The position numbers and the translations under genes are program-made. From contig JAGAQV010000022.1 of assembly GCA_017622555.1 (NCBI GenBank), positions 1 through 64,000 of the forward strand: 64,000 nt of DNA, in the 5' to 3' direction. Below are positions 1-64,000 of this stretch, piece after piece. The first letter of the stretch is position 1. Each line of letters begins with the position of its first letter. The notes beneath the pieces were generated by a model, which made no database searches, was not told where the DNA came from, and saw only the letters and a program-made list of their open reading frames with translations. The DNA is from Clostridia bacterium. Lineage in GTDB: Bacteria; Bacillota; Clostridia; Oscillospirales; Acutalibacteraceae.

Positions 1-1272
1 GGATTGATTGGCTGCGATATAACAGAAATCAGTGATGATTCTGTTTGTATGGATAAAATTGTTTGCTGGCTCGCCAATGGACAGGTGGTCCAAAAAGAAG
101 TGGTTTTGCCGTTTTTAACAAAGCTGGATGAATTTGATCTTAACGAATTTATCCGCAGTATCCATTTTGACGAACTGAAGGTCCCTTCCGTTCCATTTCA
201 ATTACCGGCATCCAGAAATTATTATGGAATTGAGGAAATGTGCAAAGGAACATTGGACTTTTTCAAAGCAACGGTTTTATCCAAGTCGAAAGAAGATTTG
301 ATCGCCAATGACGACACGCCAATGGCTGACAAGGCAAACGGCACTGATTTTAAGAAAAAATTCATATTCGCCGTTGCTATGACGCTGAAAAAAGGTTTGC
401 ATATCCATTTCATCCATAATATCAATCGTCCATTTGAAGAAATGATGATGGGTCTTGAGGGCTGGATCCCCATGTATATGACAGGACAGATTTCTCCGTA
501 TTATCTAAAAGGTGTTCACAACAAGATTTTCGGGCATTTCCTTTATTCAAGCGGAGCGGCAGCATTATCCGGTGAGTGCATAATGGATCATCACCAAAAC
601 GGCAAGATGTATCTCACAAACAACAAGACCGAGCTTGCCTATTACAGACAAAGAGCACTCGATCTCCTGTCAAATGCATCTCCTCTTATGGATATTTACC
701 GCATAGAATCCGAGAATGCTTTCAGCGCATTTGTAAAAAAAGACTGCATGACTTCCGGCAAAAGAAGATCCATTCTTTCCGCATTGCCCATCCACACGCT
801 TTCCGAAGAACTGCTTTCGCAGATTCTGGAACATAATTCTGTTGATGAGGCAGACAAGAATCGTATTCTTGCTTATGCGGCAGAGCAACGGCAGCTATAC
901 AAAACTGTTTTGGAAGAAGGCAGCATGACCGATGAGATTCCTGTCATCAGCGAATCGGAATTTGAAGAGCATCCCATGCTGCTGCCTCTTTCGGAGATCT
1001 TCTACGAAAAGGACATTGCGTATACTTACGAAGAGTATTTGCTGCATATGGATCAAACACTTCGCTACAGTCAGAAACAAGAAAACTATATTATCAAGCA
1101 AAACAGCAACTATCCGTTTAGAAATATACAAATTCGTATTCTTGAAGGGAAATGGGTTATCATATCTAAGAACAAGGCACCTGCAATTCACTTTGTCATT
1201 CACAATCCGCAGCTTCGGGGTGCTTTGGAAAATATGACTATTCCAGTTTACGAAGAAAATATAGAAGAATAA
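1..1272 (+). CDS. C-terminal part of a large XRE-type regulator-like protein (partial)
   Basis: The frame is open to the left edge, and the first in-frame TTG lacks a ribosome binding site, so the true start lies outside the window. The visible 423 residues contain the block GLEGWIPMYMTGQISPYYLKG-like followed by a C-terminal segment WVIISKNKAPAIHFVIHNP. From memory this resembles the long C-terminal region of clostridial helix-turn-helix (XRE) regulators of about 500 residues; the DNA-binding domain would be upstream and is not seen, so this is inference. No transmembrane segment or catalytic motif is evident. Its codon use (more CTG, ATC, CCG, AAG) looks different from the housekeeping genes to the right, which would fit an accessory gene. 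A hairpin terminator follows directly. Confidence 0.6.
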   Translation, partial: GLIGCDITEISDDSVCMDKIVCWLANGQVVQKEVVLPFLTKLDEFDLNEFIRSIHFDELKVPSVPFQLPASRNYYGIEEMCKGTLDFFKATVLSKSKEDLIANDDTPMADKANGTDFKKKFIFAVAMTLKKGLHIHFIHNINRPFEEMMMGLEGWIPMYMTGQISPYYLKGVHNKIFGHFLYSSGAAALSGECIMDHHQNGKMYLTNNKTELAYYRQRALDLLSNASPLMDIYRIESENAFSAFVKKDCMTSGKRRSILSALPIHTLSEELLSQILEHNSVDEADKNRILAYAAEQRQLYKTVLEEGSMTDEIPVISESEFEEHPMLLPLSEIFYEKDIAYTYEEYLLHMDQTLRYSQKQENYIIKQNSNYPFRNIQIRILEGKWVIISKNKAPAIHFVIHNPQLRGALENMTIPVYEENIEE

Positions 1273-1286
1273 ATAGTAGCAAGCAG

Positions 1287-1322
1287 AAGGCACTTCAATT
1301 AGTTTGAGGTGCCTTTTGTTTA
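1287..1322 (+). terminator. Rho-independent terminator after the regulator-like gene
   Basis: A stem of AAGGCACTTCAA against TTTGAGGTGCCTT with a short ATTAG-type loop is followed by TTTTGTTT. It closes the first gene 14 bases after its stop. Confidence 0.85.
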
Positions 1323-1580
1323 TTAAAATTTAAAAACAATTGGAAATTCTACTCATAATTTCTACAAAAAGTGTGATACTAACAAAGAACAAAAAAACAA
1401 CAAATCTTCCCAAGTCCTTAATGAAAAAGGGACCTTGGCAGAGTAGTCATTACAAAAAGCCCGAAAAACCGCATAAACACTGGTTTTTTCGCATTTTTTC
1501 AAAAATCATATGTTCAATAAGGACAAAAATGCTTTTATGACATCTGCTTGGAGAAGGTGAAATTTTGAGCAAATCCAAAA
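1323..1580. other. Gene-free stretch upstream of spoVT with first copy of a repeated hairpin
   Basis: About 320 bases without a credible gene. It holds one hairpin at roughly 1463-1492 (CGAAAAACC against GGTTTTTTCG) whose loop begins GCATAAACACT. The same loop recurs in the spoVT promoter region 120 bases downstream. Short ORFs here lack ribosome binding sites. Confidence 0.5.
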
Positions 1581-1592
1581 CGCTGAAAACCC

Positions 1593-1622
1593 GCATAAAT
1601 ACTGGGTTTTTGGAACATTTTA
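1593..1622 (+). promoter_or_regulatory. Candidate sigma-G promoter of spoVT, inside the second repeated hairpin
   Basis: GCATA at 1593-1597 and CATTTTA at 1616-1622 are separated by 18 bases. This fits the sigma-G (forespore) pattern GHATR and CATNNTA. The -35 element sits in the loop of a hairpin formed by AAAACCC and GGGTTTT. Family knowledge: spoVT of Bacillus subtilis is transcribed by sigma-G. The predicted start near 1629 would leave a short leader before the AAAAGGAG site. Confidence 0.55.
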
Positions 1623-1645
1623 GAGTAGAGAAAAGGAGTAAATAT

Positions 1646-2179
1646 ATGAAAGCAACTGGAATAGTTCGTAGAATAGATGACCTTGGGCGTGTTGTTATAC
1701 CCAAAGAAATCCGCCGCACTATGCGAATCCGTGAGGGAGACCCGTTGGAAATTTTTACCGATGCGGGTGGGGAAGTAATTTTTAAAAAGTATTCGCCTAT
1801 TGGTGAAATTTCACCTTTTGCGGCGCAATGTGCTGATGCTATGAGCGAGGCGACACGTTTAGGCGTACTTATTTGTGATCGTGACCACTGTATTGCGGCG
1901 GCGGGGATATCTAAAAAAGAAGTGCTTGAACGCCGTGTAACCCCTGTGCTTGAGGATATAATGGAAAAGCGCAAAACGGTTGTTTTTGACGATGAAAATC
2001 ACCAAGCGCTTGAGGGTGTAAGCCGCAAAATGTGTGTGGCGGCGCCAATTATTATTTCGGGTGACGTTAGCGGCGCGGTTGTAATGGTTGAAAGCGACAC
2101 AATGACAAAATCGAGTGAAAGTGACGAAAAGCTTGTTCGTGTTGCGGCAGCATTTTTAGGAAAACAGATGGAAGAATAA
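1646..2179 (+). CDS. spoVT: Stage V sporulation protein T, AbrB-family regulator
   Basis: A 177-residue transcription factor that modulates forespore (sigma-G) gene expression late in sporulation. The N-terminal 50 residues are a SpoVT/AbrB swapped-hairpin DNA-binding domain (ATGIVRRIDDLGRVVIPKEI), and the rest is a GAF-like sensor domain, matching the about 178-residue length of the B. subtilis protein. The start at 1646 is chosen over an upstream in-frame TTG because AAAAGGAG lies eight bases before it and the AbrB domain begins exactly there. In many Clostridia spoVT sits next to mfd and the foldase gene; here those are 12 kb away and point the other way. Its presence is the best evidence in the window that the organism forms spores. 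Confidence 0.95.
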   Translation: MKATGIVRRIDDLGRVVIPKEIRRTMRIREGDPLEIFTDAGGEVIFKKYSPIGEISPFAAQCADAMSEATRLGVLICDRDHCIAAAGISKKEVLERRVTPVLEDIMEKRKTVVFDDENHQALEGVSRKMCVAAPIIISGDVSGAVVMVESDTMTKSSESDEKLVRVAAAFLGKQMEE

Positions 2180-2181
2180 AA

Positions 2182-2210
2182 AATGACGGTCAGTAATGAC
2201 CGTCATTTTT
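2182..2210 (+). terminator. Terminator of spoVT
   Basis: An 11-bp stem, AATGACGGTCA against TGACCGTCATT, ends in TTT directly after the spoVT stop codon. Confidence 0.9.
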
Positions 2211-2223
2211 AGGTAATAGTTAA

Positions 2224-2440
2224 AAAGTAATAGTGAAGAGGTAAGGAGTCGCTTCGCGACAGATATAAATTGGGGTTTATCGGGCTTACACCCAAAAGAA
2301 TAAAGAAGAAATAATAAATAATAAAAAACGTGTGCCTACGGCACGATATATATTTGTCGGCAAAGACGACACCGATTTTATTCTTTTTTCTTTATTATTT
2401 ATTCTTTAACTTTTTCGCAAGAAAAAGTCCCCGATAAACT
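2224..2440. repeat. MITE-like nested palindromic repeat, copy 1
   Basis: An inverted pair GTTTATCGGG (2275-2284) and CCCGATAAAC (2430-2439) bounds a 165-base element. Inside are a GTGCCTACGGCAC hairpin, a GTCGGC...GACGAC hairpin and A/T-rich arms that are nearly inverted copies of each other. The core from about 2296 to 2390 recurs almost unchanged, in opposite orientation, near 53980-54090. To its left, 2235-2268 (AGTAATAGTGAAGAG, then a GTCGCTTCGCGAC hairpin, then GATATAA) resembles the repeat at 21367-21430. No coding sequence is present. Confidence 0.75.
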
Positions 2441-2462
2441 ATAATTTGAATATCAAACAAAA

Positions 2463-2487
2463 AAGGAACGGCAAAGCCGTTCCTTTA
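2463..2487 (-). terminator. Terminator of the PHP-domain gene (minus strand)
   Basis: AAGGAACGGC against GCCGTTCCTT with a three-base loop lies just past the stop at 2490. A and T runs on both sides would let it work in either direction. Confidence 0.8.
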
Positions 2488-2489
2488 AA

Positions 2490-3518
2490 TTATTTTAACA
2501 ATTCGTCAATAAAATATGCGTTGGTGCAGGCGTGGCGGCCGTGGCTGTCGGTAACGGTCAGACGGAAGTATATGTCCTCCTTGCCCCAAAGCGCAAATTC
2601 GGCATGCATGGGGCCATCCGCTGTCTGTTCGGCGACACTTGCGTGACGGCGGCCTGTATTAAAGGTAATGCGGCAAGCGTTGGGGGTGGTAATGTGCACC
2701 TTGTTGTCATCAAACCATAGTTCGTCAATAAGCGGGCCTTGTGAACAATAAAAATCACCGTTTAATAGCGCTTTTCCAATAAGTGTATGGTCCAATTTTT
2801 CGGCCTTAATCATTGTAAAGCCCTTGAATGAATCATAACGGGGGTTATCTTCAGCGTGGGCGTTGTGATTATCGTCAGCGGCAATGCAATAAATACGCTT
2901 ACCAGCACGAAGCATATCATCATAAACACGGGGGTTGTAGTCGTCATAGCCCGATGCAAAGCTGCCGCCGTTAATAATTTCAAGCGCATGCATACCGTTA
3001 TAGTTTAAATATTCGTTAGCGCTTTCAAGCGACCAGCCCGGATGGTTATAAGTTACAAAAAATCCGTTTTCACGACCAAGGCGCATCATTTCACTTATAC
3101 ATTCAGGGGTGTATTCACGCTCGAAATCGGGAACGTTGGGGTCATAAGCTGCCTTGTCCCAAATAGGAATATTATGTTCAATATATTTTGTGCGGTGAAA
3201 GCATACCTGATATTCAACATCAGGGCGAAGCGCTACAAAGCAAATGTGGCAAACCTTAATGTCGTCATAATTCTGCCCTTCTTGCTTTTCCTGATTAGCG
3301 TAAATTTCAAAGCCTGAAAGAGCAAGAAAGCTGTTGTCATTAAGCTCACGGTGGTGAAACATCAAGTCGTGGTCGGTGTAGGCCACAATAGAATAGCCGT
3401 GGCTTTTATATAAATCCTTCATTTCCTGCGGGGTAAGCTTACCGTCCGAAAAGGTGGAATGCGAATGCAAATTTGCTTTAAAAAACGTACCGTTTTGTGG
3501 TAACAAATATTTTTTCAT
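2490..3518 (-). CDS. PHP-domain metal-dependent phosphoesterase
   Basis: A 342-residue protein of the PHP superfamily (related to histidinol phosphatase and the PolC PHP domain), probably a cytoplasmic phosphoesterase with unknown substrate. The first metal-binding motif ANLHSHSTFSDG is at residues 15-26, followed by YTDHD near residue 47. Later His-containing stretches (TYNHPGW, ADDNHN) fit the remaining metal ligands. An AGGAGGTG site precedes the ATG. The gene stands alone: it is divergent from pyk and closed by its own hairpin. The PHP fold is clear; the substrate cannot be told from the sequence. Confidence 0.85.
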   Translation of the reverse strand: MKKYLLPQNGTFFKANLHSHSTFSDGKLTPQEMKDLYKSHGYSIVAYTDHDLMFHHRELNDNSFLALSGFEIYANQEKQEGQNYDDIKVCHICFVALRPDVEYQVCFHRTKYIEHNIPIWDKAAYDPNVPDFEREYTPECISEMMRLGRENGFFVTYNHPGWSLESANEYLNYNGMHALEIINGGSFASGYDDYNPRVYDDMLRAGKRIYCIAADDNHNAHAEDNPRYDSFKGFTMIKAEKLDHTLIGKALLNGDFYCSQGPLIDELWFDDNKVHITTPNACRITFNTGRRHASVAEQTADGPMHAEFALWGKEDIYFRLTVTDSHGRHACTNAYFIDELLK

Positions 3519-3548
3519 AAAACCGCACCTCCTATTTGTGCCATAATT

Positions 3549-3576
3549 ATTATATCACTAATTGATAAAAACGCAA
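3549..3576 (-). promoter_or_regulatory. Sigma-A promoter for the PHP gene
   Basis: Reading the minus strand, TTGCGT and TATAAT are 16 bases apart, about 30 bases before the AGGAGGTG site. Confidence 0.6.
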
Positions 3577-3620
3577 GACATCAATATATACTTTTACATA
3601 AAATTATTACATTTTACAAG

Positions 3621-3650
3621 TTGTAATATACGGAGTGTTTGTGGTACAAT
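3621..3650 (+). promoter_or_regulatory. Sigma-A promoter for pyk
   Basis: TTGTAA (3621-3626) and TACAAT (3645-3650) with an 18-base spacer, 26 bases before the start codon. Confidence 0.6.
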
Positions 3651-3676
3651 AAAATTGAGAAAATGAGGTGTTTTTA

Positions 3677-5092
3677 ATGCTTAGAAAAACCAAAATTGTT
3701 TGTACTTTGGGCCCTGCAAGCCAAACTGAAGAAATTGTAACCGAAATGGCTTTGGCCGGTATGAACGTTGCGCGAATGAATTTTTCGCACAACACTTATG
3801 CTGACCACAAATTAAGAATGGACCTTGTAAAAAAGGTGCGTGAAAAGCTTGGACTGCCGATAGCAATTTTACTGGATACAAAGGGTCCTGAATACCGCAT
3901 TAAAACCTTTGAAAACGGTAAGGTTATTTTAAACGAGGGTGACACCTTTATTTTCACAGCTGACGAAATTGAGGGTGACGAAACAAAGGTTTCGGTTAAT
4001 TATAAGGGCCTTGCGAAAGATTTAAACAAAGGCGATAAAATTTTACTAAATAACGGACTTTTAAGCTTTGAGGTTGTGGACACTACCGAATCTGACGTTA
4101 TTTGCAAGGTTACTATTGGCGGCGAGCTTTCTGATCGTAAAAGCATGAGCTTTCCCAACAAAACCTTGAAGCAGGTGTATCTTAGTGAACAGGACAAGCA
4201 GGATATTTTATTTGGTATTGAAAACGATATTGATTTTATTGCCTGCTCGTTTGTTTCCTGTAGACAGGATTTATTGGACGTTAAGGAATTTTTAAAGGCA
4301 AATGGCGGGGAAGATATTAGCATTATTGCTAAAATTGAAAACCGTTCGGGTGTGGATAATATAGACGAAATTTGTCAGGAATGTGACGGCATAATGGTTG
4401 CTCGTGGCGATATGGGTGTTGAAATTCCGTTTGAAGAATTGCCCGCAATTCAGAAAAAGCTTATCACCAAATGCCGACTTCTCGGCAAGCGTGTTATAAC
4501 CGCAACCGAAATGCTTGAATCTATGATTCAAAACCCACGCCCAACCCGTGCTGAAATTTCCGACGTGGCAAACGCTGTTTACGATGGCACAAGCGCTATA
4601 ATGCTTTCGGGTGAAACTCCTGCGGGTAAATATCCCGTTTTGGCGGTTAAAACAATGGCGCGAATTGCCAAAAACACCGAGGATAACATTCATTATGAAA
4701 AGCGTTTTTTGACCCGTGAATTTAAAATTAAAAACACCGTGGACGCAATTTCTCACGCAACAAACGGTATGGCAATTGATATTGGCGCAAAGGCAATTGC
4801 GGTGTGCTCACTTTCGGGTGGAACAGCCCGAATGGTATCACGTTTCCGCCCTGCAGTGCCCATAATCGGCATTACAACAAGCGAAAAAACCTGGCGGCGC
4901 CTTGCACTTTCGTGGGGTGTAATACCCATGATGTGCGAAAGCTTTAATTCTACCGAAGTGCTGTTTTACAGCGTTGCTAAAATCACCAAAGAAACCCTTG
5001 GTCTTCAAAAGGGTGATAAAATCGTTATGACCGCAGGCGTTACCAACGGCCAGTCGGGAAACACAAATCTTATTAAGGTTGATGTTATTTAA
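3677..5092 (+). CDS. pyk: Pyruvate kinase
   Basis: Converts phosphoenolpyruvate and ADP to pyruvate and ATP, the last step of glycolysis. The 471-residue protein has the N-terminal KIVCTLGPAS, the signature IIAKIENRSG with the catalytic lysine near residue 219, and MVARGDMGVEIP after it. It lacks the extra C-terminal phosphohistidine-type domain found in Bacillus enzymes. The ATG at 3677 is preferred over a GTG nine bases upstream because GAGGTG lies just ahead of it and the protein then begins MLRKTK. The gene is monocistronic, with a promoter at 3621 and a shared terminator after it. Confidence 0.97.
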   Translation: MLRKTKIVCTLGPASQTEEIVTEMALAGMNVARMNFSHNTYADHKLRMDLVKKVREKLGLPIAILLDTKGPEYRIKTFENGKVILNEGDTFIFTADEIEGDETKVSVNYKGLAKDLNKGDKILLNNGLLSFEVVDTTESDVICKVTIGGELSDRKSMSFPNKTLKQVYLSEQDKQDILFGIENDIDFIACSFVSCRQDLLDVKEFLKANGGEDISIIAKIENRSGVDNIDEICQECDGIMVARGDMGVEIPFEELPAIQKKLITKCRLLGKRVITATEMLESMIQNPRPTRAEISDVANAVYDGTSAIMLSGETPAGKYPVLAVKTMARIAKNTEDNIHYEKRFLTREFKIKNTVDAISHATNGMAIDIGAKAIAVCSLSGGTARMVSRFRPAVPIIGITTSEKTWRRLALSWGVIPMMCESFNSTEVLFYSVAKITKETLGLQKGDKIVMTAGVTNGQSGNTNLIKVDVI

Positions 5093-5100
5093 TGAAATAA

Positions 5101-5128
5101 AAAAGCAGTCCATTTGGACTGCTTTTTA
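5101..5128. terminator. Bidirectional terminator between pyk and serS
   Basis: AAAAGCAGTCC against GGACTGCTTTT with a four-base loop and A/T runs on both sides. It separates two convergent genes. Confidence 0.9.
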
Positions 5129-5131
5129 TTT

Positions 5132-6427
5132 TTATTTACTTTCAATTTTTTCTTTACCGCCCATATAGGGTTGTAATGCTTTGGGAATTGAAATGGTGTA
5201 CTTTTCACCGTCGAATGAAAGGTTGTTTTCAAGGAAAGCGATTAACATTCTTGGGGGTGCAACAACGGTGTTGTTTAAGGTGTGCGCAAGGTACTTCTTG
5301 CCGTCTTCACCCTTAACGCGAATGCCCAAACGGCGTGCCTGTGCGTCGCCAAGGTTTGAACATGAGCAAACCTCAAAATATTTTTGTTGCTTGGGTGACC
5401 AAGCCTCAATATCGTAAGATTTAACCTTTAAGTCTGCAAGGTCGCCCGTACAGCATTCAAGTGTACGAACGGGAATATCCATACTTCTGAAAAGCTCAAC
5501 CGAATAATTCCACATTTTGTTGAACCAGTCCATACTTTCCTCAGGTTTGCAAATAACAATCATTTCCTGCTTTTCAAACTGGTGAATACGGTAAATGCCA
5601 CGTTCTTCAATACCGTGGGCGCCCTTTTCTTTTCTAAAGCAGGGTGAATAGCTGGTTAAGGTCAAGGGAAGCTTTTCTTCAGGTGTAATTGTGTCAATAA
5701 ATTTACCAATCATGGAATGTTCGCTTGTACCGATGAGATAAAGGTCCTCGCCCTCAATCTTATACATCATAGCGTCCATTTCTTCAAAGCTCATAACACC
5801 TGTTACAACGTTGCTTCTAATCATATAAGGGGGAATACAGTATGTAAAGCCCTTATCAATCATAAAATCACGCGCATAAGCGAGCACTGCCGAATGAAGC
5901 CTTGCAATATCGCTCATAAGATAATAAAAGCCTTCGCCTGCAACCTTGCCTGCGGCTTCCTTATCAATGCCGTTAAAGGCTGCCATAATATCAGTATGAT
6001 AGGGGATTTCGAACGAGGGAACGGTTTTTTCGCCGTACTGTGTAACCTCAACATTTTCGCTGTCGTCCTTACCTACGGGTACGCTGTCATCCACAATGTT
6101 CGGAATCTTCATCTGAATTTCCAAAACCTTTTTGGCAAGCTCATCCTCTTTAATTTCAAGAGCCTTCAATTCTTCAGCCTGTTCGGTAACCAAACGCTTT
6201 GTGGCTTCAGCCTCGTCACGCTTGCCTTGTGCCATAAGCATACCAATTTGTTTACTAACCTTATTGCGATTTGCACGAAGCTCGTTTGCACGGTTGTTAA
6301 CGGCGCATTTTTCATTGTAAAGTTCAATAATTTCGTCAACTAAGGGAAGCTTAGAATCTCTAAACTTCTTTTTAATGTTTTCTTTTACTAATTCGGGATT
6401 GTCACAAATAAATCTAATGTCCAGCAT
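5132..6427 (-). CDS. serS: Seryl-tRNA synthetase
   Basis: Charges tRNA-Ser (and tRNA-Sec where present) with serine. The 431-residue class II enzyme has the N-terminal tRNA-binding coiled-coil arm (about residues 30-105, rich in Lys and Glu) and the catalytic core with motif 2 (FRKEKGAHGIEERGIYRIHQF) and motif 3 near the C-terminus (NNTVVAPPRMLIAFLE). The start is placed at MLDIRFICDN because GGAGGAG lies just upstream; the longer frame adds seven residues that would cover that site. A consensus sigma-A promoter is found 35 bases upstream. Confidence 0.97.
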   Translation of the reverse strand: MLDIRFICDNPELVKENIKKKFRDSKLPLVDEIIELYNEKCAVNNRANELRANRNKVSKQIGMLMAQGKRDEAEATKRLVTEQAEELKALEIKEDELAKKVLEIQMKIPNIVDDSVPVGKDDSENVEVTQYGEKTVPSFEIPYHTDIMAAFNGIDKEAAGKVAGEGFYYLMSDIARLHSAVLAYARDFMIDKGFTYCIPPYMIRSNVVTGVMSFEEMDAMMYKIEGEDLYLIGTSEHSMIGKFIDTITPEEKLPLTLTSYSPCFRKEKGAHGIEERGIYRIHQFEKQEMIVICKPEESMDWFNKMWNYSVELFRSMDIPVRTLECCTGDLADLKVKSYDIEAWSPKQQKYFEVCSCSNLGDAQARRLGIRVKGEDGKKYLAHTLNNTVVAPPRMLIAFLENNLSFDGEKYTISIPKALQPYMGGKEKIESK

Positions 6428-6461
6428 TTTTTCTCCTCCAAAGGACATAATATACCCATAA

Positions 6462-6490
6462 AGTATAACACATATAAAAAATTATGTCAA
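6462..6490 (-). promoter_or_regulatory. Consensus sigma-A promoter for serS
   Basis: On the minus strand TTGACA (6490-6485) and TATACT (6467-6462) are 17 bases apart. Confidence 0.85.
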
Positions 6491-6508
6491 ACCGAAAGGG
6501 AATAAAAA

Positions 6509-6751
6509 ATGGAAAAATTTAAAAAGGTTAGCAATAAAACCGAAATGTCAATTGAAAATACACAAAAACCGCCTGTAACGGCTGAACAACAGGTTAATTG
6601 CTACGGTACCTATGAAATTCAGCCCACGGCAGATAGGGAGGATATGTATCCTGCAATTGCGCAGGGTTTTAATGAGAAAATCATAAAAACCGACCGTGAA
6701 AACGAAGAACGGCGCGATGAAGCCCAAAAAAGTGGTAAAAAGCGTGACTAA
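6509..6751 (+). CDS. Small charged hypothetical protein
   Basis: An 80-residue Lys/Glu-rich reading frame between the serS promoter and the efp promoter. It has no membrane segment and no motif I can name; the middle reads [22 protein letters not shown] and the tail is strongly charged. The upstream site AAAGGG is weak and no clear promoter was found, so expression is uncertain. It occupies the whole gap between serS and efp, and its stop falls four bases before the efp -35 box. I do not recognise the family with confidence. Confidence 0.5.
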
Positions 6752-6754
6752 TTC

Positions 6755-6783
6755 TTGACAAAGTCGGCGGTAACATTTATAAT
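6755..6783 (+). promoter_or_regulatory. Perfect consensus sigma-A promoter for efp
   Basis: TTGACA (6755-6760), a 17-base spacer and TATAAT (6778-6783). This is an exact match to both hexamers. Confidence 0.92.
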
Positions 6784-6822
6784 ATACAAGTAAAAATTTG
6801 TTTTTCTGGAGGAAAAATTATT

Positions 6823-7380
6823 ATGATTAGTGCCGGCGATTTTAGAAATGGCGTTACCTTTGAAGAAGATGGCAACGTGCTTCAGGTTATTGAATTCCAG
6901 CATGTTAAACCCGGTAAGGGCGCTGCTTTTGTAAGAACCAAAACCAAAAACGTTATTACCGGTTCGGTTATTGAAAAATCTTATAACCCTACCGCTAAGT
7001 TCCCCACCGCTTTCATTGAAAGAAAGGATATGGAATATTCTTATCAAGACGGTGACATTTACTACTTTATGGATCAGGAAACCTATGACCTCGTTCCCAT
7101 TAATGCAAGTGATTTAAGCGACAACTTTAAGTTCGTTAAGGAAAATATGGTTTGCAAAATTTTGTCCTACAAGGGCAAGGTTTTCGGTGTAGAACCTCCA
7201 ACATTTGTTGAGCTTCAGGTTACTCAGACCGACCCAGGCTTTGCAGGCAACACAGCCACCAACGCTACCAAGCCCGCAACTCTTGAAACCGGTGCCGAAA
7301 TTCGTGTGCCTCTTTTCATCAACGAAGGCGATATGGTTCGTATTGACACCCGTACAGGCGATTATATGGAACGCGCATAA
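6823..7380 (+). CDS. efp: Elongation factor P
   Basis: A 185-residue translation factor that helps ribosomes through polyproline stretches. The three beta-barrel layout is normal: KOW-like domain I with the tip [11 protein letters not shown] carrying the lysine near position 32, the central OB domain, and the C-terminal OB domain ending in [17 protein letters not shown]. It has a consensus promoter of its own and is followed after 14 bases by the CD1247-like gene with its own AAGGAGG site, so the two probably form a short operon. In many Firmicutes efp follows a Xaa-Pro aminopeptidase gene, which is absent here. Confidence 0.97.
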
Positions 7381-7394
7381 GGAGGATTTTTATA

Positions 7395-7838
7395 ATGGAT
7401 ATTTGCGAAAAGATTGCTTATATTAAAGGCTTGGCTGAAGGTCTTGGTATTGATGACGCTACCAAGGAAGGCAAGGTTTTAAACGCTATTATTGACTTAC
7501 TTGGCGATATTACTGAAGAAATTTGTGACATTGAAGACGGCTGCGACGAGCTTATGGAACAAATTGACGCAGTGGATGAAGATCTTTCCGCTTTGGAAGA
7601 CATTATCTATGAGGATGATGATTGCGATTGCTGTGACTGTGATTGTGACGACGATTGCTGCGAGGACGAGGTTTATGAAATTGAATGTCCCGCTTGCAAT
7701 GATATTATCTATCTTGATGGCGAAATGTTAGAAGAAGAGGGTATGATTTGCCCCAACTGCGGCACCGAGCTTGAGTTTGATTTTGACGGTTGCGACTGTG
7801 ACTGCTGTAACTGCGAAGAAGCCGAAACCGAAGAATAA
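7395..7838 (+). CDS. CD1247-like protein with Cys/Asp-rich linker and zinc ribbon
   Basis: A 147-residue acidic protein. Residues 1-70 are helical (KIAYIKGLAEGLGI start), matching from memory the domain named after Clostridioides CD1247, which is common downstream of efp in Clostridia. A stretch near residues 75-92 is almost entirely Asp and Cys. A CPAC...CPNC zinc-ribbon pair follows (about residues 99-121), and the C-terminal tail again alternates Cys and Asp. The function is unknown. The Cys spacing suggests metal binding beyond the single ribbon. It is the second gene behind the efp promoter and is closed by a terminator. Confidence 0.8.
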   Translation: MDICEKIAYIKGLAEGLGIDDATKEGKVLNAIIDLLGDITEEICDIEDGCDELMEQIDAVDEDLSALEDIIYEDDDCDCCDCDCDDDCCEDEVYEIECPACNDIIYLDGEMLEEEGMICPNCGTELEFDFDGCDCDCCNCEEAETEE

Positions 7839-7851
7839 TTCTTAAAAATTT

Positions 7852-7884
7852 AAAGGCCGTGCCCATTGGTACGGCCTTTTTGAA
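7852..7884 (+). terminator. Terminator after the efp operon
   Basis: AAAGGCCGTGCC against GGTACGGCCTTT, followed by TT. Confidence 0.88.
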
Positions 7885-7902
7885 TATGCGAGGAAGTTTA
7901 TT

Positions 7903-8547
7903 ATGAAAAAAAGTAAAATTATTGCAATTTCTGTTTTGTCGGTAATTTTTGTTACTGTTTTCACCTTAATGCTTACGGGTGCGCTTTCGGGCATTGAACC
8001 CGCTACAGGCAAGCCGCTTTTACATACACTTTTAAACCCCAATGCTGAAATGAGTGAATTTATGCATCATTTCACCATTTTTGGTGACACAATTTTGGAC
8101 GTATTTATTATTGCGGTTTTAGTGTTTGTACCTGTAACTACTAAACAGGTTGGTATTCCCGTGGCATCCACTGCAATTGTTTCGACCGTTTTAAACAAGG
8201 TTATCAAAGCAATTGTTGCACGTCCCCGCCCCGAAGCTGATTTTCGCCTTTTAGAAATTCACAGTCCCAGCTTTCCAAGCGGTCACGCTATGAATAATGC
8301 GGCAATTTATGTTGCTATAATGATGTGCCTTTTACCCCTTTGCAAAACCAAATGGCAAAAGGGAATTGTAATTGCAATTTTCACAATTATTCCACTTGTA
8401 ATTGGTATTACACGTGTTTACTTTAATGTTCACTATGCTTCTGATGTGGTTTGCGGCTGGTGTCTGGGTGCCATTGTTGCCCTTGTTATGACCGAGCTTG
8501 TAAAACCCGGTCTTACTAATTTTTCAAAGCTAAAAAAGGGTGCTTAA
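7903..8547 (+). CDS. PAP2-family membrane phosphatase
   Basis: A 214-residue integral membrane protein of the type-2 phosphatidic acid phosphatase family, which dephosphorylates lipid phosphates such as undecaprenyl pyrophosphate or phosphatidate at the membrane. The three family motifs are present in order: KAIVARPRP (about residue 103), PSFPSGH (about 122-128, catalytic His) and TRVYFNVHYASD (about 168-179). There are an N-terminal membrane anchor and about five further hydrophobic segments. It overlaps or abuts ispD, so it may belong to an isoprenoid operon, and recycling of undecaprenyl pyrophosphate is a reasonable guess. The substrate is not determined. Confidence 0.88.
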   Translation: MKKSKIIAISVLSVIFVTVFTLMLTGALSGIEPATGKPLLHTLLNPNAEMSEFMHHFTIFGDTILDVFIIAVLVFVPVTTKQVGIPVASTAIVSTVLNKVIKAIVARPRPEADFRLLEIHSPSFPSGHAMNNAAIYVAIMMCLLPLCKTKWQKGIVIAIFTIIPLVIGITRVYFNVHYASDVVCGWCLGAIVALVMTELVKPGLTNFSKLKKGA

Positions 8548-8548
8548 T

Positions 8549-9280
8549 ATGAATATTACCAAGCCCTCGCTTCAGTATGAAGTGACAAGCGAAAAAACAC
8601 AGGGTATTCCTGTTATAGTTGTTGCGGCGGGCTCGTCTACAAGAATGGGCAAAAACAAGCAGCTTATAAACGTTTGCGGGCTGCCCGTGCTTGTGCGCAC
8701 CTTAAAGGCCTTTGAGCAGTGTGAGGGTGTTTCAAGGATGATTCTTGTGGCTTCAAGTGATATGGTTTTAGAATACCAAAAGATGTGCGACAGCTATATG
8801 CTTACAAAGGTCAGCGACATTGTTGAAGGTGGAAGTAACCGTCAGGAATCGGTACTGTGCGGCATTAAACAGCTTAAAGACGATGACGAATTTGTGCTTA
8901 TTCACGACGGCGCACGTCCATTAGTGAGTGAAGCCATTATAAACCGTGTTATAGACGGGCTTAAAAAATATTCCGCCGTTACACCCGTTGTTAAGGTTAA
9001 GGACACTATAAAGGAAATTGACCAAAACGGTGTGGTTATAAAAACGGTTAAGCGTGACGCTTTGGTACAGGTGCAAACCCCACAGGGTGTTAACGTTAAG
9101 CAGTACCTTTCAGCCGTCAAGAACAAGGATTTAAGCATTTTTACCGACGATGTTTCAATATTTGAGGCGACGGGATATAAGGTTTTAACGGTTGAAGGCG
9201 ACTATAAAAACATTAAAATTACTACACCTGACGACGTTTTAATTGCTGAAGCTTTTTTGAAAGGGGATAATTCCGAATGA
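8549..9280 (+). CDS. ispD: 2-C-methyl-D-erythritol 4-phosphate cytidylyltransferase
   Basis: Third step of the MEP isoprenoid pathway: MEP plus CTP gives CDP-ME. The 243-residue protein has the nucleotide-binding loop [15 protein letters not shown] near residue 25, the HDGARPLV block and the late DDVSIFE and [10 protein letters not shown] motifs. The ATG at 8549 is chosen rather than GTG 8540, since AAGGGTG lies upstream; the stop of the PAP2 gene directly precedes it. It overlaps ispF by four bases (ATGA), a sign of translational coupling. Residues 1-20 are an extra N-terminal extension compared with the usual enzyme. Confidence 0.96.
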
Positions 9281-9744
9281 GAATAGGTCACGGTTATGAT
9301 GTGCACAAATTTTGTGATAACAGAAAGCTTATTATCGGCGGGGTTGAAATTCCTTATGAAAAAGGGCTTTTGGGTCACAGCGATGCCGACGTTTTGCTTC
9401 ATGCTGTAAGCGATGCGCTTTTGGGCGCTGCAGCGCTTGGAGATATCGGCAAGCATTTTCCCGACAATGCAAACGAATTTTTAAATATTGACAGCCGAAT
9501 TTTGCTCAGACGTGTTGTTGGTCTTTTAAAGGATAACGGCTTTATGGTGGGTAACATAGATGCCACCGTTATTGCCCAAAAGCCTAAAATGGCGCCCTTT
9601 ATTCAGCAAATGCGTCAAAACATTGCGGATGATTGCGGTATTGACATTAATTTTGTAAACGTTAAGGCCACCACTGAGGAGGGACTTGGCTTTACAGGGG
9701 AATTATTGGGTATTTCAGCCCATGCGGTTTGCATTATTGAGTAA
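9277..9744 (+). CDS. ispF: 2-C-methyl-D-erythritol 2,4-cyclodiphosphate synthase
   Basis: Cyclises CDP-ME 2-phosphate to MEcPP in the MEP pathway. At 155 residues it has the usual length. Zinc-binding DVH is at residues 8-10, the [12 protein letters not shown] block follows, and [11 protein letters not shown] and [11 protein letters not shown] are both intact. It starts inside the last codon of ispD. The pair is separate here, not fused as ispDF. Confidence 0.97.
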
Positions 9745-9783
9745 TAAAAAATAAAAAATCATCATACCCTTAAACGAGGGGAT

Positions 9784-10215
9784 ATGATGAAGCCTTATTT
9801 TATTTTCACAAAAAGAGGACTGGCCGTGATGTTGGCGCTTACAGTTTTGGCGCTTATAATTCTCGGCCAATTTTCAACCTTGAATTACAGTTTTTCTGAT
9901 GGGTCAACCCACCAAAAAAGAATGGAGTTTTTAAGCTTTATTGGTGTAAATGTAAACGAGACGGCGGTAGCGGTTAAGAAAACCGTAATACCTCAGGAAA
10001 TTGACGGTAATACTTTGCAATATAATGAAATTCAGAAAAAAGCAGGGTTTGATTTATTAAAATTTCGTGGAAAGGCCGCTACTATTTACAGCTATTCGTT
10101 AATTGAAAATTCACAAAAGGTTGTAACCATTGTTGTGGTTGACGACAAAATAATTGCAGGGGATATAACCGATTATTTAAGCGGTGAAATAGCCCCTCTT
10201 ACAAAGGAAAAATGA
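9784..10215 (+). CDS. DUF4830 membrane-anchored protein
   Basis: A 143-residue protein with one hydrophobic segment at about residues 13-30 and an extracytoplasmic remainder. The body (KRMEFLSFIGVNVNE, VIPQEIDGNTLQYNE, KKAGFDLLKFRGK, DDKIIAGDITDYLSG) fits, from memory, the DUF4830 pattern, whose role is unknown. GAGGGG precedes the start. It follows ispF after 39 bases and directly abuts the pseudouridine synthase gene, so it looks like part of the same operon. DUF4830 proteins are often seen in sporulating Clostridia; a function is not proposed. Confidence 0.75.
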   Translation: MMKPYFIFTKRGLAVMLALTVLALIILGQFSTLNYSFSDGSTHQKRMEFLSFIGVNVNETAVAVKKTVIPQEIDGNTLQYNEIQKKAGFDLLKFRGKAATIYSYSLIENSQKVVTIVVVDDKIIAGDITDYLSGEIAPLTKEK

Positions 10216-10926
10216 ATGAAACAAGAACGATTTGACAAAATAATATCGACACAGTTTAATATCTCCCGCAGGGATGCTAGAATTGCCATTAGGCGTGGAA
10301 AAGCCACATTAAACGGTAAAATTTTACGTGATTTCGGCGCCCTTGTAGACGTTGATGCCGACATTACGTTTAACGGACAAGCGTTAAATTATAAGCAATA
10401 CATTTACATTTTAATGAACAAGCCCAAGGGAGTTTTATCAGCAAGCAGTGACAAGAAAAAACAAACCGTGGTTGACTTGGTGCCCGAAAATTTAAAGCGA
10501 AATGGTCTTTTCCCTGTTGGGCGACTTGATAAGGATACCACAGGCTTTTTAATTATTACCGACGACGGCGATTTTGCACACAAGGCAATTTCCCCAAAAT
10601 ATGAGGTATATAAAAGCTACCTTGTAACCCTTGACGGCAAATTAACCGACGAAATGGTCAAGGCTTTTGCCGACGGTATAGTTTTGGCCGACGGTACGCT
10701 TTGCCGTAAGGCCGTGCTCACAATACTTGGTGAAAACACTGCAAGGGTTAAAATCTGCGAGGGCAAATATCATCAAATTAAAAGAATGTTTGGTGTTGTG
10801 GGCCTTGGTGTAAACGAGCTAAAACGGGAAGCTGTAGGCGGGCTTTCACTTCCCCCAAAATTGAAGGAGGGCTGTTGTGTGGAATTGTCTTTGGAAGAAA
10901 TACAGGCAATATTCACCAATAGTTAA
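10216..10926 (+). CDS. Pseudouridine synthase, RsuA/RluB/E/F type
   Basis: Isomerises a uridine in rRNA. The 236-residue protein has an N-terminal S4 RNA-binding domain (residues 1-60), the catalytic block GLFPVGRLDKDTTGFLIIT with the active-site Asp near residue 103, and the KYHQIKRMFGVVG motif near residue 190. The short length and single S4 domain fit RsuA (16S U516) best, but the specific site cannot be proved. The ATG directly follows the stop of the DUF4830 gene. Confidence 0.9.
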   Translation: MKQERFDKIISTQFNISRRDARIAIRRGKATLNGKILRDFGALVDVDADITFNGQALNYKQYIYILMNKPKGVLSASSDKKKQTVVDLVPENLKRNGLFPVGRLDKDTTGFLIITDDGDFAHKAISPKYEVYKSYLVTLDGKLTDEMVKAFADGIVLADGTLCRKAVLTILGENTARVKICEGKYHQIKRMFGVVGLGVNELKREAVGGLSLPPKLKEGCCVELSLEEIQAIFTNS

Positions 10927-11013
10927 CATTTTAACAGCAAAATAACCAAAAGATAATTTGTAACATTGTTTAGATTTTGCATAGCATTTCGATAAAGTAT
11001 TTGTTATAATAAT

Positions 11014-11019
11014 TGTATA
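11014..11019 (+). promoter_or_regulatory. Probable -10 box for the UgpC-type ATPase gene
   Basis: A TTGTTATAATAATTGTATAAAAT stretch near 10999-11022 contains an extended-type -10 TATAAT. No good -35 at 16-18 bases was found, so the exact promoter is unsettled. Confidence 0.35.
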
Positions 11020-11073
11020 AAATTTGGAGTAATATGCCCCACATAAAATAAAACAGCACAGGAGACATTAAGT

Positions 11074-12216
11074 ATGGCAAGTTTATCACTTCGTAATGTT
11101 TACAAGAAGTACCCCGGCGGCGTAGTTGCCGTAACAGACTTCAATCTTGAAATTAAGGATAAGGAATTTATCGTATTCGTTGGTCCTTCAGGTTGTGGTA
11201 AGTCCACCACTCTTCGTATGGTTGCAGGTCTTGAAGAAATTTCTGAAGGCGAAATTTACATCGGTGACCGTCTTATCAATGACGTTGCTCCTAAAGATCG
11301 TGATATCGCAATGGTTTTCCAGAACTATGCGCTTTATCCTCATATGACCGTGTTTGATAACATGGCATTCGGTCTTAAGCTTCGTAAAACTCCTAAGGAT
11401 GAAATCAAGCGTCGTGTAGAAGAAGCTGCTCGCATTCTTGACATTGAACACCTTCTTGAGCGTAAGCCCAAGGCTTTGTCTGGTGGTCAGCGTCAGCGTG
11501 TTGCTTTAGGTCGTGCTATCGTTCGTGAACCTAAGGTATTCTTACTTGACGAACCTCTTTCAAACTTGGACGCTAAGCTTCGTGCACAAATGCGTACCGA
11601 AATTTCTAAGCTCCATCAGCGTTTGGGTACAACCTTTATCTACGTTACCCACGACCAGACTGAAGCTATGACCATGGCTTCTCGTATCGTTGTTATGAAG
11701 AGCGGTGTTATCCAACAGGTTGACACACCTCAAAATCTTTACCTCTATCCTTGCAACCTCTTCGTTGCAGGCTTTATCGGTTCACCTCAGATGAACTTTA
11801 TCGAAGCAAAGCTTCTTAAAGAAGGTAACGATTTCTTCGTGGAATACGGTACTGAAGATACCAAGACCCGTGCAGGTGTTAAGTTTAAGGTTAAGCTTCC
11901 TGCAAGCAAGAATAAGGACAACTGTCTCGAAGCTTATGCTGGTAAGGAAGTTATTATGGGTATCCGTCCTGAAAACGTTCACAACGAACCCGAACTTATT
12001 GCTGCTAATAAAGACGGTATTGTTGAAGCAACTGTTGAAGTTACTGAACTTATGGGTGCTGAAACCTACCTTTACATGAACAGTGAAGAACAGGCAATCA
12101 ATGCACGTGTTGCTCCTACTAGCACTGCTAAGCCCGGCGACAAGATTGAAATTGCTCTTGAAACCGACAAGATTCACCTCTTCGATAAGGATACTGAGCT
12201 TACAATTTGCAATTAA
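11074..12216 (+). CDS. ugpC: ABC transporter ATP-binding protein, UgpC/MsmX type
   Basis: A 380-residue ATPase that powers carbohydrate importers of the CUT1 family. Walker [10 protein letters not shown] (about residues 38-46), the Q-loop, signature LSGGQRQR and Walker B VFLLDEP are all intact. The C-terminal 140 residues form the MalK-like OB/regulatory domain, with MGIRPENVH near residue 312. Neither a permease nor a binding-protein gene is next to it, as is usual for shared MsmX-like ATPases that serve many sugar importers. An AGGAG site precedes the start. The codon choice is strongly biased (CGT, CTT, GGT), which suggests high expression. Confidence 0.95.
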
Positions 12217-12234
12217 TTTAAAATTAATTACATT

Positions 12235-12269
12235 CACCCCAAAGGCCAAAAGTCTTTGGGGTGCTTTTT
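12235..12269 (+). terminator. Terminator of the UgpC-type ATPase gene
   Basis: CACCCCAAAG against CTTTGGGGTG followed by CTTTTT. Confidence 0.92.
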
Positions 12270-12273
12270 ATAT

Positions 12274-12512
12274 AAAAAAACCACCTGATATAAGCCAGGT
12301 GGGTTTAGCGGAAGTTATCTATACGAGATCCCGTTTTGCCGTAAAGTGCTTAATGATAACCTGCAGTACAGCAGGTGGGTGCACACCGCGTAACTTCGAG
12401 CTCCCTTCTTCCGAACTCGGCACAGCCGCGGGAGGTCTGCATTCCCATTACACGAGAGTATTGCCCCAAAAATTAAAAGTGTAGGGTTATATAAGCAACG
12501 GTCCGCGAACAA
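12274..12512 (-). ncRNA. ssrS: 6S RNA-like regulatory RNA
   Basis: About 210 bases of the minus strand fold into one long, interrupted rod. The outer ends pair (GCGGA with TCCGC; CCC with GGG). Middle helices pair CGTGTAA with TTACGCG, and a closing hairpin pairs CTCCC with GGGAG around GCCGAGTTCGG. Large internal bulges lie on both sides, as expected for the promoter-mimic bubble of 6S RNA, which binds the sigma-A holoenzyme. A hairpin (CCACCTG/CAGGTGG, 12281-12302) followed by seven T bases on the minus strand terminates it. The identification rests on shape and remembered consensus, not a covariance search. The 5' end is approximate and no clear promoter was found. SRP, RNase P and tmRNA signatures are absent. 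Confidence 0.65.
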
Positions 12513-12553
12513 AACAGGACCTTAAATAATCTTTTTGATTTTAAGTTTGTCTT

Positions 12554-12589
12554 AACACCTCGAAGTACTTATAGTACGTCTTCGGCGTT
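12554..12589. other. Unassigned hairpin between 6S-like RNA and DUF1292 gene
   Basis: AACACC and CGAAG pair with CTTCG and CGTT around a TACTTATAGTA palindrome. There is no T run on the plus strand. It lies between the DUF1292 stop and the 5' end of the 6S-like RNA and could end the DUF1292 transcript. Confidence 0.4.
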
Positions 12590-12617
12590 GTAATTCCAGT
12601 AAAATTTAATAATAGTA

Positions 12618-12923
12618 TTACTTGTTATCAATTTCAAAAAAATCTTCTAAACGGTCAATAAAAGCATCAGCGATGGTTTCATATTCGTCATCGTCTTCAA
12701 TTTCGTAAAAATATTCTTCGCCGTTTTCTTCGCCAACCTTAACAATTACCAATTCTCCGCTTTCGCTGAGCATTTTCTGGGGGTCGTCATAGGTGGGGAG
12801 AAGCGCTAAATACCTTGCTTCATCGGTTTCAATAGCGTCAAGCACCTCAAATGTGTATTCCTTACCATCATCATCTGAAAGGGTTATTAAGTCGGGGTTA
12901 TATTCCTTTTCAATTTCAGCCAT
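12618..12923 (-). CDS. DUF1292 (YrzB-like) protein
   Basis: A 101-residue, highly acidic cytoplasmic protein. The layout ITLSDDDGKEYTFEVLDAIE, YLALLP, ELVIVKVGEENGEEYF and EDDDEYETIADAF is typical of the DUF1292 family (YrzB in B. subtilis), whose members sit near alaS/ruvX loci in many Firmicutes; none of those neighbours is here. AAGGAG precedes the ATG. Function unknown. Confidence 0.88.
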   Translation of the reverse strand: MAEIEKEYNPDLITLSDDDGKEYTFEVLDAIETDEARYLALLPTYDDPQKMLSESGELVIVKVGEENGEEYFYEIEDDDEYETIADAFIDRLEDFFEIDNK

Positions 12924-13084
12924 AATAAATTACTCCTTAAATTATATTTTATGTTTTTTAAATTCAAAAATACAAAGGGGTATAAATTTATCCCTTTACT
13001 GTCTTCTATTTTATCACAAGTGACTAAAAAAGCATAGATTTTTTGAACAATTTGTAAAAATTAACAAAAGTTATTAACTTTTAC
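12924..13084. other. AT-rich intergenic, no gene seen
   Basis: A spacer between two divergent transcription units. It probably holds the DUF1292 promoter (a TATAAT on the minus strand close to the start). No RNA or repeat was recognised. Confidence 0.4.
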
Positions 13085-13113
13085 TTGACTTTTTGTGCAC
13101 TATACATTACAAT
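13085..13113 (+). promoter_or_regulatory. Strong sigma-A promoter of the 13.1-13.8 kb locus
   Basis: TTGACT (13085-13090), a 17-base spacer and TACAAT (13108-13113). A GGAGGAG site follows at 13131. Confidence 0.8.
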
Positions 13114-13145
13114 AAAGACAGAAAAAGAAAGGAGGAGTCAAAAAA

Positions 13146-13184
13146 ATGAAAGATTTAACTCCACCTGAAAGTTATCTTAAATAA
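13146..13184 (+). CDS. Candidate micro-ORF, 12 residues (MKDLTPPESYLK)
   Basis: It has a textbook GGAGGAG site eight bases upstream and is the first ATG after the promoter at 13085, so translation is plausible. It could be a leader peptide. No homolog is known to me. Confidence 0.4.
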   Translation: MKDLTPPESYLK

Positions 13185-13458
13185 ACGAAAGGCGTGATTC
13201 CAATGAAGTAAGAATACTTAAATAACAAAATTTTAAGTTTGTGATCTTTTAAATCTTTAAAAAAGGTTTTCAGAAAACTGGTTTAAAAGTGTGAATTTGG
13301 TTTTGATATTTAAGCGGGCCCGAAAGGGACTTTAAAAAATATAAATTTTAAATGTTAATATGGTCTTGTAAATAATTTAATAAAGGCGGGAAGAGTTTTC
13401 ATTTAGGTTAGTTTTTTCCAGTAGGATTTAACAGATTATAAACCCCCGGTGATGCTTT

Positions 13459-13491
13459 ATGAAAGTTAAAATTTATTTTATCAAAAAATAA
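13459..13491 (+). CDS. Candidate micro-ORF, 10 residues (MKVKIYFIKK)
   Basis: Preceded by CGGTGAT. It is the first member of a duplicated pair; compared with the ORF at 13570 the changes are mostly conservative (V to L, K to R, I to F), which is what selection on a peptide would give. Confidence 0.35.
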   Translation: MKVKIYFIKK

Positions 13492-13569
13492 ACTGATAAG
13501 GTGAGACCAATGTACAGTTAAATGTTAATCTGAAAAGATAGCATATATTAAAAAAGTTCGGTGATTTTA

Positions 13570-13599
13570 ATGAAATTAAGATTTTATTCCATTAAATAA
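13570..13599 (+). CDS. Candidate micro-ORF, 9 residues (MKLRFYSIK)
   Basis: Second member of the duplicated pair, preceded by CGGTGAT and ending in the same TAAAC context as the first copy. Confidence 0.35.
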   Translation: MKLRFYSIK

Positions 13600-13617
13600 A
13601 CTGTAAGGGTGAGTCCA

Positions 13618-13656
13618 ATGTACAATTTAACTTTAAAAAAGGTTTTTGTTCCGTAA
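13618..13656 (+). CDS. Candidate micro-ORF, 12 residues (MYNLTLKKVFVP)
   Basis: Starts at the ATG of the conserved AAGGGTGAGTCCAATG block. In the preceding copy the matching ATG at 13510 opens only a three-residue frame (MYS), so the coding status is doubtful and the block may be a structural RNA motif instead. Confidence 0.25.
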   Translation: MYNLTLKKVFVP

Positions 13657-13765
13657 AATAATTTTTAACTTGGGGAACGCCCCATGATATGCAGGTGCCG
13701 CATAGGGCATTAAAAACGGAAAAACGAAAGAAGAATTTTAAAAAATGAATATTGAAATAATTTAA

Positions 13766-13805
13766 CCGACTGTGTAAAATATTAGCTTACGCAGTCGGTT
13801 TTTTA
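13766..13805 (+). terminator. Terminator of the 13.1-13.8 kb locus
   Basis: CCGACTG plus GTAA against TTAC plus CAGTCGG, followed by seven T bases. Confidence 0.92.
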
Positions 13806-13810
13806 TTTAT

Positions 13811-13843
13811 AAAAAAGCATCCGCCAATTTGGCGGATGCTTTA
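13811..13843 (-). terminator. Terminator of the pth-mfd-foldase operon
   Basis: On the minus strand AAAGCATCCGCC against GGCGGATGCTTT followed by TTT. It lies just past the stop at 13851. Confidence 0.9.
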
Positions 13844-13850
13844 ACATTTA

Positions 13851-14954
13851 TTATTGATAAGAGGGTTCTTTAATTTTCTTAACCTTAAAGCGATCAACTG
13901 CGTAGCTGCTAATATCAGTCTTTGCGGTTTTGAAAACCTCGGCCATATCCTTGTTGAATTCGTCGTCCTTTAAAAGATGGCGAACAGCACTATCCATATT
14001 TTCACGGTAATAGGGGTCAGCCTTAATATCCTTTTTAATAACCAGAATGTAGCCGGCTTTTTCTTTCTTTTCAATAATCTTAACTTCGTTGGTTGCCATT
14101 TTGTTAATGTCATCGAAGTAGTCGTGGTCATAGCCTGTATCTTTAGCGCCAAGGATTTGAGCGTATTCATCAATTGGCTTAAGCTCTTCTTCCTCTTCCT
14201 CGCCTTCCTTGTCGGTTTCTTCCTTTTCCTCTTCTTTTTCCTCTTCAGGCTTTATATCGTTATAGTCGTTATAAACCTCTTCAAAGGTCTTTTTGCCTGC
14301 GTTAAGGTCTGCAAGGTAACCGTCAAGCTTGGTTTTAATTTCGGCTTTTTCAGTGTCCTTTTCGCTGCTGAAGGTAACGTCAATTAAATCAGCAATTAAA
14401 AAGTCCTTATAAAGCTTTGCTTCAACGTCAGCTGCAGCAATTTCCTTTTCGCCGCCCTCACCGTAAATATGCTGGAAATATAAGTCAGCATAGAAGGTGT
14501 CAACGTTGAATTGTAAGTAGGTGTTCCAACTTACGCCGTTAGGTTCAAAAAGCTGACCATAGCCGTAATAATACCAAGTGTAGTATGCCATATTTTGTGC
14601 TTCGCTCATTTGGTCGTCGCTAAGCTCAAGCTTAGCATCCTTGCAAAGCTTTTGGTAGGTGCCAATTTCTTCAAGAATGTCAATTGCACGGTCCTTTACC
14701 CAAGCGTCAAACTTCTTATCATCGATTTTTTGCTTGAAGTAATCGGTTTCAGCGGTGAATTTGTCACCCATAGCGGTTTGAACTTCGCTTTGACCTTCAG
14801 TGTAAGCGTTAATAAGTGCACACATATAGTAAGCTGAGGTATACTCAAAGCCGTTAACTGTAACAGCAATTTCATTTTTCTTGTGGCAGCCTGTTACCGA
14901 TAAAGCCAAAATTAAAACGATAACAGCAGCAACGATTTTTTTCATTAACTTCAT
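13851..14954 (-). CDS. Lipoprotein, SurA/PrsA-like foldase candidate
   Basis: A 367-residue secreted lipoprotein. The signal peptide (MKLMKKIV, hydrophobic core) ends in a lipobox SVTGC with the modified Cys at residue 23. After it comes a VTVNGFEYTSAYY block like the N-terminal domain of SurA/PrsA-type chaperones, then helical sequence, a very acidic low-complexity segment (about residues 235-262, nearly all Glu, Lys, Asp) and a C-terminal domain. No clear PPIase motif is seen. Position supports the call: in Clostridia a foldase-type gene commonly follows mfd. The start at 14954 is chosen because GGAGGATT lies eight bases upstream; the longer frame has no site. Probably an extracytoplasmic protein-folding helper. 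Confidence 0.7.
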   Translation of the reverse strand: MKLMKKIVAAVIVLILALSVTGCHKKNEIAVTVNGFEYTSAYYMCALINAYTEGQSEVQTAMGDKFTAETDYFKQKIDDKKFDAWVKDRAIDILEEIGTYQKLCKDAKLELSDDQMSEAQNMAYYTWYYYGYGQLFEPNGVSWNTYLQFNVDTFYADLYFQHIYGEGGEKEIAAADVEAKLYKDFLIADLIDVTFSSEKDTEKAEIKTKLDGYLADLNAGKKTFEEVYNDYNDIKPEEEKEEEKEETDKEGEEEEEELKPIDEYAQILGAKDTGYDHDYFDDINKMATNEVKIIEKKEKAGYILVIKKDIKADPYYRENMDSAVRHLLKDDEFNKDMAEVFKTAKTDISSYAVDRFKVKKIKEPSYQ

Positions 14955-15032
14955 TTTTAATCCTCCGAAGATTTTATACAATATAAATATTATATATTAA
15001 CTTAACCGAAAAGTCCACAAAAATTTTGTTAA

Positions 15033-18000
15033 TTAAAGGGCATTTATAAGTTCGCCCACAAAATCGGACAAATTTTGATTTTTTAGCAGCTTAATTGTGT
15101 AAACAGGTTTATCAGTAACGTTAAGCCTAAAGCGGTTACCGTACTTTTCGGAAAGCTTATGCATAGTATCAGCATTAATAGAATTAATTTTTAAAACTGC
15201 TACGTCTGAGTTTGCGGTAATTTCGGCGATTTTGTTGTTAGCCGCCTTGTTGCGCAAGATAGCGATATCAATAAGACCCATTACAGCCTTTGGCGGTTCA
15301 CCAAAGCGGTCACAAAGCTCGTCAATAACGTCGCTTGCGTCGTCACCACTTCTTATTGCGGCAATACGCTTATAAATACCCAAGCGTGCGGGCAACGATT
15401 CAATATAATTTTCTGGTATATGCGCTGAAACGTTAAGGTCGACCGTGCAGGGAATATCATCATCGGGCACAATGCCGTTTTCTTCATTAACAGCATCGCT
15501 TAAAAGCTTTAGGTACATATCGTATCCAACCGATTCCATATTGCCGTGCTGTTCACCGCCCAAAATACTGCCCGCACCTCTAATTTCAAGGTCACGCATG
15601 GCGATTTTAAAGCCCGAGCCAAATTCGGTGTATTCCCTTATAGCTTCAAGACGCTTTGCGGCAATATCACTTAATTGCTTATTTGGGGTAAAGCAAAAAT
15701 AAGCATAGGCACGGCGTGGCGAACGGCCAACACGGCCACGAAGCTGGTGAAGCTGTGAAAGCCCCATTCGGTCAGCATTTTCAATAATAAGGGTGTTAGC
15801 GTTAGGCACGTCTACACCGGTTTCAATAATTGTGGTACAAACAAGCAGGTCAATTTCGTGTTCTAATAGCTGCTTCCACACGTTTGAAAGCTCATCCTCG
15901 TTCATTCTGCCGTGGGCAATACCAATGTTAATTTCGGGCAGCTTTGCCTTAAGCCGCGCGGCACAGCGTTCAATTGTGTCAATGCTGTTGTGTAAATAAT
16001 AAACCTGACCCCCACGTCGAATTTCTTTTCTTATGGCATCAACTAAAATACCCATATTTTGTTCAAGCACATAGGTTTGCACAGGATGACGGTCGCCTGG
16101 CGCTTCGTCAAGGCTTGACATATCCCTTAGTCCCGACATTGCCATATTAAGTGTTCTCGGAATAGGGGTGGCCGAAAGGGTTAGTATATCAACCGAGGGG
16201 TAAAGTTCCTTAAAGCGTTCCTTTTGCGCCACACCAAAGCGCTGTTCCTCGTCAATTATTACAAGACCTAAATCCTTAAAGCTTACATCCTTCGAAATAA
16301 GGCGGTGGGTACCCACAACCATATCAAGTCTGCCGCATTTAAGGTCGGTTATAATTTTTTGTTGCTGTTTAGGTGTTACAAAACGGTTTAAAAGCTTAAC
16401 TGTTACCGGCATTTCACCAAAGCGACGCACAATGGTATTATAATGCTGAAGTGCCAAAATGGTGGTTGGCACCAATAAAGCACATTGCTTACCCTCACTT
16501 ATGCACTTGAAGGCGGCACGAAGGGCAACCTCGGTTTTGCCGAAGCCAACGTCACCACACAAAAGTCGGTCCATTGGAACATCACGTTCCATATCGGCTT
16601 TAATTTCGTTAATGCACCTAAGCTGGTCTTCGGTTTCGTCATATTCAAACCTACGCTCAAAATCGTTTTGTAAATCGGTATCGGGTGAAAAGGCATAGCC
16701 CTTAACCGCCATTCGTTTAGCGTAAAGTGCGGTAAGCTGCTTTGCCATATCTTTAACAGCGGCTTTAACACGTTTTCGGGTTTTTTGCCATTCACTACCG
16801 CCCAGACGGTTAATTTTTATTTGTGAATCCTCAGTTGCGGCGCCAATATAACGGGACACCAAATCAAGCTGTGTTACTGGTACGTACAAAACGTCACTTT
16901 TAGCGTATTTAATTTTAATATAATCCTTGGTAACACCGCCGTTTGTAATGCGGTTAATACCGTCAAAAATGCCAATGCCGTGGGCTTCGTGAACAACATA
17001 GTCGCCTTTTTTAAGCTCATCAAGTGAACCTATTTCCTGTCCTTTTTTAGATTTCTTTTTAAGGCGTTTTTTGTCGGCGGCAATATATCGGTGGGTTATA
17101 AGTATAAACCGTTGTGACGGAATTTCAAATCCATCTGAAAGACCGCCCGTTGTTACATAAACCGCCCCTGCCTTAATTTCGGGGTCTTCACTTAAAAGAG
17201 CGTTTATGCCTTTTTCCTGTAAAGAAGCGGTCAGCACCCGTGCGGCACGGTTTTCGCCTGCAAGTATAACTGCCGTACCTTTATTTTCTAAAACGTAAGA
17301 AATATCCTCAAGCAAAACGCCAATATCGCCGCCCCATGCGGTAGAGCGTTTAAAATTAAAGTTAATAATGTTTTTAACCGTTAACTCATAGCTATTACGG
17401 CTAAAATTATCCATTATTACAGCGCTTTGGCATTTTTCGTAAAATTCCGTTTTTGTAAGCCATAGCTTTGCGGTTTTTTTATTTAAAAAGCCTTCTTCCA
17501 AAAGGTTTTCGGTGTCCATTTCGTTTTGGGAAGAAATGCTTTTAAGCCTTTCGGAAATATTTATACTGTCGGATAAAATAATAAGTGTATCATCTAAGTA
17601 ATCAAAAACTGTTGTGTTAAAAAGCAGGGGAATATAACGGTCAGGCTGAATTGAAATGCCGTTTTCAAGGGCGTTTATATCTTTTTCAATTTGTTTTGCC
17701 TGATTTTCGGTTATACTTTTGCTTTTTAAAAGCTTTGCAAGGGATGATAAAAGCTCATCATTATTAAAAAGCACCTCGCAAGCAGGGGTAATATCAATAG
17801 CATCTATACGGTCAGTGCGGCGCTGTGTTTCGGGGTCAAAAAAAGATATGCTGTCAATTTCGTCGCCCCAAAATTCAAGCCTTACGGGGTCCTTTTGGTT
17901 TACGGGAAAAATATCAAAAATACCGCCACGCAACGAAAACTGACCAATGCCCTCACACAATTCACTTCGCACATATCCGCTGTTTAAAAGCTTGTCACAA

Positions 18001-18452
18001 AGTGCGCCAATTTCTATACAGTCGCCGCTTTTTAACATAAAGTTTGCGGCTTCTAATTTTTGAGGTGGTAGAGTGTACTGTAATGCCGCATCTAATGATA
18101 ATGTAAGCACGTCAAAACCCCCGCCTAAAAGCTTAGACAGGGTGTCGGTACGTTTTTGCTCATATTCTTTTGAGTAACCTTGCATATTGCAAAGGCAATA
18201 GTCCCTTGACGGAAAGTTAACGGCATTAACTTTAAGTGAAACAAGGTCAGAAAGCAATGCATCAGCCGTAGCTTCGTCAGGGGTGATAACAGCAATTTTT
18301 TTGTTTAAATGACCGTGAAGAGCCGAAACAATTGCCGCCTTGTGCACGTTTGAAAGCCCTGTGCAAAGTGTGGGCAGGTGATTTTTTTCACAGTCGTTTA
18401 AAAGGCTTTTATAATCGCTGTCACATTTAAGAACATCGCTTATAAATTTCAT
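15033..18452 (-). CDS. mfd: Transcription-repair coupling factor Mfd
   Basis: A 1139-residue DNA translocase that removes RNA polymerase stalled at lesions and recruits UvrA. The N-terminal UvrB-like domains run to about residue 350, with LRGGIFDIFPV present. An RNA polymerase-interaction (CarD-like) domain begins with GDYVVHEAHGIGIFDGI at about residue 480. The helicase core has Walker A LLCGDVGFGKTEVALRAA near residue 630, DEEQRFGV, and the later GRVGRSPRRAYAY motif. The C-terminal TRCF domain (residues about 1000-1100) is present. It starts two bases after the pth stop, the classical pth-mfd order. Confidence 0.97.
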   Translation of the reverse strand: MKFISDVLKCDSDYKSLLNDCEKNHLPTLCTGLSNVHKAAIVSALHGHLNKKIAVITPDEATADALLSDLVSLKVNAVNFPSRDYCLCNMQGYSKEYEQKRTDTLSKLLGGGFDVLTLSLDAALQYTLPPQKLEAANFMLKSGDCIEIGALCDKLLNSGYVRSELCEGIGQFSLRGGIFDIFPVNQKDPVRLEFWGDEIDSISFFDPETQRRTDRIDAIDITPACEVLFNNDELLSSLAKLLKSKSITENQAKQIEKDINALENGISIQPDRYIPLLFNTTVFDYLDDTLIILSDSINISERLKSISSQNEMDTENLLEEGFLNKKTAKLWLTKTEFYEKCQSAVIMDNFSRNSYELTVKNIINFNFKRSTAWGGDIGVLLEDISYVLENKGTAVILAGENRAARVLTASLQEKGINALLSEDPEIKAGAVYVTTGGLSDGFEIPSQRFILITHRYIAADKKRLKKKSKKGQEIGSLDELKKGDYVVHEAHGIGIFDGINRITNGGVTKDYIKIKYAKSDVLYVPVTQLDLVSRYIGAATEDSQIKINRLGGSEWQKTRKRVKAAVKDMAKQLTALYAKRMAVKGYAFSPDTDLQNDFERRFEYDETEDQLRCINEIKADMERDVPMDRLLCGDVGFGKTEVALRAAFKCISEGKQCALLVPTTILALQHYNTIVRRFGEMPVTVKLLNRFVTPKQQQKIITDLKCGRLDMVVGTHRLISKDVSFKDLGLVIIDEEQRFGVAQKERFKELYPSVDILTLSATPIPRTLNMAMSGLRDMSSLDEAPGDRHPVQTYVLEQNMGILVDAIRKEIRRGGQVYYLHNSIDTIERCAARLKAKLPEINIGIAHGRMNEDELSNVWKQLLEHEIDLLVCTTIIETGVDVPNANTLIIENADRMGLSQLHQLRGRVGRSPRRAYAYFCFTPNKQLSDIAAKRLEAIREYTEFGSGFKIAMRDLEIRGAGSILGGEQHGNMESVGYDMYLKLLSDAVNEENGIVPDDDIPCTVDLNVSAHIPENYIESLPARLGIYKRIAAIRSGDDASDVIDELCDRFGEPPKAVMGLIDIAILRNKAANNKIAEITANSDVAVLKINSINADTMHKLSEKYGNRFRLNVTDKPVYTIKLLKNQNLSDFVGELINAL

Positions 18453-18454
18453 TT

Positions 18455-19045
18455 TCAGTTGTTGTATTTATTCATTGCTGAATCAATACCCTTTGTAATA
18501 ATTTCTTTAGCAGCTTTGGTGGCTTTAAGCAGGGCGGCATCAAGATTTTCTTTATCGCTGTCAGGGAATTTTGAAAGCACCCAGTCGGCCAAATTATAAT
18601 CGGGGTGGGGCTTTTGACCAACGCCAATTTTGATTCGGGCAATATTACTGTTGCCAAAAAGCTCAATAATATCCTTCATACCGTTGTGACCGCCGTGACT
18701 GCCGTTTCGTCTCATTCTAATTTTGCCGACGTCAAGTGAAATATCGTCAAAAATAATAATTATTCTATCAAGCGGAACTTTGTAAAAAGCGGCAATTTGG
18801 GTAACCGCACGGCCCGAATTGTTCATATAGGTTTGGGGCTTTGCAACAAGCACACGGCTTTTGCCAACACTGCATTCGCCAAAAACGGCTTCAAACTTGT
18901 GCTTATTAAAGTCACCGCCGTTTTCCTTCATAAAAAGGTCAACGGCCATAAAGCCGACGTTGTGGCGGGTGTTTTCATACTGAATACCCGGGTTGCCAAG
19001 TCCGACAACCAACCAGTCAAAAGTGGGTTTTTTAGAAAAAATCAT
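18455..19045 (-). CDS. pth: Peptidyl-tRNA hydrolase
   Basis: Releases peptides from prematurely dropped peptidyl-tRNAs. The 196-residue protein has VVGLGNPGIQYENTRHNVGF at residues 13-32 with the catalytic His, KPQTYMNNSGRAV, and RIRRNGSHGGHNGMKDI-like substrate motif (RMRRNGSHGGHNG). It is first in the pth-mfd-foldase operon; a promoter is found 40 bases upstream, divergent from the thrS promoter. Confidence 0.96.
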   Translation of the reverse strand: MIFSKKPTFDWLVVGLGNPGIQYENTRHNVGFMAVDLFMKENGGDFNKHKFEAVFGECSVGKSRVLVAKPQTYMNNSGRAVTQIAAFYKVPLDRIIIIFDDISLDVGKIRMRRNGSHGGHNGMKDIIELFGNSNIARIKIGVGQKPHPDYNLADWVLSKFPDSDKENLDAALLKATKAAKEIITKGIDSAMNKYNN

Positions 19046-19061
19046 TTAATCACCGACTGTA

Positions 19062-19089
19062 TTTTAACATATATATGCCCCATATTCAA
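19062..19089 (-). promoter_or_regulatory. Sigma-A promoter for pth-mfd
   Basis: On the minus strand TTGAAT and an extended -10, TGTTAAAAT, are spaced by 16 bases. Confidence 0.65.
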
Positions 19090-19100
19090 GCAAAAAACAC

Positions 19101-19129
19101 TTGACACCTATAAAATAAAGTTGTATTAT
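19101..19129 (+). promoter_or_regulatory. Sigma-A promoter for the thrS T-box transcript
   Basis: TTGACA (19101-19106), a 17-base spacer and TATTAT (19124-19129). Confidence 0.82.
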
Positions 19130-19138
19130 AATTTTAAG

Positions 19139-19369
19139 AAAAGCGTTGATAAGGACATTAGCTTAAACGTGACGTTTTTAGAGAATGCGGGTCACCGGCT
19201 GTAAGCCCGCTAAACCGACTTTAAGTGAAACCGCCTTTGAGCTGTTCGGGGGTCAAAAACCCGTACCGTTTAGCCTGCGTTAAGGGTGCTGAGTGCCGAT
19301 TTTTTCGGAATTTGGGTGGAACCGCGGAGAAATTATGCTTCGTCCCTTTTGTTAGGGACGAAGTTTTTG
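19139..19369 (+). promoter_or_regulatory. T-box riboswitch, threonine-specific
   Basis: Controls thrS by sensing uncharged tRNA-Thr. The stem I region begins AGAGAATGCGGG and includes a candidate specifier ACC (19230-19232, within GTGAAACCGCC), a threonine codon. The conserved T-box TGGGTGGAACCGCG is at 19313-19326. A terminator stem, CTTCGTCCC against GGGACGAAG (19338-19363) followed by T bases, completes the antiterminator/terminator switch. The specifier assignment is by pattern; the T-box itself is certain. Confidence 0.95.
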
Positions 19370-19389
19370 TTTTTTTAGGAGGAATTAAA

Positions 19390-21333
19390 ATGATTAAGGT
19401 TACTTTAAGGGATACTGTTAAGGAATTTAACGACGGTATTAACGCTTATGAAGTGGCAAAGTCCTTTGGCGGCGGCTTTTACAAGAACGTTTGCGCTGCA
19501 AAAATTAACGGTGAAAACTGCGACTTACGCACCGTTTTAAAGGATGGCGACACACTTGAGCTTCTTACTTTCGAGGATGAATACGGTCGCTGGACCTTCC
19601 GTCATACTGCTTCTCATATTATGGCACAGGCTGTAAAGCGCCTTTATCCAAGTGTTAAGCTTGCAATTGGCCCCGCAGTTGATGACGGATTTTATTATGA
19701 TTTTGATATTGATGAAAAGTTTACTCCTGACGATTTAAAGAAAATTGAAGAAGAAATGAAGAAAATCGTTAAGGAGGATTTGGAGCTTACCCGTTTCTCG
19801 CTTCCAAAGGCTGAAGCGGTTGCAAAGTTTGAAAGCGAAAACGAGCCTTACAAGGTAGAACTTGCAGAAGGTATTGCCGACGGTGAGGAAATCAGCTTCT
19901 ATTCTCAGGGTGATTTTACTGATTTGTGCGCAGGCGCTCACCTTATGAGCACAGGCGCTGTTAAGGCGTTTAAGCTTACCTCGGCAACAGGTGCTTATTG
20001 GCGAGGCGACTCTTCCAAAAAGATGCTTTGCCGTGTTTACGGCACTGCTTTCCCGAAGGCAAGCGAATTGGAAGCACACCTTACAATGCTTGAAGAGGCT
20101 AAAAAGCGTGACCACAATAAATTGGGCCGTGAGCTTGAAATTTTTACAACTGTTGACTGTATTGGTCAGGGTCTTCCCATAATGCTTCCAAAGGGCACTA
20201 AAATCCTTCAAATTTTACAGCGCTTTGTTGAAGACGAGGAAGAAAGAAGAGGCTGGCTTAGAACTAAAACTCCGCTTATGGCTAAGAGTGACCTTTATAA
20301 AATTTCAGGTCACTGGGACCACTATTTAGACGGTATGTTTGTTTTGGGCGACCCGACTGATGAAAGCAAGGAATGCTTTGCCCTTCGCCCCATGACCTGC
20401 CCGTTCCAGTACCAAGCATATTTAAACCGCGCACGTTCTTACCGTGATTTACCTTTACGTTATGGTGAAACTTCGACCCTTTTTAGAAATGAAGAATCAG
20501 GCGAAATGCATGGTCTTATCCGTGTTCGTCAGTTTACCATTTCCGAAGGTCACCTAATTTGTACCCCCGAACAGTTAGAGGACGAATTCCGTGGCAGTTT
20601 GGAGCTTGCAATTTATATGCTTAAGACCTTAGGTCTTTATGAGGACGTTTCTTACCGCTTCTCACAATGGGACCCCAATGATAAGGAAAAATACATCGGC
20701 ACACCTGAGCAGTGGGCTGAAGCACAGGATATGATGGGTAAAATTCTTGACCACCTCGAAATTCCTTACAAGGTTGGTATTGGTGAAGCCGCATTCTACG
20801 GTCCTAAGCTTGACATTCAAATCAAGAACGTTTACGGTAAGGAAGACACCCTTATCACCATTCAAATTGACCAAATGCTTGCCGAAAAGTTTGGTATGGA
20901 ATACGTTGACCGTGACGGCCAAAAGAAGAACCCCTACATCATTCACCGCACCTCTATTGGTTGCTATGAAAGAACTTTGGCACTTCTTATTGAAAAATAT
21001 GCAGGTGCATTCCCGATGTGGCTTGCTCCCACACAGGTTAAAATTTTACCCATTGCTGACAGACATTTTGATTACGCTTACGATGTTAAAAAGCAGCTTG
21101 AAGCAAAGGGAATGCGTGTAGAAATTGATGACAGGAATGAAAAAATCGGTTATAAAATTCGTGAAGCCAGACTTCAAAAGGTACCTTATATGCTTGTTAT
21201 CGGTGACAGCGAGGTAGAAGCAGGCGCAGTTGCTGTTCGGCAGCGTGGTGAAAATGGCGACCTTGGCGCTATGCCTTTAGCACAGTTTATTGAAATGGCA
21301 GTAAACGATATTGAAACAAAGGTAATTAAATAA
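19390..21333 (+). CDS. thrS: Threonyl-tRNA synthetase
   Basis: Charges tRNA-Thr. The 647-residue class II enzyme has the N-terminal TGS domain (residues 1-62), the editing domain with HTASHIMAQAVKRLYP and the DLCAGAHL Cys/His site, the catalytic core (motif 2 FRNEESGEMHGLIRVRQF) and the C-terminal anticodon-binding domain. The start at 19390 follows TAGGAGGAATTAAA; the longer frame beginning at 19225 runs back through the T-box and is not real. The T-box leader regulates it by threonine charging. Confidence 0.97.
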   Translation: MIKVTLRDTVKEFNDGINAYEVAKSFGGGFYKNVCAAKINGENCDLRTVLKDGDTLELLTFEDEYGRWTFRHTASHIMAQAVKRLYPSVKLAIGPAVDDGFYYDFDIDEKFTPDDLKKIEEEMKKIVKEDLELTRFSLPKAEAVAKFESENEPYKVELAEGIADGEEISFYSQGDFTDLCAGAHLMSTGAVKAFKLTSATGAYWRGDSSKKMLCRVYGTAFPKASELEAHLTMLEEAKKRDHNKLGRELEIFTTVDCIGQGLPIMLPKGTKILQILQRFVEDEEERRGWLRTKTPLMAKSDLYKISGHWDHYLDGMFVLGDPTDESKECFALRPMTCPFQYQAYLNRARSYRDLPLRYGETSTLFRNEESGEMHGLIRVRQFTISEGHLICTPEQLEDEFRGSLELAIYMLKTLGLYEDVSYRFSQWDPNDKEKYIGTPEQWAEAQDMMGKILDHLEIPYKVGIGEAAFYGPKLDIQIKNVYGKEDTLITIQIDQMLAEKFGMEYVDRDGQKKNPYIIHRTSIGCYERTLALLIEKYAGAFPMWLAPTQVKILPIADRHFDYAYDVKKQLEAKGMRVEIDDRNEKIGYKIREARLQKVPYMLVIGDSEVEAGAVAVRQRGENGDLGAMPLAQFIEMAVNDIETKVIK

Positions 21334-21335
21334 TG

Positions 21336-21362
21336 AAAAAGCACCCTTCGGGGTGCTTTTTG
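21336..21362 (+). terminator. Terminator of thrS
   Basis: AAAAAGCACCC against GGGTGCTTTTT around a TTCG loop. Confidence 0.93.
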
Positions 21363-21366
21363 TTTT

Positions 21367-21432
21367 AAGTAAGAAGTAATAGTGAAGAGTGAAAAGGTGA
21401 GGTGTGCCTGCGGCACGGATATAATTTAACTA
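21367..21432. repeat. Short palindromic repeat related to the left part of the 2.3 kb repeat
   Basis: AGTAATAGTGAAGAG, a GTGTGCCTGCGGCAC hairpin and GATATAA follow each other in the same order and spacing style as 2235-2268. It directly follows the thrS terminator. Confidence 0.6.
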
Positions 21433-21469
21433 AATATTTATAAAAATTTTTGCGTGATTTTTTTGAAAA

Positions 21470-21608
21470 TTTATGCTATAATTAAGGTGTAGTCGGGTGA
21501 CTGCCACGGGAGTGCTTCGAAGCGGATATAACGTAAAGCTATATCTTTAAGTAACGGTTATCGTTTGGACATCTCTCTGTCAAAACATAAACCGGAGGAT
21601 ATATTTTT
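21470..21608 (+). promoter_or_regulatory. Promoter and structured leader of the Veg-like gene
   Basis: A TATAAT lies near 21476-21481 with GTGATT 17 bases upstream. The following 110 bases contain short stems: GCTTCGAAGC, GATATA with TATATC, and GACATCTCTCTGTC. No known riboswitch was recognised. An ACCGGAGG ribosome binding site ends it. Confidence 0.4.
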
Positions 21609-21848
21609 ATGACCGCAATTGAAAAAATAAAGGCTCGCATTAACGAGCTCTTTAAGGAAAACAACGCAATTCACATCACCATTACGCTTTCACACCCTCG
21701 CATCTATTTAAACGATACGCCCGTAATTATAAGAGGTGTTTACCCACACGTTTTCAGGGTGGAGGAATTGGGTGTCGAAAACCCGAAAAGCTATACACTT
21801 CAATATACCGACCTTTTAACAAACAGTGTAAATATTAAGGAATTATAA
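21609..21848 (+). CDS. Veg-like small protein
   Basis: A 79-residue protein starting after CCGGAGGATAT. The second half, GVYPHVFRVEELGVENPKSY, and TDLLTNSVNIKE resemble the conserved part of Veg (DUF1021), a small beta-barrel protein abundant in Firmicutes and tied to biofilm control in Bacillus. The similarity is from memory and covers the pattern YP-VF-V...SY...D-LT..V. It is monocistronic between its own leader and a terminator. Confidence 0.65.
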   Translation: MTAIEKIKARINELFKENNAIHITITLSHPRIYLNDTPVIIRGVYPHVFRVEELGVENPKSYTLQYTDLLTNSVNIKEL

Positions 21849-21854
21849 AAATTA

Positions 21855-21883
21855 AAACCGACCATTAAAGGTCGGTTTTTTTA
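21855..21883. terminator. Bidirectional terminator between Veg-like gene and cyclophilin gene
   Basis: AAACCGACC against GGTCGGTTT with a run of T bases. It sits between convergent stops. Confidence 0.9.
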
Positions 21884-22480
21884 TTCTGTCATTTCAATTT
21901 TTTCAATAATGGGTTGGTCCTTTGGGGCAACCTCACCGTTTGTGCCAACGGTTTTAATTGAAGCCATAACAGCGTCAATTACGTCCATACCTTCAACCAC
22001 TTTACCAAAAGCGGCATAGTCGCCATCAAGTCGGGTTTCATCACCCAACATAATAAAAAACTGACAGGAGGCGCTGTTATAGTCACGGGAGCGTGCCATT
22101 GATATGACGCCACGGGTGTGGGAAAGACTATTTTCAAAACGGTTGTTTTTAAATTCACCGTAAATGCGGGGTGCGCTGTTACCCGTGCCGTCACCGTTGG
22201 GGTCGCCGCCCTGAATCATATAACCTTTTATTGCACGGTGAAAGGTTAGTCCGTCGTAAAAGCCTTTGTCTATAAGCCTTACGAAATTTGCAACGGTTAC
22301 GGGCGCAATATCACCGTAAAGCTCAATTTTGACCTCGCCAAAATCCTTAACGGTCATAATAGCAGTATGTGTGCCGAAAAGCTTGGCTTCCTTTTCGTAG
22401 GGAAGTCCGCTTTCGCAGCCGCAAAGGCAAATCAAAAAGCAAGCGCAAATTAAAGCGGCTAAAAATTTAGTCCTTGTCAT
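21881..22480 (-). CDS. Lipoprotein cyclophilin-type peptidyl-prolyl isomerase
   Basis: A 199-residue secreted isomerase that speeds proline cis-trans isomerisation in exported proteins. The signal peptide ends in lipobox LCGC with Cys22. The cyclophilin core is present: FHRAIKGYMIQGGDPNGDGTG with the catalytic Arg, SMARSRDYNSASCQFFI, and FGKVVEGMDVID. Its start lies 14 bases inside the dacF-like gene, so the two are translationally coupled and both act outside the membrane. Confidence 0.93.
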   Translation of the reverse strand: MTRTKFLAALICACFLICLCGCESGLPYEKEAKLFGTHTAIMTVKDFGEVKIELYGDIAPVTVANFVRLIDKGFYDGLTFHRAIKGYMIQGGDPNGDGTGNSAPRIYGEFKNNRFENSLSHTRGVISMARSRDYNSASCQFFIMLGDETRLDGDYAAFGKVVEGMDVIDAVMASIKTVGTNGEVAPKDQPIIEKIEMTE

Positions 22481-23819
22481 TTTTATAATCTCTTTCCTTA
22501 TACGGAATGTACTTTACCTTTCTTTTTTTACGTGGCCAGTTAAGCTTTATCATAACTAAAATAAAGCCCACGATAATAGCGACTATAATAAGGTATACAG
22601 CCTTCATATATTTGCTTGTGAAAATATCCTTTATAAGCTCCCAAAACTGTAAAAGACCGCTGACCTTAACGTCCTGTCCTGCAATTAAAGCCACCTTGCC
22701 AATAACTTTTTCGGCATACATAACCTCGGCATAGCCCAGCACGTCACCTTTTTTAATTGGGGCGGTAGCGGCTTCGTTTTCAAAATGGGTTTTAATAACT
22801 ATTGTTGAATCGTCGGCCTCATTCGGTAAAACTGAAATAAACGGTTTTTCAAAATAAAGGGGTAAAAAGTCGGTTTCAAGGGACATTTCAACAGGAATTT
22901 CACAAACGGGTTCGTTCGATTTTGCAATTTCCCCAAACGAAAAATTGTTGAATGCCCAACGGTAAAGCTCACGACTTTCAGCAAATTCAAACCTCTTTTG
23001 CGGACTGTTGGGGCACTTAAGTAAAATGCACATATAGTTATATGTCTGGCCGCCATATTTTCTTGAAGCGGTGCTTACTAAGCAACGTCCTGCCGCATTG
23101 GTAAACCCAGTTTTAAAGCCTGATGCATATTCATAAAAGTAATTGGTTGAACGGTCCAGTAAAAAGTTTGTGGTCGAAAGGGTGCGTGTGGTGCCGTTTG
23201 TGGTAACCAGCTTATAGCGTGATTTTCCACATATTTCGCTTATAATATCGTGTTTTTTAGCGTAAACGCAAAGGTTATAGGTATCGCGCGCGGTGGTGTA
23301 GGTTTCTTCCTCGTGAAGACCAACAGGGTTAGAATAATGCGTGCCGTTAAGACCAAGCTCTTTTGCCTTGTCGTTCATCATCTGAACAAAGCCTTCAAGA
23401 CTGCCGCCATAAATATCAGCTGCAAGGTATGCGCAGTCACCAAAGGATGATAGAAGCACCATATATAATAGGTCAAGCTGGGTAAATTCTTCACCCTCGG
23501 TTAAAAGTGAAACGGCAAGACCTGTGCCAAGGGTTTTATCAAGAGCCGCTTTTGTAAGGGTAACCTTGGCTTCGGGGTTCCATTTGTCGCTTTCAACCAT
23601 TAAAACGGCGGTCATGATTTTGGTAATTGACGCCGGATACATTTTTTTGTCAGCATTCTTTTCCCAAAGCACTTCACCCGTATCAAGCGAAATAAGCATA
23701 CCTGCTTCGGCAGTAATTTCAAAGCTTGTCACCTCATAAGCCGAGGTTGAAATAGGAACAAAAACCGATGTTATTATTAAAAAACATATAAAAAATATGG
23801 AAAAAATCTTTTTAGGCAT
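22467..23819 (-). CDS. DacF-like D-alanyl-D-alanine carboxypeptidase (PBP5 family)
   Basis: A 450-residue penicillin-binding protein that would trim pentapeptides in peptidoglycan. It has a signal peptide (residues 1-28), the active-site SITK (Ser64-Lys67) and the third motif KTG (236-238, in GFKTGFTNAAG). The second motif, normally S-x-N, reads Ser125-Phe-Gly127, so the usual Asn is replaced. A C-terminal domain is followed by a hydrophobic anchor at about residues 400-425 (VYLIIVAIIVGFILVMI) and a basic tail. The ATG is preceded by ACGAGG. The change in the second motif could alter acyl-enzyme turnover; activity is likely but not certain. Confidence 0.9.
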   Translation of the reverse strand: MPKKIFSIFFICFLIITSVFVPISTSAYEVTSFEITAEAGMLISLDTGEVLWEKNADKKMYPASITKIMTAVLMVESDKWNPEAKVTLTKAALDKTLGTGLAVSLLTEGEEFTQLDLLYMVLLSSFGDCAYLAADIYGGSLEGFVQMMNDKAKELGLNGTHYSNPVGLHEEETYTTARDTYNLCVYAKKHDIISEICGKSRYKLVTTNGTTRTLSTTNFLLDRSTNYFYEYASGFKTGFTNAAGRCLVSTASRKYGGQTYNYMCILLKCPNSPQKRFEFAESRELYRWAFNNFSFGEIAKSNEPVCEIPVEMSLETDFLPLYFEKPFISVLPNEADDSTIVIKTHFENEAATAPIKKGDVLGYAEVMYAEKVIGKVALIAGQDVKVSGLLQFWELIKDIFTSKYMKAVYLIIVAIIVGFILVMIKLNWPRKKRKVKYIPYKERDYKNDKD

Positions 23820-23925
23820 AGAAATCTACCTCGTAATGTAGTATAATGTGTTATGTACTAAAGTTATTATATCAACAATTGTTTTAAAAATAAAGTGTTA
23901 TTTTGAAAAAAAGAGGTGATACGGT

Positions 23926-24657
23926 ATGGTTTATGTAACGGGTGATATGCACGGCGAGCTTGAACGCCTTTACGACAAAAACTTCAGAAAGCTTAAAAGT
24001 GGTGACGTGCTTTTGGTTTGCGGTGACTTTGGGTACATATTTTCGGGCGGAAAAACTGAACGAGAGGTTATAGATTATCTTGCTACCCGCCGTTTTGTAA
24101 CCGCTTTTATTGACGGCACACACGACAACCTTGACCGTATTAACAATTCTCGTATAACCTATTGGCACGGTGGTATGGTGCACCGTATAAAAGGCAATTT
24201 AATTCACCTAATGCGTGGGCAAATCTTTAATTTAGAGGGCAACACATTTTTTACCTTTGGCGGCGGTGAAAGCACTGATCGCGAAATGCGTCGTGAACAG
24301 GGCATGTGGTGGAGTGATGAAGAGCCTACTGCTTTAGAAATGGCGCAGGGCGCAAAGGCATTAGATGACGTTGGCTGTAAGGTTGACTATTTTATAACTC
24401 ACGAGCCGCCCGCCTTAGTAAAAAGCGCAATTCTTTTGCGTCATGGTAATGCTGACCGTATTAATAAGCTTAACGGCTATTTTCAGGAAATTGGCTCGGC
24501 TTGTCAGTTTAAGCATTGGTATTTTGGCTCACTCCACGAGGATAGGGTAATCACCCCGCACCACACTTGTGTTTTTAGGGGGATGCTTGCTATACCTCCG
24601 GGTAATAAAAAGGCCGAAAACGATGCACGACTTGACAATAGTGGTATAATTATATAA
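23926..24657 (+). CDS. Calcineurin-like metallophosphoesterase
   Basis: A 243-residue phosphoesterase with the dinuclear metal motifs in order: GDMHG (6-10), GDFG (about 33), GTHDN replacing the common GNHD (about 65), and THEPP and H in the second half. The substrate is unknown. AAAGAGGTGATACGGT precedes the start. It is transcribed in the same direction as the pseudokinase gene that starts 31 bases after its stop, so the two may form an operon, and a link between phosphatase and kinase-like protein is possible but unproved. Confidence 0.87.
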   Translation: MVYVTGDMHGELERLYDKNFRKLKSGDVLLVCGDFGYIFSGGKTEREVIDYLATRRFVTAFIDGTHDNLDRINNSRITYWHGGMVHRIKGNLIHLMRGQIFNLEGNTFFTFGGGESTDREMRREQGMWWSDEEPTALEMAQGAKALDDVGCKVDYFITHEPPALVKSAILLRHGNADRINKLNGYFQEIGSACQFKHWYFGSLHEDRVITPHHTCVFRGMLAIPPGNKKAENDARLDNSGIII

Positions 24658-24688
24658 AATGATATAAAATTTTTGTTGGAGGTTGTTT

Positions 24689-26335
24689 ATGATAAGCACC
24701 GACAGACTTTGTATGGGCTGTATGAATGATAACGGCGGCGAGCAGGTTTGCTCAATTTGCGGTTTCGATTCAAAGTCAAAAAATCCCAAAAATGCAGTTC
24801 CGATTAAGACAATGCTGTGTGACCGTTTTGTTGTGGGCAAGGCGCTTACGGCCAACGGTGAGGGTATTGACTATATTGGCTGGGATACTTTGAACGATGC
24901 AATTGTTCAAATTCGCGAATACTTCCCTACGGGTGTTGCAAAGCGCAATCCGGATAAAACCGTTTCAATGCTTAAGGGTAAGGAATACACCTTTAACGAA
25001 GGCCTTTTAGAGTTTTTGGAAATTAATAAGGCTATTAAGGGCAGTGATCTTCCATCCTTAATTCCTGTAGTCGAAGTTTTTGAAGAAAACGGCACGGCCT
25101 TTTCGGTTATGCAAAACATTCAGGGTGTTACCTTAAGTACTTTCCTGTCACGCAACGGTGGCACATTAAAGTGGGAACAGGCGCGTGCGTTGTTTTTACC
25201 TCTGATTGATACAATTAAGGGTATGCACGACCTTGGGATAATCCACAAAGGCATTTCTACCGATACGGTTATTGTTGGTCGTGACGGTAAGCTTCGTTTA
25301 ACAGGCTATTCAATAAATAAGCTTCGTTTTGAAAATGATGAGGTTCAGTTTGAAATTTTGGACGGCTTTGCTGCGGCTGAGCAATACAAAACCGAGGAAG
25401 AGCTTCGTGTGGGTCCTTACACCGACGTTTACGGCTTTTGTGCCACACTTTTTAACGTGCTTATTGGTACACTTCCTGCAAAGGCTACTGCACGTCTTGA
25501 AAACGATTCAATGTCAATTCCATCAAAGTTTGCAGAGGAATTGCCCCGTCAGGTGCTTTCTTCCTTAGCTAATGCTTTGCAGGTTAGACCGCAAGACCGC
25601 ACACCCGATATGGAAACGCTTAAGAACCAGTTGGTTTATGGCGAAATTCCGGGTACGGCCGTTACTGTAGCTGATAAAAAGAGCAAGACTGCTGAAAAGA
25701 AAAAGTCGGGCAGCGGCAAGGTTGTACTTGTTACAACAATTGTTACTGCAATTTTTATTTTGCTTTTAGCTATTGTTTTAATTTTCACCGTTTTCCGTGA
25801 TGAAATTTTTGGAAACAAAAATCCCCAGCCTGATACTCCTTCAATCAGCACACCCGTTATTGACAGTTCGAATGAAAACACCAGTGGTGACGTTGACCCC
25901 GAAAAGCTTTACCTTGTGCCTGATTATATGGGTGAATATTATTCTTCCGTTATTGAAAATGAAGAAAATGAGAATTTTGTTTTTGTAATTAAGGGCAAGG
26001 AATATTCAACACAGCCTCGTGGTACTATTTGCAGTCAGTCAGTTATAAAGGGCTCAAGCGTTAAGAAGGATACCGAAATTGAAGTTGTTATAAGCCTTGG
26101 ACCTAAGGATTTTAAAATGCCAAGTGTTCTTAACATGACTGAGCAGGAGGCTAAGTTAGAACTTTTGAAGGCGGGCTTCTTATACGCGAATATTGAAGTG
26201 CTTGAAAAGTATGACGAGGAATATGCCCCCGAACAAATTATTGAGCAATATCCCGCTGTGGGCGAAACGGTTAACGCCGAAGCAGGCATTAAGATTTATG
26301 TAAACACCTACGAGGGTGACGAGTACTATTATTAA
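24689..26335 (+). CDS. Membrane-anchored PASTA pseudokinase with N-terminal zinc ribbon
   Basis: A 548-residue protein. A four-Cys zinc ribbon (Cys8, 11, 21, 24) is followed by a Ser/Thr kinase-like fold (about residues 40-320), a single membrane helix (about 345-370) and one or two PASTA repeats outside (SVLNMTEQEAKLELLKAG near residue 475; EQYPAVGETV near 520). Key catalytic residues are changed. The catalytic-loop HRD reads H186-K-G with no Asp, the metal-binding DFG is LTGY, and the VAIK lysine region reads VQIREYFP with Arg. A GGAGG site precedes the ATG at 24689. By architecture it resembles PrkC/StkP, which sense muropeptides, but it probably cannot phosphorylate. The ribbon is an unusual addition. 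Confidence 0.85.
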   Translation: MISTDRLCMGCMNDNGGEQVCSICGFDSKSKNPKNAVPIKTMLCDRFVVGKALTANGEGIDYIGWDTLNDAIVQIREYFPTGVAKRNPDKTVSMLKGKEYTFNEGLLEFLEINKAIKGSDLPSLIPVVEVFEENGTAFSVMQNIQGVTLSTFLSRNGGTLKWEQARALFLPLIDTIKGMHDLGIIHKGISTDTVIVGRDGKLRLTGYSINKLRFENDEVQFEILDGFAAAEQYKTEEELRVGPYTDVYGFCATLFNVLIGTLPAKATARLENDSMSIPSKFAEELPRQVLSSLANALQVRPQDRTPDMETLKNQLVYGEIPGTAVTVADKKSKTAEKKKSGSGKVVLVTTIVTAIFILLLAIVLIFTVFRDEIFGNKNPQPDTPSISTPVIDSSNENTSGDVDPEKLYLVPDYMGEYYSSVIENEENENFVFVIKGKEYSTQPRGTICSQSVIKGSSVKKDTEIEVVISLGPKDFKMPSVLNMTEQEAKLELLKAGFLYANIEVLEKYDEEYAPEQIIEQYPAVGETVNAEAGIKIYVNTYEGDEYYY

Positions 26336-26344
26336 AAATAATAC

Positions 26345-26373
26345 TTGATTTTAGTAACAGTTTGTGTTATAAT
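26345..26373 (+). promoter_or_regulatory. Sigma-A promoter of the rimP-nusA-infB operon
   Basis: TTGATT (26345-26350), 17 bases, then TATAAT (26368-26373) with an upstream TGT extension. Confidence 0.8.
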
Positions 26374-26397
26374 CCATTTGTAATATCTAAAAGAAAG

Positions 26398-26430
26398 GTG
26401 AGTGGCTGACAGCCGCTCACTTTTGTTTTG
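26398..26430 (+). terminator. Leader terminator (attenuator) ahead of rimP
   Basis: GTGAGTGGC against GCCGCTCAC (one G-T pair) with a five-base loop is followed by TTTTGTTTTG. It lies between promoter and rimP start, so it can only act as an attenuator. NusA, encoded two genes on, is a termination factor and autoregulates this operon in other bacteria; control here by NusA is inference. Confidence 0.75.
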
Positions 26431-26445
26431 CAAGGAGATGAATTT

Positions 26446-26898
26446 ATGGCAAGTGCTGCTGAGAGAGTTTATGACCTCATTAAAGACACGGTTGAGGCGC
26501 AGGGCGTAACCCTTTGGGACGTTCGTTTTTTGAAAGAGGGCGCATCATGGTATTTAAGAGTGTATATTGACAAGCAGGGCGGTATCAATATTGATGACTG
26601 CACTAACGTTTCCCACGCTATTGACCCCGTTATTGATGAGGCCGACCCGATAGATAAATCTTATTATCTTGAGGTTTGTTCCTGTGGGTTCGAGCGTGAG
26701 CTTACCCGCCCCATTCATTTTAAAGCAATGCAGGGTGAAAAAATTAAGGTAAAGCTTTACAAGGCTTTAGACGGCGTTAAAGAATTTGTGGGTATACTTC
26801 ACGACTTTAACGAAAATGTGGTTTTGGACGTTGATGGCAAGCTTTATGAATTTGCACTGAAGGAAATTTCCAAGGCAAACGTATGTTATTTTGATTAA
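26446..26898 (+). CDS. rimP: Ribosome maturation factor RimP
   Basis: Needed for 30S subunit assembly. The 150-residue protein has the two-domain layout: an alpha/beta N-terminal domain (WYLRVYIDKQGGINIDDC, YYLEVCSCGFERELTRP) and a C-terminal Sm-like domain (KIKVKLYKAL, GILHDFNENVVLDVDG). The start at 26446 follows CAAGGAGATG; the earlier frame has no site of its own. First gene of the classical operon. Confidence 0.95.
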   Translation: MASAAERVYDLIKDTVEAQGVTLWDVRFLKEGASWYLRVYIDKQGGINIDDCTNVSHAIDPVIDEADPIDKSYYLEVCSCGFERELTRPIHFKAMQGEKIKVKLYKALDGVKEFVGILHDFNENVVLDVDGKLYEFALKEISKANVCYFD

Positions 26899-26934
26899 AA
26901 AACTTAAAATATTTTAATGGAGGAATTTGGAAAA

Positions 26935-28020
26935 ATGGCAAGAGCAAAAAAGGTTAAAAAAGACGAAGTGAATTATGCTGAATTTTTTGAAGCATTAAAG
27001 CTTATGGAAGAGGAAAGAGGAATTCCCAAGGAATTTATCGCTGAAAAAATTGCAGATGCTATCGTTGTTGCTGCCCGTAAGGATTATGGCGGAAACGAAA
27101 TAGTTTCCTGCACAATTGATGTAGAAAAAGAAATTTTTAACGTATCGGTACGTAAGACCGTTGTTGATGAGGTTATGGATCCTTACACCGAAATTTCTAA
27201 GGAAGATGCTGCCGCAATTGATACAAATTCAATTGAAAACGGTTTTGTTGACATTAAGCTTGACCCTAGAAAGTTTGGTCGTGTTGTTGCGCAAAATTCA
27301 AAGAACAACTTCCGTCAGGGTGTTCGTGAAGCTGAAAGAGGACACACCTTGGCTGAATTCCAAAGCCACACTCGTGAGCTTTTAACAGCAGTTGTTCAAA
27401 AAATTGACCCCCGTACAGGTAATGCAATTTTGACCATTGGTCACAGTGATGCAACACTTCCCAAAGCTGAACAGGTGCCCGATGAGGTACTTGAAGAGGG
27501 CGATCATATCAAGGTTTACGTTGTAGATGTTAAGGAAACCGAACGAGGAGCCCGTGTAATGCTTTCACGTACACATCCCGGTCTTGTAAAGCGTCTTTTT
27601 GAAACCGAAGTACCCGAAATTTTTGACGGCACTATTGAAATCAAGTCGGTTTCACGTCAAGCAGGCTCACGCACAAAGCTTGCTGTTTATTCGGCTAATC
27701 CCGAAATCGACCCCATTGGTGCTTGTATTGGCCCCAGAGGTGAGCGTGTAAATAAAATCGTTGAAGAGCTCGCCGGCGAAAAAATTGACATTGTTAAATA
27801 CAGTGACGACCCCGTTGCATTTATTTCTGAGGCATTATCTCCTGCAAAGGTTACTTCGGTTGAAATTTTATCCGAAGATCCCAAGGCCTGCAGGGTTAAG
27901 GTGCCCGACGCACAGTTGTCACTTGCAATTGGTAACAAGGGTCAAAATGTACGCCTTGCGGCTAAGCTTACAGGTTGGAAAATTGATATTCATCCCGAAA
28001 GCGGTTACTATGGCGAATAA
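26935..28020 (+). CDS. nusA: Transcription termination/antitermination factor NusA
   Basis: Binds RNA polymerase and modulates pausing and termination. The 361-residue form has the N-terminal RNAP-binding domain, an S1 domain (about residues 135-200) and two KH domains with CIGPRGERVNKIVEEL near residue 265 and LAIGNKGQNVRLAAKLTGW near the C-terminus. It lacks the acidic repeats of E. coli, which is normal in Firmicutes. The ATG at 26935 is used because GGAGGAATTT lies upstream; the longer frame starts inside it. Confidence 0.96.
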   Translation: MARAKKVKKDEVNYAEFFEALKLMEEERGIPKEFIAEKIADAIVVAARKDYGGNEIVSCTIDVEKEIFNVSVRKTVVDEVMDPYTEISKEDAAAIDTNSIENGFVDIKLDPRKFGRVVAQNSKNNFRQGVREAERGHTLAEFQSHTRELLTAVVQKIDPRTGNAILTIGHSDATLPKAEQVPDEVLEEGDHIKVYVVDVKETERGARVMLSRTHPGLVKRLFETEVPEIFDGTIEIKSVSRQAGSRTKLAVYSANPEIDPIGACIGPRGERVNKIVEELAGEKIDIVKYSDDPVAFISEALSPAKVTSVEILSEDPKACRVKVPDAQLSLAIGNKGQNVRLAAKLTGWKIDIHPESGYYGE

Positions 28021-28045
28021 TTAAATTTTAAGAGGAACTTTTATT

Positions 28046-28315
28046 ATGAGTGTTAAAAAAATACCTATGCGTATGTGCACAGGATGTCACGAAATGAAGC
28101 CCAAAAAAGAGCTTATAAGGGTTGTAAAAACTCCCGAAGGTGATATTAAGGTTGACTTTACGGGCAAGCTAAACGGCAGGGGCGCATACCTTTGCAAAAG
28201 TGCTGAATGTTTTTTAAAGGCGCAAAAGCAAAAGGCGCTTTCCCGTGCGTTTGAGTGCCAAATAGCCGATGAAATTTATGAGGACCTTAGGAGGTCTATT
28301 GAAAAAGGTGAATAA
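28046..28315 (+). CDS. rnpM: YlxR (RnpM-type) small RNA-binding protein
   Basis: An 89-residue DUF448 protein with MCTGCHEMKPKKELIRVV and the NGRGAYLCKSAECF block. Members bind RNase P RNA and modulate its activity in B. subtilis. It sits in the standard place between nusA and ylxQ. AAGAGGAAC precedes the ATG. Confidence 0.92.
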   Translation: MSVKKIPMRMCTGCHEMKPKKELIRVVKTPEGDIKVDFTGKLNGRGAYLCKSAECFLKAQKQKALSRAFECQIADEIYEDLRRSIEKGE

Positions 28316-28619
28316 TAAATTACTAACCCTTTTGGGCTTTGCCGCAAAGGCAGGTAAGCTGTCTTACGGTATGGATATGTCACAGCTGGCGGTAAAAACA
28401 GGGAAAAGCTTTTTGGTTATAGCCGCTTGTGACGTTTCCGAAAAAAGCAAAAAGGAAATCACCTTTCACACAAATAATAAAAGTGTTCCGTTTATCGTTT
28501 TAGATGGTGTAAACATCGAAACCGTCAGTAAGGCGGTTGGCCGCAAATGCGGTATTCTTTCGGTAAATGATAAGTCGTTCGCCGAAGCAATTAGAGGAGG
28601 ATATGCTAATGACCAATAA
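28299..28619 (+). CDS. ylxQ: L7Ae-family RNA-binding protein (YlxQ)
   Basis: A 106-residue protein of the L7Ae/L30e/YlxQ family, which binds kink-turn RNA. Core features are [16 protein letters not shown] and a central [11 protein letters not shown] block. The start is the TTG at 28299: AGGAGG lies six bases upstream, and no ATG with a site is available nearby. It overlaps ylxR by 17 bases and infB by 11 bases, typical of this operon. Confidence 0.88.
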
Positions 28620-31170
28620 ATATAAAGTCAGTGATCTTGCTAAAGACCTTAATATGAGCTCTAAAGACGTTGCGGTTATTGCTACTGCTGTTTCAGGCAG
28701 TGAAAAGAAATCAAGCGCAACCCTTAATGAAGAGGAAATCGGTCGTTTTTTCAATAAAATTACTAAGGATAATGCAGTGAAGGATTTTACTGCTTACTTT
28801 GCAACAGGTGCCGAAGCTCGTGAAAAGGCTAAAAAGGCACGTGAAGAAGAAAAGAATAAAAAGCTTTTAGAGCAAATGGCTATTTTGGAACAGCTTAAGG
28901 CAGCAGCTGCCGCACAGGATGCCGCAAATGCACCCAAGGCTGAGCCTAAAAAAGAAGAGCCAAAGAAGAATGATGCTAAAAAGCCTGAAGTAAAGAAAGA
29001 AGAACCAAAAAAGGCTGAAGCTGTAAAGGCTGAGCCCAAAAAGGCAGAAGCTAAAAAGGTTGAAACCAAAAAAGAAGAGCCTAAAAAGGCTGACGCTCCA
29101 AAGGAAGAGCCCAAGAAAGAACACAAGCCTTCCGACCCACAGCCCTTTGTTTCTAAAAAGAAGGATAAGGTGGCAGGCGATGCGCCCAACCGCGGCCCTG
29201 CTGAAATCCGCCGTGTTGATACCCGTACATCTAATGTAAATATCGATAAGTATAACGAAAAGTATGAAACAATTGCACCTGCAAATTCTATGCAGGACAA
29301 TTATTCACGCAAGCAAAAAATTAAACAAAAATCTAAAGATTATAAACGTCCGCAGGGTGCTAAGCGTGAAACAGAGGCAGACAAGATGCGCAGAATGCAG
29401 CTTGAACGCATTAAGAAAACCCCTATCACCGTTACTGTTGGGGATGAAATTACTGTGGGCGAGCTTGCAGCGGCAATGAAGAAAACTGCTGCCGAGGTTA
29501 TTAAAGAATTATTAAAGCTTGGTATGATGGCTACTGTTAATCAGGTTATTGATTATGATACAGCTGAAATTGTTGTTACCGAAATGGGCGCAAAGATTCA
29601 AAAGGCTGTTGTTGTAACCATTGAAGAACAAATTATGGATGATACTGAGGATACTGCTGAAAATCTAAAGCCACGTAGCCCCGTTGTAGTTGTTATGGGT
29701 CACGTTGACCACGGTAAAACGTCACTTCTTGATGCTATTCGTGACACGGCCGTTACCTCAACCGAAGCGGGCGGTATTACACAGCACATCGGTGCTTACC
29801 GTGTTAACTGCAACGGTGAGGATATCACCTTCCTTGATACCCCCGGTCACGCAGCGTTTACTTCAATGCGTCAGCGTGGTGCTATGGCTACCGATATAGC
29901 AGTGCTTGTTGTTGCGGCTGACGACGGTATTATGCCTCAGACAATTGAAGCAATTAACCACGCAAAAGCAGCTAAGGTTCAAATTATTGTTGCTATCAAC
30001 AAAATGGATAAACCCGAAGCTAATCCCGACCGCATTATGCAACAGCTTACCGAGCACGAGCTCGTTCCTGAAGAATGGGGCGGTGACATCATTTGTGTTC
30101 CCGTATCAGCTAAAACCCATATGGGTATTGATAACCTTTTGGAAAACATTCTTCTTGTTGCTGAAATGCAGGAATTAAAGGCTAACCCCGACCGTCGTGC
30201 AAAGGGTATTGTTATTGAAGCCCGTCTTGATAAGGGTCGTGGCCCTGTTGCCTCGCTTCTTGTTCAAAACGGTACACTTAGAACAGGTGATATTATCGTT
30301 GCAGGCACAGCCGTTGGCCGTGTTCGTGTAATGAGCAATGAAAAGGGCGTTGAGCTTAAGGAAGCTGGTCCCTCTGTTCCTGTTGAAATTACAGGTCTTG
30401 CCGAAACACCTAATGCGGGTGACGTATTTGATGCCGTATCCGACGAACGTCTTGCACGTCAGCTTGTTGAACAAAGAAAGCAAAAGGCTAAGGATGACCT
30501 TAACAATGCAAAGCAAAAGGTTACACTTGATAATTTGTTTGATAATCTTTCTGCAGGCGACCTTAAGGAGCTTAATATTATTGTTAAGGCTGACGTTCAG
30601 GGCTCGGTTGAGGCTGTTCGTGAAAGTCTTGTTAAGCTTTCTAACGACGAGGTTAAGGTATGTGTAATTCACGGTGGTGTTGGTGCCGTTAACGAATCTG
30701 ACGTTACCTTGGCTCAGGCTTCAGGCGCAATTATAGTAGGCTTTAACGTTCGTCCCGATGCAGTTGCTAAGGAAACTGCCGAGCGTGAAGGTGTAGATAT
30801 GCGTATGTACCGTATTATTTACGACTGTATTGAAGAAATTGAAGCCGCTATGAAGGGTATGTTGGCGCCCAAGTACCGTGAAAATATTATCGGTACAGCC
30901 GAAGTTAGAAGCGTTTATAAAATTTCAAGTGTTGGTACAATTGCCGGTTGCTACATTACAAACGGTAAGGTTGCACGTTCGGCTCAGCTTCGCCTTGTTC
31001 GTGACGGTATCGTTATTTGCGAGGATAAGATTGATTCTCTCCGTCGTTTTAAAGATGACGTTAAGGAGGTCGCTCAGGGCTATGAATGTGGTATCGGTCT
31101 TGAAAAATTTGCCGACATTAAGGAGGGCGACATTTTTGAAGCCTTTATTATGGAGGAGTATAGAGACTAA
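28609..31170 (+). CDS. infB: Translation initiation factor IF-2
   Basis: A GTPase that places initiator tRNA on the ribosome. Of its 853 residues, 1-50 form an IF2_N helical domain ([17 protein letters not shown]). A long low-complexity Lys/Glu/Pro/Ala linker at about 100-190 consists of repeats like [11 protein letters not shown], and a second IF2_N domain lies near 280-330. The G domain has [11 protein letters not shown] near residue 364, DTPGHAAF and NKMDKPE. Domains II-IV complete the C-terminus. The second ATG (28609) is preferred because GAGGAGG is eight bases away, versus two for the first. Confidence 0.97.
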
Positions 31171-31526
31171 TGGCAGGATTTAAAATAAACCGCATAACAT
31201 CTGATATAAAGGTATGCCTGTCTGAATTATTGCGTGAGGTTAAGGACCCCAGAGTAAGCAAGCTTTTAAGCATTGTAAAGGTTGACGTTACGGGGGACCT
31301 TTCCTACGCTACCGTTTACGTTAGTGCTATTGAGGGGTATGAAGCAACCGTTGCTTCGGTTAAAGCCCTTAAAGGCGCTGCAGGCTATTTGCGTCGCGAA
31401 ATGGGTGCAAGGCTTAAACTTCGCAAGGTGCCTGAGCTTCGCTTTATAGCGGATGATTCTATTGCTCACAGTGCGCATATTTCCCAAATTATTGAATCTT
31501 TTAAAGAGGAAAGTAATGATGAATAA
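31170..31526 (+). CDS. rbfA: Ribosome-binding factor A
   Basis: Assists late 16S rRNA maturation, especially in the cold. The 118-residue KH-like protein has INRITSDIKVCLSELLREVKDPR and LRFIADDSIAHSAHISQII. Its ATG shares a base with the infB stop. Confidence 0.95.
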   Translation: MAGFKINRITSDIKVCLSELLREVKDPRVSKLLSIVKVDVTGDLSYATVYVSAIEGYEATVASVKALKGAAGYLRREMGARLKLRKVPELRFIADDSIAHSAHISQIIESFKEESNDE

Positions 31527-32523
31527 TAAAGATAATATCTCGTGCCGTGAGCTTAATTTGAAGCAAACGGCAAGATATTTAAAAAAGCATAATAACTATA
31601 TAATACTAACTCATACTTCACCTGACGGTGACACCTTGGGTTCGGCTTATGCACTTTATTACGGCCTTAATGAAATTGGCAAAACCGCTTGTGTTTTGTG
31701 TCCGGACATTATTCCCCAAAAGTACGACTTTTTTGTTCGTCCGACAAACCACGTTCATCGTGAAAACGCTACCGTAATTGCGGTTGATATTGCTGACAAA
31801 AAGCTTTTAGGCGCTTTGGCAGAGGAATTTGGTGAGGTTGTTGATTTGTGCATTGATCACCATATCACCAACAGCCGTTATGCCAAGAACCTGTATCTTG
31901 ACACTACTGCTGCTGCCACTGCTGAAAGCATTTTCGAGCTTTTAACACTTATGCGGGTTAATATCAACGATATTACTGCCCGTGCGCTTTATGCGGGTAT
32001 TGCAACCGATACGGGCTGTTTTAAGTATTCCAACGTTACGGCTAAAACTCATATAATTGCGGCAATGCTTTATGATTATAATATCAATACCGGTGAAATT
32101 AATCGGCTTATGTTCGATACAAAATCTAAAAATCTTTTAGATATGGAACGCCGTGTTTTAGAGGGTGCAGAATACCACTTTAATGATAAGTGCATTATTT
32201 TAAGTGTTACTAGTGAAATGCAGGACATTACAGGCTGTTATGGCTCTGATTTAGAGGGTATTGCCCTTATTTCACGAAGTGTTGAGGGTATTGATATTGG
32301 CATTACCGCAAAGCAGATAGGTGAAGACACCTTTAAGGTTTCTTTCCGCACGTTTGAAAAGCTAAATTCCGCTGAAATTGCCAAACAGTTTGGCGGCGGC
32401 GGTCATAAATCGGCGGCAGCGGCTATTGTTAAGGGTGATTTAGCATCGGTTAAGGCTCAAATTTTAGAGGTTGTCGGCAAATATATGGAGGACTGCGATG
32501 CAGGGACTTCTGTTAATAAATAA
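31516..32523 (+). CDS. nrnA: DHH-family nanoRNase/pAp phosphatase NrnA
   Basis: Degrades short oligoribonucleotides and cyclic-dinucleotide products (pApA) and may dephosphorylate pAp. The 335-residue protein has the DHH motifs HTSPDGDTLGSAYAL, AVDIAD and CIDHHITN, and the DHHA1 domain with FGGGGHKSAAA near the C-terminus. The start at 31516 is behind AGAGGAAAG and overlaps rbfA by 11 bases; the longer frame starts well inside rbfA. Confidence 0.93.
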   Translation: MMNNKDNISCRELNLKQTARYLKKHNNYIILTHTSPDGDTLGSAYALYYGLNEIGKTACVLCPDIIPQKYDFFVRPTNHVHRENATVIAVDIADKKLLGALAEEFGEVVDLCIDHHITNSRYAKNLYLDTTAAATAESIFELLTLMRVNINDITARALYAGIATDTGCFKYSNVTAKTHIIAAMLYDYNINTGEINRLMFDTKSKNLLDMERRVLEGAEYHFNDKCIILSVTSEMQDITGCYGSDLEGIALISRSVEGIDIGITAKQIGEDTFKVSFRTFEKLNSAEIAKQFGGGGHKSAAAAIVKGDLASVKAQILEVVGKYMEDCDAGTSVNK

Positions 32524-33397
32524 GCCCAAGGGCATAACAAGCTTTTCGGTGGTTTCGGCTGTTAAGCGTGCCGCCCACGAAAAGCGTGTGGGACATACAG
32601 GTACACTTGACCCAATGGCGACGGGTGTTTTGCCCGTGTTTTTAGGAAGGGCAACTGCGCTTTCTTCCCTTATGCTCGATGCCGATAAAAAGTATATTGC
32701 TGAAATTCGGCTTGGTGTTACTACTGACACCTGTGATATAACGGGCGAAGTTTTACAGCAAAACAGCGTAAATGTTAATGAAAACGATGTGGAAAGGGTA
32801 CTTGAAAGATTTAATGGTAAAATCAGTCAAGTTCCTCCAATGTATAGTGCCTTAAAAAAGGATGGCGTAAGGCTTTATGATTTAGCCCGTCAAGGTAAAA
32901 CGGTTGAAATTGAGCCTCGAGAAATTGAGGTTTTTGGGTTATCAATTTTAAAGCCGCTTGATGAAAACAACCGTTTTAGCATTTTGTGCCATGTTTCAAA
33001 GGGCACTTATATTCGTTCACTTGCACGTGATATTGGCGAGGCGCTAGGCTGTGGGGCAACCCTTTCTGAGCTTCAACGCACCCAAACGGCAGGCTTTGAC
33101 ATTTCGCAATGTGTTGATTTGGATAAACTTAATGAGGAAAGTATTAACAGCTATTTACTTAATGAAGAAATTGCCGTTAAGCATTTGCGTGCATTAAGTG
33201 TCACTAAAAACCAAGCAATTCGCTTTTGCAATGGCGGACAGCTTGCATTTGAACGTCTTAACATAACTGATTTTAAAGATAACGAGGTTTTTAGAATTAA
33301 GTATAAAAATCAGTTTTTGGGCATTGGTGCTGCTGAATGTGAAAAACAGCAGGTGGCAATTAAATGCATAATAAATTATCCCGAGGTGAGTGTTTAA
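32498..33397 (+). CDS. truB: tRNA pseudouridine-55 synthase TruB
   Basis: Makes pseudouridine 55 in the T-loop of all elongator tRNAs. The 299-residue protein has LLINKPKGITSF and GHTGTLDPMATGVLPV with catalytic Asp38, the CHVSKGTYIRSLARDIG block and a C-terminal PUA-like region. GGAGGACTGCG precedes the ATG at 32498, which overlaps nrnA by 26 bases. Confidence 0.96.
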   Translation: MQGLLLINKPKGITSFSVVSAVKRAAHEKRVGHTGTLDPMATGVLPVFLGRATALSSLMLDADKKYIAEIRLGVTTDTCDITGEVLQQNSVNVNENDVERVLERFNGKISQVPPMYSALKKDGVRLYDLARQGKTVEIEPREIEVFGLSILKPLDENNRFSILCHVSKGTYIRSLARDIGEALGCGATLSELQRTQTAGFDISQCVDLDKLNEESINSYLLNEEIAVKHLRALSVTKNQAIRFCNGGQLAFERLNITDFKDNEVFRIKYKNQFLGIGAAECEKQQVAIKCIINYPEVSV

Positions 33398-34233
33398 TGA
33401 AAACCGCAGTTGCGCTTGGAACGTTTGACGGACTTCATAAGGCTCACCGTGAGGTTTTGGCATTACCAAACGGCTATAAAAAGGTTGCATTAACCTTTAA
33501 GCTGCCCCCTAAAATGCTTATTTTGGGACAAAATGAATTGCTTTTGGGCTATGAGGAAAAATGCCGTTATTTAAACGAGCTTTGCATTGATGAAATTATT
33601 GCTCTTGATTTTAACGAGGTTAAGAACGATTCCCCCGAAGAATTTTTGAGCTTTTTAAAAAATGAAATTGGTGCAAGCTATATTACCTGTGGCTTTAATT
33701 ACCGTTTCGGTAAGGGCGGTGCAGGGGATACGGCAATGCTGGAAGCGTTTTGTAAGCAAAACGGCATAGAGCTTAGGGTTTCCAGCCCGTATCTATTGCC
33801 TGACGGCAGTACACTTTCGTCAACGTATATTCGTTCACTTTTGAAAAACGGCGAAATTAAAGCGGCAAATAAATATTTATATAAGCCGTTCTGTTTTACC
33901 GCAAGGGTAAATAAGGGCGACCAAAGGGGCCGAACTATTGGTTTTCCGACAATTAACCAAAAATATCCGAAAGAGCTTGTAAAGCTTCGTTTCGGGGTTT
34001 ATAAAACTAAGGTTGTAGTTGAAGGGGAGGAATTTTACGGTATAACCGATATAGGTGTCCGTCCAACCTATGAAACCGATTATGTTATAAGCGAAACCTT
34101 TATAAAGAATTTTTCAGGTGATTTATACGGTAAGGAAGTTACAATTGTTCCAATAAAATTTTTAAGGGATGAAAAGAAATTTTCTTCTATTGATGAGTTA
34201 AAAAAACAAATTGAATTAGATTTAGAAAATTAA
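33397..34233 (+). CDS. ribF: Bifunctional riboflavin kinase / FAD synthetase
   Basis: Converts riboflavin to FMN and FMN to FAD. The 278-residue protein has an adenylyltransferase domain with GTFDGLHKAHREV (here Lys replaces the usual Gly before the second His-x-x-His-type motif), SSTYIRSLL, and a flavokinase domain with GDQRGRTIGFPTIN near residue 171. Its start overlaps the truB stop by one base, with GAGGTGAG upstream. Last gene of the operon. Confidence 0.94.
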   Translation: MKTAVALGTFDGLHKAHREVLALPNGYKKVALTFKLPPKMLILGQNELLLGYEEKCRYLNELCIDEIIALDFNEVKNDSPEEFLSFLKNEIGASYITCGFNYRFGKGGAGDTAMLEAFCKQNGIELRVSSPYLLPDGSTLSSTYIRSLLKNGEIKAANKYLYKPFCFTARVNKGDQRGRTIGFPTINQKYPKELVKLRFGVYKTKVVVEGEEFYGITDIGVRPTYETDYVISETFIKNFSGDLYGKEVTIVPIKFLRDEKKFSSIDELKKQIELDLEN

Positions 34234-34264
34234 AACAGCAACACAAAAAGTGTTGCTGTTTTTT
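34233..34264. terminator. Bidirectional terminator between ribF and the FkbM gene
   Basis: AAACAGCAACAC against GTGTTGCTGTTT with an all-A loop and T run. Confidence 0.92.
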
Positions 34265-35291
34265 ATATAAAATAAAAATTCGTGTCCCAAGCGGGAAGAT
34301 ATTTAAAATGGCGCATATATATTTTATAATCATCTCTTATGCCTAAAACCGCTTTTGGAATGGTTATAAAATCGTCAGTGCGGTGGTAAGCCGAAATCAG
34401 CATTTTTGGTTTACCTTTTAAAATTGTTTGGCTACCTCCCTTAATGGCTGCAACCTCCTCACCCTCAACGTCCATTTTAATGTATGTGGGGTTAAAGGTT
34501 AAAGAATCAATCGTTACGGCTTCAATTTGGTCCTTTCCGTCACCCAAAACGGAATTTCTGCCACCCAGCATTTTAAAATTAACCGTTTCGCATTTATCGG
34601 ATATACAGGCGTTAACAGTGGTAAGATTTTTAATGTTTTCGGTGTTGCTTAAAAGCTTTTTAAAGGTTTTTTTATCGGGCTCGACTGCTAAAATGCTGTC
34701 ATATTTTGGAAAGTTTTCGGTAAAGCCCAAAACCGTGTCACCGTTATAAGCGCCAAGGTCTAAAAAGCGTTCGTTTTCAAGCTTTAAAAAAGAGGTGTAC
34801 GGTTCATTTTCATCAACTTGGCAGTTAAGCAAATAACTAATTTTACCACTTAATTTGTATTTAATTATATTTTCAAATGTGTGACGGGAAATGTCGTCAG
34901 CTAAGCGGTTATATACAAAATGAAGACTTTCGGCATTCTTTTTTAAAAAGTCGCTGTCAAACAGCCCACCGCCTATAACGGGTACCTCGGGTGCATAAAG
35001 CTCCTGTTCGCTTGCTATTTTTAAAATGTTTTCAATAACGTCAGGAAGGCTGGAGCCAAAGCACAAAAGCACAATCATATCGCCAAATTTTTCTTTAAGG
35101 GAAGAGTAGCTTGAAATTTTATGCCCGTGAAAAAGCTTATCCCTTACAAAGCCGTCACTTGCAAAAACGCCTTGAAACGAAATGCCCTTTTCGTTTAGTA
35201 TGTTTATAATTTTATCAGCGCCGTTGCCCATGCCGTAAAGCACAATGGGCTTGTTGGCTGTTTTTAAATATTGCCAAAGCTCTGTTTCCAT
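34263..35291 (-). CDS. FkbM-family methyltransferase with N-terminal Rossmann-like domain
   Basis: A 342-residue protein. Residues 1-110 resemble a nucleotide/sugar-sensing Rossmann fold (VLYGMGNGADKIINIL), and the second half is a SAM-dependent methyltransferase of the FkbM type, with FLDLGAYNGDTVLGF near residue 175, LAVEPDKKTFKKL and the later YIKMDVEGEEVAAIKGG. Such enzymes usually methylate sugars of glycans or glycolipids. It is a single gene with its own promoter and lies next to an LTA-synthase-like gene, so a role in envelope glycan decoration is plausible. The substrate is unknown. Confidence 0.87.
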   Translation of the reverse strand: METELWQYLKTANKPIVLYGMGNGADKIINILNEKGISFQGVFASDGFVRDKLFHGHKISSYSSLKEKFGDMIVLLCFGSSLPDVIENILKIASEQELYAPEVPVIGGGLFDSDFLKKNAESLHFVYNRLADDISRHTFENIIKYKLSGKISYLLNCQVDENEPYTSFLKLENERFLDLGAYNGDTVLGFTENFPKYDSILAVEPDKKTFKKLLSNTENIKNLTTVNACISDKCETVNFKMLGGRNSVLGDGKDQIEAVTIDSLTFNPTYIKMDVEGEEVAAIKGGSQTILKGKPKMLISAYHRTDDFITIPKAVLGIRDDYKIYMRHFKYLPAWDTNFYFI

Positions 35292-35318
35292 AAAAATTTC
35301 CTTTAATATTTTTTTATA

Positions 35319-35347
35319 ATTATAGCATTTGAGCCTGAAAAGAGCAA
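35319..35347 (-). promoter_or_regulatory. Sigma-A promoter for the FkbM gene
   Basis: On the minus strand TTGCTC and extended -10 TGCTATAAT are 17 bases apart. Confidence 0.7.
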
Positions 35348-35376
35348 GAAATTAAGAGGTTTAACCATAAATTTAA

Positions 35377-35405
35377 TTGATTTTTTTGTGTTAAAGTGGT
35401 ATAAT
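35377..35405 (+). promoter_or_regulatory. Sigma-A promoter for the LTA-synthase-like gene
   Basis: TTGATT (35377-35382), 17 bases, TATAAT (35400-35405). Confidence 0.8.
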
Positions 35406-35444
35406 GCAATGTATCTATGGCTCAAATTGTTTAAGGAGAAGGTT

Positions 35445-37556
35445 ATGAACCGAAAAATTAGAGGACTGTTTAATTGGACTTTAAGCAAGCTGTATCCGAC
35501 TGATGAAATTAAAGCGGAGATGCTTTCCACTTTCAGATACGGTGTGCTTTATTTTATTGCCTTGCTTTATTGGGAGCTTTTGCTTCGTTCACAAATCGGG
35601 TTTAAGGATATGACATTTTATTTCATTTTCTTCTTGCCAAGCATTGCCATGTTTTTGGCAACCCTTACAGGTTGGTTTAAAAATAAGTTATTGGGCAACC
35701 GAATTGTTACCCCCATTGTTATGGTGCTGCCATTTGCGTTTTATGTAAGTCAGCTTGTTTATTACCGCATTTTTGGTTCGCTTTTTTCAGTTTCTATGAT
35801 GGGTGTCGGCGGTGACGCCATGAAGGATTTTGGCTGGGCCCTTTGGGACACTATTAAGGATTCGGTTTTATGGATAATCCTTTGTCTTTTGCCCGTTTTG
35901 GCCGCAATCGCTTATGCATATTGTGCACCGAAAAAAATCTTTAAAGGCTTTAGCCTAAAAATGCATGTGGTTTCGCTTTGTAAAGCGGTGGTTTTATGGC
36001 TTTTAGCTGTTTTAATGCTTTTACCTTTCGGCACGGGGGATTTTTCACCCTATCACGCATACTCTTCAAGCCTTATTGATACCGATACCGCTTCAAGCCG
36101 TTTGGGTGTTTTAACAAATTCTGTGGTTGAGCTTGGCTATAAGCTTTTTGGTGGCAGTGATAAGGAAGAAAACACGCTTGTTATTCCCGATGCGCCAGAA
36201 GAGCCCTCAATTGATACCACACCCAACGTTATTGATGGGCTGGATTTTGCTAAGCTTAAGCTTGCTACAACCGATGCGGGAAAGCAAAAGCTTTGCGATT
36301 ATTTTGCAGCGCTTAGCGGCACAAATAAAAACGAGTATACAGGCAGCATGAAGGATTATAATTTAATTTATATTTGTGCTGAAGCCTTTTCTTGTTACGC
36401 TATTGATAAAACCGTTACCCCAACACTTTATAAAATGAGTCAGGGCGGTATCGTGCTTAACAATTTTTATAATTCCTTTAAAAACACCACCACGAATGGC
36501 GAATATGCTTTTATGACAGGTCTTTGGCCTGACGTTTCACGTGTTGCCAATGCAAACTCAAGTGCGGGCAGCTTTGTGCAGTCAAAAACAAAGCTTTTAC
36601 CCTTTTCACTTGGTCATATGTTTGAGGGCAATGGCATTAAAACTCATGCTTTTCACAATTTCCGTGGTTATTACTACCAGCGTAACAAAACTCACCCCAA
36701 TTTAGGCTATACAAGTCTTAAATTTATGGGACAGGGTATGAACTTCACAAGCTCTTGGCCGTCGTCTGACCTTGAAATGATGGAGCAGTCAATTGATGAT
36801 TATATTAATCAAGACCAGTTCCATGCATATTATATGACCTTCTCAGGCCATGGACCTTATTCTAACGCAAATCCAATTGCGGTGAAAAATTATAATACCG
36901 TTAATGAATTGTTAGGTGAAAGGGAGCTTACCTGGGGTGCCAAATACTACCTTGCCGCTAATTACGAGCTTGAAAAGGCAATGACCTATTTGTTGGATAG
37001 GCTTGAAACTGCAGGTAAGCTTGATAAAACCATGATTGTTATTATCGGCGACCATTATCCCTATTATCTTGCCGATAACCACTTAAATTCACTTGCAGGC
37101 AAAACGCTTGAAGGTAATTTTGAAAAGTATAAATCAAGCTGTATAATGTACTGCCCCGGTATTGAAAGGGTAGAAATCGACCAGCCTGTTTGCAATGTAG
37201 ATATTTTGCCGACAGTATTAAACCTTTGGGGTATGAATTATGATTCACGTCTACTTCCGGGTACGGATATCTTTTCAAATAATACACACATTGCAATGCT
37301 TTACAACAAGAGCTTTGTTACCGAGTATGTAAAATATAACGCACAAACGGGTGCGGCTGAATGGCTTCCCACAGCTGACAGGCTGACTGATGATGAAAAG
37401 CAAAAGCACCTTGATTATTGCGTGGCGGTTACCAAATCTCGTTACTCAGCTTCGCTTGATATTATGAATGAGGATTTTTACCGTTTTGTTATGGATAACA
37501 TTGAGGTTAAAGCACCCGAAGATATTTCAAGCAACGAATCCACAATAGGTCAATAA
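35445..37556 (+). CDS. LTA synthase-family (sulfatase-fold) membrane enzyme
   Basis: A 703-residue membrane protein of the lipoteichoic acid synthase/phosphoglycerol transferase family. About five membrane helices occupy residues 25-210, followed by a large extracytoplasmic sulfatase-type domain (about 310-650). The nucleophile Thr sits in TTTNGEYAFMTG near residue 350, the block FSGHGPYS follows, and the metal-binding GDHYPYY is near residue 535. AAGGAGAAGG precedes the ATG at 35445; the longer frame begins ahead of the site. It would add glycerolphosphate to a glycolipid or glycan; the exact polymer cannot be told. Confidence 0.9.
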   Translation: MNRKIRGLFNWTLSKLYPTDEIKAEMLSTFRYGVLYFIALLYWELLLRSQIGFKDMTFYFIFFLPSIAMFLATLTGWFKNKLLGNRIVTPIVMVLPFAFYVSQLVYYRIFGSLFSVSMMGVGGDAMKDFGWALWDTIKDSVLWIILCLLPVLAAIAYAYCAPKKIFKGFSLKMHVVSLCKAVVLWLLAVLMLLPFGTGDFSPYHAYSSSLIDTDTASSRLGVLTNSVVELGYKLFGGSDKEENTLVIPDAPEEPSIDTTPNVIDGLDFAKLKLATTDAGKQKLCDYFAALSGTNKNEYTGSMKDYNLIYICAEAFSCYAIDKTVTPTLYKMSQGGIVLNNFYNSFKNTTTNGEYAFMTGLWPDVSRVANANSSAGSFVQSKTKLLPFSLGHMFEGNGIKTHAFHNFRGYYYQRNKTHPNLGYTSLKFMGQGMNFTSSWPSSDLEMMEQSIDDYINQDQFHAYYMTFSGHGPYSNANPIAVKNYNTVNELLGERELTWGAKYYLAANYELEKAMTYLLDRLETAGKLDKTMIVIIGDHYPYYLADNHLNSLAGKTLEGNFEKYKSSCIMYCPGIERVEIDQPVCNVDILPTVLNLWGMNYDSRLLPGTDIFSNNTHIAMLYNKSFVTEYVKYNAQTGAAEWLPTADRLTDDEKQKHLDYCVAVTKSRYSASLDIMNEDFYRFVMDNIEVKAPEDISSNESTIGQ

Positions 37557-37560
37557 TATT

Positions 37561-37592
37561 AACACTCCACCCTAAAAGGTGGAGTGTTTTAT
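37561..37592 (+). terminator. Terminator of the LTA-synthase-like gene
   Basis: AACACTCCACC against GGTGGAGTGTT followed by TTATTTT. Confidence 0.92.
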
Positions 37593-37602
37593 TTTAGTTC
37601 GT

Positions 37603-37682
37603 GCCCCCTCGGGCTTCGAATCTCTTTCAAAATAACGAAAATAATAAAAAGCACCAACCTTACGGTTAGTGCTTTCTATTAT
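37603..37682. repeat. First module of tRNA-associated repeat: T-arm-like piece plus terminator hairpin
   Basis: TTCGAATCTCTTTC (37615-37628, T-arm-like on the plus strand) is followed by AAAGCACCAACC against GGTTAGTGCTTT. This hairpin matches in position and form the terminator of the real tRNA at 37819-37853, so the block looks like an older, diverged copy of the tRNA 3' flank. Confidence 0.55.
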
Positions 37683-37701
37683 TGGCACGCTGAAAGGGAT
37701 T
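37683..37701 (-). pseudogene. tRNA-Arg 3'-end fragment
   Basis: Nineteen bases identical to the CCA end, acceptor strand and part of the T arm of the intact tRNA-Arg at 37856-37932, in the same orientation. The rest of the tRNA is missing and replaced by GC-rich repeat sequence. Confidence 0.75.
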
Positions 37702-37805
37702 TTGTCTCGGCGCTACCCGCGCCTATCGCCTCGCTTTGCTCGTTGCCGCGCCTACCAAACAGTCCACTGGACTGTTTGTCTTAACGGCTTGTTCGAATCC
37801 CTTTC
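37692..37805. repeat. GC-rich element bounded by tRNA T-arm inverted repeats
   Basis: GAAAGGGATT (37692-37701) and AATCCCTTTC (37796-37805) are perfect inverted ends made of tRNA T-arm sequence. The 94-base interior contains an AACAGTCCACTGGACTGTT palindrome and a GC-rich block (GGCGCTACCCGCGCC), clearly richer in GC than its surroundings. No ORF. Confidence 0.65.
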
Positions 37806-37818
37806 TACATATAAAAAA

Positions 37819-37853
37819 TAAAGAAGCCACAACCTAAAGGTTATAGCTTCTTT
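37819..37853 (-). terminator. Terminator of tRNA-Arg
   Basis: AAAGAAGC and AACC pair with GGTT and GCTTCTTT. It lies just past the tRNA 3' end on the minus strand. Confidence 0.8.
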
Positions 37854-37855
37854 AT

Positions 37856-37932
37856 TGGCACGCTGAAAGGGATTCGAACCCCCGACCCTCTGCTTAGAAG
37901 GCAGATGCTCTATCCAACTGAGCTATCAGCGC
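37856..37932 (-). tRNA. tRNA-Arg (anticodon UCU)
   Basis: A 77-base cloverleaf with encoded CCA. The acceptor pairs GCGCTGA with TCAGCGT, and the D arm has GCTCAGTTGG. The anticodon stem TCTGC/GCAGA encloses the loop CTTCTAA with anticodon TCT. The T arm is GGGGGTTCGAATCCC-like. It reads AGA codons (and AGG by wobble). Confidence 0.95.
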
Positions 37933-38013
37933 ATATGGCTGTTTATCACAGCAAAAATTATTATATCACAAGCCATAAAAATAATCAAGTAAAATATTTA
38001 ATGAAGATATAAA

Positions 38014-38042
38014 AAAGCGGTAGAGATAACCTCTACCGCTTT
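38014..38042 (-). terminator. Terminator of the minD-mgsA-hisS-aspS operon
   Basis: On the minus strand AAAGCGGTAGAG against CTCTACCGCTTT followed by TTT. Confidence 0.9.
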
Positions 38043-38046
38043 AAAA

Positions 38047-39831
38047 TTATTTATCACTTTTAATAATACCGATCGAAAGCTCCTCGAGCTGCTTTTCATC
38101 AACGGGTGAGGGTGCGCCCGACATTAATTCGCCTGTGTTGGAAACCTTGGGGAAGGCGATAACGTCACGAAGTGAGTCACAACCACACATAATCATTGCA
38201 AGTCTGTCAAGACCGATACCCATACCGCCGTGAGGGGGCGCACCGTAACGGTAAGCGTCAACGAGGAAGCCAAATTTTTCGGCCGCTTCTTCGTCTGAAA
38301 GCCCTAAAGCCGCAAACATCTTCTTTTGAAGCTCGGGGTCGGAGATACGGATAGAGCCGCTCGATAATTCAGTACCGTTAAGCACAAGGTCATAAGCCTT
38401 TGCAAACACCTTTTCGGGTGCTGTGTCAAGGTACTGAAGACATTCATCTAAAGGTGAAGTGAATGGGTGATGCATTGCATCCCAATTACCTGTTTCTTCG
38501 TTGTATTCGAAGAAGGGGAATTCAGTAATCCAAAGGAAGTTAAAGCCTTCAGGAATAATTTCAAGGCGCTTTGCAACGGTTAAACGAAGCGCACCCAAAA
38601 CTGAAAGACAAATGTTCTTTTTGTCAGCAACAATAAGCACAACGTCGCCCTTTTCGGCACCTGTACGTTCAATAATTGCTGTCATTTCGTCTTCAGTCAT
38701 AAACTTTGCAAAAGAACAGGTGGGTGTGTCTTCAACCCAACGGATAAAGGCAAGACCCTTTGCACCAATGCCCTTAGCATCCTCGGTTAATTTGTCAATT
38801 TCTTTACGGGTGTAAACGCTTGCGGCATTCTTTGCAGTAATTGCACGTACGGTGCCACCGTTTTTAACAGTATCGGCAAAAACACCAAAGCCGCAATTTT
38901 CTACAATATCTGACAAATCCTTAATCTTCATTTCAAATCGGGTGTCGGGCTTATCGCTGCCGTAATCGTTCATAGCCTCGGTATAAGTAAGGCGGGGAAG
39001 TGGGGTGGGAATTTCAACATTTAAAACTTCTTTAAATAAACGACTTATAAAGCCTTCAGCAATTGAGAAAATATCCTCCATTTCCACAAAGGACATTTCA
39101 AGGTCAATTTGTGTAAATTCGGGCTGACGGTCAGCGCGTAAGTCCTCATCGCGATAGCAACGTGCAAGCTGCATATAACGGTCAAAGCCTGAAAGCATTA
39201 AAAGCTGCTTATAAAGCTGAGGTGACTGGGGAAGCGCAAAGAAACTTCCTTTATGCACACGGGAGGGAACAAGATAGTCACGCGCACCTTCGGGTGTAGA
39301 CTTAATAAAGGTTGGGGTTTCAATTTCAATAAAGCCGTTTTCGTCAAAATAGTCACGTGTAACCTTGGCAATTTTATGGCGCATTAAAATGTTGTTTTGA
39401 ATAACAGGGCGTCTTAAATCAAGGTAACGGTATTTAAGGCGTAATTCCTCATTAGCAAGGCTTTTATCTAAAATTTCAAAAGGTGTGGTTTCACTTGCAC
39501 CCAAAACCTTAAGGGTGGTAACCTCAATTTCAATATCGCCTGTGGGAATTTCGTGGTTGATGGAAGAACGCATTCTGACTTTACCTTTAGCCATAAGCAC
39601 GTATTCGCTTCTAACGCTTGATGCTTTGTCAAAAATCGCTTTATCGGTATTGTCATCAAAAGCAAGCTGAACAATGCCTGTTCTATCCCTTAAATCAATA
39701 AATATAAGACCGCCGAGGTCACGCTGGCGTTGTACCCAGCCGCAAACCACAACTTCTTTTTCTATATCTTCTTTTCTAAGCACTCCGCAATAGTGGGTGC
39801 GCTTAAGACCTTCCATTCTATCAAGTTGCAA
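38047..39831 (-). CDS. aspS: Aspartyl-tRNA synthetase
   Basis: Charges tRNA-Asp. The 594-residue bacterial-type enzyme has an OB anticodon-binding domain (GWVQRQRDLGGLIFIDLRDR), the class II core (RYLDLRRP; motif 2 CYRDEDLRADRQPEFTQID), the GAD insertion domain and motif 3 (GMGIGLDRLAM). The start is taken as TTG at 39831, because AGGAG lies eight bases before it and overlaps the hisS stop. The later ATG (39816) has no site, and the GTG at 39840 overlaps it. Some bacterial AspRS also charge tRNA-Asn; that is not decided here. Confidence 0.95.
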   Translation of the reverse strand: MQLDRMEGLKRTHYCGVLRKEDIEKEVVVCGWVQRQRDLGGLIFIDLRDRTGIVQLAFDDNTDKAIFDKASSVRSEYVLMAKGKVRMRSSINHEIPTGDIEIEVTTLKVLGASETTPFEILDKSLANEELRLKYRYLDLRRPVIQNNILMRHKIAKVTRDYFDENGFIEIETPTFIKSTPEGARDYLVPSRVHKGSFFALPQSPQLYKQLLMLSGFDRYMQLARCYRDEDLRADRQPEFTQIDLEMSFVEMEDIFSIAEGFISRLFKEVLNVEIPTPLPRLTYTEAMNDYGSDKPDTRFEMKIKDLSDIVENCGFGVFADTVKNGGTVRAITAKNAASVYTRKEIDKLTEDAKGIGAKGLAFIRWVEDTPTCSFAKFMTEDEMTAIIERTGAEKGDVVLIVADKKNICLSVLGALRLTVAKRLEIIPEGFNFLWITEFPFFEYNEETGNWDAMHHPFTSPLDECLQYLDTAPEKVFAKAYDLVLNGTELSSGSIRISDPELQKKMFAALGLSDEEAAEKFGFLVDAYRYGAPPHGGMGIGLDRLAMIMCGCDSLRDVIAFPKVSNTGELMSGAPSPVDEKQLEELSIGIIKSDK

Positions 39832-39842
39832 GAAAAACACTC

Positions 39843-41150
39843 CTATTCTGCTATAGCGTCTGTAAGGCTATCAAGTGCAGCCTTATTAACTGCTGAAAAC
39901 AGCTCATCGCTTATATTTGAAAGCTTAATGGCAATTTCTTCGCCACTTTGCATATTTTTAAGTTTGGCACAGCCGTTTTCTAATTCGCTATCGCCCAAAA
40001 CCATTGTAAAGGTTGCGCCAATTTTGTCAGCAAATTTCATTTGTGCCTTTAAACCACGGGCTGTAATATCGGTTTGAACCTTAAAGCCGTCGTTTCTTAA
40101 AGCACAGCAAAGCTCGCTTGCTTTAAGGGCGGCAGCTTGGCCCATAGTTGCAATATAAAGGTCACAGGTGTTGACCTTTGGAAGTTCGGTATTTTGAGCA
40201 TCTAAAACAAGCATAAGCCTTTCAATGCCCATACCAAAGCCAAGGGCTGCAACATTTGGACCACCCATTTGGTTTACAAGGCCGTCATACCTACCGCCAC
40301 CGCAAACTGTGCTTTGAGCGCCAATATCGCCTGAAACAAATTCAAACACGGTGCGGGTGTAATAGTCAAGACCACGCACAATGTGTGGATTAACGGTATA
40401 TTTAATCCCGGCGGCATCAAGATGCTTTTTAACACCCTCAAAGTGCGCCCTACAGTCGTCACAAAGGTAATCTAAAACAACGGGTGCGTTTTTCGCTAAA
40501 TCCGAGCATACGGGGGACTTACAGTCCAAAATGCGCATGGGGTTTCGGTCAAGCCTATCCTTACAGGTGGCGCAAAGAGTTTCAATATTATCGCTGAAAT
40601 ATTGCTTTAATGCTGCTTGGAAGTTTTTGCGGCATTCGGGACAGCCTATTGAATTAATTTCAAGCGATATTTTTTCAATACCAACGCTGTCAAGCACCTG
40701 TTTGGCGAGCATAATAACTTCAGCATCGGCATTGGGAGAGGCGGCGCCAAAGCATTCCACACCAAACTGGTGGAATTCACGAAGTCGCCCTGCTTGTGGC
40801 TTTTCGTAACGGTAGCAACCGCCGATATAACAAACTTTTAGCGGAAGTGCGCCCTGTACCAAGCCCTTTTCAATAGCCGCACGGACAACACCTGCGGTAA
40901 GCTCGGGACGAAGAGTTATAGAACGACCACCCTTATCGTCAAAGGTATACATTTCTTTTTGAACAACGTCGGTTGTATCACCCACACTGCGCTGAAACAC
41001 TTCGGTATGCTCGAAAACAGGAACACGAATTTCTTCAAAACCGAACATACGGGCGGTTTCAAGCATTTTGCCTTCAACAAACTGCCATTTATAGCTGTCA
41101 GCGGGCAAAATATCATTAGTGCCTTTAATGGCACGGTTAATTTCACTCAT
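39843..41150 (-). CDS. hisS: Histidyl-tRNA synthetase
   Basis: Charges tRNA-His. The 435-residue class II enzyme has KGTNDILPADSYKW near the start, TLRPELTAGVVRA, the His-specific RGLDYYTRTVFEF motif near residue 265 and a C-terminal anticodon domain. The insert has a CxxC...CxxC cluster (ECRKNF, CATCKD, CDDCRAHF), typical of long HisRS from Firmicutes. It is followed by aspS after 11 bases, the common hisS-aspS pair. Confidence 0.96.
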   Translation of the reverse strand: MSEINRAIKGTNDILPADSYKWQFVEGKMLETARMFGFEEIRVPVFEHTEVFQRSVGDTTDVVQKEMYTFDDKGGRSITLRPELTAGVVRAAIEKGLVQGALPLKVCYIGGCYRYEKPQAGRLREFHQFGVECFGAASPNADAEVIMLAKQVLDSVGIEKISLEINSIGCPECRKNFQAALKQYFSDNIETLCATCKDRLDRNPMRILDCKSPVCSDLAKNAPVVLDYLCDDCRAHFEGVKKHLDAAGIKYTVNPHIVRGLDYYTRTVFEFVSGDIGAQSTVCGGGRYDGLVNQMGGPNVAALGFGMGIERLMLVLDAQNTELPKVNTCDLYIATMGQAAALKASELCCALRNDGFKVQTDITARGLKAQMKFADKIGATFTMVLGDSELENGCAKLKNMQSGEEIAIKLSNISDELFSAVNKAALDSLTDAIAE

Positions 41151-41168
41151 AATAACTTATAACTCCAA

Positions 41169-41573
41169 TTAGTGATTAGCTTTCACAATGTCACGCCAGT
41201 CAAGGTCGCCACGCTCTAAACCGTGAATAAGCATTTCAGCGGTGGCAATGTTGGTGGCAACGGGAATGTTATGAACGTCACAAAGGCGCAATAAAGCACG
41301 TTCGTCAGGTTCGTTAGGCTTGGGGTTGAGAGGATCACGAAATAAGAGCAAAAGGTCAATTTCGTCGCAACCGATACGTGAAGCAATTTGCTGTGAACCA
41401 CCCTGTGAGCCGCTTAAAAACGAGGTAATTTCGAGGCCTGTTGCATCGGTAACAATTTTACCTGTTCCGCCTGTTGCAACAAGATTATAACGGCTTAAAA
41501 TGCCACAGTAAGCAATGCAAAACTGTACCATAAGTTCTTTTTTTGCGTCGTGTGCGATAAGTGCTATTGTCAT
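41169..41573 (-). CDS. mgsA: Methylglyoxal synthase
   Basis: Converts dihydroxyacetone phosphate to methylglyoxal, a bypass of lower glycolysis when phosphate is short. The 134-residue protein has IALIAHDAKKE, VATGGTGKI, SGSQGGSQQIASRI, LLFRDPLNP and the His-containing DVHNIPVATN block, all at the expected places. It lies between minD and hisS with gaps of under 20 bases. The pairing with minD is known in several Clostridia. Confidence 0.95.
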   Translation of the reverse strand: MTIALIAHDAKKELMVQFCIAYCGILSRYNLVATGGTGKIVTDATGLEITSFLSGSQGGSQQIASRIGCDEIDLLLLFRDPLNPKPNEPDERALLRLCDVHNIPVATNIATAEMLIHGLERGDLDWRDIVKANH

Positions 41574-41587
41574 TTTTCATTTTCCTC

Positions 41588-42313
41588 TCATATTTTATTT
41601 ATCTTAGGCAACAGTATTTGTTGTCCCATAAGTCGTTTAGAAATTCTGATTAGTGCCTTCATTGGTTTACCGTTTTTCTTAAGCGGTTGTCCCAAGGAAA
41701 GTAGTTGAAGCTCACTGCTTTGGGGCACAATGCCTATAAGCTGAAGCTGTGCTTCATCAATAATATCATCAATGTTTTTATAAACCTTACGTTTTGAAAT
41801 TTTATAATCAAATCGGTTAATAATAAGCCGTGATTCGCATCCCTTTTCGGCTAAAAGGCCGCTTACTATTGCCGCATCACGAACGGTTACCGCATCGGGA
41901 AAGGCAACGGTTAAAAACAAAGCGTCTTTCGGGATCGAGGTATAAAGCGAAAAGTCAATACCTGCGGGAAAGTCAAATATCACAACATCATATAAAGCTT
42001 TAACCTCATTTGCAAAATTGGCAAGTGAAAAAGCATCAATCATGCCAAGCTTTTGGGGTGCGGGTACAAGGTATAGATTTTCCTGTACTTTGTAAACCGC
42101 ATCGCTGATTTCACGTCCCTGCAAAATATCCGAAAGGTCTAAAACAACCTGATTATCAATGCCAAGCATTAAATCAAGACATCTTAGCCCCTCGTCCATA
42201 TCAACAAGCAAAACCTTATAACCAAGTGAAGAAAGGGCTAGTGAAAGTCCTGCCGAAACGGTGGATTTTCCAACACCGCCCTTGCCTGAGGTTATTGCAA
42301 AAATCTTGCCCAT
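41588..42313 (-). CDS. minD: Septum site-determining ATPase MinD
   Basis: A 241-residue ParA-type ATPase that positions the division site with MinC. The deviant Walker A KGGVGKST is at residues 11-18, with VDMDEGLRCLDLMLG and the DFPAGID switch-like block. The C-terminus (LIRISKRLMGQQ) is basic and could be the amphipathic membrane-targeting helix. Neither minC nor minE lies beside it in this window. It leads its own operon with mgsA, hisS and aspS, behind a consensus promoter. Confidence 0.88.
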   Translation of the reverse strand: MGKIFAITSGKGGVGKSTVSAGLSLALSSLGYKVLLVDMDEGLRCLDLMLGIDNQVVLDLSDILQGREISDAVYKVQENLYLVPAPQKLGMIDAFSLANFANEVKALYDVVIFDFPAGIDFSLYTSIPKDALFLTVAFPDAVTVRDAAIVSGLLAEKGCESRLIINRFDYKISKRKVYKNIDDIIDEAQLQLIGIVPQSSELQLLSLGQPLKKNGKPMKALIRISKRLMGQQILLPKINKI

Positions 42314-42337
42314 TTTGTCACCTCACAGTTAGGTAAT

Positions 42338-42366
42338 ATTTTAACATAACAGTAATTTTTTGTCAA
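42338..42366 (-). promoter_or_regulatory. Consensus promoter for minD-mgsA-hisS-aspS
   Basis: On the minus strand TTGACA (42366-42361) and extended -10 TGTTAAAAT (TAAAAT 42343-42338) with a 17-base spacer. Confidence 0.82.
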
Positions 42367-42371
42367 TCAAG

Positions 42372-44351
42372 TTAATCCAAAACGGTAAAGGGTAAATCAT
42401 ATTCATCGGCGCTTTCTTTTGAGAAGAAGTGAGCGTCAAGAATATCACGTACAACCGAACCTGCAGTATAACCGTGACCGCCGTTTTCAAGTATTACTGC
42501 AATTGCTATTTGCGGGTTATCAAACGGGGCGTAAGCAATAAATATACCATGGTCCTCGGCGCCGTTTACCTGTGAAGTACCGGTTTTGCCACCAACCTTA
42601 ATAGGATAGTCGCTTAAAGCCAAACGACCGGTACCCTCTTCAGTAACCGAAAGCATACCGTCCTTAACGGCTTTAAGTGTATTTTGGCTAATGTTTATTT
42701 GGTTTTTAACTTCGGGTGCAACGGTTTTAACTGTTGCCGACATATCATAGCTAACAATTTGGTTTATAAGACTTGCCTTATAATGTGTGCCGCCGTTTGC
42801 AAGGGTGGCGGTATAGTTTGCAAGCTGAAGCGGTGTAAAGGCGTTCATTTGTCCTATAGAAATTTGCAACGTTGTACCGCCCACACGGTCAGAATCGGGC
42901 TGAATTAAAAGGCCTGCGCTGTCGTTAACCTCAACGCCTGTTTTTACACCTAAGCCGAATTGCTTGAAGTAATCGGTAAGAGATGTGGCACCAATGCGCT
43001 TACCAAGCTCGAAAAAGAAGTAGTTACAGCTTTTTGAAATAGCTGTTTTAAGGTTAATATTGCCGTGGTAATGCAAACACTTTGGTTTATAGTCGGCAAA
43101 ATAGTCATAGGTTTGAACACACCGAATAACTTCGCCGTTATTGTATTTATTAAGCTCAAGTGCGGCAACTGCAACACCCGGCTTTATAGTTGAGCCTATA
43201 GGATATACACCCTGAAATGCACGGTCCATAAGCGGCTTTGACGGGTCGGCTGCCAACTGGTTATAGTCCTTATTCATTGTGGCAGAATCGTAAGTGGGGT
43301 AATTGGCGGCCGCCATTACCTTGCCGGTTGTAACGTCAATTGCAACTGCGGTGGCGGCTTTACAGCTGCTACCTTTTGAACGAAGCTCTTTGACCTTTGT
43401 TTCCAAAGAATCCTGTGCCAAACGCTGAATATGCTTATCAAGGGAAAGCATAATGGTTTTACCGGCAATGGGTTCTTTGGTGATTTCACTTTTTATAATA
43501 TTGCCTTTTGCATCTAAATAGTAGGTGATTTCACCGTCAATACCACGAAGATATTCTTCACCCCATTTTTCAATACCGCTTTTGCCAACCTTGTCGTTAT
43601 AGGAATATCCACGCTCCTTGTAGTATTCCCAGTCTTCTTCAAAAATGGGACCTACCGAACCTATAAGGTTTACGGCTAAGGTGGTGTCAGAATATTCACG
43701 GAAGGGAACAACGTCAATTGTTACACCGCTGAGCATAAAGGCCGACTCCGTAACACGACGCATAAATTCGGTGGGGATATCCTCCGCAAAGGTGAATGGG
43801 TAGGAAATAGAAAAATCCAAAATTTCCATACTGTACCTAACACCCATAATTTTGCGTTGGTCGTTTTTGGAAAAGTCCTCAAGCTTATACCTTTTTACCA
43901 TTTCATCAAAGCAGTTTTGCGCCGTGGCATAGTTTGCCAAATCAAGCGTTTTTAAAAGCTTGTCGGTTTTCTCTCCCTCAATAAAGCTATATGGAGAGGT
44001 GTTGGTAATGGGGAGCTTGTCTGTCCACTCAGCCTCGTACTCGTTAGCGAGGTTTATAAGCGTTAATATTATTGTGTTTAAATTATCCTTTACGTAAGCT
44101 TTGTTAAAAATTATGTTGTAACCATCACGGTTAACGGCAATTTGCCTGCCAAAGCAGTCAAGAATTTCGCCACGGGGTGCGGTTATTACCGCCTTGTGCG
44201 AGCTCGCCGCACCGTAGGGTAAGCTTTTTTGAAATTCGCCTGCCGCGGTAACCTGCAAAAAATATACCCTTGCGGAAAACAAAACAATTACAGCTATAAG
44301 TAAAAGGGATAATACATTAATTTCAATTTGGCTTTTTTTCTTAAAAGGCAA
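42372..44351 (-). CDS. mrdA: Penicillin-binding protein 2, elongation transpeptidase
   Basis: Cross-links peptidoglycan along the cell side wall with the Mre complex. The 659-residue protein has an N-terminal anchor (residues 14-32), the dimerisation domain (SSHKAVITAPRGEILDCFGR) and the transpeptidase domain with all three motifs: STIK (in YPIGSTIKPG, near residue 390), SCN (in SKSCNYFFFELG, about 440) and KTG (in VGGKTGTSQVNG, about 592). It is last in the mreBCD-mrdA cluster, 18 bases after mreD. Confidence 0.95.
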   Translation of the reverse strand: MPFKKKSQIEINVLSLLLIAVIVLFSARVYFLQVTAAGEFQKSLPYGAASSHKAVITAPRGEILDCFGRQIAVNRDGYNIIFNKAYVKDNLNTIILTLINLANEYEAEWTDKLPITNTSPYSFIEGEKTDKLLKTLDLANYATAQNCFDEMVKRYKLEDFSKNDQRKIMGVRYSMEILDFSISYPFTFAEDIPTEFMRRVTESAFMLSGVTIDVVPFREYSDTTLAVNLIGSVGPIFEEDWEYYKERGYSYNDKVGKSGIEKWGEEYLRGIDGEITYYLDAKGNIIKSEITKEPIAGKTIMLSLDKHIQRLAQDSLETKVKELRSKGSSCKAATAVAIDVTTGKVMAAANYPTYDSATMNKDYNQLAADPSKPLMDRAFQGVYPIGSTIKPGVAVAALELNKYNNGEVIRCVQTYDYFADYKPKCLHYHGNINLKTAISKSCNYFFFELGKRIGATSLTDYFKQFGLGVKTGVEVNDSAGLLIQPDSDRVGGTTLQISIGQMNAFTPLQLANYTATLANGGTHYKASLINQIVSYDMSATVKTVAPEVKNQINISQNTLKAVKDGMLSVTEEGTGRLALSDYPIKVGGKTGTSQVNGAEDHGIFIAYAPFDNPQIAIAVILENGGHGYTAGSVVRDILDAHFFSKESADEYDLPFTVLD

Positions 44352-44369
44352 GATGAAATGTCCTTTCTG

Positions 44370-44885
44370 TTATATCTTAAGTTTAAGTTTTTCAATGTAT
44401 TTGTAAAGATAGTAAAACGGGAATATAAATAATGCTGTTAAAACAGCCGACGGTAACGAAATTTGAAGTAAAAATGCGAGACCGTTGTTTACACCCTCGG
44501 AAAAAGTGTGAAAAATTGCCCATTGCGATACATAATAAACTACTGAGCATATAAGTGAAATAACAATTGCCGATGGTAAGTTTTTGTTAAAAAGTGTGCT
44601 CGATGCGACCGATACGAATGTGCCTAAAAGCAAAAGCACAATTGCATTAAAGCAATAGCTCCCGTGTGCTGAAGAATCCATAATCATTCCCGAAAGAACG
44701 CCCGCTATAGCTGAAGCTAAAGGTGAATGCCAAAGTGAAAAGGCAACCAAAAGGGGAATTAAAAGGGTTGTACCTACACCAAATATTTTAATATCTAAAA
44801 AATCAGAATAATGCAGTAATGAAATTAAGAAAAAAATTATTACATTAAAGGTGGCAATTAAGACTTTTTTAAGGTTTTTGGGCAT
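44370..44885 (-). CDS. mreD: Rod shape-determining membrane protein MreD
   Basis: A 171-residue integral membrane protein with about five hydrophobic segments and few motifs, as usual for MreD; the middle has SGMIMDSSAHGSYCFNA. The ATG at 44885 is preferred to a GTG four codons upstream because GGTTGGTG lies ahead of it. It follows mreC after one base. Confidence 0.88.
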   Translation of the reverse strand: MPKNLKKVLIATFNVIIFFLISLLHYSDFLDIKIFGVGTTLLIPLLVAFSLWHSPLASAIAGVLSGMIMDSSAHGSYCFNAIVLLLLGTFVSVASSTLFNKNLPSAIVISLICSVVYYVSQWAIFHTFSEGVNNGLAFLLQISLPSAVLTALFIFPFYYLYKYIEKLKLKI

Positions 44886-44886
44886 A

Positions 44887-45747
44887 TTAGTCACCAACCC
44901 CGTCTAAAACATTACCCTGACCGTCAAATTCGGTAATTATCATAACCTGACGAAGTTCGCTAATATCGGCAAAGGGGGTAACAGTAGCATAAATAGAGGT
45001 GTTATATTTGTCGTTACCTATGGCTTCGATTTTGCCAATAAGCAATCCTTTAGGGAAAATACCCTCGCCCGAGGTTATAACATAATCGCCTATGGCAACG
45101 TTACAAGACCGTGCAAGGTTATAAAACTTGGTTTTACCCGATTTGGCAATTTCAAGGTCCCCTGAAATAACGCCCGAATCATTAGTGCGGTTATCAAGTG
45201 CACCTAGTGATAATTCGGGACTTAAAACCGTTGTAACCTTTGAAGTGGTGAGCCCTACCTGTGAAATAAAGCCCACAAGACCGGCATCAGTAATAACAGG
45301 GTCATAGGCTGAAACTCCGTTAAGAGACCCTTTGTTTATAACAAAGCTTTGGTATGGGTCGTCATTATCGCGGGAAATAAGAGTTGCGGCGGTAAATTTA
45401 AAATCAGGGTTATTTTCAGCAATTTTTAAATATTTCTTATAAAATTCATTTTCAGCCTGAGTTTGATGATAATCGGCAAGCTGTTCACGTAAATCGTTAA
45501 GCTCAGCCTCAAGCTCGGCGTTTTCCAGCATAAGCTTGTTGCCGTCACGGTAAGCCGACACAAAATCCTCAATACCGCTGTAAATACCGTTAACAGCAGA
45601 ACGAAATGGGGCAGTAATTGTGCCGATGATATTTGCTTGAGGAGATATGTGACTTCCGATTATTGAAAATATAACCGAAACCGCAATTAAAGCAATAAGG
45701 ATTGATAAAATGACCTTAAATTGCTTACTGCGAAAGAAGAATCGCAT
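44887..45747 (-). CDS. mreC: Rod shape-determining protein MreC
   Basis: A 286-residue protein with a short cytoplasmic basic start, one membrane helix (about 10-30), a coiled coil (about 65-105, LMLENAELEAELNDLREQL) and the extracytoplasmic beta domain with DPVITDAGLVGFISQVG and SGEGIFPKGLLIGKIEA. It links MreB to the synthases. The first ribosome binding site overlaps the gap after mreB. Confidence 0.93.
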   Translation of the reverse strand: MRFFFRSKQFKVILSILIALIAVSVIFSIIGSHISPQANIIGTITAPFRSAVNGIYSGIEDFVSAYRDGNKLMLENAELEAELNDLREQLADYHQTQAENEFYKKYLKIAENNPDFKFTAATLISRDNDDPYQSFVINKGSLNGVSAYDPVITDAGLVGFISQVGLTTSKVTTVLSPELSLGALDNRTNDSGVISGDLEIAKSGKTKFYNLARSCNVAIGDYVITSGEGIFPKGLLIGKIEAIGNDKYNTSIYATVTPFADISELRQVMIITEFDGQGNVLDGVGD

Positions 45748-45765
45748 GGTTTTACCTCCGAATAA

Positions 45766-46785
45766 TTATCTAAAATGTTTTCCGCGGCGGAAAACATAAT
45801 TTTCAAAGCCGCCGCTGCCTTCAAGGCGCTTGGCGGTACCCATAACCACGCAGTCAATGGGGTTTGCAGCAACTGTTACGGGCATACCTGTTTCTTCGGC
45901 AATAAGCTCAGCTAAGCCACGAAGTAATGCGCCGCCGCCCGTAAGTGTAATGCCACGGTCAATAATATCTGCCGAAAGCTCAGGTGGAGTCTTTTCTAAT
46001 GTAGAACGAATAACATCAATAATTTGCGTAATTGTGTCGGACATGGCTTCGCGCACCTCTTCCGACGAAATAATAACGTTTTTAGGAAGACCGTCAACTT
46101 GGTTTCTACCCTTTATTTCAATGCTGGTTTCGTTTTCGTAAGGCTTTGCCGAGCCAATTTCAATTTTAATTTGTTCGGCAGTACGTTCGCCAATTAAAAG
46201 GTTGTGCTTTTTACGGATATAAGTGATGATAGATTCATCCAAATCGTCACCTGCTACACGGATAGACTGTGCAGTAACAATGTCGCCAAGTGATATAACG
46301 GCAACTTCACTTGTACCGCCGCCAATATCAACAACCATATTTCCTGTGGCTTCCCATACGGGAAGACCTGCGCCAACTGCCGCCGCCATTGGTTCTTCTA
46401 CCAGGTCAACCTCAGTTGCACCTGCCTGCTTTGCGGCATCGTAAACCGCACGGCTTTCAACCTCGGTTACACCTGACGGTACGCATATAACCATTCTGAC
46501 ACGGTTAAAGAACGAGCCCTTAAGCGCAATTTTAACAAACCGTTTAAGCATTGCAGCCGTAACGTCAAAGTTAGCAATAACACCGTTTTTAAGGGGACGT
46601 ACTGCTACAATAGAGCCTGGGGTACGGCCAATCATATCCTTTGCTTCCTGACCGACAGCTCTTACAGCATCGTTTCTTATGTCGTAAGCCACAACTGAAG
46701 GTTCACGCATAATAATTCCCTTACCCTTGTGGCAAACAAGTGTGTTGGCAGTGCCAAGGTCAACGCCTATATCTGTAGTAAACAT
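45766..46785 (-). CDS. mreB: Rod shape-determining actin homolog MreB
   Basis: Forms membrane filaments that guide side-wall synthesis. The 339-residue actin-fold protein has [13 protein letters not shown] at the start, [24 protein letters not shown] and [14 protein letters not shown]. The ATG at 46785 follows GGAGATAATT; the longer frame adds only four residues. Second-to-fourth members mreC and mreD follow. Confidence 0.96.
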
Positions 46786-46800
46786 AATTATCTCCAATCT

Positions 46801-47700
46801 TTAAATTTCGGGCACTATAAATGTAATAGCGCCGTGGATATTTTCAATAGTAACGGGACCGTCACCCTTGGCATATTCGCCGTCAAGTGTCCACGAAACC
46901 TCTTCATCGGCTTCAATAACAAGCTTATTTGTACGGAAAAATTCCATACCCTCACGGTCGAATTCGTGCTTTAAAATACCATCAACTAAGGGCTGAAGCT
47001 TTACAATATTGTCGGGGTTGCGAATAAGTATAACTTCGAAAATGCCGTCGTTAAGGCCAACGGGAGTTTTATCATATTTAACAATACCGCCAACCGACAG
47101 CGAATTTGAAATTGCGCCGAACAGAAAGTCACCCTCAACAGTAACGTCATCGCTAGTTATTTTCATATGAATTGGCTTAATTGTGCCAAGGCTTTTAATA
47201 CCTTCAAAAAAGTATGCGCTTTGACCTAAAACATTTTTGACCTCCTGCGGTGCAGAATAGGAAGCACTTGTAAATGCACCGAAGGATGCGGTATAAGAAA
47301 AATATTTATTGTTAAAGCGGCCAATATCAAGCTTGATTTTTTTGCCGTTTATAATATCCTTTGCGGCAGTTTCAATATTGCGTGAAATGTTAAGACCGCT
47401 TGACCATTCGTTTAATGTGCCTGATGGAATGTATCCGAGAGGTATTTCGTTTTTGGAATTCATTATACCTTCAATTACTTCGTTTAAAGTGCCATCACCG
47501 CCGCAAACAACGATAAGGTCAAAATCCTCATGTTGAAGCTTTTCAACATATTGTGTGGCATCGCCCTTGGCTTTTGTCGGGTAAACCGAAACGAGATAAT
47601 CGGCATATGAAAAAACCTCAACAACCTTCAAAAGCTCGGTATACATTTTAGCTCGGCCTGAGCATGGGTTTACAATGAGCAGTAATTTTTTGTTTTCCAT
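46801..47700 (-). CDS. Diacylglycerol kinase-family lipid kinase (YegS/BmrU type)
   Basis: A 299-residue lipid kinase with LLIVNPCSGRAK at the start, VVCGGDGTLNEVIEG near residue 62 (the GGDGT nucleotide motif) and a C-terminal beta-sandwich domain with SNSLSVGGIVKYDKTPVGLNDGIFEV. It probably phosphorylates diacylglycerol or a related lipid at the membrane, for example diacylglycerol left over from LTA synthesis (an LTA-synthase-like gene lies 10 kb away). ATG 47700 is chosen because AGGTGA, overlapping the tsaD stop, is upstream. Confidence 0.9.
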   Translation of the reverse strand: MENKKLLLIVNPCSGRAKMYTELLKVVEVFSYADYLVSVYPTKAKGDATQYVEKLQHEDFDLIVVCGGDGTLNEVIEGIMNSKNEIPLGYIPSGTLNEWSSGLNISRNIETAAKDIINGKKIKLDIGRFNNKYFSYTASFGAFTSASYSAPQEVKNVLGQSAYFFEGIKSLGTIKPIHMKITSDDVTVEGDFLFGAISNSLSVGGIVKYDKTPVGLNDGIFEVILIRNPDNIVKLQPLVDGILKHEFDREGMEFFRTNKLVIEADEEVSWTLDGEYAKGDGPVTIENIHGAITFIVPEI

Positions 47701-47705
47701 TTTTA

Positions 47706-48713
47706 TCACCTGTAATCAATTGGTAATGTTGCGGTTGCATTAAGGGATGTGTCCCCAATGTTGCCGTCAAGATATTCGTAAATGGCCTGTGCGCCTACCA
47801 TTGCCGCATTGTCACCGCAGTATTTAAGCGGTGGGTAGTAAAGCGAATATCCTTTTCGTTTACACTCCTCATCTAATCTTCGGCGAAGCTCGCTGTTAGC
47901 TGAAACTCCACCCGCAACGGCGATTTTTGTATAGCCGGTTTTTTCGGCCGCCGCTATTGTGTTTTTTATAAGCAAATCACAAACACGTTGTCTGACAGTG
48001 GCACAAAGCACGGGCACGTCAATTTCAACGCCTTTTTGATTTGAATTGTGAACTAAGTTTATAACCGCAGTTTTAAGACCTGAAAAGCTGAAGTCAAATT
48101 CGCCGCCCGTAACCTTTGGGTGGGGAAGTGGATATTTTTGGTGGTCTGGCTCGGTTGCAATTTTATCAAGGGTTACACCGCCTGGGTAGGAAAGCCCCAT
48201 TTGGCGCGCAACCTTGTCAAAGCATTCGCCTGCGGCGTCGTCACGGGTTTGACCGATAATCTCAAATTTTGTATAGCTTTCAACCTTGGCAATTACTGTG
48301 TTGCCACCCGAAACCAAAAGACACAAAAACGGGGGTTTAAGGTCGGGGTGGGCAAGATAATTTGCCGCAATATGTGAGCGTAGATGGTGAACGGGTATAA
48401 GCGGCACACCTAAAGATAATGCGAGACCCTTTGCAAAGTTAACACCAACAAGCAGGGCACCGATAAGCCCAGGTGCAAAGGTAACTGCAACTGCCTCGAT
48501 ATCGCTATAGGTGAGTCCTGCTCCCTTTAAAGCCTCATCACACACAGCTGATATTGCTTCGGTATGTCGGCGGGATGCAATTTCAGGCACGACACCGCCG
48601 TATATTTTATGTTCTTCAATTTGGGTTGAAACAATGTTTGAAAGAACGGTGCGGTCCTCAACGATTGCAACAGAGGTTTCATCGCACGAGCTTTCAATTG
48701 CTAAAATTTTCAA
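47706..48713 (-). CDS. tsaD: tRNA threonylcarbamoyladenosine transferase TsaD
   Basis: Transfers threonylcarbamoyl to A37 of ANN-decoding tRNAs. The 335-residue protein has LAIESSCDETSVAIV, the metal motif HHLRSHI (His-x3-His, about residue 110), LVSGGNTVIAKV and GGVSANSELRRRL. TsaE and TsaB genes, often beside it, are absent here; rimI appears instead as part of a fused gene directly upstream. Confidence 0.96.
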   Translation of the reverse strand: MKILAIESSCDETSVAIVEDRTVLSNIVSTQIEEHKIYGGVVPEIASRRHTEAISAVCDEALKGAGLTYSDIEAVAVTFAPGLIGALLVGVNFAKGLALSLGVPLIPVHHLRSHIAANYLAHPDLKPPFLCLLVSGGNTVIAKVESYTKFEIIGQTRDDAAGECFDKVARQMGLSYPGGVTLDKIATEPDHQKYPLPHPKVTGGEFDFSFSGLKTAVINLVHNSNQKGVEIDVPVLCATVRQRVCDLLIKNTIAAAEKTGYTKIAVAGGVSANSELRRRLDEECKRKGYSLYYPPLKYCGDNAAMVGAQAIYEYLDGNIGDTSLNATATLPIDYR

Positions 48714-48717
48714 AATA

Positions 48718-49524
48718 TCAAAACCTTTTTGTCATAATAAGGGCATCTTCGCGAGGTGCGTCGTAAAAGTTTTTGCGTACCCCTTCGGTTTTATAACCAA
48801 ACCTTTCATAAAGTGAAATTGCGGTTTGGTTTGACTGCCTTACTTCAAGTGAAATAAAGCAAAGTCCTTGCAATTTTGCAAAATCATTTAGTTTAGTTAA
48901 CAGCGCCGAGGCGACACTTTTATTGCGATATTCAGGAAGGGTGGCTATATTGGTGATATAACCTTCATCCAAAACCACTGTAATTCCAACGTAACCCATA
49001 ACACAGCCATCTTTTTCAAACACAAAAAAGTGGGTGCGGTTTTGCTGGGCTTCAATTATACCGTCCTTAGTCCAAGGGTGAGAAAAGCAGACGTTTTCAA
49101 TATTAACCACACCATCAAGGTGGCTGTTATCCATAACGGTAACCTTGCCAAAGCGGTTATTAAGAGCGTCGACAATTTCATCCCTGCAATTGCGGTAAGT
49201 GGTTATATCACAGCCATATGGGTCGCTTGTACCGTCGCCCAAAACCTCACACTCCATACCCAAGGATTTCAGATAATTACAATGACTTTTTGACATACAA
49301 ATTATTGTGTCAAAATTTTTAACATCTTCAGCCGTTAATTGCTTTGAAATATGCTTTGAAATATCAATACCCATTTCTTGCATAACGGCGGCGGAATTTT
49401 CACTAACGGGGCTACCGTCAGCCGCAAGACCACGGCTTTCGCAGTCAAAGCCCATTGATTTCATATATCCCTCAGCCATAGGGCTTCGGCAGGTATTACC
49501 TGTGCAAACAAATAAAACCCTCAT
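48718..49524 (-). CDS. Fusion of low-molecular-weight protein phosphatase and RimI acetyltransferase
   Basis: A single 268-residue ORF with two domains. Residues 1-125 are a low-molecular-weight (arginine or tyrosine) phosphatase: CTGNTCRSP with Cys7 nucleophile and Arg13, and the DPYG general-acid loop near residue 107. Residues 130-268 are a GNAT acetyltransferase of the RimI type (VVNIENVCFSHPW, ITNIATLPEYRNKSVASALL, LEVRQSNQTAISLYERFGY), which N-acetylates ribosomal protein S18. Both active sites look intact. Normally rimI neighbours tsaD, so the RimI part is where expected and the phosphatase is the added piece. The start overlaps the polA stop by one base. Confidence 0.88.
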   Translation of the reverse strand: MRVLFVCTGNTCRSPMAEGYMKSMGFDCESRGLAADGSPVSENSAAVMQEMGIDISKHISKQLTAEDVKNFDTIICMSKSHCNYLKSLGMECEVLGDGTSDPYGCDITTYRNCRDEIVDALNNRFGKVTVMDNSHLDGVVNIENVCFSHPWTKDGIIEAQQNRTHFFVFEKDGCVMGYVGITVVLDEGYITNIATLPEYRNKSVASALLTKLNDFAKLQGLCFISLEVRQSNQTAISLYERFGYKTEGVRKNFYDAPREDALIMTKRF

Positions 49525-52046
49525 TAAATTTTGCTCCTAAGCCAGTTTTCACCGTATGCGGCATCGGCGGTTAAGGTAACTGCCATATTTGCGGCATTTT
49601 CCATTTCATACTTTAAAATGTCACAAACCCTTTGGGCATCTTCTTTTAAGCATTCAACAATTAATTCGTCGTGCACCTGCAAAATAAGCTTTGCGGTGGG
49701 CACTTCCTTTTCCAAACGGTTAAATACCTTAACCATTGCAAGCTTAATAACATCAGCCGCAGTGCCTTGAATTGGGGCATTGCGCGCAACACGTTCGCCA
49801 AAGGCACGAATCATACCGTTGCTGTTTTGAAGCTCGGGCAAATAACGTTTCCTGCCGAAAAGGGTGGTTACATAACCGTTTTGCTTCGCATCATTTATGG
49901 TGTTTTCCATATAAGCGGCGACCTTTGGGTAGGTGGCAAGGTATGATTTAATATAATCGTCGGCTTCCTTGCGGGTAACACCAATGTCTTTAGCAAGTGA
50001 AAAAGCGCCAATGCCGTAAACAATGCCAAAATTAACTGCCTTTGCACGACTTCTGAGCACGGGGGTAACCATTTCTATAGGTAGTCCGAAAACCTGCGCT
50101 GCGGTAGCGGTGTGAATATCAGCGCCACTCGTAAAAGCGTTTATCATATTTTCGTCGCCCGACATGCTTGCAAGTACCCTAAGTTCAATTTGTGAATAGT
50201 CGGCATCAACTAAAACCTTGTTTTTACCTGCAACAAAAAATTCACGAAGTCTTTTACCCTCGTTTGTGCGAACGGGAATATTTTGTAAATTGGGCTCAAG
50301 CGAGCTTATACGACCTGTTCGGGTTTCGGTTTGGTTAAAGGTGGTGTGGATTTTGCCGTCCGCTTGTACACATTCCTGAAGCCCGTCGGTGTAGGTTGAT
50401 TTTAATTTTGCAAGGGTGCGATATTCAAGCAAAAGTGAAACCGCAGGGTGTAGGTGTTTTAAATCCTCAAGTACTTCAGCGTTAGTGCTGTAGCCGCTTT
50501 TAGTTTTCTTTTTTGCGGGAAGTCCCAATTCTTCAAAAAGGGCAACGCCCAATTGCTTTGGCGAATTAAGGTTAAATTCGTAACCTACTAAACCGTAAAT
50601 TTCTTTTTCAATAACGTCAATTCGGTCAGCCAGTTCGTTTGACATTGCTTTAAGTCCATCAACGTCAACCGAAAAGCCAACAAGCTCCATATCGCCAAGA
50701 ACTTTTGCAAGGGGCATTTCAATGGTTTCAAACAATTCGGTTTGACCGCTTCGGTCAAGCTCGTTTTGCAAAAGGTCACAGCAGTCATCAAATAAAGCCG
50801 CATTTTTTATTATTTGCTCGGCATCACCATCAAATTCGGGCAACGTTGCGCCGTATTCCTGAAAAAGACGGTCGGTGTCATAGCTCGAGGCTGAGGGGTT
50901 ACAAATATATGCCGCAAGTAAGGCATCAAAAACAACGCTTTCGGTGTTTTTGAATTTTTTGTATAGGTTTTTATAATCGTAAACACGTTTTTTAATGGTG
51001 GAATCTTTTAAAATATCGGCAATATACTCTTCATCACATTTAAAGGCGTTGCCGTCACTTATAACCGCCCATTCACCGTTTTCACAGTAAAGGGTGGCGG
51101 TGTCGCTTACTAAAGGTAGCGCGCAAACTGAAAGCTTTTTAACGGTGGTGTTTTTCTCGGGCATGGGTGTGCTGTCAGCATGAAGACCCATTTTTTCCAT
51201 AATTTTAAACAGCTCAAGTCCTGTCATAAAATGGGCAAGGCTTTGGGTATTTTGCTGTTTATATTTATAACTGTCAAGGTTAGCACTTATGGGGGCCGTC
51301 TTACAAATTGTACCAAGCTCACGGCTTAAAAAGGCATTTTCTTTATCGGCTAAAAGCTTGTTTTTAATGCCTTCTTTTATGTCAAGCTCGTCAAGATTTT
51401 CGTAAATATAGTCAATACTGTGGAAGCGTTCAATAAGATCACTTGCGGTTTTTTCACCAACGCCTGCAACACCGGGTATATTATCCGAACTGTCACCCAT
51501 TAAGGCTTTAAGCTCAATCATTTCATTAGGGGTTAGGCCGTATTTCAAATCAAGCTCGTCAACTGTGTAATTAACAATCTCGGGCTTGCCCATTTTGGTG
51601 GTAGCAAGGAGTACGCGGGTTTTGTCGGAAATAAGCTGCAGAGAATCACGGTCACCCGTTGAAATTACACACTCATTATCGCTTTCTTCACAAAGTCGGG
51701 CAATAGTGCCCAAAATGTCGTCGGCTTCAAAACCTTCACATTCAAGCCTTACATAGCCTGCCAAATCAAGCCATTCTTTTAAAAGGGGCATTTGCTGGCG
51801 AAGTTCTTCGGGCATACCTTTACGGCCTGCCTTGTAGGCTTCATATTTCAAGTGGCGAAAGGTTGGTGCTTTAAGATCAAATGCAACAACTACGCCGTCA
51901 GGCTTTTCCATTTCTTCCAAACGGTGTAAAATGTTTATAAAACCGTATATAGCATTGGTGTACTGACCGTTTTTAGTGGTCAGCATTTTTATGCCGTAAA
52001 AAGCACGGTTTATTAAGCTGTTACCGTCAATTGCAAGTAACTTCAT
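49524..52046 (-). CDS. polA: DNA polymerase I
   Basis: Fills gaps and removes RNA primers. The 840-residue protein has the 5'-3' exonuclease/FEN domain (LLAIDGNSLINRAFYG, ECEGFEADDILGT, GDSSDNIPGVAGVGEKTA), a degenerate 3'-5' exonuclease region (residues about 300-450, no canonical Asp/Glu set seen) and the polymerase domain (DADYSQIELRVLAS, RRAKAVNFGIVYG-type and the QVHDELIVE motif). The proofreading site is probably inactive, as in Bacillus. The second ATG is preferred from GGGG spacing. It leads the eight-gene operon. Confidence 0.95.
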   Translation of the reverse strand: MKLLAIDGNSLINRAFYGIKMLTTKNGQYTNAIYGFINILHRLEEMEKPDGVVVAFDLKAPTFRHLKYEAYKAGRKGMPEELRQQMPLLKEWLDLAGYVRLECEGFEADDILGTIARLCEESDNECVISTGDRDSLQLISDKTRVLLATTKMGKPEIVNYTVDELDLKYGLTPNEMIELKALMGDSSDNIPGVAGVGEKTASDLIERFHSIDYIYENLDELDIKEGIKNKLLADKENAFLSRELGTICKTAPISANLDSYKYKQQNTQSLAHFMTGLELFKIMEKMGLHADSTPMPEKNTTVKKLSVCALPLVSDTATLYCENGEWAVISDGNAFKCDEEYIADILKDSTIKKRVYDYKNLYKKFKNTESVVFDALLAAYICNPSASSYDTDRLFQEYGATLPEFDGDAEQIIKNAALFDDCCDLLQNELDRSGQTELFETIEMPLAKVLGDMELVGFSVDVDGLKAMSNELADRIDVIEKEIYGLVGYEFNLNSPKQLGVALFEELGLPAKKKTKSGYSTNAEVLEDLKHLHPAVSLLLEYRTLAKLKSTYTDGLQECVQADGKIHTTFNQTETRTGRISSLEPNLQNIPVRTNEGKRLREFFVAGKNKVLVDADYSQIELRVLASMSGDENMINAFTSGADIHTATAAQVFGLPIEMVTPVLRSRAKAVNFGIVYGIGAFSLAKDIGVTRKEADDYIKSYLATYPKVAAYMENTINDAKQNGYVTTLFGRKRYLPELQNSNGMIRAFGERVARNAPIQGTAADVIKLAMVKVFNRLEKEVPTAKLILQVHDELIVECLKEDAQRVCDILKYEMENAANMAVTLTADAAYGENWLRSKI

Positions 52047-52081
52047 CATATTACCCCATTTTAAAATAATATATATACTAG

Positions 52082-52110
52082 ATTATAACACCTTTTAACC
52101 AATATGTCAC
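52082..52110 (-). promoter_or_regulatory. Promoter of the polA-tsaD-mre operon
   Basis: On the minus strand GTGACA (52110-52105), 17 bases, TATAAT (52087-52082). Confidence 0.72.
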
Positions 52111-52128
52111 CATATTTTTATAAAAAAA

Positions 52129-52157
52129 TTGACACTTTTTATCTTTTTAGGTATAAT
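52129..52157 (+). promoter_or_regulatory. Perfect sigma-A promoter of dusB, almost touching the start codon
   Basis: TTGACA (52129-52134), 17 bases, TATAAT (52152-52157). The ATG of dusB begins at 52165, seven bases after the -10 box, so transcription is expected to start at or just before the A of ATG. Confidence 0.88.
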
Positions 52158-52164
52158 CGGTTTC

Positions 52165-53133
52165 ATGAAGATAAAAAATATCGAAATTAACGGATTTGCT
52201 GCCCTTGCTCCCATGGCGGGTGTTGCCGACAGAGCAATGAGGGAAATATGTGTAAAATACGGTGCAGGCTTTACGGTTGGTGAGCTTACAAGCTCTAAGG
52301 GTGTGTCGCTAGGCGATAAAAAGTCATTTGGACTTCTTGCTTGTTCGGATAATGAACGTCCAACCGCTTCACAGCTTTTTGGCTGTGAGCCCGAAACCAT
52401 GGCAGATGCCGCACAAAAGGCATTGGCTTTCAAGCCTGATTTTATTGATATAAACATGGGCTGTCCCGCACCTAAGGTTGCGGGGAACGGTGGGGGAAGT
52501 GCGTTAATGCGTGACCCTGTTTTAGCTGAAAAAATTGTAAAAGCAGTTGTAAATGCGGTGGATATTCCTGTAACAGTTAAAATGCGTACAGGGTGGGACA
52601 GCGACAATTTGACCGCTGTGGAATTGGCAAAAAGGTGCGAGAATGCAGGCGCTTCAATGCTTACCGTTCACGGTAGAACAAGGGTGCAAATGTATGCACC
52701 GGGTATTGATTTTAGCACCATAAAAGCGGTTAAAAATGCAGTTAAAATTCCTGTGGTTGCAAACGGTGATATTACTGACGGTAAATCAGCCGAAAATATG
52801 CTTAAAATCACGGGTTGTGACTATTTAATGGTCGGCCGTGCAGCACAGGGAAATCCCTTTGTTTTCAGTGAAATTAATGCCTTTTTAAATGGTGAAGGCT
52901 ATACGCCGCCAACCCTTGAAAAACGCTTTAATGTACTGCTTGAACAGGTAAATTTAATGCTTAAATATAAGGACCCGCACAATGCAATTTTAGAATCCCG
53001 AAAGCATACCGCTTGGTATATGACGGGGCTCAAAGGTGCCGCAAATCTTCGACGTATGTGTGGGGAAATTTCAAGCGTTTCGGATATTGAAAAAATTATT
53101 GATTTAGCCCTTGAACAAAACAGGGATTTATGA
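52165..53133 (+). CDS. dusB: tRNA-dihydrouridine synthase
   Basis: Reduces uridines in tRNA D-loops using FMN. The 322-residue protein has NGFAALAPMAGVADRAMRE, the catalytic Cys in DINMGCPAPKVAGNGGGSALM (about residue 100), TVKMRTGWD, TVHGRTRVQMY and ANGDITDG. It matches DusB in length, and in the N-terminal MKIKNIEINGF. The start codon lacks a ribosome binding site and lies seven bases after a perfect -10 box, so the mRNA is predicted to be leaderless. yebC follows after 31 bases and a palindrome. Confidence 0.94.
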   Translation: MKIKNIEINGFAALAPMAGVADRAMREICVKYGAGFTVGELTSSKGVSLGDKKSFGLLACSDNERPTASQLFGCEPETMADAAQKALAFKPDFIDINMGCPAPKVAGNGGGSALMRDPVLAEKIVKAVVNAVDIPVTVKMRTGWDSDNLTAVELAKRCENAGASMLTVHGRTRVQMYAPGIDFSTIKAVKNAVKIPVVANGDITDGKSAENMLKITGCDYLMVGRAAQGNPFVFSEINAFLNGEGYTPPTLEKRFNVLLEQVNLMLKYKDPHNAILESRKHTAWYMTGLKGAANLRRMCGEISSVSDIEKIIDLALEQNRDL

Positions 53134-53164
53134 TATTATCATAAGGTTGAAAGGATGATATATA

Positions 53165-53896
53165 ATGTCAGGACATTCTAAATGGAGCAATATTAAACGT
53201 AAAAAGGAAAAAACTGATGCCGCAAAGGCTAAGGTTTTCACTAAAATTGGTCGTGAAATTGCAGTTATCGTTAAACAGGGCGGTGCAAACCCCGCTGAAA
53301 ACAGCAAGCTAAAGGATGCTATTGCAAAGGCAAAGGCTGCAAACGTGCCCAATGAAAATATTGAAAGAATTATTAAAAAAGCCGCAGGTGAGGGCGATGA
53401 CGCAAACTATGAAGAGCTTATTTACGAGGGCTACGGTCCTTGCGGTGTTGCGGTAGTTGTTGAAACCCTTACCGATAACCGCAACCGTACTGCAGGTGAA
53501 ATGCGCCATTATTTTGATAAATGCGGCGGTAACCTTGGTCAGTCAGGCTCGGTTATGTTTATGTTTGACCGTAAGGGTATTATTGTAATTGAAGGCGAAG
53601 GGCTCAATGAAGATACCGTTATGGAGGATGCTTTAGAAGCCGGCGCAGAGGACTTTGAATTTGACGGTGAAATTTTTGAAATTTCGACTTCACCTAACGA
53701 TTTAGGCTTAGTTCGTGATGCGCTTGAAGAAAAGGGCTATAATTTCTTATCGGCCGAGGTTTCTTACGTTCCACAAACTATGAGCACTATTGATGACAGT
53801 GAAATGGTTGTAAAAATGGAAAAGCTTATTGATATGCTTGAAGAAAATGATGACGTTCAGGCTGTATGGCATAACTGGGAGATGCCCGAAGAATAA
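53165..53896 (+). CDS. yebC: YebC/PmpR-family protein
   Basis: A 243-residue protein of the YebC/TACO1 family, recently linked to translation of proline-rich stretches and long known as putative transcriptional regulators. MSGHSKWSNIKRKKEKTDAAKAK is the standard N-terminus, with CGGNLGQSGSVMFMFDRKG and ISTSPNDLGLVRDALEEKGY later. GAAAGGATGATATATA precedes the ATG. A palindrome TTATGATATTATCATAA lies between dusB and this gene. Confidence 0.95.
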   Translation: MSGHSKWSNIKRKKEKTDAAKAKVFTKIGREIAVIVKQGGANPAENSKLKDAIAKAKAANVPNENIERIIKKAAGEGDDANYEELIYEGYGPCGVAVVVETLTDNRNRTAGEMRHYFDKCGGNLGQSGSVMFMFDRKGIIVIEGEGLNEDTVMEDALEAGAEDFEFDGEIFEISTSPNDLGLVRDALEEKGYNFLSAEVSYVPQTMSTIDDSEMVVKMEKLIDMLEENDDVQAVWHNWEMPEE

Positions 53897-53898
53897 TA

Positions 53899-53928
53899 GA
53901 AAAAGCACCTCTGCGGAGGTGCTTTTTG
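53899..53928 (+). terminator. Terminator of dusB-yebC
   Basis: AAAAGCACCTC against GAGGTGCTTTT with TTTTGTT after it. Confidence 0.92.
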
Positions 53929-53953
53929 TTAAGGGTTGTTGTGATAAAATCAT

Positions 53954-54115
53954 AGTTTATCGCTAACGCGATTAAATAATAAATAAGAAAGAATAAAGAA
54001 TAAAATCGGTGTCGGCTATGCCGACAAATTTATATATCGTGCCGTAGGCACACATTTTTTATTATTTATTATTTCTTCTTTATTCTTTTGGGCCTTCGGC
54101 CCTATAAATTTGAAT
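53954..54115. repeat. MITE-like nested palindromic repeat, copy 2 (inverted relative to copy 1)
   Basis: The core 53987-54094 is, as reverse complement, almost base for base the core of 2290-2395: the GTGCC-TAC-GGCAC hairpin, the GTCGGC palindrome next to ACACCGATTTTATTC, and the A/T-rich arms. Ends are diverged (GTTTATCG at the left, GGGCCTTCGGCCC hairpin at the right). No gene in the interval 53929-54159. Confidence 0.75.
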
Positions 54116-54159
54116 TTATCTTATCCCAAAAATTACATAATAAAATTTTTGCTTTGTGG

Positions 54160-54188
54160 TTGCAATTGAAAATGAGGTGTTGTATAAT
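54160..54188 (+). promoter_or_regulatory. Promoter of the DUF3048 lipoprotein gene
   Basis: TTGCAA (54160-54165), 17 bases, TATAAT (54183-54188). Confidence 0.8.
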
Positions 54189-54222
54189 ACAATATATAGT
54201 GTATTCAGCGGAGGTTTAATTT

Positions 54223-55257
54223 ATGTTTAAAAAAATATTTTCGGCGCTTTTATGTATAGCGCTTTTACTGTGTATGGCGGCTTGCGGTACTACCGACACA
54301 AATTCGGAAGCTAGTAGTGATTCGGCGTCAAATAACGAGGTTGCGCCCGTAAAATATGTTAACCCCCTAACAGGTGTTCAAGATATTGAACAAGAGGAAG
54401 TTACATACCGTCGTCCAGTTGCGGTTATGATTAATAATATTAACATTGCACAAAAGGTGCAGACAGGTCTTTCTCAGGCCGATATTGTTTATGAAACCGA
54501 GGTTGAGGGCGGTATTACTCGTCTTTTGGCAGTTTATCAGGATATAACAAAGGTTGAAAAATTCGGCACAGTTCGTTCCGCACGGTACCCTTATGTTGAC
54601 TTGGCGATGGGTCACAGCGCAATTTATGTTCACCACGGTCAAGATAATACATACTGTGCACCTCACCTTAAGGATACACAGGCCTTTACACTTGGTGAAA
54701 ACAATGCGGGTGAGCGCATTAAAAACGGTTTAGCCATTGAACACACTCTTTACGGTGACGGTGCTAAGCTTTGGAACTGGTTTGGCAAGAAAACCAAGTT
54801 TGATTTGGATTTAGATGCTGTCAGAACCTGGCAAGATTTCACAAAGGAAGATGAAAGCCTTACACTTGAAAGCGTTGCTACAAAGGTTTCGGTTCCGTTC
54901 TCGGGCAGCTATAATTCTGTATTTAAATATGATGCAGCAAATCAAAAATACGTAAGATATTTCAAAAACACCGAACGTCTGGATTATTATACGAACAAAA
55001 ACGAATGCTTTAAAAACGTTTTCGTGCTTATTACTGATATTACAAACTATCCCGACGGTTATCACAGAAAGGTTGCTCTTCAGTCAGGTAAGGGCTGGTA
55101 CTGTGTAAACGGTAGCTATATGCCTATTCTTTGGAGCAAGGGCGAAGCTTCGGATTCATTTAAGTTTACCGATACAAACGGTAATCAAATAAAAGTTAAT
55201 CAGGGTAATTCTTGGGTGTGCATTGCCAAGAAGGGTATAAACGTTACATTTGAATAA
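54223..55257 (+). CDS. DUF3048 (YerB-like) lipoprotein
   Basis: A 344-residue secreted lipoprotein. The signal peptide ends in lipobox MAAC with Cys21, followed by a Ser/Asn/Asp-rich spacer. The body has the DUF3048 pattern: NPLTGVQ, RRPVAVMINN, GLSQADIVYETEVEGGITRLLAVYQ, KFGTVRSARYPYVDLAMG and GKGWYCVNGSYMPILWSKG near the C-terminus. YerB of B. subtilis belongs here; the function is unknown. Own promoter and terminator; GGAGG precedes the ATG. Confidence 0.9.
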   Translation: MFKKIFSALLCIALLLCMAACGTTDTNSEASSDSASNNEVAPVKYVNPLTGVQDIEQEEVTYRRPVAVMINNINIAQKVQTGLSQADIVYETEVEGGITRLLAVYQDITKVEKFGTVRSARYPYVDLAMGHSAIYVHHGQDNTYCAPHLKDTQAFTLGENNAGERIKNGLAIEHTLYGDGAKLWNWFGKKTKFDLDLDAVRTWQDFTKEDESLTLESVATKVSVPFSGSYNSVFKYDAANQKYVRYFKNTERLDYYTNKNECFKNVFVLITDITNYPDGYHRKVALQSGKGWYCVNGSYMPILWSKGEASDSFKFTDTNGNQIKVNQGNSWVCIAKKGINVTFE

Positions 55258-55264
55258 GTTTTAA

Positions 55265-55294
55265 ATAAAAGTCGCAATTGCGGCTTTTATTTTT
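55265..55294 (+). terminator. Terminator of the DUF3048 gene
   Basis: AAAAGTCGC against GCGGCTTTT (one G-T pair) followed by ATTTTTTT. Confidence 0.85.
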
Positions 55295-55320
55295 TTACTA
55301 TTTTTTGTTACAAGTTACTA

Positions 55321-55349
55321 TTGATATTTCGTACGCACGGGTATATAAT
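55321..55349 (+). promoter_or_regulatory. Promoter of the antiporter gene
   Basis: TTGATA (55321-55326), 17 bases, TATAAT (55344-55349). Confidence 0.8.
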
Positions 55350-55391
55350 CTATGAGTTAAAAATGTTTTTTTAGATAGAGGCGTATTATTA

Positions 55392-56723
55392 ATGCAAATT
55401 TTAGTAACTCTTTCAGTAGCAATTGTGGCGGGTCTTTTAATGTCACGCATTACTAAGCTTTTTAAATTGCCTGCAGTTACGGCTTATCTTATTGCGGGTC
55501 TAATTGTTGGCCCTTTCCTTTTGGGCGGCATTGATTTTTCATTTTTAAATATAGGCTTTTCACACATAGGATTTTCTCCAGAGGATTTTGGCCTTACAGG
55601 CGGTGAAAAGAACGTTGCACTTGAAGTGTTAAGCAGTGTTGCGCTTGGCTTTATTGCCTTTGCAATTGGTAATGAATTCCGCGTTAGTGATCTTAAGGCT
55701 ATTGGCAAGCAGGCCTTTGTTATAGGTATTTTACAGGCTGTTGCCGCAACTATTTTGGTTGATGCTGCACTTATTGGTCTTCACTTTTTAATGCCTAACG
55801 TTTTATCGGTTTCAAATGCAATAATTTTAGGCGCAATTGCTTCTGCTACAGCCCCTGCGGCAACCTTAATGGTTGTAAGGCAGTATAAAGCAAAGGGTAA
55901 GCTTACCGACTTGCTTTTACCTATAGTTGCTTTGGACGACGCTGTTGGTTTAATAATTTTTTCAGTTTCTTTTGGCGTGGCCCGCGCCATTGAAAGCGGC
56001 AAAGCAAACGTAATTTCAATGGTTGTAAATCCTTTAATTGAAGTGGTTTTATCGCTTTTACTCGGCGCATTTATGGGTTGGATTTTTACCGCTTGTGAAA
56101 AGATTTTCCATTCAGGCTCAAAGCGTATGTCACTTTCCATCAGCTTTGTTTTGCTAACCGTTGCAATTTCAATGCTTAAAATTGATTTAGGTGAAATTCA
56201 TATTGGCTTCTCATCACTTTTGGTTTGTATGATGCTTGGCACGGTATTTTGCAATTTGTGTGATTTTTCGGCCGATATTATGGACCGTGCAGATAAATGG
56301 ACAGCTCCGTTGTTTGTAATGTTCTTTGTGTTAAGCGGCGCAGAGCTAAGACTTGATATTTTGGCTGATGTCTGGGTGCTTATTATTGGTGCTGTGTATA
56401 TCATCAGCCGTTCGGCAGGTAAATATATTGGCGCGTTTTTCTCGGCCAAGCTTGTTAAGTGCGAGTCAAAAATCCAAAAATATCTCGGTATTACCTTGTT
56501 ACCACAGGCAGGTGTTGCCATTGGTATGTCGGCAATTGTTATCGAAACAATGGGCGCCGAAGGTGTTTTGGTGCGAAATATAATTTTGTTCTCGGTACTT
56601 ATTTACGAGCTTATCGGACCAATGCTTACTAAAATTGCTCTTACCAAAGCGGGTGATATTAAAGAAAAGACCACCGAAGGCTTTAACCGTAAGGAATTTT
56701 TGGAAAAACAAAACATTAAATAA
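55392..56723 (+). CDS. CPA2-family cation:proton antiporter
   Basis: A 443-residue membrane protein with about 12 helices and no cytoplasmic TrkA-N domain. The typical features are LPAVTAYLIAGLIVGPFLLG at the start, ATAPAATLMVVRQYKAKG and LDDAVGLIIFS with a conserved Asp pair (about residues 177-178). It probably exchanges Na+ or K+ for protons. A strong -10 promoter lies upstream; the ribosome binding site is weak (GATAGAGGCG). Single-gene unit with a terminator. Confidence 0.88.
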   Translation: MQILVTLSVAIVAGLLMSRITKLFKLPAVTAYLIAGLIVGPFLLGGIDFSFLNIGFSHIGFSPEDFGLTGGEKNVALEVLSSVALGFIAFAIGNEFRVSDLKAIGKQAFVIGILQAVAATILVDAALIGLHFLMPNVLSVSNAIILGAIASATAPAATLMVVRQYKAKGKLTDLLLPIVALDDAVGLIIFSVSFGVARAIESGKANVISMVVNPLIEVVLSLLLGAFMGWIFTACEKIFHSGSKRMSLSISFVLLTVAISMLKIDLGEIHIGFSSLLVCMMLGTVFCNLCDFSADIMDRADKWTAPLFVMFFVLSGAELRLDILADVWVLIIGAVYIISRSAGKYIGAFFSAKLVKCESKIQKYLGITLLPQAGVAIGMSAIVIETMGAEGVLVRNIILFSVLIYELIGPMLTKIALTKAGDIKEKTTEGFNRKEFLEKQNIK

Positions 56724-56727
56724 AATT

Positions 56728-56761
56728 AAAAATCCCGTAACAAGCGTTACGGGATTTTTGT
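56728..56761. terminator. Bidirectional terminator between antiporter and lysA
   Basis: AAAAATCCCGTAAC against GTTACGGGATTTTT with a four-base loop. Confidence 0.93.
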
Positions 56762-58057
56762 TTATACATCAAGTGAGCATATATCTTCTATGGTTTCTCG
56801 TTTAACGGCTATATAATCGCCCTTGTCTGATAGCATTACAACAGGTGGGCGGGGGATGCGGTTATAGTTTGAAGCCATTGAATAGTTATAGGCACCGGTT
56901 GTCAGCACGGCTAAAATTTCGTTGCGGTTTGGCTTTGGAATTAAAACGTCGTTTTGAATAATGTCGCCCGATTCACAACACCTGCCTGCAATTGTTGCTT
57001 TAAAGTCAGCCTTATCATCTGCACGGGATGCAAGCATTACGGTGTAAGGCGATTCATAAAGCGCAAAACGAGGGTTGTCGGGCATACCGCCGTCAATTGA
57101 TACGTAATTTTTATAGCACTTAATTTCTTTGACTGAGCCAACGGTATAAAGTGTCATACCTGCATCAGCTACAATGCTACGTCCGGGCTCCATCGCAATT
57201 TTGGGAACAGCTATATTAAGCTCGGTGCATTTTTTGTTAATAGCCGCCGCAACTTCACCGATTTTTTTATCTAAATTAAGGATGGGCTGTTCCGATAAGT
57301 ATTTAACCCCAAAACCGCCGCCTAAATTTAAAATATCGGCTGTGTAGCCTAAAGTGTTTTGAATGTGAGCGATAAATTCAAGCATTAATTCGGCTGCCAT
57401 AACGAACGGGTCAGATTCAAAAATTTGTGACCCAATATGACAATGAAAGCCGCAAAGGGTAATGTTTTCGCATTTTAAAACGGCTTCTACTGCCTCGTCA
57501 GCCATACCTGTTGCAATTGCAAAACCAAATTTAGAATCAACATTACCTGTTGAAATTTTTTGGTGGGTGTGGGTGTCAATACCGGGGGTTATACGAAGTA
57601 ACGCCTTTTGAACAATACCTTTTTCTTTTGCGATAAGGTTTACGGCTTCAATTTCTTCAAAATTGTCAATCACAAAATAACCAACGCCACTGTCTATTGC
57701 GAAGGCAATATCACAGTCGGTTTTATTGTTGCCGTGGAAAAAGCAATGTGACATATTAAACCCAGCCGATTTTGCGGTGTGAATTTCACCCATTGATACG
57801 GCATCAATGCACATACCCTCATCTTGCATAATGCGGTAAATTTGCTTACATGAAAAGGACTTACTTGCAAATTCGGGGTTTGAGCCTAAGGGAAAATATT
57901 TGGCAAATGCAGTTTTATATTCGTTAATATGCTGACGGATTTTATTTTCATCCATAAGGTAAAGCGGTGTGCCGTATTTTGCGGCTAAATCCACCGTATC
58001 AAACCCTGCAAACTGCAGGTGACCCTTTTTGTTTACCGTGATGTTATCACAAATCAT
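56762..58057 (-). CDS. lysA: Diaminopimelate decarboxylase
   Basis: Last step of lysine synthesis (meso-DAP to lysine, PLP-dependent). The 431-residue protein has the PLP lysine block in EFASKSFSCKQIYRIM (about residue 66), GFHCHIGSQI (about 200), LNLGGGFGVKY and the C-terminal CESGDIIQNDV with a Cys at the active site. It follows dapA after 17 bases and is under the same lysine riboswitch. Confidence 0.95.
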   Translation of the reverse strand: MICDNITVNKKGHLQFAGFDTVDLAAKYGTPLYLMDENKIRQHINEYKTAFAKYFPLGSNPEFASKSFSCKQIYRIMQDEGMCIDAVSMGEIHTAKSAGFNMSHCFFHGNNKTDCDIAFAIDSGVGYFVIDNFEEIEAVNLIAKEKGIVQKALLRITPGIDTHTHQKISTGNVDSKFGFAIATGMADEAVEAVLKCENITLCGFHCHIGSQIFESDPFVMAAELMLEFIAHIQNTLGYTADILNLGGGFGVKYLSEQPILNLDKKIGEVAAAINKKCTELNIAVPKIAMEPGRSIVADAGMTLYTVGSVKEIKCYKNYVSIDGGMPDNPRFALYESPYTVMLASRADDKADFKATIAGRCCESGDIIQNDVLIPKPNRNEILAVLTTGAYNYSMASNYNRIPRPPVVMLSDKGDYIAVKRETIEDICSLDV

Positions 58058-58074
58058 TTAAATGCTCCTAATAA

Positions 58075-58962
58075 TTAAATGTTAATTCCTGCTTTTTTCA
58101 TTTCTTCAAATAATACCTTGCGGTGATTTTCTTCCATAGGGGTTAAGGGGAGTCTTAAATAGTCCTCACACCAGCCCATTTTAGCCATTGCGGCCTTTAC
58201 GGGAATGGGGTTAACTTCGCTGAAAAGGGCATTGATAAGGGGAATATAATCGAGCTGCATTTTGGCAGCGCCCTTAATATCACCGTCAAAGAACTTTTTG
58301 CACATTAAAGCGCTTTCTTTAGGTAAAAGGTTTGAAAGAACTGAAATACAGCCCTTGCCGCCAACAGACATAATAGGAATAATTTGGTCGTCATTACCTG
58401 AATAAATGTCAATTTTATCGCCGCAAAGGTGAATGGTTTCAACAATTTTTGAAATATTACCGCTGGCGGCCTTCAAGGCAACAATGTTGGGGTGGTCAGC
58501 CAAAACAGCAACGGTTTCGGGCTCAAGACCAACGCCTGTACGGGAAGGTACGTCATATAAAATAACGGGAACGGTTGAATAATCGGCAATTTGGGTAAAC
58601 ATTTTTATAAGACCATTTTGTGTTGCCTTATTGTAATAAGGGGTAACAACCAAAATGGCGTCGGCGCCTGCCTCACAAGCGCAACGGGTGAGGTCAAGGG
58701 CGTATAACGTGTCGTTCGAGCCTGCGCCCGCAATGATAGGAACACGCTTGTTCGCATGCTTTACGGCAAAGGCAATAGCATCGCGGTGCTCGTCGTCGGT
58801 CATGGTTGAAGCCTCACCTGTGGTACCGCAAACAACAATAGCGTCAATACCCTCATCAATTTGCCAGTCAATAAGCTTTCCGAAAGCCTCGTAATCAATA
58901 CCGTTTTCGGTAATGGGGGTGATAATGGCGGTTGCCATACCTGTAAAAACTGTTTTTTTCAT
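58075..58962 (-). CDS. dapA: 4-hydroxy-tetrahydrodipicolinate synthase
   Basis: Condenses pyruvate with aspartate semialdehyde, the first committed step to DAP and lysine. The 295-residue TIM barrel has GTTGEASTMTDDEH, YYNKATQNGL, YDVPSRTGVGL and the Schiff-base region VALKAASGN (Lys near residue 162). GAAGTG-type site upstream. Controlled by an L-box leader ending in a terminator. Confidence 0.96.
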   Translation of the reverse strand: MKKTVFTGMATAIITPITENGIDYEAFGKLIDWQIDEGIDAIVVCGTTGEASTMTDDEHRDAIAFAVKHANKRVPIIAGAGSNDTLYALDLTRCACEAGADAILVVTPYYNKATQNGLIKMFTQIADYSTVPVILYDVPSRTGVGLEPETVAVLADHPNIVALKAASGNISKIVETIHLCGDKIDIYSGNDDQIIPIMSVGGKGCISVLSNLLPKESALMCKKFFDGDIKGAAKMQLDYIPLINALFSEVNPIPVKAAMAKMGWCEDYLRLPLTPMEENHRKVLFEEMKKAGINI

Positions 58963-58991
58963 TTTTAAACACTTCCTTAAAAAAGTACAAT

Positions 58992-59016
58992 AAAAAAATA
59001 GCCGATTGCTCGACTA
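58992..59016 (-). terminator. Riboswitch-controlled terminator of dapA-lysA
   Basis: On the minus strand TAGTCGA pairs with TCGGCTA (one G-T pair) around GCAA and is followed by seven T bases. It lies between the lysine aptamer and dapA. Confidence 0.85.
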
Positions 59017-59056
59017 CCAAAAAACACAACAAAACATAGAGATATTGTTATAATTT

Positions 59057-59215
59057 TGATAGCACTCCGCAAATGCGACAGTAAAGCGGATATTATTCCG
59101 AATTACCAAGAAGCTGCCTGCCGACAACAACTTTCGGCGGCGACCCCTTTCACAGTCACATTTTCCTGCCGGAATTTGCATTAACTGCTACTTTTGACCT
59201 ACCGCGCCTCTATCT
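59057..59215 (-). promoter_or_regulatory. Lysine riboswitch (L box)
   Basis: On the minus strand the aptamer runs from GATAGAGGCGCGG to GGAGTGCTATC, whose ends pair as P1. The conserved GTGAAAGGGG-TCGCCGCCGAAAG block (near 59122-59145) and the GGCAGGC region match the L-box consensus. It senses lysine and ends transcription of dapA-lysA when lysine is plentiful. Confidence 0.93.
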
Positions 59216-59225
59216 TATTGTCAAC

Positions 59226-59254
59226 AATGTACCACACAATTTTTGCTTTGTCAA
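59226..59254 (-). promoter_or_regulatory. Promoter of the L-box transcript
   Basis: On the minus strand TTGACA (59254-59249), 17 bases, TACATT (59231-59226), just before the aptamer. Confidence 0.8.
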
Positions 59255-59370
59255 GTTAAAGTAACTCTTTTGTAAAAAAAGTTTAAAAAAATAATAAAAA
59301 AATGTAGATTTTGTGATGTATATGTGTTAAAATATCTTGTAATATTTTTTTGATTCAAGGTGAAAATTAA

Positions 59371-60561
59371 ATGGAAAGAAAAGTCGGTACAGTATCCAGG
59401 GGTATTCGTTGCCCCATTATTCGCCAAGGTGACAACTTGGCTGAAATTGTAACCACAAGCGTTATTGAAGCTGCTGATAGTGAGGGCTTTGAGCTTCGTG
59501 ACCGTGACGTTGTTGCTATGACTGAATCTATAGTTGCACGTGCTCAAGGTAACTATGCTTCTATTGATGCTATTGCAAAGGATGTTAAGGAAAAATTCGG
59601 CGACAACACAATTGGCGTTATTTTCCCGATTTTGTCACGTAACCGTTTTTCAATTTGCTTAAAGGGCATTGCTAAGGGTGCTAAAAAAATTGTTTTAATG
59701 CTGGCATATCCCTCGGATGAGGTGGGTAATGAGCTTGCTGACTGGGATAAAATTGATGCTGCAGGCATTAATCCTTACGCTGATGTTTTATCACTTGAAC
59801 GTTACCGTGAAGTTTTCGGCGTGCATCCGCTCAGATTTACAGGCGTTGATTATGTTGGTTATTATAAAGAGCTTATCGAAAGCTGTGACTGTGAGGTCCA
59901 GATTATCTTTGCTAATCAGGCCAAGGCCATACTTGATTACACCGACTGTGTGTTAGCTTGTGATATTCACACCCGTGCCCGTACAAAGCGTCTTTTAAAG
60001 GAAGGCGGCGCTAAAATTGTTTATGGCATTGATGAAATTTTAAACAAATCGGTTGATGGCAGCGGATATAACGCAAAATTCGGTCTTTTGGGTTCTAATA
60101 AATCTACCGAAGACACTATTAAGCTTTTCCCGAACGAATGTAAGGATTTAGTTCTTGAAATCCAAGCAAAGCTTTTTGAAAAAACCGGTAAACACATTGA
60201 GGTAATGGTTTACGGCGATGGTGCCTTCAAAGACCCTCAGGGCAAAATTTGGGAGCTTGCAGACCCGTGCGTTTCTCCTGCATTTACCGATGGTCTTATA
60301 GGTACTCCAAACGAATTAAAGCTTAAATATTTGGCTGATAATGACTTTAAGGATTTGTCAGGTGAAGAACTAAAGGCTGCAATTTCAAAAAGTATTAAGG
60401 AAAAGCAGGAAAATTTGGTTGGCAATATGGCTTCTCAGGGTACAACACCCCGTCAGCTTACCGACCTTATCGGTTCACTTTGCGACTTAACCAGCGGTTC
60501 AGGTGATAAAGGTACCCCCGTTGTTTTGGTTCAAGGATATTTTGACAACTATACAAACTAA
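59371..60561 (+). CDS. Coenzyme F420-0:L-glutamate ligase-like (CofE family) protein
   Basis: A 396-residue protein. The N-terminal half has IRCPIIRQGDNLAEIV, LRDRDVVAMTESIVARAQGN and IFPILSRNRFSICLKGIAKGAKK, and the second half MVYGDGAFKDPQGKIWELADP. This fits the CofE fold, which adds glutamate to F420-0 by a GTP-dependent ATP-grasp-unlike mechanism, but no other F420 gene is in the window and Clostridia usually do not make F420. The substrate may differ. AAGGTG precedes the ATG. guaA follows after 17 bases and may share its transcript. Confidence 0.8.
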   Translation: MERKVGTVSRGIRCPIIRQGDNLAEIVTTSVIEAADSEGFELRDRDVVAMTESIVARAQGNYASIDAIAKDVKEKFGDNTIGVIFPILSRNRFSICLKGIAKGAKKIVLMLAYPSDEVGNELADWDKIDAAGINPYADVLSLERYREVFGVHPLRFTGVDYVGYYKELIESCDCEVQIIFANQAKAILDYTDCVLACDIHTRARTKRLLKEGGAKIVYGIDEILNKSVDGSGYNAKFGLLGSNKSTEDTIKLFPNECKDLVLEIQAKLFEKTGKHIEVMVYGDGAFKDPQGKIWELADPCVSPAFTDGLIGTPNELKLKYLADNDFKDLSGEELKAAISKSIKEKQENLVGNMASQGTTPRQLTDLIGSLCDLTSGSGDKGTPVVLVQGYFDNYTN

Positions 60562-60578
60562 GTGAAAGAGGTGCCCCT

Positions 60579-61559
60579 ATGTCAAGTAATATCCGTCCTG
60601 AAAATATGGAAAGAATAACAAATTTCGAGCTTGCAAACGCTTTTATTGATGAACAGGTAAAGGAAATTCGTGCACAGGTTGGCGACAAGAAGGTGCTTTT
60701 GGCGCTTTCGGGTGGTGTGGATTCATCAGTTGTTGCCGCTTTGCTTATAAAAGCAATTGGCAAACAGCTTGTTTGCGTTCATGTTAACCACGGTCTTATG
60801 CGCAAGGGCGAAAGCGAACAGGTTATTGAGGTTTTTGGTAAAGCGCTTGATGCTAATCTGATTTATATTGATGCTACTGACCGTTTCTTAGATTTGTTAC
60901 AGGGTGTTAGTGACCCCGAACGAAAAAGGAAGATTATTGGTGGCGAATTTATCAACGTGTTTGATGAAGAGGCCGCAAAGCTTGAGGGGATTTCGTTCTT
61001 AGCACAGGGTACAATTTACCCCGACATTTTGGAATCGCACGGTGTTAAAGCTCACCACAATGTTGGCGGTCTTCCCGAAGATATGGAAATGGAGCTTGTG
61101 GAACCTGTAAAGCTTCTTTATAAGGATGAGGTTCGTGTAGTTGGCGAAGCATTGGGTCTTCCTCATGCTATGGTTTACCGCCAGCCATTCCCTGGCCCTG
61201 GTCTAGGGGTTAGATGCCTTGGCGCTATTACCCGTGACAGACTTCACGCTTTAAGGGAAGCCGACGCAATTTTAAGGGAAGAATTTGATAATTGCGGCTT
61301 GGCCGAAAAGGTATGGCAGTACTTTATTGCCATTCCCGATATGACCGCAGTTGGTGTTATTGACGGCAAACGTCTCGACGGTTGGTGCGCAATTATTCGC
61401 GCGGTTAATACAACCGACGCTATGACAGCCACTATTGAAGAAATCCCTTATAATGTTCTCCACAAAATTACCGCCCGTATTACTAGCGAGGTTAAGGGTA
61501 TAAGCCGTGTGCTTATGGATATTACCCCAAAACCCGTGGGAACAATTGAATTTGAATAA
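60579..61559 (+). CDS. guaA: GMP synthase ATP-pyrophosphatase subunit, no glutaminase domain
   Basis: Makes GMP from XMP using ATP and ammonia. The 326-residue protein has the PP-loop LALSGGVDSSVVAALL (about residue 41), HVNHGLMRKGE, AQGTIYPDILES, FPGPGLGVRCLGAITRDR and the C-terminal dimerisation block ITSEVKGISRVLMDITPKPVGTIEFE-like. The usual about 190-residue GATase domain is absent: the ORF starts with MSSNIRPENMERITN after GAAAGAGG, and the upstream gene is unrelated. It therefore resembles the split archaeal GuaAb. The partner glutaminase must be elsewhere, or free ammonia is used. A palindrome-type terminator follows. Confidence 0.93.
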   Translation: MSSNIRPENMERITNFELANAFIDEQVKEIRAQVGDKKVLLALSGGVDSSVVAALLIKAIGKQLVCVHVNHGLMRKGESEQVIEVFGKALDANLIYIDATDRFLDLLQGVSDPERKRKIIGGEFINVFDEEAAKLEGISFLAQGTIYPDILESHGVKAHHNVGGLPEDMEMELVEPVKLLYKDEVRVVGEALGLPHAMVYRQPFPGPGLGVRCLGAITRDRLHALREADAILREEFDNCGLAEKVWQYFIAIPDMTAVGVIDGKRLDGWCAIIRAVNTTDAMTATIEEIPYNVLHKITARITSEVKGISRVLMDITPKPVGTIEFE

Positions 61560-61655
61560 AGATAATATTTCAGGGTAACCCCTCTCATCCTCAATTTCTT
61601 CCAAAAGGGTAAAAATGATATCCTGAGTTGCCCTAAGAAAAAATAAGAAACAAAC

Positions 61656-61699
61656 GACCTTGTGTAACACACAGTTACGTGTTACATGAGGTCGTTTTC
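61656..61699 (+). terminator. Long hairpin terminator after guaA
   Basis: AACGACCT and TGTAACAC pair with GTGTTACA and AGGTCGTT, followed by TTCTTTT. It lies about 95 bases after the guaA stop. Confidence 0.85.
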
Positions 61700-61702
61700 T
61701 TT

Positions 61703-62250
61703 TGACTTTTTTACCTTGCTATACCTCAGTCTTTCTGTTTTTTCCACTTCGTGAGATTAACAGATTGACCCAGATAAGACTTCGTACTACTCTGGGTACT
61801 ATCTATTATTTCGACCTATTTTTTTTATTTCAAATCCCTTTTATTTCCCCTTATTTCAAACATTTTCAGGGTGTTAGTGCATTGAGAATTGCTAGTGCAC
61901 TGGCAACCGAGAACGAGGAAAAAGAAGGAGAAAAAGAGAAAATCTCGCATACTCTATTGCATTCTCATACTGCCAGAGCACTCTGCCCTGACTCTGGGAT
62001 AATGAGAGAAAAAAGGATAGAGCGAGAAGGAGAAAGGTACAGGCAGAGATGAGGGAAAAATGGAGAATACGGGGAATTGCCCTTTTGAGAATATTGGGTT
62101 TTGCATCGGAACGCATCTTAAAAACGACCTTGAAAACATAGGCGGTTTTTGTTTTTTAACTCTAAGGTGTTATTACTTGGTTATATAATATTTTTGTCAA
62201 AAACGATACTTAAGTTTACAAATGCCACTGGATTTTTCTTTTTGTTTATA
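61703..62250. other. Gene-poor junction between guaA and the phage-type gene
   Basis: About 550 bases without a convincing gene. It holds an A/G-rich run (61910-62055), a near-direct repeat TTAGTGCATTG / CTAGTGCACTG (about 61876-61906), and near 62131-62152 an echo of the guaA terminator (AACGACCTTG...CGGTTTTT). An ORF at 61702-62052 has no ribosome binding site and repetitive composition; it may be a decayed fragment. No integrase and no attachment-site repeat was found. Confidence 0.5.
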
Positions 62251-62251
62251 T

Positions 62252-62293
62252 ACCGAAATTTTTATGTGCTGAAGGGAGGGCGCACATTCGGTA
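62252..62293 (+). promoter_or_regulatory. Leader hairpin before the collagen-repeat gene
   Basis: ACCGAA and GTGC pair with GCAC and TTCGGT around a GAAGGGAGGGC loop, 20 bases before the AAGGAGAC site. It could be a structured leader; role unknown. Confidence 0.35.
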
Positions 62294-62316
62294 AATAAAA
62301 TTAAGGAGACTTTTGA

Positions 62317-64000
62317 ATGGTAAATATTAAAATTTTGGAGGACGGCGGAATAGAATTTGCAGGACACGCTATTGCAGACGGTATCAATTTTGACAGAATG
62401 TTTTTTGAGTTTCCAAAAAGCTGGGAAGGATATGTAAAAACCGCTGTTTTTGGCTATAATAATGCGATTTACAGCGTAATTTTACAGCAAGGCAACCCGT
62501 TGTGTATTAGCGAAAACGAATGCTATATTCCGCACGAGGTATTAAAGGAAAATGGTTTTGAGGTGTCGGTATTCGGCACTTTGGGTGAAAGCAGAGCTAC
62601 AACACAAACCGCAAATATAAAGGTTATTGAAAGCGGTTACGCCGAAGGGCAAGCACCAAGTGAGCCAACGCTTAGCGAGTATGAACAACTTGTAAATTTA
62701 GCAACTGAAACAAAACTGATTGCACAGTCGGTGAGAGATGATGCAGACAATGGTGCTTTTAAAGGCGACAAGGGAGATAGAGGAGAGAAAGGTGACAAAG
62801 GGGAAGCGTTTGTATATTCCGACTTTACTACCGAACAGCTTGAAGACCTGAAGGTTAAGGGAGATAAGGGCGATACCGGAGCGCAAGGACCCCAAGGCCC
62901 TAAGGGTGATAAAGGTGAACAGGGAATACAAGGTATTCAGGGTGTTCAAGGTCCTGTTGGTCCTATGGGACCTCAGGGTGAGCAGGGCATACAAGGCGAA
63001 AAGGGTGATATCGGTGAAGTAAGCCTCGAATATCTTCAAAATAGTACTGCTTCGGTTATCCGCGCCGAAGCAAGCGGTAGAGTGGTGGCACCCAACGATA
63101 TTTCACCATTTGAACACGAGGTTGAAGTTTTGGTTGAAAGTGAAAACCTTATTCCTTTTCCGTATTATGACGGCGCAGCTAAAACAATGAACGGCATAAC
63201 TTTCACAGTTTTGGATGATGGTGGGATAACCATAAGCGGTACCGCAACGGCTGATGCGATTTTTTGCTTGTGCTATAAGAACTTCGGTGATTCACATTTG
63301 TGGGGTGGCAATTCGAATGTCGTATACGCGGTTTCACTATGTACACACTTTTTTTATAACGGCACTCAAAAATCTACTGTTTTAAGTGTGCCATCGGGAA
63401 CGGATTATTCTGAAAATTCAATTACAGTTTATCCGAAGGTGCAAAAGAAGGGTGCGTCCGATGATTATACAAAATGGGTTGACGTGACGGGTGTGAAGAT
63501 TATTCGCGACAGTAAAAACAAATTAAACATTGCCGAAATGCTAATAGCGGATAATTGGAGAAAGGACTCTTCACTTAATTCAAGCGGTTATTGGAATTAC
63601 CCAATTAAAAACCTTAAATATGGTGTTGCATATACTTTTTCTATGAAAGAAAACGGTTTTATAGGTGTGAACAATAACGGGCTTTTGGTTTCGGTGCGTT
63701 CATCTGTTGGGGAATTTAACGGAAATGCTGCTTTCGTGCATAACAGTGGGCAGACATCATATTGTAAGACAACGATTACAGAAGTCGCAAATGAGGACGG
63801 TATAATTTATATTTCGTTTTATAACCCGACTGATGAAAGGCTTGCAGAATTTTTTGAAAAATGTCCTGAAATGATGCTTGAAGAAGGCACTGTTCAGACA
63901 GCCTATGTACCGTATATTGAGCCGACGGAATATATACCCGACGCCGACGGTAACGTAAAAGGGATACTGTCGTCGCCTTATATTCGACTTTTAAGTGATA
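62317..64000 (+). CDS. Phage-type tail/baseplate protein with collagen-like Gly-X-Y repeats (partial)
   Basis: An ORF open to the right edge, 561 codons so far, starting at ATG 62317 after TTAAGGAGAC. The first 145 residues ([70 protein letters not shown]) resemble from memory the N-terminal part of baseplate upper/tail proteins of Clostridia siphophages. Two collagen-like blocks of Gly-X-Y triplets follow, residues 150-164 (five triplets) and 182-235 (eighteen triplets), then a long beta-rich region. It probably forms a trimeric fibre. Whether it belongs to a prophage, a tailocin or a surface protein cannot be seen in this window. Confidence 0.85.

Follow-up and report, generated by a model that had tools for sequence, protein, structure and literature searches.

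What is encoded by a stretch of DNA that has its own promoter and terminator and no ordinary gene between them? We analysed such a stretch in a 64,000-nt segment from a Clostridia bacterium (GCA_017622555.1, contig JAGAQV010000022.1, positions 1–64,000, forward strand; hereafter, the window). An earlier note, made from the letters of the window, had proposed a large structured RNA, a string of micro-peptides or a dual-function RNA. The first proposal turned out to be weak and the second was borne out in part, while the third comes closest to the reading that we favour.

The unit and its parts

The outline given in the earlier note holds: positions 13085–13806 form a promoter-to-terminator unit without an ordinary gene, whose features, described below, are all on the + strand. 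A sigma-A-type promoter, TTGACT-17-TACAAT, lies at 13085–13113 and matches 10 of the 12 consensus bases, with relatives mostly having TTGACA and TATAAT. Promoter-like sites are not rare in this region (18 in 12000–15000 versus 8.5±3.3 in shuffles), and the evidence for the promoter is therefore its conservation, not its match to the consensus. The predicted transcript (13119–13806, ~0.69 kb, its start placed from the −10 box) ends at an intrinsic terminator (13764–13806): arms of 14 nt (13764–13777 and 13787–13800), 93% complementary, are followed by TTTTTT, and sequence, arm complementarity and covarying pairs all point to it. It is absent from the output of our pattern scanner, which has a loop limit of 8. 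Immediately past it lies a second strong hairpin (13814–13842), probably the terminator of the opposite-strand gene, as judged from its T-run on that strand. The lack of a long ORF was likewise confirmed; the sole + strand ORF of at least 20 aa begins within the promoter, and no + strand ORF of that length with a ribosome binding site is found in 13085–13806.

The unit does contain a series of very short ORFs. The first, a 12-residue ORF already noticed behind GGAGGAG (ORF1, MKDLTPPESYLK, 13146–13184), has a Shine–Dalgarno (SD) sequence, GGAGGAGT, at 13131–13138 that could pair with ACTCCACC (13158–13165) inside the ORF. A 10-codon ORF (MKVKIYFIKK, 13459–13491) and a 9-codon ORF (MKLRFYSIK, 13570–13599), each behind GGTGA, had been overlooked, as had a motif, TGANTCCRA, which occurs exactly at 13195 and 13610 and as the variant TGAGACCAA at 13502. 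Each copy comes with an ORF of its own: copy 1 (TGATTCCAA) with the two-codon ORF ATG AAG TAA (13195–13211), copy 2 (the variant) with the three-codon ORF ATG TAC AGT TAA (13502–13521), and copy 3 (TGAGTCCAA) with the 12-codon ORF MYNLTLKKVFVP (13610–13656). A last possible micro-ORF, MNIEII (13745–13765), is present in the closest aligned relatives. Across the window, TGANTCCRAWG has 3 hits versus 0.28 expected, one of them outside the unit; the motif is weak evidence within the window alone, and the case rests on relatives.

The unit folds slightly better than its shuffles (z = −2.0, 20 shuffles), and covariation is scant outside the terminator and a few short hairpins. One of the hairpins is the GNRA-type CCC-GAAA-GGG that had been reported, present at 13319–13328 (13316–13331 with its outer pairs), in which one pair is altered on both sides in a relative (L011; loci are cited by L numbers). 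Compensatory changes are also seen, among six close relatives, in two short 3′ hairpins (GGGG-AACG-CCCC and a second, 13671–13711). When the first 100 alignment columns are folded to one consensus, 4 pairs result, and none of these is changed on both sides. The Rfam search that had been proposed gave no match at the gathering score over the unit (4227 models) or over the scanned elements of relatives, the sub-threshold matches clustering on terminators and the 3′ end, and a known RNA family was rejected on this ground. A large structured RNA of the OLE, ROOL, GOLLD or raiA kind, or of another known family, would fit a long intergenic unit without a long ORF and with a few compensated hairpins. 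However, the weak global structure, the little covariation, the lack of an Rfam match and a length that varies from ~250 nt to ~1 kb between genera leave it very improbable.

A decayed mobile fragment, which the earlier note had named as a way to refute its proposals, or chance intergenic sequence might be suspected from the AT-rich composition and the lack of a long ORF. The unit is, however, conserved over genera, and blastn gave no match among 50,697 phage or 72,556 plasmid records; the chance that this explanation is right is close to negligible. The exact motif does occur in viral contigs, where a second copy lay nearby in 1 of 80 examined (of 120, among the matches listed), which looks like chance. 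With no phage or plasmid match and a chance-like occurrence in viral contigs, a mobile origin was rejected. Presumed resemblances of the motif to T-loop, hammerhead, kink-turn and SRP-like elements were dropped. Elsewhere in the window are a T-box leader (19137–19350, + strand) before an ORF read as threonyl-tRNA synthetase, and a lysine riboswitch (59052–59220, − strand).

A strict motif at start-like sites

Elements were collected from 59 loci adjoining the DUF1292-type gene next to the unit (see below), from DNA hits and from fetched stretches, by requiring a promoter and at least two loose motif matches, which gave 94 elements, 63 of them distinct (L055 and L094, false hits of the first rule, were removed). 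In 81 elements, namely 60 of the 63 genus elements (L078, L089 and L093 being excluded) and 21 picked from other-genus loci, TGANTCCRA occurs 196 times, compared with 1.6 in dinucleotide shuffles; this count is partly built in, as the elements were chosen partly by a looser form of the motif (TG[AG], a gap of 1–3, CC[AG]A). In these elements N is G in 151 copies, T in 41 and A in 4, and R is A in 130, G in 66 and C in 5. Between TGA and CC, 230 copies have a gap of 2; gaps of 0, 1, 3, 4 and 5 are found in 4, 1, 12, 2 and 2 copies, respectively (shuffles 3.5–6.1 each).

An alignment made by blastn only, without the motif rule, agrees with the motif count. For copy 1, 61 of 62 loci are clean, and in these T, G, T, C, C, A, T and G never vary, N being T in 32 and G in 29; for copy 3, 40 of 48 are clean, with T, G, C, C, A, T and G constant and N split evenly between G (20) and T (20). 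A(−6) is A in 58 of the 61 and 37 of the 40, in an alignment where the same contig may occur twice and blastn favours similar loci. Copies are often ~45–57 nt apart, or ~100 nt with a 9-codon ORF between them. In predicted folds the motif is not unusually open (unpaired 0.47, compared with 0.52 for the flanks and 0.43 for the same motif in shuffled flanks).

The copies are laid out like start sites. SD-like bases lie upstream of them, and 144 of 192 genus copies have an ATG at the same place. The other 48 keep the motif and mostly have AAA (21) or AAG (20) there; AAAG stands at −15 to −12 in 85–91% of non-ATG copies. After exactly 2 or 3 codons, 108 of 142 distinct ATG copies reach a stop, compared with 21 and 10 for the two remaining frames (in frame +1 a TGA stop follows immediately 37 times). 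There are 111 ORFs of at most 4 codons, specifying 26 different peptides, among them MK-stop (30) and MYS-stop (19). Such numbers, together with a precedent in cis at txe, would suit a minigene effect, in which ATG-X-stop units cause ribosomes to drop off or pause and so change the supply of tRNA or ribosomes, or the stability of the RNA. The same in-frame stop is, however, as common in copies without ATG (36 of 48); the stop is therefore no proof of translation and may belong to the RNA element. We consider a minigene effect quite unlikely.

The predicted anti-SD energy is −9.5 kcal/mol for non-ATG copies and −9.8 kcal/mol for ATG copies, compared with −7.5 for 49 ORFs of the window and −5.1 for shuffled sequences, as calculated with an assumed 15-base tail, GATCACCTCCTTT being confirmed in one genus genome. 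As the non-ATG copies retain both the motif and the anti-SD energy, the sequences argue that recognition, rather than translation, is what these copies conserve.

What could recognize them? The obvious alternative partner is the 3′ tail of 16S rRNA, which the copies might bind so that several 30S subunits are parked on one RNA. In this pairing GGUGA-N-UCC would face GGAUCACC, which directly precedes the anti-SD; one base would be bulged, and R would stand opposite U. The sole 16S 3′ end found in the genus (genome G021; 1 of 70 genomes) reads GGTGCGGCTGGATCACCTCC, the anti-SD energy of the copies is better than that of window genes, and both A and G at R would pair with U. However, the bulge-free form is not enriched (a TGA–CC gap of 1 is found once, versus 5.3 in shuffles), and C to T changes, which a facing G would tolerate, are almost absent (C−3 1/197 and C−2 0/196; 0/61 and 0/40 in the alignment). 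Moreover, given the geometry of the ribosome, pairing up to the base before ATG leaves no room for normal initiation. The obligatory bulge is left unexplained, and, because the bulge-free form is not enriched, we keep 16S pairing as an unlikely rival and not as a full explanation. We examined 23S-containing, partial 16S and 6S stretches and found no complement TYGGANTCA in them, and 16S, 23S and 6S were rejected as perfect-complement partners; energies of about −20 kcal/mol to 40-base windows of 16S, 23S and 6S were taken as background, without a shuffle control.

Relatives, neighbours and micro-ORFs

Matches to the unit at E≤0.01 were found by blastn in 53 of 70 same-genus genomes (its own included), some of them short and weak. 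Three of these genomes, apart from its own, match over ~720 bases at 87–89% identity, and many same-genus matches are limited to the first 130 bases and inner stretches. Its own genome has no second copy (next best hit E 0.04). Beyond the genus we read 85 loci, and 34 of them contain a motif array, defined here as at least 2 motif copies within 400 nt, compared with 0.1 on average in shuffled loci; the arrays span 17 genera of the family as well as 3 further families of the order. Hits of a 98-position, sequence-only model were obtained in 83 of 398 family genomes at E≤0.01 and in 13 of 295 genomes of the order at E≤5e-4, with its own and same-genus genomes included in both counts and weak matches that may be chance. 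The unit, which lies between two ordinary genes, is found in many species of gut and rumen Clostridia.

Two neighbours of the unit are syntenic, a divergent gene called DUF1292-type in the earlier note (12618–12923, − strand) and a 6S RNA gene (12324–12523, − strand; 63.0 bits in Rfam, gathering score 46.4). The order 6S RNA–DUF1292–array is seen in the window, in the genus loci scanned (L048, L052, L062 and L085) and in two other genera (L168; L169, L170 and L173), and in a third genus (L187) 6S RNA and DUF1292 are followed by a single motif copy. As this order recurs across genera, the locus is probably ancestral; we found no relation between the 6S RNA and the array RNA that share it. Other neighbours vary, and from their translations we take them to be lepA, argG, rpmH, a lipoprotein, an EamA-type transporter, asparaginase, NAD synthase and dinB. 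While these change, the unit keeps its own promoter and terminator. Because the adjoining genes differ between relatives, the unit would be a gene in its own right, and because the downstream genes vary, its RNA probably acts in trans.

Two families of micro-ORFs recur in these elements. ORF1 belongs to the ExPP type, in which PP follows an acidic or similar residue. Such ORFs are present in 47 of the 63 genus elements and extend to several other genera and families, examples being MILREDNPPDVLS, MKTEFEPPAHLEKF..., MISDTPPAVAKRID and MKLEPPEYSKK; in L237, a locus from a different family of the order, ExPP micro-ORF and motif together form a module that stands three times in tandem within one unit (1500–1900). 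The second family, in which 31 of 44 ORFs found by rule have 9 codons, often reads MIVRKxxIK or MKVRRxFIK, and its stop directly precedes a motif copy in 36 elements. It occurs mainly within the genus and was also seen in genus g94 (L149).

When all pairs are compared, the in-frame share of single changes that are synonymous is 0.42 versus 0.21 expected for the 9-codon ORF (other frames 0.27 and 0.16) and 0.37 versus 0.23 expected for ORF1 (0.07 and 0.15). On disjoint pairs the signal of the 9-codon ORF is modest (12 of 30 synonymous versus 0.24 expected), and that of ORF1 without its PP codons is gone (7 of 34, expected 0.21); the excess of the ExPP ORF, as far as these comparisons go, rests on codons at and next to PP. 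Those codons of ORF1 can be held by pairing with the SD. Covariation of this SD–PP hairpin is weak (the matched pair is the better one in 24 of 47 cases; for the 39 distinct ones a permutation test gives 0.03), the SD pairing being only weakly better than with mismatched partners, and the ExPP repeats of L237 use different codons before PP, which SD pairing would not explain.

It is possible that the RNA is an mRNA for micropeptides, making the ExPP peptide (mostly 11–12 aa) and 9-aa cationic peptides of the MIVRKxxIK type, with the other short ORFs tuning translation. The spread of the ExPP ORF within the genus and beyond, and the in-frame synonymous excess of both ORFs over all pairs, speak for this. 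However, the excess is modest or vanishes on disjoint pairs, the PP codons are explicable by SD pairing, and the motif is retained where the ORFs are not: L047 has neither, and L048, L067, L077, L079, L082 and L083 have no ExPP ORF. We regard such an mRNA as improbable. The string of micro-peptides proposed earlier finds partial support in the recurrence of the two families and in the frame-specific excess of the 9-codon ORF, but the ExPP excess is confined to the codons at and beside PP, and one motif copy in four is without ATG.

Single copies and a candidate decoy

In the 70 genus genomes, AAAGNNNTGANTCCRATG has 38 sites in 34 genomes, 34 of them within the array. The other 4 are the starts of PadR genes in G012, G024 and G033 (PadR identity is by Pfam for one of the three) and a leader beside the PadR start of G033, which precedes a secreted C39-type peptidase. 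In the family, AAAGGNNTGANTCCRATG has 50 sites in 45 of 398 genomes, versus 2 sites of the reversed control pattern. We read all 50; some are arrays, some ordinary gene starts and some the starts of long RNAs.

Single copies in the family begin mini-ORFs 52–192 nt before another gene. By a simple heuristic, this next gene is secretory or membrane-anchored in 10 of 10 cases from 9 genera, compared with 57 of 275 controls, kinship being uncorrected. The ten cases (L108, L113, L175, L176, L177, L190, L198, L200, L211 and L218) come from AAAGGNNTGANTCCRATG sites pooled with partial hits of the 98-position model. Altogether 42 single sites were sorted: 11 directly start a gene (a PadR gene in three cases; several overlap coding sequence), 10 have the next ORF within 200 nt and alone enter the 10 of 10, 3 have an ORF further away (the second site of L190, L193 and L214) and 18 have none. 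Pfam, run on eight of the ten, assigned C39-type peptidase (L108; L218 below the cut-off), matrixin (L190, L211), ricin-type lectin (L175, L190), CARDB (L176), Amidase_6 (L177) and nothing (L200). Among 18 stretches read later, 2 (L365 and L374) satisfy this rule, each with a secretory next gene; L381 would have made a third secretory case but was not counted, as it has another loose copy within 260 nt, and L373 has a non-secretory ORF 278 nt away.

In L108 (690–1700), divergent genes for PadR and a secreted C39-type peptidase both have the motif at their first start site. In L381, near 1169, the motif and a four-codon mini-ORF lie 65 nt before a secretory-type gene; L381 comes from a different family of the order, so that the leader form is not confined to the family.

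In the genome of the window, TGANTCCRAWG has 6 sites, the same number as the reversed control pattern, and 0 of the 4 sites outside the unit precede an evident start at ribosome-binding-site spacing, so that no regulon sharing the exact motif is apparent in this genome. GGTGANTCCRA, searched on both strands, occurs there once beyond the unit, with no evident sRNA, and shorter seeds are possible.

The word is strict, persists without ATG, changes its context and is used at other starts, from which we infer a site for a trans-acting factor. Our preferred reading, held tentatively and at somewhat less than an even chance, is that the array RNA is a multi-site decoy (sponge) for a putative factor that binds translation sites by recognizing UGANUCCRA. 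Strong transcription from the near-consensus promoter would yield the ~0.69-kb RNA, whose motif copies at start-like sites would bind the factor, either a protein or an RNA targeting start sites, and titrate it away from other sites. Early stops and loss of ATG would keep the decoy sites from being translated far, and mRNAs with degenerate or single-copy leaders, which in some genera may include those of PadR and secretory-protein genes, would be released. Translation of the ExPP micro-ORF is likely, and this ORF may determine if the first sites are open.

Several observations count against a decoy. A plain decoy would not require conserved micro-ORFs, which ask for an extra role; its own genome offers no second convincing site; no TYGGANTCA complement was found in the rRNA and 6S stretches examined; the motif is not unusually open in predicted folds; and stops are as frequent without ATG. 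A wider proposal, which we think doubtful, is an RNA class across an order of gut Clostridia in which tandem near-empty start sites (SD, UGANUCCRA, AUG and a stop after two or three codons) trap an initiation regulator or initiating ribosomes, in some genera with a regulon of secreted proteins that has one module per leader.

Known systems offer partial likenesses. The decoys CsrB and RsmZ carry, in many copies, a short motif that is bound by a protein and that in target mRNAs overlaps start sites, the Csr sites being ANGGA in hairpin loops. The array RNA also repeats one short motif at start-like sites, but its word is UGANUCCRA, GGA is present in only some copies, and ANGGA in loops is not its pattern. 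In the bar minigene of phage lambda, an SD followed by ATG-X-stop makes ribosomes drop off or pause. The minigene layout (SD, ATG, 1–2 codons, stop) is that of the 108 early-stopping ATG copies; lambda bar and axe-txe, however, have one or few units, whereas the array RNA strings several together, a quarter of them without ATG. In axe-txe, a two-codon mini-ORF (mg2) is described as regulating txe in cis (PMC8708949). The dual-function sRNA VcdRP is likewise described with a short coding part, VcdP, of 29 aa (PMC8672173), compared with several ORFs of 2–14 codons in the array RNA.

RosA of B. subtilis and RsaI of S. aureus, from Firmicutes, are sponge RNAs with a mimicry of start sites; they are described as stand-alone RNAs whose G-rich, start-site-like stretches, three in RosA and two in RsaI, titrate C-rich sRNAs (PMC8216469). 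The array RNA instead repeats a 9-base word. The passages of that source that were examined mention neither an invariant 9-base word nor micro-ORF arrays for RosA or RsaI (PMC8216469), and the array RNA has no Rfam match to either. In its predicted function, the array RNA would work most like these sponge RNAs, with minigene-like units.

As a sequence family and an architecture, the array RNA stands alone in the searches made. The element resides in little-studied gut and rumen Clostridia and is unmatched in Rfam, and we found no description of it in the open-licence literature at title and abstract level, minigenes and polyproline leaders included. A repeated and almost unchanging start-site signal would imply a trans-acting factor of translation new to these Clostridia. 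If so, the motif and mini-ORF before secreted peptidases and lectins would tie this factor to products released into the gut, and a confirmed decoy would be a further variation on sponge RNAs.

Other long RNA-like units also carry the motif. In two genera (L112, 700–1250, and L181, 1380–1940), a second such unit has the motif at its start and an A-rich interior, and ends in a similar ATAACCCTTGAC... terminator. Units of ~0.8–1.2 kb in L191 (1380–2600) and L196 (1050–1950) have the motif near both ends. Since the gene after the L196 unit is of the EamA type, which is also what follows the short arrays of genus g41, the interior seems to have been expanded or lost.
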